This document shows positions 1 through 20,861 of a stretch of DNA of 20,861 nucleotides, piece by piece (positions within the stretch are counted from its first letter, which is position 1; every line of letters begins with the position of its first letter). Source of the DNA: a virus; the IMG/VR virus record IMGVR_UViG_3300034106_000623, positions 1-20,861 of that record. One strand, written 5' to 3'. A model generated the notes under the pieces. It saw only the letters and a program-made list of their open reading frames with translations. It did no database searches and was not told where the DNA came from. The position numbers and the translations under genes were made by a program.

Positions 1-41
1 GATGATAGTAGTACTATAGCTGCCATAATTATTAGGATCAT
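1..41 (-). CDS. N-terminus of a probable membrane or secreted protein, cut by the window edge
   Basis: An ATG at 41 overlaps the TGA of the preceding gene as ATGA, the junction used repeatedly in this arm. The visible residues are MILIIMAAIVLLSS, an unbroken hydrophobic run that would fit a signal anchor or a lipoprotein or spanin-type signal. No strong ribosome binding site is seen, so translation would depend on coupling. Only about 13 codons lie in the window, so the function cannot be named. An alternative start at 60 in another frame gives a polar, Asn-rich peptide and fits the overlap pattern less well. Confidence 0.4.
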   Translation of the reverse strand, partial: MILIIMAAIVLLS

Positions 42-247
42 TTGTATTTAAGTCTTTCATCAAGCATTTCATCTGCAATATTATAAGCTAAAAAAGCAAG
101 ATGACTATTTGTTGCTTTATCTAAATCTAATTTTTTAATTAAACCATTCATTGCTTCTAATGCAAAGTAATCTCTTAAGTTCATACCTGTATAGATTTGT
201 TTCTTATTATCTTGACAGGGAAAAGCAGGTGAGTTTCCTTTACTCAT
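38..247 (-). CDS. small conserved-type phage protein, 69 aa, function unknown
   Basis: The protein carries the segment TGMNLRDYFALEAMNG at about residues 20-35 and ends in a helix with YNIADEMLDERL. This pattern (a Gly-Met/Leu-Thr/Asn-x-Arg-Asp-Tyr-Phe-Ala core followed by an A-D-x-M/L-L helix) is familiar from many short hypothetical phage proteins; I recall it from memory, without a search. The start at 247 has GGAGG nine bases upstream and overlaps the stop of the preceding gene (ATGA). It is soluble, has no signal peptide and lies at the end of the replication operon. Function is unknown. Confidence 0.75.
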   Translation of the reverse strand: MSKGNSPAFPCQDNKKQIYTGMNLRDYFALEAMNGLIKKLDLDKATNSHLAFLAYNIADEMLDERLKYK

Positions 248-438
248 GATACCATACCTCCATCTTCTTTAAATAAATCTAGCTCTTGTTGAGCCACATC
301 TGTTGCAATACTAAAGACACCACGTCTAACCAACTCTTTAATAGCCAAGTCCATTAGGAATGAAGCTTCATTAGGATCTACATGGAAATCAAAGTCCAGA
401 GAACCATCAGGGTTTTGCACACAATTGTTTATAATCAT
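244..438 (-). CDS. small acidic hypothetical protein, 64 aa
   Basis: The start at 438 has AAAGGA eight bases upstream. The 5' end overlaps the 3' end of the endonuclease gene by 32 bases and the stop overlaps the next start as ATGA, so it belongs to the same operon. The protein is acidic, with DFDFHVDPNEASFLMDLAIK near the N-terminus and a predicted helix that follows. There are no cysteines beyond one near the N-terminus and no membrane segment. I do not recognise the family. Position directly behind the endonuclease suggests a role in replication or host DNA breakdown, but this is context only. Confidence 0.7.
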   Translation of the reverse strand: MIINNCVQNPDGSLDFDFHVDPNEASFLMDLAIKELVRRGVFSIATDVAQQELDLFKEDGGMVS

Positions 439-793
439 TTAACCAATCCTTTCTAAAATCTAACCAAAGGAATCCATTGTCTTCAGCCCATTTGGAATAG
501 GTAGTCTTACTACGTTTGTTAAGTTTATTGTTAGGATTCATAAACAAGAAAATAACTGTGACTCCAGGATTTGAATCCCTGAACCACAGCATCTTTTGTC
601 TTGTATCTAAATCTAACTTACCTTTTGCTTCTAAATAAATATTTCTACGCCCAGTTTTAAAGTCAGGAATGTAAGTCCGTTCTTTCTCAGGTTGTATGTA
701 TTTAAACTTATCTGGTTCATACTTAACTGAAGGGTATTCCTTTTTCAGTATTGCCCAGACTTGTTCCTCCAACTTGCTCTTGAACGAGGGCAT
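407..793 (-). CDS. T7 endonuclease I-like Holliday-junction resolvase
   Basis: This resembles T7 gp3, which resolves branched DNA and helps degrade host DNA. With the start at 793 the product is 128 aa, against 149 in T7. The PD-(D/E)XK core is visible: YIPDF gives Asp44 and IYLEAKG gives Glu55 and Lys57, matching T7 Asp55, Glu65 and Lys67. Glu9 or Glu10 in SKLEEQ would match T7 Glu20. An upstream ATG at 850 would add 19 residues with no family counterpart, while 793 has AAGGA eight bases upstream, so I prefer 793. The gene overlaps the exonuclease 3' end by 71 bases in another frame. The C-terminal part (SKWAEDNGFLWLDFR) is also typical of the family. Confidence 0.88.
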   Translation of the reverse strand: MPSFKSKLEEQVWAILKKEYPSVKYEPDKFKYIQPEKERTYIPDFKTGRRNIYLEAKGKLDLDTRQKMLWFRDSNPGVTVIFLFMNPNNKLNKRSKTTYSKWAEDNGFLWLDFRKDWLNDYKQLCAKP

Positions 794-1448
794 TAAATCT
801 ATCCTTCCAGTCTTCATTGTCTTTACGTCTAATCCACAGGACTCGACCATTCATTATAAACTCTTCATCATTGCTATAAGCTTCTCTTACAGCATTGAAT
901 AACTCTTGTTCTGTTACACAACCTTCTAATATCTTTTCAGCTTTCTTGGGCCCTATCTTTTCAATGCCCTTGATATTATCAGATCTATCACCAGTTAAAC
1001 ATTGCATATAAAAGTTCTTAATAGCCTGAGCTTCATCTACTTCTTGAAACTCATCTTTAACAAAGTTATAATGCTTGCCAGGAATCATAAGTAAATCTTT
1101 ATCAATAGAACAAATAATTGTGTCCTTAGTTTGATTGATTCCCATAGCATCATCAGCTTCTTGCCCATCAATAACCTCAGCATTAAAGGTAGCTATTAAA
1201 TACTGCCTACAAGCTTCTAACCAAAAAGGTTTCTCTTTAGGTCTGTGAGCTTTATATTCAGGATAAACAGTATATCTAAAGTTATCTTTACCTGTTAGGA
1301 AGAGACGATACTCTTCAGCCTCAGTATTAACTAGGATAGAATCTATTAGATCCTCTGCCCTGGCAAATACAAAGTCTTGAGCATCGTCTTCTTGACACGT
1401 ACAGGCAACCCTGTAAGCTACAATATCAGCATCAATTAATGCTTTCAT
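723..1448 (-). CDS. 5'-3' exonuclease, T7 gp6/FEN-type
   Basis: This 241-aa protein is a structure-dependent 5' nuclease that would remove RNA primers and make host nucleotides available. Metal ligands are recognisable in order: LIDADIV (Asp6, Asp8), YKAHRP at 65-70, GQEADD (Glu97, Asp99, Asp100), SIDKDLL (Asp116, Asp118) and TGDRSDNI (Asp154, Asp157). The last is followed by the helix-hairpin segment KGIEKIGPKKAEKIL, which binds DNA. The start at 1448 overlaps the stop of the SSB gene as TAATG and has no good ribosome binding site of its own, so coupled translation is likely. The last roughly 20 residues overlap the endonuclease gene and are probably not conserved. Confidence 0.93.
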   Translation of the reverse strand: MKALIDADIVAYRVACTCQEDDAQDFVFARAEDLIDSILVNTEAEEYRLFLTGKDNFRYTVYPEYKAHRPKEKPFWLEACRQYLIATFNAEVIDGQEADDAMGINQTKDTIICSIDKDLLMIPGKHYNFVKDEFQEVDEAQAIKNFYMQCLTGDRSDNIKGIEKIGPKKAEKILEGCVTEQELFNAVREAYSNDEEFIMNGRVLWIRRKDNEDWKDRFNALVQEQVGGTSLGNTEKGIPFS

Positions 1449-1963
1449 TATACGGGAATGTCATCCTCTAAGTCATCAAAGTTAACTTCTTTAGTAGGGT
1501 TAGCTTCTGAACCAAAGACATATGCTTCAAACTGTTTAGCTGTTGCAATAACATCTGCTACAGATTTACCAGTACCTAGTAGTTCTACTGCACTAGATAA
1601 AGAAGATTGACGAACAATAAGAATTTGTCTTGCTGCACGTTCTTCTTTAGTTTCATAATTACTACCTGTTACTCGACCACCTGTTGCTGGTTTAGATTCT
1701 GGTGTAGCCACTGATCCATCTCCTCCAATACCTGTCCATTGCCAATAACCATTAGCATCTTTAGTTGTTGTTACATTTACTTGTGTACCTTTTGTTAACT
1801 CTTTAATATAATTAAAGACAGAAGGATTACTAAAAGACATTAGCTTTTTATTAGCTACTTGTCCTTGTTCATTTTTGTATGTAACTTCAATAGATTGATA
1901 TGATCTACCATTTTTTGCTGCATGTGTATTTGGTGCACCTACGTCTACAATATTAATTAACAT
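1448..1963 (-). CDS. single-stranded DNA-binding protein (T7 gp2.5-like role)
   Basis: The 171-aa product has a beta-rich N-terminal part (about residues 1-85), a low-complexity linker and a strongly acidic C-terminal tail ending NFDDLEDDIPV. An acidic tail ending in a DDIP-type motif is the hallmark of SSBs, where it contacts the polymerase, nuclease and helicase. The position between polymerase and exonuclease supports the call. It would coat single-stranded DNA at the fork and help annealing. The start at 1963 has GGAG seven bases upstream and overlaps the polymerase stop. Sequence similarity to characterised SSBs is not obvious by eye, so the exact family is left open. Confidence 0.8.
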   Translation of the reverse strand: MLINIVDVGAPNTHAAKNGRSYQSIEVTYKNEQGQVANKKLMSFSNPSVFNYIKELTKGTQVNVTTTKDANGYWQWTGIGGDGSVATPESKPATGGRVTGSNYETKEERAARQILIVRQSSLSSAVELLGTGKSVADVIATAKQFEAYVFGSEANPTKEVNFDDLEDDIPV

Positions 1964-2672
1964 TTACTATCTCCATGTTACCCCATGTTGGCCCTACTTG
2001 ACACTCGACCCGCATAGGAAGGTTAAATTCTACTCCAAACAATTTCTTAAAGTTTGCTGGAATATCCGTAAAACATTGATCAACAATCTTTACTATACTA
2101 ATATTATCGCATACTTTAGAATCAAAGTCAACAATAATAGAATCATGTACAGTGTTGATTAACTTTACATTTTTCATATCTTTAAGTCTATTACTCAAAG
2201 ATACTCTTGCTATAGCCATCAGGTCTGCACCTAGTCCTTGAACTGGGTAGTTAAGGATTTTGGTGCGAGGCCATTTGACTTTGCCATACTTTACTTCTGG
2301 CTCATAGTTATAAACTCTGCCAGTAGGCATTGTTATCTTTCTATCTTTCATAGCTGTTGCCACAATCTTTTTATGCCATTCACCAAGCTCTGTATACTTA
2401 TTATAGAACTCGTCAATAACATTTTGCCAAAAGGATTCACTAGTACTTACATCTGTGAAATTAGTGTCGTTAGCATAACTATAAGCAGAACCACCATAGA
2501 TAAGCCTAAAGACAAAGGTCTTAGCAATGAGGCGAGAAGGAAGCCCAAAACGAAGTTGATTATCGCTGTGTTGATCAGTTCCATCTCGTATCTCCTTTAT
2601 AGCTGTTTGATCTTGTGAAAGATAAGCTGCACATACCCACTCAAGAGCCTTTGCATCCGCTTGTAAGAGCAT
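1953..2672 (-). CDS. DNA polymerase family A, C-terminal catalytic part (palm and fingers)
   Basis: This 239-aa ORF holds the whole catalytic core of a Pol I-type enzyme. Motif A is LLQADAKALEW (Asp6). Motif B is RLIAKTFVFRLIYGG with Arg47, Lys51, Phe55 and Tyr59 at the canonical four-residue spacing. It is followed by NYPVQGLGADL and motif C NTVHDSIIVDF (His176, Asp177). Phe at the selector position predicts discrimination against dideoxynucleotides, as in E. coli Pol I. The ATG at 2672 has AAGGA five bases upstream; a GTG at 2675 is too close to it. The exonuclease/thumb half is a separate ORF in another frame upstream, with 80 bases between its stop and this start. The two products must associate for a working polymerase. 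Confidence 0.93.
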   Translation of the reverse strand: MLLQADAKALEWVCAAYLSQDQTAIKEIRDGTDQHSDNQLRFGLPSRLIAKTFVFRLIYGGSAYSYANDTNFTDVSTSESFWQNVIDEFYNKYTELGEWHKKIVATAMKDRKITMPTGRVYNYEPEVKYGKVKWPRTKILNYPVQGLGADLMAIARVSLSNRLKDMKNVKLINTVHDSIIVDFDSKVCDNISIVKIVDQCFTDIPANFKKLFGVEFNLPMRVECQVGPTWGNMEIVNVN

Positions 2673-2760
2673 CACATTCCTTTTGTTTTTCTGCTACTTT
2701 AATTTGTTCTACTGTTTGTTCAGCATTTTGATCATCAAACTCTTTATTATATTCACTCAT
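2641..2760 (-). CDS. 39-aa ORF lying between the two polymerase halves
   Basis: The ATG at 2760 overlaps the stop of the polymerase N-terminal ORF (ATGAGTGA) and has GGGAG five bases upstream. The stop lies 32 bases inside the catalytic ORF. The peptide is hydrophilic and mostly helical in character (FDDQNAEQTVEQIKVAEKQK), with two cysteines near the end; the last 11 codons overlap motif A coding and may be passive. It uses the third reading frame. It could be a real small subunit that bridges the halves, a translated spacer that couples expression of the second half, or the remains of an insertion. No family is recognised. Confidence 0.55.
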   Translation of the reverse strand: MSEYNKEFDDQNAEQTVEQIKVAEKQKECDALTSGCKGS

Positions 2761-3913
2761 ATCTACTCCCGAATAATGTTTTAATTTCGCCATCAAAGTT
2801 TTGTAGGTTCGGTTTACTTGAACTAAGTCTACCTGTTCTAGCCACACATTGATTAAGCTGTCCGTGTAATCTTCCTTCATGCCAGTTCATCTCCTTTCTT
2901 AAATCAACCAGTCCTTTATAGTAAGTGGATAGTCTTTTCTCTAGCGTTGCCCTTGTTACCAAGACTTCTACTAGGTCTTTACCATACTTACTTCTAGTCT
3001 TTAAAGACTTTAAGGTCTGATCATCTGTTGAGAAAAAACCTTCTTTTGCTAACTCCGATCCTTTAATCGGGTTAATCAATCTAGGGAATGTTATTTCATG
3101 TTCTACCCACCTTTCTTTTTGTTGACCCATTCGAGTCCCTGTTTTAAATACACCAATAACTTCTCTACGCCTGACTTTAATAGTCCCGCCATATAGAAGA
3201 GAAGATACATGCTCCGTGCTATTAGGATTAAACTCCACAAGCTCGTGATATTCAAAAAGGATTTTGTCAATGATTTCAATTTGGTCTTCAAGTTCTTTAG
3301 CCAAACGATTGCTACTATTCTCATCAAATAAAAGTCCATTAAATTCCATCTCCTGTAATATAATTAAATCTTGGTTATGCAAACTAATAAGTCTTTGCAT
3401 AGGTTTTGTAGATACCGCAAATTCTTCCATCTGTTTCTCATATACTTTTTGCGTTAACTGCAAATCTCCTATTAGATATTCTTCTAAAATATCTTTAGGA
3501 ATGTTAGGTGTATCTATCTTGTTGCCCCAATACTCTGTAGCAACAACATCAAGTTTGCTACCCAGATCATAGTAAGCAGAGACACTGTTAAGACTTGGAT
3601 AGGGATATTGTTGTCCTGTAAGTATAAAATGTACCAGCTGACAATCCCAAACACGCTTACCCACAAAGTTAATGCCATACTTGCGAAGCCAATGCAAATC
3701 AAACTTAATATTAAAGCCAACCAGTATCTCACTCTCATCTATTTCCTTTTGTATTTCATCTAATTTATGGCGATAAGGTTCGTCACCGTACTCAATGCTA
3801 ATGGTACGGGGAGTAGAACCGAGGAGCCCTACATAACATAGTTTATTAGTCTCATCAAAGGGATTGCCTTTGTTGCTAATGGTTGTCTCTACATCTAGAG
3901 TTAAGCTGCGCAA
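2753..3913 (-). CDS. DNA polymerase family A, N-terminal part (3'-5' exonuclease and thumb)
   Basis: The 386-aa ORF has a proofreading exonuclease with all three motifs: LDVETT (Asp7, Glu9), VGFNIKFDLHW (Asn68, Asp72) and YLIGDLQL (Tyr146, Asp150). The thumb and start of the palm follow, ending with RTGRLSSSKPNLQN at about 359-372, the conserved family A motif just ahead of motif A. The ORF stops 14 residues after it, at FGSRYE. In intact relatives motif A follows within about a dozen residues, so the break is clean. The start is a TTG at 3913 with AAGGA eight bases upstream; no better start precedes the first exonuclease motif. Confidence 0.92.
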   Translation of the reverse strand: MRSLTLDVETTISNKGNPFDETNKLCYVGLLGSTPRTISIEYGDEPYRHKLDEIQKEIDESEILVGFNIKFDLHWLRKYGINFVGKRVWDCQLVHFILTGQQYPYPSLNSVSAYYDLGSKLDVVATEYWGNKIDTPNIPKDILEEYLIGDLQLTQKVYEKQMEEFAVSTKPMQRLISLHNQDLIILQEMEFNGLLFDENSSNRLAKELEDQIEIIDKILFEYHELVEFNPNSTEHVSSLLYGGTIKVRRREVIGVFKTGTRMGQQKERWVEHEITFPRLINPIKGSELAKEGFFSTDDQTLKSLKTRSKYGKDLVEVLVTRATLEKRLSTYYKGLVDLRKEMNWHEGRLHGQLNQCVARTGRLSSSKPNLQNFDGEIKTLFGSRYE

Positions 3914-4053
3914 TCGCCAGTTCCTTTGTTTAATGGATAGAATTTATCTACTGCATCTAGAAGAGTTTCATTTTCTTCTACAAAGTCCAGTATATCATGG
4001 ATATCTTCTGGAGTCAAATCAGGTCTTAATAACAATATAGTTTCTACGCTCAA
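3901..4053 (-). CDS. 50-aa acidic hypothetical protein with a TTG start
   Basis: A TTG at 4053, preceded by GAGGAG at nine bases, opens a frame that runs to a TAA at 3901 and overlaps the start of the polymerase N-terminal ORF by 13 bases. The peptide is acidic and probably helical (LTPEDIHDILDFVEENETLL). It fills the space between two replication genes with coupled junctions on both sides, which argues for real coding, and the strong ribosome binding site supports the unusual start. I do not recognise it. A role around the polymerase or helicase is inferred from position only. Confidence 0.6.
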   Translation of the reverse strand: MSVETILLLRPDLTPEDIHDILDFVEENETLLDAVDKFYPLNKGTGDCAA

Positions 4054-4193
4054 AATAAACACTCCTCTAATTTAGTTAAGTCAATCTTAGGTTCTTTGTA
4101 TAACACAGTACCACTAGCAGGATAATCAAACCATCTTATGATTGAACCATTCCAATCTAGTAGTACCCATCTAGTCCACTTAGATGTCTTCAT
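4050..4193 (-). CDS. 47-aa hypothetical protein between helicase and polymerase
   Basis: The ATG at 4193 lies 14 bases inside the helicase 3' end, with a short AGG a few bases upstream. The frame ends at a TGA at 4050 that overlaps the next start. The peptide is Trp-rich (KWTRWVLLDWNGSIIRWFDY at residues 5-24), which suggests a small beta-sheet fold. Position within the replication operon and coupled starts and stops support coding. No family is recognised; it might be a small accessory factor for the helicase or polymerase. Confidence 0.6.
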   Translation of the reverse strand: MKTSKWTRWVLLDWNGSIIRWFDYPASGTVLYKEPKIDLTKLEECLF

Positions 4194-5421
4194 ACCTAGC
4201 AATCTCTGGTTTAATTAATACTTGTGTTGAACCATGTCTAAGATCAGGCATGGTATCTTTATCACCAATAAGTTTATTTTTACTGATGTTAAAGTATCTA
4301 GTACGGCTAGTGTTGTCTTGCTCTTTACCTATTCCCAAGATCCAGTCAGCTTCGCCTTGTTTGGCCGTCTTCGAACCATCGACCATATCCATCGTAAGAA
4401 AGAGTTTACCTTCTGCTTCACCACTTGCTTGCGACACCGCAATAACTGGAGCATACGTTTTGGCAATCTCTCTTGCCCATTGGTAAATTGCTTTAAGTTC
4501 AAGGTCATTACGTTCTCCTTTGAATCCACGAATCTTATCTATCTGGTCAAAGATAATAAGAGCAGGGTTATAATGTTTAAGGACAGCTTCAATTTTATGT
4601 TTACTACTTGAGTCTTCAAAGTCTAGAATTTTAATTCTATCTTGAGTTAACTCTTCGTATCTAGCTTGTTTGACTTCATCATTAATGAACAAGTCGTTGA
4701 TGTTGAGACCAAGTGCAGCTTGGAAGACTCGTATGCCCACTTTATTTCCTTGTTCTTCATTATTAAACCATAATATATCACCGTCAGTCTGGCTGACCAT
4801 GCTCGTAATCTCTGACGCAAGAAATGTAGTTTTACCCGTTTCTGGCCTAGCGAAGATAAACCCAAAGTCCCCTTTTCTAAGAGACCCAAGACTTTTATTA
4901 AGCCAGTCAACACGCCAACGTAGACCAGGTGTTTGTATTTGCGTTTCATATAGCTCCTTTAAGTTCATTCTAACTGGTGTAATTTCTGATACTTCAACTT
5001 CTTGATGTTCAAACTCGTTAAACAAGTCAAGCAATTGTTCCGTTGTTTTTTTACCTGCTTCTACATCTAAAGCCATTAGTGCTACTTGCCCTGCAAGAGA
5101 ACGTCTGCGGTGTTCTTCTAACAGTCCTACAAGTAATTCCCTATTAGATACATCTTGTAAGAATACGTCTTCTAACAAAGAAGACAATTCTTTTCTTTCA
5201 TTATCTTTTAATAAGTAATTACTATTATAAAATATATCTAATTCATTTATATTTATAGTAATAGTATTTATATATTTACTATAATATAAATCTATTATAT
5301 TAAATAGTTTATATAATTCATTATAATTAATCTTAATATAATTAATGTTAACATACTTGTAATACTTTGTAAAGAGTTCTTTGTCTTCACAGAATAATTT
5401 TATTATTTGTTTCTCAACCAT
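4180..5421 (-). CDS. replicative DNA helicase, DnaB/T7 gp4 RecA-like family
   Basis: The 413-aa product has a RecA-type ATPase core from about residue 165. Walker A is ARPETGKTTF (191-200), Walker B is ALIIFDQID (287-295), and the Gln-containing IAVSQASGEAEG (327-338) matches helicase motif H3. It would unwind DNA at the fork as a hexamer on the lagging-strand template. In T7 primase and helicase are one protein; here the primase is the preceding separate gene. The N-terminal 20-75 residues are unusual: an Asn/Ile/Tyr-rich stretch encoded almost wholly by A and T, unlike the rest of the gene. The start at 5421 overlaps the primase stop by 19 bases. Confidence 0.93.
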   Translation of the reverse strand: MVEKQIIKLFCEDKELFTKYYKYVNINYIKINYNELYKLFNIIDLYYSKYINTITININELDIFYNSNYLLKDNERKELSSLLEDVFLQDVSNRELLVGLLEEHRRRSLAGQVALMALDVEAGKKTTEQLLDLFNEFEHQEVEVSEITPVRMNLKELYETQIQTPGLRWRVDWLNKSLGSLRKGDFGFIFARPETGKTTFLASEITSMVSQTDGDILWFNNEEQGNKVGIRVFQAALGLNINDLFINDEVKQARYEELTQDRIKILDFEDSSSKHKIEAVLKHYNPALIIFDQIDKIRGFKGERNDLELKAIYQWAREIAKTYAPVIAVSQASGEAEGKLFLTMDMVDGSKTAKQGEADWILGIGKEQDNTSRTRYFNISKNKLIGDKDTMPDLRHGSTQVLIKPEIARYEDI

Positions 5422-6092
5422 TCAGTTATTTCTCCTGTGTTATATTCTTTAGGATCTTTTGGTGTGATAATAACATCAGCATTGATTCCTTTTTGTTTTA
5501 AATTCCTAGCCATTTTAACAGCTTCTACTGCTTTATCCCTATCTAACCATATCTTTACATTTTTAAAGCGTTCTAGGATAGTTTCTGTAAGTTTTAGAGG
5601 CATAGTAGAACCTAATAGAGGTGTGGCACATACACCCCCATTAGATTTTACCACCTTAATTGAAGACAGTACGTCTTCCACACAAACTAGTGTATCACCT
5701 AACCCATAGAATAGTAAAGGTTTTTTACCTTTTGATTTATACTTTGCCCCATATCCACTGAAGTTTCTACCCTGATAATAATCAGGTGTGTTTACTAAGA
5801 CTAATATTTGTTCAGTATTATTCCAACCAATTTTATAAGTTTCAGCATCGTGTTTAGTTACCCCATATTGTAAAAGCCATTGCATAGCTTCTTTAGGTAT
5901 GTTATAATCAACATCCAGCTCGGATGAGGAAGAGCTCTCACCTGCTGATGAGCTCAGACGAAGACGAATGGATGCCAAGTCATTATTCTTTTTGGTATAT
6001 CCACAACCAAAACAATATGACCCATCAGTATACTCTGCTAAGTTATCTTTACTGCCACAACTAGGGCAGTTAGTATGTCTTATAAATGACAC
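5403..6092 (-). CDS. DNA primase, T7 gp4 N-terminal type (zinc finger and TOPRIM)
   Basis: The 229-aa product starts with a four-cysteine zinc ribbon, CPSCG at 9-13 and CFGCG at 27-31, which reads the template. A Ser-rich linker (48-58) follows, then a TOPRIM fold with Glu139 in TLVCVEDVL and the acidic pair in IWLDRDKA (Asp184, Asp186). It would make RNA primers for the lagging strand and work with the separately encoded helicase downstream. The start is a GTG at 6092 with GGAGG four bases upstream. That ribosome binding site touches the base of the stem element at 6101-6146, so initiation may be controlled by it. Confidence 0.92.
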   Translation of the reverse strand: MSFIRHTNCPSCGSKDNLAEYTDGSYCFGCGYTKKNNDLASIRLRLSSSAGESSSSSELDVDYNIPKEAMQWLLQYGVTKHDAETYKIGWNNTEQILVLVNTPDYYQGRNFSGYGAKYKSKGKKPLLFYGLGDTLVCVEDVLSSIKVVKSNGGVCATPLLGSTMPLKLTETILERFKNVKIWLDRDKAVEAVKMARNLKQKGINADVIITPKDPKEYNTGEITEWLRNK

Positions 6093-6100
6093 AGTTCCTC

Positions 6101-6146
6101 CACAGATTGCCGACTACTGCCCACGGCATTCGCGGACAATCGTGTG
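6101..6146 (-). promoter_or_regulatory. structured stem element, copy 1, in the primase leader
   Basis: Read on the plus strand the parts are: CACA, GATTG, CCG, a bulge ACTAC, TGCC-CAC-GGCA as an inner hairpin, TTCG, CGG, an unpaired A, CAATC, an unpaired G, TGTG. All stems pair. The copy at 10625-10680 shares GATTGCCGACT and GCGGACAATC and the same two unpaired positions, but its inner hairpin differs in sequence while keeping pairing. On the transcribed minus strand the element ends at the GGAGG of the primase gene and shares its base-pairing. An RNA control element or RNase processing site is most likely; a DNA-level role is possible. Confidence 0.65.
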
Positions 6147-6149
6147 TCG

Positions 6150-6380
6150 TCAATGTCCACAGAAAGCATCAGTAAGCTTTTTAGAATCATATTTATTTTC
6201 TTTGTTATAAACTTGTTTATGAGTCAAGTCTTTATACAAAGGAGTTAACTCTACATGATGAACATCTTTAAGCTTCATCGTTTGTTTTAAATCAGAAGGT
6301 AAGAATGTCCAGATATGGTGAACCCTTAGGTTCCCATTGGAATCATACTCTTCATATATCCAAGCATCAGGTGTCTTCAT
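6150..6380 (-). CDS. hypothetical protein, 76 aa
   Basis: The start at 6380 lies 14 bases inside the end of the preceding gene, in step with the operon pattern. The protein opens MKTPDAWIYEEYDSNGNLR and is mixed charge, with several His residues (VHHIWTF, DVHHVEL) and no membrane segment. It is the last gene before the stem element and primase. The segment YDSNGNLRVHHIW resembles a short beta hairpin. I do not recognise the family. Confidence 0.65.
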   Translation of the reverse strand: MKTPDAWIYEEYDSNGNLRVHHIWTFLPSDLKQTMKLKDVHHVELTPLYKDLTHKQVYNKENKYDSKKLTDAFCGH

Positions 6381-6537
6381 GTTTTTTTACAACCTCTCCA
6401 GTAGATTTGTCAAGTTCATATTCAGCTAATTTAGTTTTTTCTTTTTTACCAAAGATACGATCAAAGTTCTCATCGAATTGTTTAGAGTGTGGTTTGGATT
6501 TAATCCAGTCTCCAGTTATATCATTCTTGGAAGTCAT
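6367..6537 (-). CDS. small conserved-type phage protein, 56 aa, function unknown
   Basis: Two starts are possible. The one at 6564 adds nine residues and has no ribosome binding site. The one at 6537 has AGGAG twelve bases upstream and begins MTSKNDITGDWIKSKP, which matches how similar short phage proteins known to me begin (SKNDITGD near the N-terminus, then FDRIFGKK). I choose 6537. The protein is basic and soluble. It overlaps the preceding gene by 17 bases and the following one by 14. The function of this family is not known to me. Confidence 0.7.
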   Translation of the reverse strand: MTSKNDITGDWIKSKPHSKQFDENFDRIFGKKEKTKLAEYELDKSTGEVVKKHEDT

Positions 6538-6745
6538 TTGTAAATATTTCTCCTTGTAAGTCATCGAGTTCTATATCATCTTCAAAAGAATCTTCATCTC
6601 TGAGATCTTCCCTAACGATAGCTTCTACATCACGTTCTACTGGTTGAAAACAATGATTACAAAGATCAATGTATTCCCCAGTTATTGCAGATTTTCTTGT
6701 TGCTTCAAAATCATTTAGGATCTTGTTGCAAGCTAAGCATCTCAT
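6521..6745 (-). CDS. small zinc-finger-like phage protein, 74 aa
   Basis: Two CxxC pairs, MRCLACNK at the N-terminus and DLCNHCF around residue 28-34, with about 22 residues between, form a likely zinc ribbon. The intervening sequence FEATRKSAITGEY is recognisable from short hypothetical proteins of other marine and T7-like phages. The C-terminal half is strongly acidic (REDLRDEDSFEDDIELDDL). A zinc ribbon with an acidic tail could bind nucleic acid or mimic it and act on host transcription, but this is inference. The start overlaps the preceding stop as ATGA. Confidence 0.75.
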   Translation of the reverse strand: MRCLACNKILNDFEATRKSAITGEYIDLCNHCFQPVERDVEAIVREDLRDEDSFEDDIELDDLQGEIFTNDFQE

Positions 6746-6864
6746 TTTATTTTACCTTCTTTCATAACAGTTTGTAATGTGTAGTTATATAGTACCCATT
6801 TTTTGTTACGTTTGTCAATACGCATTTCAAACTCTTGATTTTTCCACCAAAAAATAGTAACCAT
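6742..6864 (-). CDS. 40-aa basic hypothetical protein
   Basis: The ATG at 6864 has a near-perfect ribosome binding site (AAGGAG, five bases away) that sits in the last codons of the preceding gene. The TGA at 6742 overlaps the next start as ATGA. The peptide is basic and aromatic, MVTIFWWKNQEF then RIDKRNKKWVLYNYT. Clean coupling on both sides supports real coding despite the length. No family is recognised. Confidence 0.65.
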   Translation of the reverse strand: MVTIFWWKNQEFEMRIDKRNKKWVLYNYTLQTVMKEGKIK

Positions 6865-7191
6865 TTATACTCCTTGAAATTTAAAACTAGAGTCAGAGTT
6901 ATTATGCTTACGATATAGTTGTTTTACTTTATTACAAATTGCAACATGTTTATTATTTGTAGATTGAAAATGTTCCGTAAGGCTTTGTTTAGTATGAATT
7001 AAATACTCATTAATATCTACAGGTATTTTTCTACCTTGTGATAGATTTTGTACAATAATAGTATCATCATTTAATATTTCTAAAATTTCATAATAACTAA
7101 CATCATCTTCAACATAACTTTTCCAATCATTCACATAATCCCAAGTTTCATCAAGATTAAAGAATGCTACTTTATCACCTATATTAAACAT
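6865..7191 (-). CDS. hypothetical protein, 108 aa, possible small beta-barrel
   Basis: The start at 7191 has GGAG nine bases upstream and lies two bases after the stop of the ATP-grasp gene, so it is co-transcribed with the ligase cassette. The N-terminal part reads FNIGDKVAFFNLDETWDY, followed by YYEILEILNDDTIIVQNL: a pattern of short strands like an SH3 or KOW-type barrel. The C-terminal part is helical with several His and Lys. The C-terminal extension of the amidotransferase (residues about 215-295) has a similar strand pattern. Function is unknown; a link to the cassette is inferred from position. Confidence 0.65.
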   Translation of the reverse strand: MFNIGDKVAFFNLDETWDYVNDWKSYVEDDVSYYEILEILNDDTIIVQNLSQGRKIPVDINEYLIHTKQSLTEHFQSTNNKHVAICNKVKQLYRKHNNSDSSFKFQGV

Positions 7192-7193
7192 AA

Positions 7194-7940
7194 TTACAGA
7201 CTCCTATAATAATTGTATATTGCTTTCGCATATTTGTCAAGCGTTGTTCCTTCTAAACCTGGTGCAGTATTAACTTCAAACACAAAAAACTTATTATCAA
7301 TTAGTCGGTGCCCAATATCAACGGCACCGAAATCAAGGCCCAATAATTTAACAGCCCTACGGGCTGATAATAGTAGCTCTTCGGACGGGGCTATTTCTGC
7401 CCTTGCGTAGACCCATCCGTTGCTATGGTTTCTAATGCCATTGCCATTACCATAGCCTAATTTCTTTTTCTTTTGTTGAACATCAATTACTTTATCTTTA
7501 AAGACATGAACACGATACTCGTGCTTATGTCTAGTTGCAACAGTATATAGTGGAGCATCAACAATTTCATAATTGTTCGTGGCTATAACAATGCCACGAC
7601 CACTATGTCCTGTAGTTGTAGTCCTACAATATATATCCCTACCATTAGCAAGTTCATATATTTCTTGTCTACTGATAGACCATTTAGGAAGATCATTAAA
7701 TCCATTTTGAGAAAGTATATTGAATGTTGTAAGTTTATCACAAGCTAATTGAATAGCATGAGGTTTATTTAAATCCTGCTCCATCCACCTGAAATGAGGT
7801 GGAGTGGAATTGCCCCAGTTTATAATGACATCTTTACGTCTAGCATTATACGATGGCGAAACCCTTAGAATACCAAGGGTTCTAGCCAATCGCTTAGCAG
7901 ATAGACTACCTATCTTATAAGGAAAAAGTTTTAAACTCAT
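7194..7940 (-). CDS. ATP-grasp carboxylate-amine ligase, RimK-like
   Basis: The 248-aa product shows the late ATP-grasp motifs: EYRVHVFKDKVIDVQQKKK (about 142-160), then LLGLDFGAVDIG and FFVFEVNTAPGLEGT near residues 197-230, where the Glu and Asn of FEVN bind Mg-ATP. GHSGRGIVIA near 115 fits the ATP-binding loop. Members join a carboxylate to an amine through an acyl-phosphate. The start overlaps the stop of the amidotransferase gene as ATGA. With the amidotransferase and amidoligase it forms a coupled cassette. The N-terminal preATP domain seems short compared with cellular RimK (about 300 aa), as is common in phage forms. The substrate is unknown. Confidence 0.88.
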   Translation of the reverse strand: MSLKLFPYKIGSLSAKRLARTLGILRVSPSYNARRKDVIINWGNSTPPHFRWMEQDLNKPHAIQLACDKLTTFNILSQNGFNDLPKWSISRQEIYELANGRDIYCRTTTTGHSGRGIVIATNNYEIVDAPLYTVATRHKHEYRVHVFKDKVIDVQQKKKKLGYGNGNGIRNHSNGWVYARAEIAPSEELLLSARRAVKLLGLDFGAVDIGHRLIDNKFFVFEVNTAPGLEGTTLDKYAKAIYNYYRSL

Positions 7941-8863
7941 TTAGTTTTTCCTTTCAATAGATATGGTGATGCATAGTTATGATATGCAGGTACACCTACA
8001 GGATCAATAGAGTCATCTTCAAACTCATCTACAAAAGATAAAGAATGATAAGGAACATTGTAAAGAAATGAAGACTTACCGTTGTAATCATCATGCATTA
8101 GATCACATGTAAAGTCTTTGTTAACTGCAACAATTTCACATAGTTCACCAGTTTCATATACTGTAAGAGTAGCAGGGTCAGCTACATCTTCTAGTAATTC
8201 TACCATTGCACCTATTGCAATTACTTTAGGTTTAGGTATTGTTACTTTAGTTTTATATGTAGCTACTGGTTTACGCCAGTTACCATAACTGTAATCAGTA
8301 TCTTTCCAAGTAGTTACAGGTGCAACATAAGGTTTGTAACTTGTATTGGAATACCAAACTTCATCATCCCACACACCCTTGTGTTCATTAAAGATATTGT
8401 GATTTCCATGACGATCAAGAAAGATAAGTTTACTATAACCAATACGAGCTTCAATAAGATCTTTTAGTGGATCTTGGAAGATAGCCAAGTTACCCCACTT
8501 GTTGACAAGCGGTTGAAGAACGTTGTTATTAAATCCAATGGTATCGCTGTGATCAGTATCACCGAAACCATTGATAATGCCATTATGGACAAAGCCAACC
8601 GCATTGTTAATTGCAAAGGGATGACAGTTTGTTTTATCAATTTTACCATGAGTCTTTATCCTAAAATGTAAGACAGCTTTTTTGTCTTGATGTTTAACAT
8701 ATTCTTTATAAAAATCTTTTAATGAAAAGAAACCTTTTTGAATATGTAATTGTTTATCTTCTGCATACATGAAGCCTGCCCCATCGGGGTTGGAGTCATA
8801 GCATTCTTTAAGTGTGTTGTAAGGAATAATTTTTCCTTCAGGTTTATAAATTGCAATGCACAT
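7937..8863 (-). CDS. class II glutamine amidotransferase-like protein (Ntn hydrolase)
   Basis: The sequence begins MCIAIYKPEG, giving the N-terminal Cys nucleophile after Met removal. Family features follow in order: SNPDGAGFMY (about 24-33), VLHFRIKTHG near 64-73 with the Arg that holds the substrate carboxylate, and VGFVHNGIING near 89-99 with the Asn-Gly of the oxyanion hole. This domain (about 1-190) would release ammonia from glutamine. A second part, about 195-308, is beta-rich (VIAIGAMVELLEDVADPA, then VPYHSLSFVDE) and looks like a small barrel domain. The start overlaps the amidoligase stop as TAATG. It could supply ammonia to the neighbouring ligases or act as an amidohydrolase. Confidence 0.86.
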   Translation of the reverse strand: MCIAIYKPEGKIIPYNTLKECYDSNPDGAGFMYAEDKQLHIQKGFFSLKDFYKEYVKHQDKKAVLHFRIKTHGKIDKTNCHPFAINNAVGFVHNGIINGFGDTDHSDTIGFNNNVLQPLVNKWGNLAIFQDPLKDLIEARIGYSKLIFLDRHGNHNIFNEHKGVWDDEVWYSNTSYKPYVAPVTTWKDTDYSYGNWRKPVATYKTKVTIPKPKVIAIGAMVELLEDVADPATLTVYETGELCEIVAVNKDFTCDLMHDDYNGKSSFLYNVPYHSLSFVDEFEDDSIDPVGVPAYHNYASPYLLKGKTK

Positions 8864-10413
8864 TATTGATATCCTTTCAAATGATTACTAAGTTCTGGGA
8901 ACATACGTTTGCGATTTGATAACCACGCAACAAATGCTTCGTGATGTGTTTGTTTCTTTAACGCTTCGTTAGATTGAGCAGGCATACAATAGTCTACTAA
9001 AGCTTGAACAAATTGTAAACGCATTGCAAACTCTTTGTAATTCATTGGAGTTGCAAACAGTCTGATTTCTACTGTGTTTTGATTGTTAAGATTTAATGCA
9101 TTGTATCTGTCACCACCATTCTTGTAACGCCAAGGGAATGTGATGGTACGTTCATCACTCATACGAGCATATTGATTATCTATACGACCTGCAATATGAT
9201 GAATGAATTGTTTGTTATCTAAACGATTAAGAAATTCAGTCATCTTGCCAAGAGTCAACTGGCTCAAGGGTTTCCGACTGACATGAACATGCATACCAAC
9301 ATTCTTTTCTGTTTTAAGATCAGGTGGAATGTTGTCATAGAATTTCTTGAATACATCAAGATGAATATCTAATGTTGCAGGACATGTTACAATTTCAAAA
9401 CCATTACGAATTGAACCATCAGATTTCATAAGAGCATGACCATGCATTAGTTTACCTACTGCAAGTTGTGCTCGATCTCTGTTGTTAGTCTCATACTCAA
9501 GCTCACAACCAAGATAGACAGTATTAGGTCTGACCTTTGTTGCTTTAAACTTAAGCATACCTTCAACGCGTGTTGAATAGTTATGAATTTTAAAACTTGC
9601 ATCTAAACATTTGTTACATACACCATCAATGGTTAGATCAGATATAGATTCGTTTCCACATTGTGTACATTCTACAATGTCTACTTCATTGCGATTCCAT
9701 ACTTGATTGCTGTGATAAAACTGTTCATCTGTTAACCAGATGTCATAGTTATCATGGAATCTATATCCATATTGTGTTGGATCAGTGTTTCTGTGTATCT
9801 GAACCCACTGTGTAGCACCTAGTCTTACACGTCGTTGCAAACCATCAACATAATAATCATTTGTTAATGCATCTTTGTAATAAGACCATTCAGGTATATC
9901 TTGTACTGTAAGATAGTCTTCAGTAGATACATCATCATTAAGACAACTAAGTTGCACAGCTTTACTAAGCATAAGTTGAGTAACCCAACTAGGTCTAAGT
10001 GTATTAGAACGAAGTCTTTTACGCAACGCACCAAAGAAACCTTTCTTAAGACTCTCGTCTTTGTTGTGAAAGTTAGGTGGGTTAGCTTTGTAATATAATG
10101 CATCAATGATTGTTGTTGCATTAATTCTGTAACTAGGATTTGTTGCAAGACCTGTTTCATAGGCAGCATCACGATAAAAATTATAACAAGTTAATCGTCT
10201 ACTACCATTTGTTTCATCATTGGTATAGAATTGCAAGACACGCTGGTCTTTATACCAAAGAGTTGATAGTGTAAAGGTTTTATTAACATTTGCTTGCTGT
10301 TCATAGTCCCATTGTCTATCTTCCTTTGTCCAATATGTTTGACGAATGTCAGGATGTGCCCATCCAAACATATTGAAACGTTTGTTAAAATCTACAAAAC
10401 TATACGGTTTCAT
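8863..10413 (-). CDS. phage amidoligase (glutamine synthetase-like COOH-NH2 ligase)
   Basis: The C-terminal half matches the amidoligase fold: YLGCELEYETN at about residue 296 with metal-binding Glu, LMKSDGSIRNGFEIVT with the substrate Asp and Glu, VGMHVHVSR with the paired His, and TVEIRLFATPMNYKEF with Glu and Arg. A zinc ribbon (CTQCG and CNKC, about 248-272) lies just before it. The N-terminal 240 residues are aromatic-rich, unlike short family members, and of unknown role. The enzyme would form an amide or isopeptide bond using ATP. I choose ATG 10413 (AAAGGAG six bases upstream); the ATG at 10419 abuts that site. The product is 516 aa. Confidence 0.88.
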   Translation of the reverse strand: MKPYSFVDFNKRFNMFGWAHPDIRQTYWTKEDRQWDYEQQANVNKTFTLSTLWYKDQRVLQFYTNDETNGSRRLTCYNFYRDAAYETGLATNPSYRINATTIIDALYYKANPPNFHNKDESLKKGFFGALRKRLRSNTLRPSWVTQLMLSKAVQLSCLNDDVSTEDYLTVQDIPEWSYYKDALTNDYYVDGLQRRVRLGATQWVQIHRNTDPTQYGYRFHDNYDIWLTDEQFYHSNQVWNRNEVDIVECTQCGNESISDLTIDGVCNKCLDASFKIHNYSTRVEGMLKFKATKVRPNTVYLGCELEYETNNRDRAQLAVGKLMHGHALMKSDGSIRNGFEIVTCPATLDIHLDVFKKFYDNIPPDLKTEKNVGMHVHVSRKPLSQLTLGKMTEFLNRLDNKQFIHHIAGRIDNQYARMSDERTITFPWRYKNGGDRYNALNLNNQNTVEIRLFATPMNYKEFAMRLQFVQALVDYCMPAQSNEALKKQTHHEAFVAWLSNRKRMFPELSNHLKGYQ

Positions 10414-10585
10414 CGACATCTCCTTTCATAGTTTCTATGAGATCCTTTGGTGGTTTTTTGTATGCACGGACAACAATGAATTCTTTTTTGTCCTTGCCCC
10501 ATTTTACACGGGCACAATTATCCCAACCATTTCCCCAGAATACATCGAAAAGATTTCGAGTGATATATTTATATTGTAATATCAT
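10400..10585 (-). CDS. 61-aa hypothetical protein leading the ligase cassette
   Basis: The start at 10585 has TGGAG eight bases upstream, and the stop lies 14 bases inside the amidoligase gene, so the two are translationally linked. The peptide is aromatic and basic (NLFDVFWGNGWDNCARVKWG at 12-31), with KKEFIVVRAYKKPP following. It looks like a compact folded domain, not a shadow ORF. It lies between stem element copy 2 and the amidoligase. No family is recognised. Confidence 0.65.
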   Translation of the reverse strand: MILQYKYITRNLFDVFWGNGWDNCARVKWGKDKKEFIVVRAYKKPPKDLIETMKGDVDETV

Positions 10586-10624
10586 ACATGACTCCAGTGA
10601 TTACGGGCAAAATTACCCACATAC

Positions 10625-10680
10625 CACACTCGTAGATTGCCGACTCGGCCTGTAGCCGTGCGGACAATCATACGAATGTG
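10625..10680 (-). promoter_or_regulatory. structured stem element, copy 2, upstream of the ligase cassette
   Basis: The plus-strand parts are: CACACTCGTA, GATTG, CCG, ACT, CGGC-CTGTA-GCCG as the inner hairpin, TG, CGG, an unpaired A, CAATC, an unpaired A, TACGAATGTG. The outer ten-base stem has one C-A mismatch. Compared with the copy at 6101-6146, the middle blocks are identical, the inner hairpin and outer stem differ but stay paired, and the two single unpaired bases are kept. It lies between a small membrane-protein gene and the 61-aa gene that opens the ligase cassette. There is no T-tract on either side, so it is not a simple terminator. Confidence 0.65.
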
Positions 10681-10691
10681 TTATAAGTGTA

Positions 10692-10856
10692 TTACTTGCA
10701 CAAATATAAGTATTGTGGATTGACAAGACCAATCACCATGTATATTACACAAAGTGTTATAATTGCAAACACAGATACTAAAACAAATCTATCAAACCAA
10801 GATAGAATATGTTTATGTTTAGGTACAATTATATAATCATGTTTATAATCGTTCAT
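10692..10856 (-). CDS. 54-aa single-pass membrane protein
   Basis: An ATG at 10856 with AAGGA eight bases upstream opens a frame to a TAA at 10692. The N-terminal 24 residues are polar (NDYKHDYIIVPKHKH), followed by an unbroken hydrophobic helix of about 20 residues (FVLVSVFAIITLCVIYMVIG) and a short tail. The start lies 14 bases inside the preceding gene. Topology N-in, one span, is expected. Small membrane proteins early in phage arms often alter the host envelope or block other phages; nothing in the sequence says which. Function is unknown. Confidence 0.7.
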   Translation of the reverse strand: MNDYKHDYIIVPKHKHILSWFDRFVLVSVFAIITLCVIYMVIGLVNPQYLYLCK

Positions 10857-11040
10857 TTAGTTTTTCCTTTAATAAGTCTACGATTGATGAATCCATTTCA
10901 GCAAGAATAAATCCTGCACCATGGGTTGTAACAAGAGTTTCAAACTCTCTTAGTGTCCAATAGAAGTGAGCTTCTTCTTGTTCATTTTGTTGAGGCCCAT
11001 CACCATTGTCGTAGTGATTATCAAAATCATCTGCATTCAT
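10843..11040 (-). CDS. 65-aa acidic hypothetical protein
   Basis: I choose the ATG at 11040, which has AAAGGA six bases upstream and begins MNADDFDNHYDNGDGPQQNE. A start at 11100 in the same frame would add 20 residues overlapping the membrane-protein gene upstream and has no ribosome binding site. The N-terminal third is strongly acidic and probably disordered; the rest (FYWTLREFETLVTTHGAGFI) is likely folded, with a C-terminal charged helix. An acidic small early protein could mimic DNA, but that is only a possibility. No family is recognised. Confidence 0.65.
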   Translation of the reverse strand: MNADDFDNHYDNGDGPQQNEQEEAHFYWTLREFETLVTTHGAGFILAEMDSSIVDLLKEKLNERL

Positions 11041-11149
11041 TACAGTTCCTTTCTTCTTTACCTTTAGCATAGCCAACACGATAAGCAATCCATGATCCAT
11101 ATATTACTAGAACAAGAGATTGAATAAACAAGTAAGTTTCTATAGACAT
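11027..11149 (-). CDS. 40-aa small membrane protein
   Basis: The ATG at 11149 has AAGGA six bases upstream; the frame ends at a TGA at 11027, overlapping the next gene. The N-terminal part is a hydrophobic helix (TYLFIQSLVLVIYGSWIAYR), followed by a basic and Cys-containing tail. One membrane span with the C-terminus inside is expected from the positive charges after the helix. It is one of two short membrane proteins in this cluster. Function is unknown. Confidence 0.6.
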   Translation of the reverse strand: MSIETYLFIQSLVLVIYGSWIAYRVGYAKGKEERNCNECR

Positions 11150-11226
11150 TTTGATTCCTTAAGTTTTAAATATTGTCTTGCATTTTTAAGAGATTGCAAG
11201 TTAACTCTGAATGTATTATTCACCAT
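11140..11226 (-). CDS. possible 28-aa peptide
   Basis: An ATG at 11226 with AAGG nine bases upstream opens a short frame that ends at a TAG overlapping the start of the next small gene (ATGTCTATAG). The peptide is basic (SLKNARQYLKLKESK) and helical in character. It fills a stretch that would otherwise be untranslated between two coupled genes. It may serve only to carry ribosomes to the next start. Evidence is limited to spacing, the ribosome binding site and the overlap. Confidence 0.4.
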   Translation of the reverse strand: MVNNTFRVNLQSLKNARQYLKLKESKCL

Positions 11227-11392
11227 TTGATGCAGCCTTGTATTGTAACACTTTAATCTTATTAATCAATAGGTTACGCTTAAGGTTGCGTTCATTCTTA
11301 GGGAATGTTTTGTATATTTTCCAGAATGCATGAGCATAGATTTCTTGCAATGCATCAGTGTTATACTTTTCAAGTTTAATTTCTGTAGTCAT
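11216..11392 (-). CDS. 58-aa basic hypothetical protein
   Basis: The ATG at 11392 has AAAGGA seven bases upstream and overlaps the end of the preceding short gene. The product is basic and likely all helical: LEKYNTDALQEIYAHAFWKI, then NERNLKRNLLINKIKVLQYK. No cysteines or membrane segment. A small basic helical protein could bind RNA or DNA, but no family is recognised and no function can be assigned. Confidence 0.6.
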   Translation of the reverse strand: MTTEIKLEKYNTDALQEIYAHAFWKIYKTFPKNERNLKRNLLINKIKVLQYKAASNGE

Positions 11393-11486
11393 GATGATTT
11401 CCTTTAGGATCTAATTGTTCAAGACGAACGCACAAGTCATGTGCGAGTAATTCGATTGTTGCTTTACAGATTAAATATGAGTTCAT
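11376..11486 (-). CDS. 36-aa hypothetical peptide, first ORF after the terminator
   Basis: I choose the ATG at 11486, seven bases after AAGGA; an ATG at 11492 is only two bases from that site. The frame ends at 11376 and overlaps the next gene by 17 bases. The peptide reads MNSYLICKATIELLAHDL then a charged tail. It directly follows the intrinsic terminator at 11554-11580 and a candidate promoter. Coding is supported by the ribosome binding site and overlap only. Confidence 0.5.
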   Translation of the reverse strand: MNSYLICKATIELLAHDLCVRLEQLDPKGNHHDYRN

Positions 11487-11498
11487 AATCATTTCCTT

Positions 11499-11527
11499 AT
11501 TATAAAAGTTTTGCCCCATGTCTGCAA
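11499..11527 (-). promoter_or_regulatory. candidate sigma70 promoter after the terminator
   Basis: On the minus strand TTGCAG, a 17-base spacer and a perfect TATAAT are seen. The -35 matches the consensus at only three positions. The -10 lies just before the AAGGA of the first small gene, so the leader would be only a few bases. It could restart transcription past the terminator. The match is weak enough to occur by chance in AT-rich DNA. Confidence 0.3.
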
Positions 11528-11553
11528 GGGTTGTTGGCTCTTGCGAATGAGAC

Positions 11554-11580
11554 AAAAAAAAAGCCCTGAATTAACAGGGC
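11554..11580 (-). terminator. intrinsic terminator after the first leftward gene
   Basis: On the minus strand GCCCTG, a six-base loop TTAATT and CAGGGC are followed directly by nine T residues. This is a textbook Rho-independent terminator. It lies 23 bases past the stop of the 125-aa gene and ahead of all other leftward genes, so it should cap the leftward transcript unless read-through, antitermination or a new promoter operates. Confidence 0.92.
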
Positions 11581-11603
11581 TTAAACAATGGAGAATATAT
11601 AAC

Positions 11604-11981
11604 TTAGTTGGTGATTGCTAGTGCAATGTCACCTTCAACATTTGTATGATCAACTCTTACTTTGGGAGTTGATGGATTGTCTGTTGAATCTGTTGATGCA
11701 GAAGCATTACGCATTGAATCTAGATTATCAATTGCTTCTGTATTACCAGAGTTAGCTCTCTTTGCTACAGATGCTTTGATACGATTGCGTAGATCAGTGA
11801 GTTCATCTACGAGATCGACGACTTCTTTAGCAAAGGGAGATTTGTATCTGCGTAAGTTAGTCTCTACATCTTGTAAGAGTTGCAATGCAAGGAAGAGTCT
11901 GAGACCTGAGTTAGCAGGTTTCATAAGTTGATTGTATTGATCAAAGTTGAAACTGTTTGTTGTTGTTGTGGACTGTGCCAT
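11604..11981 (-). CDS. first leftward gene, 125-aa hypothetical protein
   Basis: This is the first gene after the leftward promoter and is followed by a strong terminator, so it is likely made early and in quantity. The start at 11981 has GGAG about six bases upstream. The N-terminus is Ser/Thr-rich and polar (AQSTTTTNSFNFDQYNQLMK). The centre, about residues 27-78, is a helical region with regular Leu and charged residues (LFLALQLLQDVETNLRRY, then VVDLVDELTDLRNRIKASVA) that could form a coiled coil. The C-terminal part is Ser/Asn/Asp-rich and probably flexible. No DNA-binding motif, cysteine or membrane segment is visible. I do not recognise the family. Confidence 0.72.
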   Translation of the reverse strand: MAQSTTTTNSFNFDQYNQLMKPANSGLRLFLALQLLQDVETNLRRYKSPFAKEVVDLVDELTDLRNRIKASVAKRANSGNTEAIDNLDSMRNASASTDSTDNPSTPKVRVDHTNVEGDIALAITN

Positions 11982-12011
11982 AATAAGCTCCTAATTAAGG
12001 TTAATAATAAA

Positions 12012-12027
12012 TGTCTCTTTCGAGACA
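12012..12027 (-). promoter_or_regulatory. leader hairpin with GAAA tetraloop
   Basis: On the minus strand TGTCTC-GAAA-GAGACA forms a six-base stem closed by a GNRA tetraloop, about 30 bases ahead of the first leftward gene. GNRA loops are very stable in RNA and often protect or dock transcripts. A role in mRNA stability or translation is inferred. Confidence 0.5.
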
Positions 12028-12078
12028 ATTACTGTGCAATCACGGATTATTTGGTTATGTTACATAGCAGGCTGCTTG

Positions 12079-12217
12079 TGATCAGGACACACGAAGTGGG
12101 ACTGAGCACATTGCAGATGCTTCTGTAATAGAATCAAATGATTTGTGATGCACTTTGTAATTGACGAAAGAGATATATTATTAATCCTTATGGAGAGCGT
12201 TTATGGTCAGGACACAC
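12079..12217. repeat. two copies of a 14-base direct repeat TGRTCAGGACACAC
   Basis: TGATCAGGACACAC lies at 12079-12092 and TGGTCAGGACACAC at 12204-12217, 125 bases apart and in the same orientation, in gene-free DNA. Thirteen of 14 bases match and similarity stops at the edges. This is consistent with a protein-binding site or a phage-specific promoter core. Neither is proven. Confidence 0.5.
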
Positions 12218-12274
12218 AGCATAATAGGAAGCATTGATAATACAATAGAAGATAGCTAACGAAGGTCATTGAGT

Positions 12275-12363
12275 TAGATAATTAGAGTGAGCTAAGTTAT
12301 TGATAGATTAGAGTGTAGATATACACAATAGAGTTACTTGAACTATGGGGATAGATTAGGAAT
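12275..12363. repeat. weak iteron-like repeats with core GATTAG/ATTAGAGTG
   Basis: TAGATAATTAGAGTG (12275-12289), TGATAGATTAGAGTG (12301-12315) and GGATAGATTAGGAAT (12349-12363) share a core in one orientation. The first two share ATTAGAGTG exactly, and the last two share GATAGATTAG. In AT-rich DNA such matches can be chance. If real they could be initiator or regulator sites near an origin. Confidence 0.3.
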
Positions 12364-12581
12364 GATTGTTAATCTATTGTATGTATATTGATTGATTATA
12401 TATTACATGTAATAACATTGTGTGTTAATGTTAGGTTACATTGTTGGGTATAGGATGATGGGTAATCTAGGTGTATACCCCAGGGGGGAAATAAATTAAA
12501 TTAATATTATTTTACTACCCAGTAAACTAGATTTTATAAGAAATTATCAATTAGGTCTAGTACAGGTTTAGAATATGGGCA

Positions 12582-12661
12582 CCACTAACGTGGGCTATTG
12601 AACTATGGTCCTCGTCTTAACTAAGTTCGTATTCTTAGACTTCGGACTTACGTCCTCAGTC
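12582..12661. other. tandem tetraloop hairpins in the leftward leader
   Basis: CCAC-TAAC-GTGG lies at 12582-12593. GACT-TC-GGAC-TTAC-GTCC-TC-AGTC lies at 12638-12661, an eight-pair stem with a symmetric internal loop. CTAAG and CTTAG flank an eight-base loop between them. The two main hairpins share the loop and flank pattern CTWACGT. This block is richer in G and C than its surroundings. A structured leader RNA or ncRNA is possible; no tRNA cloverleaf fits. Confidence 0.4.
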
Positions 12662-12675
12662 AACTAGGTACCCTC

Positions 12676-12785
12676 TATTATATTATTATAATATTATTAT
12701 ATTATTATATTACTATTATTATATTATATTATAAATATATAAATATAATTATAATATAATTATTATTATATAATTATAATTATTA
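12676..12785. other. 110-base A/T tract with a single C
   Basis: Every base from 12676 to 12785 is A or T except one C at 12713, largely irregular repeats of ATT and TAT. It sits just downstream of the leftward promoter. Such tracts melt easily and are common at replication origins of T7-like phages, where transcription primes synthesis. The function here is inferred. Confidence 0.6.
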
Positions 12786-12786
12786 G

Positions 12787-12815
12787 ATTTTAACAGAACT
12801 TTAATCACTTGTCAA
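12787..12815 (-). promoter_or_regulatory. leftward sigma70 promoter
   Basis: On the minus strand TTGACA, a 17-base spacer and TAAAAT are present: a perfect -35, optimal spacing and five of six -10 positions. Transcription would start near 12780 and run into the A/T tract and the leftward genes. A CTTGTC (12808-12813) and a GACAAG (12836-12841) form a dyad whose left arm overlaps this -35; an operator is possible. Confidence 0.75.
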
Positions 12816-12854
12816 GAAAAATATAAAATATTACGGACAAGACCTTAATAGCTA

Positions 12855-12883
12855 TTGACAAACAATAAAAACTGTGTTATACT
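12855..12883 (+). promoter_or_regulatory. rightward sigma70 promoter
   Basis: TTGACA at 12855-12860, a 17-base spacer and TATACT at 12878-12883 give a near-consensus host promoter. The start near 12890 would leave a leader of about 20 bases before the ATG at 12910 of the small-terminase-like gene. It lies back to back with the leftward promoter, the -35 boxes 39 bases apart. Host RNA polymerase could read the packaging and head genes from here. Confidence 0.85.
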
Positions 12884-12909
12884 ATTACCATACGAGTGAA
12901 AGTTTATTT

Positions 12910-13557
12910 ATGATTCGAGAAAACCTCCCAGAAGATACTAATCCAGACAAGCTCTCTGGCTACAAGCTAGATGACAAAGAGATTATCTTAAGCAAGAAAC
13001 GTGGTCCTGGTTTTAAATTTAATAACCCTAGTTACTTTAACCTAGAACAGAAGACAGACGCTTGCGCTCTGTATTGTGTTTATGGTGATGTAGACCAAGT
13101 CAGTGAAATGACTGGTATAGATCCTAAGTTCTTACGTCAGTGGCGCGACGAACCTTGGTGGTCTGAGATCCAAAAGAAGGTGTTTGTAGAACAAAATGAA
13201 AAACTCGCCTCTAGAATTTCTGGTGTACTTGATCGTTCTCTTGATCATCTGGTCGATAGACTGGACAACGGGGACTATCTCTGGGACGTCAGGAAATCTA
13301 AATTGGTAAGAAAACCAGTAGACACTAAAGTTCTTTCTAACTTGTTCAACAATCTAATCACACGTAGGCAGTTAATACGTGGCGAGCCTACTAGCATTAC
13401 AACACAGGTAGCAGTGGATGATCGTCTTAAACTACTGGCTGCTCAATTTCAAAAATTTGCACTAGCTAAAGAAATCGAAGGGGAAACTTATGGCAACACC
13501 AATGAAAAAAGCACCTATGAAAAAACCAATGAAAAAAATGCCAATGAAAAAGGGTAA
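12910..13557 (+). CDS. probable terminase small subunit
   Basis: This 215-aa protein has a helix-turn-helix-like segment at about residues 48-82 (KTDACALYCVYGDVDQVSEM, then GIDPKFLRQWRDEPWW), a pattern I know from small terminase subunits of marine podoviruses. A long helical middle with LDRSLDHLVDRLDNGDYLWD follows. It would bind the packaging site and load the large subunit, encoded 1.9 kb downstream. The ATG at 12910 is preferred to an in-frame ATG at 12874, which lies inside the promoter. The last 20 or so residues (Asn/Glu/Lys repeats) are read from DNA that also encodes the 24-aa peptide, and probably reflect that second frame. Confidence 0.75.
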   Translation: MIRENLPEDTNPDKLSGYKLDDKEIILSKKRGPGFKFNNPSYFNLEQKTDACALYCVYGDVDQVSEMTGIDPKFLRQWRDEPWWSEIQKKVFVEQNEKLASRISGVLDRSLDHLVDRLDNGDYLWDVRKSKLVRKPVDTKVLSNLFNNLITRRQLIRGEPTSITTQVAVDDRLKLLAAQFQKFALAKEIEGETYGNTNEKSTYEKTNEKNANEKG

Positions 13558-13564
13558 ATGCTAA
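13490..13564 (+). CDS. 24-aa Met/Lys/Pro-repeat peptide overlapping the small terminase gene
   Basis: An ATG at 13490 with AAGGGG six bases upstream opens a second frame inside the 3' end of the small-terminase-like gene. The peptide repeats the unit PMKK (TPMKKAPMKKPMKKMPMKKG) and ends in Cys, with a charge near +10. The strong ribosome binding site and ordered repeat argue for real translation. A cationic peptide could bind DNA, RNA or membranes. It is followed by four more small Lys-rich proteins, so it may belong to that set. The overlap forces Asn-Glu-Lys repeats on the other frame. Confidence 0.6.
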   Translation: MATPMKKAPMKKPMKKMPMKKGKC

Positions 13565-13567
13565 GTC

Positions 13568-13741
13568 ATGGCTTCAAAAGTTAATGCTGCTAATAACTAT
13601 ACTAAACCAAGCTTACGCAAGAAAATAGTATCTCAAGTTAAATCAGCTGCAACACACGGTACTAAGGCAGGACAATGGAGTGCTCGTAAAGCACAACTAG
13701 TAGCTAAAAAGTATAAAGCTGCTGGTGGTGGTTATAAATGA
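13568..13741 (+). CDS. 57-aa basic phage protein, function unknown
   Basis: The frame runs from an ATG at 13568 to a TGA that overlaps the next start (ATGA). The sequence contains YTKPSLRKKIVSQVKSAA and GQWSARKAQLVAKKYKAAGG, ending GGGYK. This layout (paired basic helices around a GTKAGQWSARKAQ segment) is familiar to me from uncultured marine phage genomes, always unnamed. The ribosome binding site is weak. It is strongly basic, and with its neighbours could be packaged with or bound to DNA. That role is inference. Confidence 0.72.
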   Translation: MASKVNAANNYTKPSLRKKIVSQVKSAATHGTKAGQWSARKAQLVAKKYKAAGGGYK

Positions 13742-13989
13742 GTCATTTAGCTAAGCCACAACGTTCACTAAAAGCTTGGGGTGAACAGAAGTGGACAACT
13801 AAGTCAGGTAAAAAGTCCAGTGTAACTGGTGAAAGATACTTACCTGAAAAAGCAATTAAAGCTTTAACTCCACAAGAATATGCAGCAACAACAAAAGCTA
13901 AACGAACAGGTAAAGCTAAAGGCAAACAGTTTGTAGCTCAACCTAAAAGTATTAAAGCTAAGACTAAACCGTATCGAAAGGTATCTTAA
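13738..13989 (+). CDS. 83-aa basic phage protein, function unknown
   Basis: The protein has a recognisable core, SLKAWGEQKWTTKSGKKSS followed by VTGERYLPEKAIKALTPQEY, seen in many short hypothetical proteins of marine phages and some bacteria. The C-terminal part is a Lys/Ala-rich tail (TTKAKRTGKAKGKQ). The Trp-containing segment with WTTKSGKKS looks like a small nucleic-acid or carbohydrate-binding fold, but no function is known to me. It is coupled to the preceding gene by an ATGA overlap. Confidence 0.78.
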   Translation: MSHLAKPQRSLKAWGEQKWTTKSGKKSSVTGERYLPEKAIKALTPQEYAATTKAKRTGKAKGKQFVAQPKSIKAKTKPYRKVS

Positions 13990-14172
13990 ATGGCAACTAA
14001 ATCTAAAAATTGGATCGCTTCTGCGATCAAAAAGCCAGGAGCATTACGTAAGTCTCTTGGTGTTAAGAAAGGCGAGAAGATTCCTGCTAGTAAATTAGCA
14101 ACTGCTGCTAAGAAACCAGGTAAAATGGGTCAACGTGCTCGTCTTGCACAGACTTTAAAAGGTTTTAAATAA
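13990..14172 (+). CDS. 60-aa basic phage protein, function unknown
   Basis: The start follows the preceding stop directly and has AAAGG eight to nine bases upstream. The protein has WIASAIKKPGALRKSLGVKK followed by GEKIPASKLATAAKKPGKMG, a repeated pattern of KKPG turns between short helices. I know this arrangement from hypothetical phage proteins near the terminase. It is strongly basic and may bind nucleic acid. It also occurs beside the related small Lys-rich genes here. Function is unknown. Confidence 0.78.
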   Translation: MATKSKNWIASAIKKPGALRKSLGVKKGEKIPASKLATAAKKPGKMGQRARLAQTLKGFK

Positions 14173-14173
14173 A

Positions 14174-14437
14174 ATGGCTACCAAAAAGAAGGGCGTAAGC
14201 CTCTCTATTGGTCGTGGTGAGAAGCTTCCTGTATCAAAAGGTGCTGGACTTACGGCTAAAGGCCGTGCTAAGTACAATGCTGCTACAGGATCTAACCTAA
14301 AAGCCCCACAACCAGGGGGCGGTCCACGTAAAAGATCATTCTGTGCACGTATGTCTGGTATGCCAGGACCAATGAAAGACAGTAAAGGAAGACCTACTAG
14401 GAAAGCTGCTGCACTTGCTCGTTGGAAATGCAAGTAA
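14174..14437 (+). CDS. 87-aa basic Cys-containing phage protein, function unknown
   Basis: The protein carries a segment I recall from many phage hypotheticals: GLTAKGRAKYNAATGSNLK, then APQPGGGPRKRSFCARMSGM and PMKDSKGRPTRKAAALARWK near the C-terminus. Two cysteines (in SFCARM and WKCK) may bind a metal or form a bond. Arg and Lys are very frequent. The family is of unknown function; it is often found in a group with other small basic proteins, as here. It is separated from the preceding stop by one base, and the ribosome binding site is weak. Confidence 0.8.
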   Translation: MATKKKGVSLSIGRGEKLPVSKGAGLTAKGRAKYNAATGSNLKAPQPGGGPRKRSFCARMSGMPGPMKDSKGRPTRKAAALARWKCK

Positions 14438-15205
14438 ATGGACAAGGACTATGTAGAGTTCTATCCTTCACAGGAATACATAGACAAAAACTGGGCACCT
14501 GTTAAGGTTCCCATTAATTCTTTTACTTCTCTAGCTAAGTCACAGGCTATTGCAGAGAAAAAAGGAATACTAGCACCAGAAACTACAAAGTACTACCTAC
14601 CTTCCGCTTTAACAGAGGGAAGATGGGGTGATTACGGTGTAAATGAAGTAGCAGTCAATTATGGAACTGCTATGACTAAAGAGGCTAAGAGTACTTTAGA
14701 TACTGCAGAAGATTATAAACGTCAACTTATGACTTTATTCCATAATCAAAATCAAATTCCAAAAGGAGTTGATATAAGTAAGACAGTTGCTGCTATTAAA
14801 AAACAAAAACAACTGTATGAAGATTCATCTACAGATGATCAGTTATGGCAAGGTAATGAAAGACAACAAAGACTAAGATCTGTTGCAGATTCACTAGGTA
14901 TTGCTCATTTAACTAGACCTACAATTATGTTAGATGCTAAGTATGACATGTATAGACCTGAAGAAGCTTCAACTATGTATGACAGAGCAGCACTTAAAAC
15001 ATTAGCTCTTGCTAACAAGTACCATGAGTCTGGTGGTAAAGCCTCTGGTCTTAAGCTTTGGGAAATGTATAACGGAGCAGGCCCTAAGGCCCGTGAGTAT
15101 GTAAAGAAAATTAAACATACTGACGAGATGATGAGTCATCCTGCTAACAAAGATATGTACAATGCATATCTAAAACTTGTAGAAGAACATAGAAAAGCTA
15201 AATAA
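14438..15205 (+). CDS. 255-aa hypothetical protein ahead of the HNH and terminase genes
   Basis: The start follows the preceding stop without a gap. The protein is soluble and mostly helical, with no signal peptide, membrane segment or Cys. The N-terminal part has SLAKSQAIAEKKGILAPETT and YLPSALTEGRWGDYGVN; the C-terminal part has RAALKTLALANKYHESGGK and YNGAGPKAREYVKKIKHTDE. The second block, with a Gly-Ala-Gly turn and regular aromatic spacing, vaguely recalls internal virion or lysozyme-like proteins, but no catalytic residues can be identified. The stop overlaps the HNH start by one base (TAATG). A virion or packaging role is guessed from position only. Confidence 0.75.
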   Translation: MDKDYVEFYPSQEYIDKNWAPVKVPINSFTSLAKSQAIAEKKGILAPETTKYYLPSALTEGRWGDYGVNEVAVNYGTAMTKEAKSTLDTAEDYKRQLMTLFHNQNQIPKGVDISKTVAAIKKQKQLYEDSSTDDQLWQGNERQQRLRSVADSLGIAHLTRPTIMLDAKYDMYRPEEASTMYDRAALKTLALANKYHESGGKASGLKLWEMYNGAGPKAREYVKKIKHTDEMMSHPANKDMYNAYLKLVEEHRKAK

Positions 15206-15465
15206 TGCCAAGTTCACCAAATTATAAAAGAAACTACAAGGATGAATATAAAAAACATCACGCTAGTTCTCAAGATAAGACCGATAGAGCTGCACGAAAT
15301 AAAGCATCAAGGGCTAAGGGTCAACCAGGTAAAGATGTAGACCATAAGGTTCCTTTACGCAAAGGTGGAAGTAAGTCTTTAAGTAATACTAGAATTAAAA
15401 GTGTATCATCTAACAGATCAGCTAATGGTCATAAACCAGGCGAGAAACAGATTAAACGTAAATGA
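15205..15465 (+). CDS. HNH-type endonuclease-like protein next to the terminase
   Basis: The 86-aa protein has a compact HNH core: VDHKVPLRKGGSKSLSN (about 45-61) gives the His47 pair and Asn61, and Asn70 follows in VSSNRS. The usual metal-holding CxxC pairs are absent, as in some phage forms. The rest is very basic. HNH proteins beside terminase genes assist genome cutting during packaging in several phages. A free homing-type nuclease is the other possibility. The stop overlaps the terminase start as ATGA, so it is part of this operon. Confidence 0.75.
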   Translation: MPSSPNYKRNYKDEYKKHHASSQDKTDRAARNKASRAKGQPGKDVDHKVPLRKGGSKSLSNTRIKSVSSNRSANGHKPGEKQIKRK

Positions 15466-16973
15466 AATTAACCCCAGAGCTTATCCATGGATTTGCTGGG
15501 GCTTGTTTAGCAAAGAGATACGACGGTTCAACCCCTACTCCGCAATGCCATCTGGAGTGGTGGGATCTCTGTTGCAGCGACAATCCTCTTGTAGCAATCG
15601 CAGCCCCGCGGGCACACGGTAAATCAACTGCGATCACTCATGCCTACTTGCTCGCTGCTCTTTTATTTAGAGATAGAAAATTTGCTTTAATTGTATCAGA
15701 TACTGAAAGTCAGGCAACTAACTTCCTCAGTGATCTTAAAGATGAGATGGTTAACAATGAAGACTTGATTAACCTATTTGGTATTAAAGGTCTTGTTAAA
15801 GATTCACAGACTGACATCATTGTAGAGTTTACAGACGGTGAACAGTTTAGAGTTTTAGTACGTGGTGCAGAACAAAGGGTACGGGGACTCAAGTGGGATC
15901 AACGTCGACCTGATTTAATTATATGTGATGATCTTGAAGGCGATGAACAAGTACAATCAAAAGACAGACGTGAAAAATTCAGAAGGTGGTTTTATGCTGC
16001 ACTTCTTCCTTGTCGGTCTCAGCATGGTATTGTACGTGTTGTGGGAACTGTGTTACATCTCGATTCCTTACTCAATCGTGTTATGCCTCCCGATTATGAT
16101 GGCGATCATATTAAAGTTGAGCCATTAAAAACTTATTCAACACGTAAACGTGTAGAGTGGAGATCTGTAAGATACAGAGCTCACTCAGAAGATTACCAGC
16201 ACATACTATGGGCTGACAGATATAATGCAGAGTTCTTTCAAACTAAGAAAGAAGATTATACTAAACAGGGTATCCCTGAAGTATATGCACAAGAGTTTTT
16301 AAACTATCCAATTGATGAGTCAACAGCTTACTTTAAACGTACTGAGTTTATTGAGATACCAAAGTTTACACTAGATGCAATCAAACACAAAGAAAAAAAA
16401 CTTACTTACTACGCTGCAGTTGATTTTGCTATATCAACTAGAGAACGTAGCGATTATACTGTCATTGCTATTGGCGGTATTGATTCCGATGGTATTATGA
16501 ACATAATAGACATTCGAAGAGGAAGATGGGATTCCTTAGAGATTGTCGAAGAAATGTTTGCAGTACAAAAGAAGTTTCAACCTCAATACTTTGTAACAGA
16601 AAGAGGAGCTATTGAAAAAGCTCTAGGTCCTATTCTAAGAAGAGAGCAGTTAGCTAGACAAGAATACATGAGTCTGTTTCCAATGACTCCTACAAAAGAT
16701 AAACAAACTAGAGCACGATCATTTCAAGCAAGATTTAAAGCAGGTGGTGTTAAGTTTGATAAGAGTGCCACTTGGTATCCAGATTTAGAAGAAGAGATGG
16801 TTCGCTTTCCTAAAGCTAGAAATGATGACCAGGTAGATGCATTAAGTTGGTTAGGTCTTATTGTTGACCAAGTACAAGATGCTAATTCTCCTGAAGAAGA
16901 GGAAGAGTATGAATATCAAATGGCTAAGCGTGCTTCAACAAATGATGGACGTTCACAAATAACAGGATACTAA
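15462..16973 (+). CDS. terL: terminase large subunit
   Basis: The 503-aa packaging motor has an N-terminal ATPase and a C-terminal nuclease. Walker A is APRAHGKST (48-56) and Walker B PDLIICDDLEGDE, with Asp156, Asp157 and Glu159 at its end. The nuclease domain shows YYAAVDFAISTRERSDYTV (Asp321), VTERGAIEKA (Glu380) and DDQVDALSW (Asp459), the RNase H-like acidic set. It cuts concatemers and pumps DNA into the head through the portal encoded next. The start overlaps the HNH stop and has little ribosome binding site, so coupling is likely. The first 200 bases are more GC-rich than their surroundings. Confidence 0.96.
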   Translation: MKLTPELIHGFAGACLAKRYDGSTPTPQCHLEWWDLCCSDNPLVAIAAPRAHGKSTAITHAYLLAALLFRDRKFALIVSDTESQATNFLSDLKDEMVNNEDLINLFGIKGLVKDSQTDIIVEFTDGEQFRVLVRGAEQRVRGLKWDQRRPDLIICDDLEGDEQVQSKDRREKFRRWFYAALLPCRSQHGIVRVVGTVLHLDSLLNRVMPPDYDGDHIKVEPLKTYSTRKRVEWRSVRYRAHSEDYQHILWADRYNAEFFQTKKEDYTKQGIPEVYAQEFLNYPIDESTAYFKRTEFIEIPKFTLDAIKHKEKKLTYYAAVDFAISTRERSDYTVIAIGGIDSDGIMNIIDIRRGRWDSLEIVEEMFAVQKKFQPQYFVTERGAIEKALGPILRREQLARQEYMSLFPMTPTKDKQTRARSFQARFKAGGVKFDKSATWYPDLEEEMVRFPKARNDDQVDALSWLGLIVDQVQDANSPEEEEEYEYQMAKRASTNDGRSQITGY

Positions 16974-19052
16974 ATGGAACTAGACGTAAAATTAAATATT
17001 AATAAGATTATTAATTCACCTAACATTGCTGATATGTTAGATGATAGAGACCTAATTACTATTGGGTTTCGTGTAATTAATGAGTTTAATTTAGATAAAG
17101 AATCACGTAGTCAATGGGAAAAACGTGTAGAAAATGCTATGAAGCTAGCTCTTCAAGTAGCAGAAGCTAAATCATTCCCATGGACTAATGCATCTAATAT
17201 TAAATTTCCATTAGTAACTATTGCAGCATTACAGTTTCATAGCAGAGCTTATCCTGCTTTAATTCCTAGTCAAGATCTAGTTAAAGTTGATTGTGATTAT
17301 TCGTCTAGTTTAGATGAAAATCAAGTCAAACAATATGAAGATAAAAATAAACGTGTAGAAAAACACATGAGTTACCAATTACTCAAACAAGATGAGAATT
17401 GGGAAAGTGAAATGGATAAGGTTCTTATTACAGTACCTATCGTAGGTTGTGCATTTAAGAAAACTTACTGGGACTTTAATGAAGATCATCCTATTTCAGA
17501 AAACGTTTTAGCTAAAGACTTTGTTGTTTCATATTGGACAAAGAATTTAAAAGATTGTAATCGTCAATCACATATTCTTTACTTATCAGCTAATGATGTT
17601 TTATCTAGACAACGTCGTGGTATTTGGTGTGAAGACTTTAAACTTAGACCTCAACAAACTATTCAAGAGGATGATCTAAGTCAAGCTCAAGACCTTGCTC
17701 AAGGAGTTAACCAGCCTCAATCAGATCCTGGTACACCTTTTGAGTTTATTGAACAACATCGTTGGGAAGATTTAGATGGTGATGGTTTTAAAGAGCCATA
17801 CATCATTACAGTACATAAAGATACTCGTAAAGTAGTTCGTATTGTTGCAAACTACTTTGAAACATCTATTAAACGTAATGGCAAAGGTGAGATCATAAAT
17901 ATCAGACCTGAGTCATACTTTACTAAATATTCATTTATTCCATCACCAGATGGTGGTTTCTATGATATTGGATTTGGTATTCTATTAGGACCTCTTAATG
18001 AATCTATCAATACAATTATTAACCAACTTGTTGATGCTGGCACTATGGCTAACACTGCTGGCGGATTCCTCTCAAGGGGAATTAAAATTAGGGGAGGCAA
18101 TTATAATTTTGCTCCTATGGAGTGGAAGCATGTTGATTCAACTGGTGAAGATTTAGCTAAAGGTATTTACCCATTACCTGTTCGTGAACCTTCACAAGTT
18201 CTTTACACATTATTAACAACACTTGTTAACTATGGTGAAAGAATTGTAGGCTCTACAGACATTATGGTAGGTGAAAATGTAGGTCAAAATACTCCTGCAG
18301 AAACATCACGTACTATGGCAGAACAAGGTATGAAAGTATTTGCAGGTATCTTTAAACGTATTTACAGATCTCTTAATGAAGAGTTACGTAAAGTATACCG
18401 TTTAAATCAACTTTACTTACCTGAAGAATTTAAATTTGGTGGTAATGCAGTTTTACAAGCAGACTATGATGGTTCATCTATTGATCTAAGACCATCTGCT
18501 GATCCACATATTGTATCTGACGTACAACGTATTATGCAAGCTGAGACATTAAAACAAACAGCTCTTACAGTACCAGGATTTAATACATATAAAGTTATGC
18601 GTAGATATCTTGAAGCACTCAAGATACCTAACATTGAAGATGTTTTACCTGATCCTCAAGGTCCTAACGCTATCCAAAGCGGTCCAGATGTTAAGGTTCA
18701 AGTTGAGCAAATTAAAGCCCAAGAACGTAAACTTTCACTTGAAACTAAGTTTAAACTTGGTGTCATGAAGTTACAACAAGAGGCTGAACTAAACAAGGCT
18801 AAGATTCTTAAGATGGAAGCTGACGCAGCCAAAGCTCTAGAAGAAGCTGGAGGTGTTAAAGCAGGTCATGACATCGCTATGCTACAAACTAAGTTAGGTG
18901 CTGCTAAAGCTCATCAAGAAGGTATCATGAAGTCTATTGAGTTAATGATGAAAGCAACCGAGGGAGCAGTAGAGTATGACAATAACGCAACAGGAATTCT
19001 TGGAATGGGTGGACAACCCAGTAACCAAGGCTCTGAAGAAAGCCCTACATAA
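16974..19052 (+). CDS. portal protein
   Basis: The 692-aa protein starts immediately after the terminase stop. It has the portal pattern: an N-terminal region with SFPWTNASNIKFPLVTIAAL (about 64-83), a long mixed middle with GFGILLGPLNESINTIINQL (about 335-354), and a helical region with MVGENVGQNTPAETSRTMAE (about 428-447), typical of portals of podoviruses. The last 120 residues are a charged, probably coiled-coil segment (KVQVEQIKAQERKLSLETKF) and an acidic tail. It would form the dodecameric ring through which DNA is packaged and to which the tail attaches. Length suits a podovirus portal with a long C-terminal barrel. Confidence 0.92.
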   Translation: MELDVKLNINKIINSPNIADMLDDRDLITIGFRVINEFNLDKESRSQWEKRVENAMKLALQVAEAKSFPWTNASNIKFPLVTIAALQFHSRAYPALIPSQDLVKVDCDYSSSLDENQVKQYEDKNKRVEKHMSYQLLKQDENWESEMDKVLITVPIVGCAFKKTYWDFNEDHPISENVLAKDFVVSYWTKNLKDCNRQSHILYLSANDVLSRQRRGIWCEDFKLRPQQTIQEDDLSQAQDLAQGVNQPQSDPGTPFEFIEQHRWEDLDGDGFKEPYIITVHKDTRKVVRIVANYFETSIKRNGKGEIINIRPESYFTKYSFIPSPDGGFYDIGFGILLGPLNESINTIINQLVDAGTMANTAGGFLSRGIKIRGGNYNFAPMEWKHVDSTGEDLAKGIYPLPVREPSQVLYTLLTTLVNYGERIVGSTDIMVGENVGQNTPAETSRTMAEQGMKVFAGIFKRIYRSLNEELRKVYRLNQLYLPEEFKFGGNAVLQADYDGSSIDLRPSADPHIVSDVQRIMQAETLKQTALTVPGFNTYKVMRRYLEALKIPNIEDVLPDPQGPNAIQSGPDVKVQVEQIKAQERKLSLETKFKLGVMKLQQEAELNKAKILKMEADAAKALEEAGGVKAGHDIAMLQTKLGAAKAHQEGIMKSIELMMKATEGAVEYDNNATGILGMGGQPSNQGSEESPT

Positions 19053-19200
19053 CGATAGGGAATACATGAAAGAGCAACTTATCAGAGGTTTGAGTTCTGA
19101 TGAGAATGAAATAAGAGGTAGATGTAATGCAATATTAAATATCCTTAGTGTAACTTATGAGGATTTAGTAGAAGGAGCAAGAGAAGATGCAAAATACTAG
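18976..19200 (+). CDS. 74-aa protein overlapping the portal 3' end
   Basis: The ATG at 18976 has GGGAG about nine bases upstream and lies 77 bases inside the portal gene. A later ATG at 19066 with AGGG five bases away would skip the segment QQEFLEWVDNPVTKALKKAL. That segment looks like the start of many short phage proteins placed behind portals (hydrophobic residue, then W, then xPVTK), so I choose 18976. The protein is helical and charged. Its function is unknown. It is followed by GroES with a 14-base overlap. Confidence 0.7.
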   Translation: MTITQQEFLEWVDNPVTKALKKALHNDREYMKEQLIRGLSSDENEIRGRCNAILNILSVTYEDLVEGAREDAKY

Positions 19201-19495
19201 TGGAATTCACCCAAAGGGTCACAGAGTTTTAATACTCCCAGATCCAGTGGAAGAAGTAACACAAAGCGGTATTATTTTGTCAGTCGGTGAAAACAGAGAT
19301 AGGGAAAGACTAGCACAGCTAAAAGGTACTATTGTTGAAGTTGGCGATAGTGCATGGTTAGACCAACCAAGCCCTTGGGCAAAAGAAGGTGACCATGTAA
19401 TCTTTGGTAAGTACTCAGGCTTAATCTATGATGGAGCTGACGAAAAAGAATACCGAATCATAAACGATTTAGATGTTGTAGCAATAGTCGATTAA
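19187..19495 (+). CDS. groES: phage GroES-like co-chaperonin
   Basis: The 102-aa protein matches the Cpn10 family: HPKGHRVLILPDPVEEVTQS opens the barrel, SGIILSVGENRDRE is the mobile loop that would hold GroEL, and LKGTIVEVGD, EGDHVIFGKYSG and DLDVVAIVD complete the fold. It would form a cap on the host GroEL, as T4 gp31 does, to fold capsid protein. The position between portal and scaffold supports that use. The length is close to the usual 95-100 residues. It overlaps the preceding gene by 14 bases. Confidence 0.92.
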   Translation: MQNTSGIHPKGHRVLILPDPVEEVTQSGIILSVGENRDRERLAQLKGTIVEVGDSAWLDQPSPWAKEGDHVIFGKYSGLIYDGADEKEYRIINDLDVVAIVD

Positions 19496-19505
19496 AGGAA
19501 AATAA

Positions 19506-20372
19506 ATGTCAGAAGAAAAACAAGTAGAGCAACAAGAAGCAAGTACGCAGCAAGAAGTTCAACAGATAGATCCACAAACTGAAAAAGAAGCCCGTTTATT
19601 TGGTTGGGTTCCTAAAGAAGAGTTTAGAGGATCAGAGTCTGATTGGGTAGATGCAGAAGTATTTGTAAAACGTGGTAAAGAAATTAATCCTATTCTTCGT
19701 AAGAACAATGAACTCTTAATGAAAAAATTGGATGAAAAAGCCAAAGAAATTGACAGCATTAAAGAATCCGTTGAAGAGTTTAAGAAGTTCCAAAAAGAAT
19801 CTTTTGAACGTAAGTCAGCTGAGTATGAAGTTCAAATAGCTCAGTTAAAGACTAAAAAACGGGAAGCAATTGCAGCAGGGGATGGCGATACGGTAGTTGA
19901 TATTGACGACCAAATCGATTCATTAAAAGAAGCTCAGAAAGAGGCTAAAGCGGAAGCGGCTAAAAAGCCAGAACCAACACCTAAAACTGAAGCTCAAGCA
20001 AGTGTACCTGATGATCCAGATTTACAAAGTTGGTTAGGCAGAAATCAGTGGTTTGGTCAAGATACTGAAATGACTGATATGGCTAATGGACTAGGAGCAT
20101 CCGTACGTAAGCAATTCCCTCACCTTACTGGTCGTGCTTTTTTAGATAAGCTTGACGAAAAGATTGTGGAGTATTTTCCTCACAAAGCTTTAGGCAATAA
20201 AGCCAAAGGCAGCGCAGTAGATTCTACTGGTAGTGTTAGAGGAGGTGCATCATCTGGTAAAAAGTCTTATGATAACTTACCTGATGACGCAAAACAAGCA
20301 TGTGATCGATTCATTAAAAATGGATGGATTAAATCTAAACAAGAATACGTAGATAGTTACGACTGGAATTAA
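19506..20372 (+). CDS. capsid scaffolding protein
   Basis: The 288-aa protein is highly charged and largely helical. It opens with an acidic Gln/Glu-rich segment, then ARLFGWVPKEEFRGSESDWV, a segment common in podovirus scaffolds, then a long predicted coiled coil at about 60-165 (LKEAQKEAKAEAAKKP is its end). The C-terminal part has a Gly/Ser-rich linker and a small basic helix (AKQACDRFIKNGWIKSKQEY) that could contact the coat protein. Its position after portal and before the next head gene is typical. The start has AAAGGA six bases upstream. It would direct prohead assembly and leave or be cleaved. Confidence 0.85.
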   Translation: MSEEKQVEQQEASTQQEVQQIDPQTEKEARLFGWVPKEEFRGSESDWVDAEVFVKRGKEINPILRKNNELLMKKLDEKAKEIDSIKESVEEFKKFQKESFERKSAEYEVQIAQLKTKKREAIAAGDGDTVVDIDDQIDSLKEAQKEAKAEAAKKPEPTPKTEAQASVPDDPDLQSWLGRNQWFGQDTEMTDMANGLGASVRKQFPHLTGRAFLDKLDEKIVEYFPHKALGNKAKGSAVDSTGSVRGGASSGKKSYDNLPDDAKQACDRFIKNGWIKSKQEYVDSYDWN

Positions 20373-20383
20373 GGAGAACAATT

Positions 20384-20861
20384 ATGGCAAAAGCATTAAC
20401 AATTGAAGAGAAAAAAGAACAGGCACTTACTAGAACAGCTACAGAACGTCCTACACGTGAACGTGTTAGAAATGTTTTTAATGGCACTCAAGCTAAGTTA
20501 ACTGTTAATCATCAAATCCCTGGATATGTACTACACATCTTTAATGATGAACCTGGTCGTATCCAAACCGCAATAGATGGAGGATGGGAGTTTGTAACTC
20601 CTGACGAAGTGGGCGGTGTAAAAGATAGCGTTACATCTGGTAATACAGATTTAGGAGAAAAGGTAAGATACCTCGTCGGTACAAGTGAGAAAGGTGATGG
20701 TCTTTACGGCTACTTGTTAAAAATGAAACAAGAATGGTGGGAAGAAGATCAAAGAGAGTTACAAAAACGAAATGATCGCGTAGATGATGCAATCCGTGGT
20801 GGTGTAAACGTTAAGGACGGTACAAGTTCTGATGGTTTTTATACTCCTAAGGGTGGTATTA
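20384..20861 (+). CDS. 5' part of a head-module gene, cut by the window end
   Basis: The ATG at 20384 has AAGGAG seven bases upstream, right after the scaffold stop, and no stop occurs before the window ends (159 codons seen). The sequence includes TERPTRERVRNVFNGTQAKL, then QIPGYVLHIFNDEPGRIQTA and GWEFVTPDEVGGV, then GDGLYGYLLKMKQEWWEED. This type of protein is found between scaffold and major capsid genes in marine podoviruses. It may be a capsid or decoration component. The segment does not look like an HK97-fold coat protein so far, so the major capsid protein probably follows outside the window. Confidence 0.75.
   Translation, partial: MAKALTIEEKKEQALTRTATERPTRERVRNVFNGTQAKLTVNHQIPGYVLHIFNDEPGRIQTAIDGGWEFVTPDEVGGVKDSVTSGNTDLGEKVRYLVGTSEKGDGLYGYLLKMKQEWWEEDQRELQKRNDRVDDAIRGGVNVKDGTSSDGFYTPKGGI

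Follow-up and report, generated by a model that had tools for sequence, protein, structure and literature searches.

The window, by which we mean the whole 20.9 kb virus record analysed here, carries on its minus strand (10413-7194) a cassette of three overlapping genes that encode, in order, an amidoligase (AL), a class II glutamine amidotransferase (GAT), and a RimK-family ATP-grasp ligase (ATPG). We consider it probable, at roughly 0.6, that these genes specify three translationally coupled enzymes of one pathway for forming and editing amide (peptide) bonds through glutamine/gamma-glutamyl chemistry, an estimate that applies to the pathway alone and excludes its substrate. A sequence-only reading had proposed the same trio, an amidotransferase with a Cys nucleophile plus two distinct carboxylate-amine ligases, encoded by genes with one-base and ATGA overlaps; the gene map confirmed the arrangement, and motifs, folds, and profiles bore out the enzyme classes. 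The cassette is a reduced form of a known kind of phage cassette, and the idea that it is unusual among phages was not supported, as linked sets are already known from phiEco32, LUZ24, tf, 7-11, RIO-1/HP1, CW02, and others. We know of no description of the reduced architecture or of the exchanged block that we find within ATPG.

Terminase and portal genes occupy the plus strand of the window. The minus-strand arm runs from ~11.5 kb through the cassette to genes for primase, a DnaB-like helicase, a split PolA, an exonuclease, and an endonuclease, so that the trio lies just upstream of primase, helicase, and PolA, in agreement with its earlier placement in an early-type arm before replication. 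AL (10413-8863) and GAT (8863-7937) overlap by one base within TAATG, and GAT and ATPG (7940-7194) overlap by four bases, ATGA. The first ATG of the AL reading frame, at 10419, would give 518 aa; the conserved start, MKPYSF at 10413, gives 516 aa and matches the start assigned previously. This start is preceded by an AAAGGAG Shine-Dalgarno sequence inside the 3′ end of an upstream 61-aa reading frame (10400-10585, minus strand), which overlaps the AL start and is conserved in Methylophilales phage MEP401 as well. AL residue numbers below are counted from the upstream ATG at 10419. Beside ATPG, a gene on the same strand (6865-7191) encodes a small protein, classed as SH3/KOW-like from its sequence pattern, that is linked to the cassette in most relatives. 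A terminator-like hairpin with an 8-pair stem and a T-run (11561-11582, minus strand) suggests a likely upstream border, with the operon starting after it; six terminator-like sites were found in this region compared to 2.5 expected. The nearest long relative, L003, is a 47.7 kb IMG/VR contig with 93-99% identity across most of the window.

AL (8863-10413, minus strand) matched PF12224 with an E value of 2.4e-5, above the family cut-off, and phrog_16683 at 9e-18. Its catalytic domain, residues 296-518 (8866-9534), contains the motifs GxExE, DGS..GFE, GMHVHxS, RYN..N, and TxExR, from which we assigned an acidic metal site (E306, E308, E342, E451) together with H377/H379 and R453. The model of this domain, in which some loops are of low confidence, matched YbdK (Z 9.3) and, at Z 8-9, glutamine synthetases; PafA and Dop came lower in the ranking. 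These fold scores are modest, yet the motifs point the same way, as does the profile match of AL to amidoligases of larger phage cassettes (hhalign 98%, 1.5e-13), and AL is thus a predicted carboxylate-amine ligase of the glutamine synthetase fold, albeit one with low sequence identity to YbdK and its kin. An invariant zinc ribbon, CxxC...CxxC (C251, C254, C268, C271; 9607-9669), was found in 24 relatives. The part N-terminal to it, extending to about residue 250 (9670-10413), is modelled with pLDDT mostly 84-96 and is not recognised as a family so far; Pfam and PDB sequence searches with it returned no match, and it is shared with the AL of MEP401 and one public uncultured-phage amidoligase. 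Profile comparison showed no similarity to the ~190-aa protein of larger cassettes or to the PF14395 ligase, which speaks against its being a fused copy of either, although it may still have a known fold. A PADLOC screen for catalogued defence genes, based on a limited library, gave no convincing match for a defence or counter-defence assignment, with one weak hit to an REase (1.6e-3) at the AL zinc ribbon.

The 308-aa GAT (7937-8863, minus strand) was assigned from its fold and invariant residues, its match to GATase_4 (8.6e-4) lying below the family cut-off. The model resembles the GlmS glutaminase domain (Z 13.4) and EgtC of ergothioneine synthesis (Z 12.6) equally well, with low sequence identity to EgtC. 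M1, the Cys2 nucleophile, R68, T71, G73, N94, G95, and D107 are invariant, H72 is also kept, and R68, T71, G73, N94, G95, and D107 are invariant among 15 divergent phage GATs too; we take R68, T71, H72, G73, N94, G95, and D107 to be the glutamine-holding positions of GlmS. GAT thus combines a Cys directly after the initiator Met, glutamine-binding residues, and the class II (Ntn) fold, and is a predicted glutaminase. Residues 213-279 (8027-8227) form an SH3-like barrel that matches SH3 domains with Z 7-8.6 over ~60 residues; the tail beyond it is conserved, yet poorly modelled (pLDDT <50).

ATPG (7194-7940, minus strand; 248 aa) matched phrog_2599 at 1e-71 and the TIGR00768 rimK family at 1.7e-9, the latter below the NCBIfam cut-off. 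RimK structures aligned over most of its length (7qys, 1.4e-8; 4iwx, 2.8e-7), and every solved-structure match at E<1e-3 was to a RimK-type alpha-L-glutamate ligase. Like RimK, the S6:glutamate ligase, it has Mg and ATP ligands (K69, D208, E222, N224), and E141 is kept as well. It differs in having R106 where RimK has a second ATP lysine, in a shorter N-terminal domain, and in the exchange of its lid block. The profile match and the Mg/ATP residues make it a predicted RimK-family ligase.

Alignment revealed no loss of catalytic residues, and the active sites of all three proteins are intact. Pairwise dN/dS was 0.14-0.24 for AL, for GAT, and for ATPG pairs with the same middle block, indicating purifying selection. 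Together with the predicted folds, these sequence features suggest that AL, GAT, and ATPG are all very probably active enzymes. The order AL>GAT>ATPG on one strand was kept in all 31 IMG/VR contigs that hold the three genes, with the one-base AL/GAT overlap in 25 and the ATGA overlap of GAT and ATPG in 18, which argues against a chance arrangement; in three of the more distant contigs, at least two small genes separate GAT from ATPG. Outside the clade the genes are still linked, but their order differs, being GAT-AL-ATPG in L118 and AL-ATPG-GAT in phiM6, and the expectation of a conserved order therefore stood within the clade only. Every ATPG-bearing isolate inspected (17/17, from many lineages) has an AL with the same invariant active-site residues and, in its neighbourhood, a gene annotated as class II GAT; AL and GAT also occur without ATPG, whose family was not found in the complete MEP401, Marvin, and ctgrD200 records.

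Adjacent AL and GAT genes occur in phages, or contigs resembling phages, from Mycobacterium, Methylophilales, Veillonella, a gammaproteobacterium, and a clostridium. One genome scan for chromosomal operons that might name the substrate yielded five distant loci from bacterial genome collections, mostly phage-like and of no help on this point; AL and GAT are neighbours in four of the five, L118 among them. A PF14395-type ligase accompanies the set in 15 of the 17 isolates, and GGACT (gamma-glutamyl cyclotransferase), peptidase C26, and the ~190-aa protein are frequent extras of larger cassettes; in C75C1 and ctfjg026, GAT and the cyclotransferase are fused as one protein. Neither a PF14395 ligase nor GGACT was detected in the 25 window-clade records (G001-G025), several of which are fragments. 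Both are accessory rather than defining for this kind of cassette; phiM6 also has no detected PF14395 copy and CVT22 and VPp1 have no detected GGACT. This pattern of presence and absence marks AL and GAT as the core pair, ATPG as a frequent partner, and the other genes as accessory.

Descriptions of such phage cassettes date back to 2009 (phiEco32, LUZ24, RIO-1), and PMC5498523 and PMC10580990 credit Iyer et al. and Hardies 2013 with the prediction that they modify peptidoglycan side chains and mediate superinfection exclusion. The 'peptidoglycan modification cassette' of phiEco32, LUZ24/tf, 7-11, RIO-1/HP1, and CW02 shares with the window a PF12224 amidoligase with an intact active site, a nearby class II GAT, a phrog_2599 ATP-grasp protein, and, in most cases, a position in the early arm upstream of primase/helicase and PolA. 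Compared to the phiEco32/LUZ24 type, the window has no PF14395 ligase, ~190-aa partner, GGACT, or peptidase C26; its AL has the extra N-terminal part and zinc ribbon, and its short GAT carries an SH3-like domain in the C-terminal part. Methylophilales phages MEP401 and MEP402 (PMC10580990) have adjacent AL (36% identical) and GAT (49-50%) genes upstream of primase, helicase, and split PolA, as in the window, but the complete MEP401 record contains no ATP-grasp protein of the ATPG family. AL adjoins GAT in mycobacteriophage Marvin too (gp105-gp106), at 25-29% identity, in another genome type, and again with no ATP-grasp protein of this family. The absence of ATPG from the complete MEP401 and Marvin genomes indicates that it is not obligatory.

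In the proposed pathway, Met1 of GAT would be removed and Cys2 would open a gamma-glutamyl amide (glutamine or gamma-Glu-X) to give ammonia or a free amine. AL would use ATP and Mg to activate a carboxylate as an acyl phosphate and join it to the ammonia or amine derived from GAT, and ATPG would carry out the same chemistry on a second carboxylate, adding an amino acid, probably a glutamate-like one. The set fits either ammonia transfer, with GAT feeding AL, or gamma-glutamyl protection and release, for which EgtA/EgtC and BtrJ/BtrG of butirosin synthesis are precedents. We infer that the three enzymes act on one substrate, and we read the set best as a gamma-glutamyl/glutamine-driven route that ligates amides on a small peptide, which may belong to the cell wall. 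The roles listed earlier, spanning a host protein, a cell-wall peptide, a phage component, and a small amide directed at host metabolism or defence, are too wide-ranging a set to test as it stood; comparison among cassettes favours small-peptide gamma-glutamyl chemistry, given the gamma-glutamyl context of the sister cassettes, which add GGACT, peptidase C26, and a second ligase. The independent variation of the ATPG block relative to AL and GAT weakens the case for a single fixed three-step pathway. As a tentative candidate, held at below even odds, the substrate may be the stem peptide of host peptidoglycan or its precursor, whose alteration early in infection would keep out rival phages or change wall properties. 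To our knowledge, RimK-type ligases target proteins or cofactors rather than peptidoglycan, which counts against this candidate. In a directed-evolution study of a Pseudomonas phage, the phages sampled after 15 rounds and after 30 rounds both had missense changes, at differing positions, in the amidoligase and GlmS-like amidotransferase genes (PMC11450229), suggesting that this pair is under selection during infection but not indicating its product. We found no reported product of phage amidoligase cassettes in the literature, despite more than fifteen years of annotation, and the earlier remark that no phage substrate is established still holds.

A rather unlikely alternative is that the cassette leaves the wall untouched and its product is a small soluble molecule, a gamma-glutamyl peptide or amide such as an inhibitor or a compound resembling glutathione or an ergothioneine intermediate. 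EgtC, among the closest folds to GAT, cuts a gamma-Glu bond built by EgtA, a ligase of the glutamine synthetase-fold type, and this chemistry would suit such a product; the GGACT of the sister cassette in phage tf is annotated as BtrG-like, and BtrG strips a gamma-Glu protecting group during butirosin synthesis. However, no GGACT was found in the window-clade records searched, and GAT is as near to GlmS as to EgtC. It is less probable still that ATPG, alone or together with AL, acts on protein C-termini as RimK does on S6, taking over translation or another host machine. The restriction of its structural matches at E<1e-3 to RimK-type ligases and the PHROGs label of its family, S6 glutaminyl transferase, speak for this role, but RimK requires neither AL nor GAT. 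Small proteins encoded beside the cassette do share C-terminal tails (LENE in about 16 of CVT22, LEENV in about eight of CW02, and RKEQGY.F in the L051/L056/L087 paralogs), and we considered these as an acceptor tag for a RimK-type ligase. That idea was largely rejected, since the tail codons mostly supply the Shine-Dalgarno sequence (GGAG, GAGGAG, or AAGGAG) of the next overlapping gene, and duplication explains equally well the few tails with no following start (CVT22 7185).

We regard it as very improbable that the genes serve nitrogen or glutamine salvage as an auxiliary metabolic set with no special product, an idea suggested for a Planctomycetes phage whose gene set is similar (PMC10945688); two ATP-consuming ligases are poorly suited to releasing nitrogen, and the coupling and the block exchange point to a specific product. 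Equally hard to credit is that AL, GAT, and ATPG are mere neighbours that act separately. AL and GAT do occur without ATPG, gene order varies among lineages, and the ATPG block evolves independently, but the invariant order in the clade, mostly with overlaps, the co-occurrence in every isolate inspected, and the re-linkage in another order in L118 argue for joint action.

The exchanged block comprises residues ~67-136 of ATPG (7533-7742, minus strand) and aligns with the RimK central subdomain, which closes over ATP. It is swapped in frame among close relatives, with 92-97% identity in the flanks and 41-51% in the block. The values for flanks, block, and helicase, respectively, were 92%, 41%, and 98% for the window and L003; 97%, 46%, and 99% for L025 and L053; and 94%, 51%, and 94% for L005 and L007, whose GATs are identical. 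Block distances did not track helicase distances (r 0.04, permutation p 0.23), whereas those of the ATPG C-terminal part did (r 0.76, p 0.001), and clustering at 70% identity divided the blocks into eight clusters and left the flanks as one. Catalytic residues within the block are conserved. AL and GAT track helicase distances less well than primase does, indicating that the whole cassette has recombined, but the ATPG block still stands out. Among blocks of one type there was no sign of ongoing positive selection, dN/dS values of about 0.15-0.38 being purifying, and co-variation of the block with regions of AL or GAT was weak at most (partial r no higher than 0.19, with many windows tested).

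From these alignments, the exchange suggests selection on specificity or recognition. The lid subdomain is perhaps, with the odds somewhat against it, a specificity or recognition element kept diverse by in-frame exchange, with at least eight block types in similar phages; each phage would then attach a different residue, use another acceptor, or escape a host factor able to sense ATPG. We favour the swapping of a specificity element or evasion of a host sensor over plain recombination between conserved borders with no selection, which may also account for the pattern. In a coarse check, the ATP-grasp genes of close relatives among kuraviruses and VPp1-like phages aligned over their full length with no such exchange seen, which makes it appear special to the window clade. 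The natural block exchange provides ready-made variants for product comparison, and the three-gene version, free of accessory genes, is a small unit for finding the cassette product. Several of the kuraviruses Bas86-Bas93, from an E. coli phage collection, are among the ATP-grasp matches and offer a tractable laboratory model for the cassette.

The RimK-family ATP-grasp ligase of the window contains an exchanged block, with the central ATP-lid subdomain (7533-7742; residues ~67-136) swapped in frame among close relatives and represented by eight block types in 31 phages. The N-terminal 250 residues of the amidoligase (window 9670-10413) yielded a good predicted structure and belong to no recognized family, and their only clear counterpart among the isolates compared was in the Methylophilales phage MEP401. 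In a separate region of the window (1953-3913), PolA is encoded by two reading frames with a 79-aa ORF (2641-2880) between them, an arrangement matched by the PolA of MEP401, for which an intron has been suggested.

At loci L096 (5001-5897) and L097 (5001-6218), from C75C1 and ctfjg026, a single protein combines a class II glutamine amidotransferase (GAT) with a gamma-glutamyl cyclotransferase (GGACT). Stenotrophomonas phage StenR_269 carries a large cassette (L136, 3199-10573) in which GGACT and GAT are accompanied by two genes annotated as ligases, one as glutamine synthetase and the other, an ATP-grasp gene, as D-Ala-D-Ala ligase; a second amidoligase–GAT pair follows. Contig G030 (locus L087) has two ATP-grasp genes, at opposite ends (643-1389 and 46305-47069). 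In phages CVT22 and CW02, ligase genes are interspersed with arrays of small SH3/KOW-like proteins having nearly identical C-terminal tails (LENE, LEENV), and these tails mostly reflect overlapping Shine-Dalgarno sequences.
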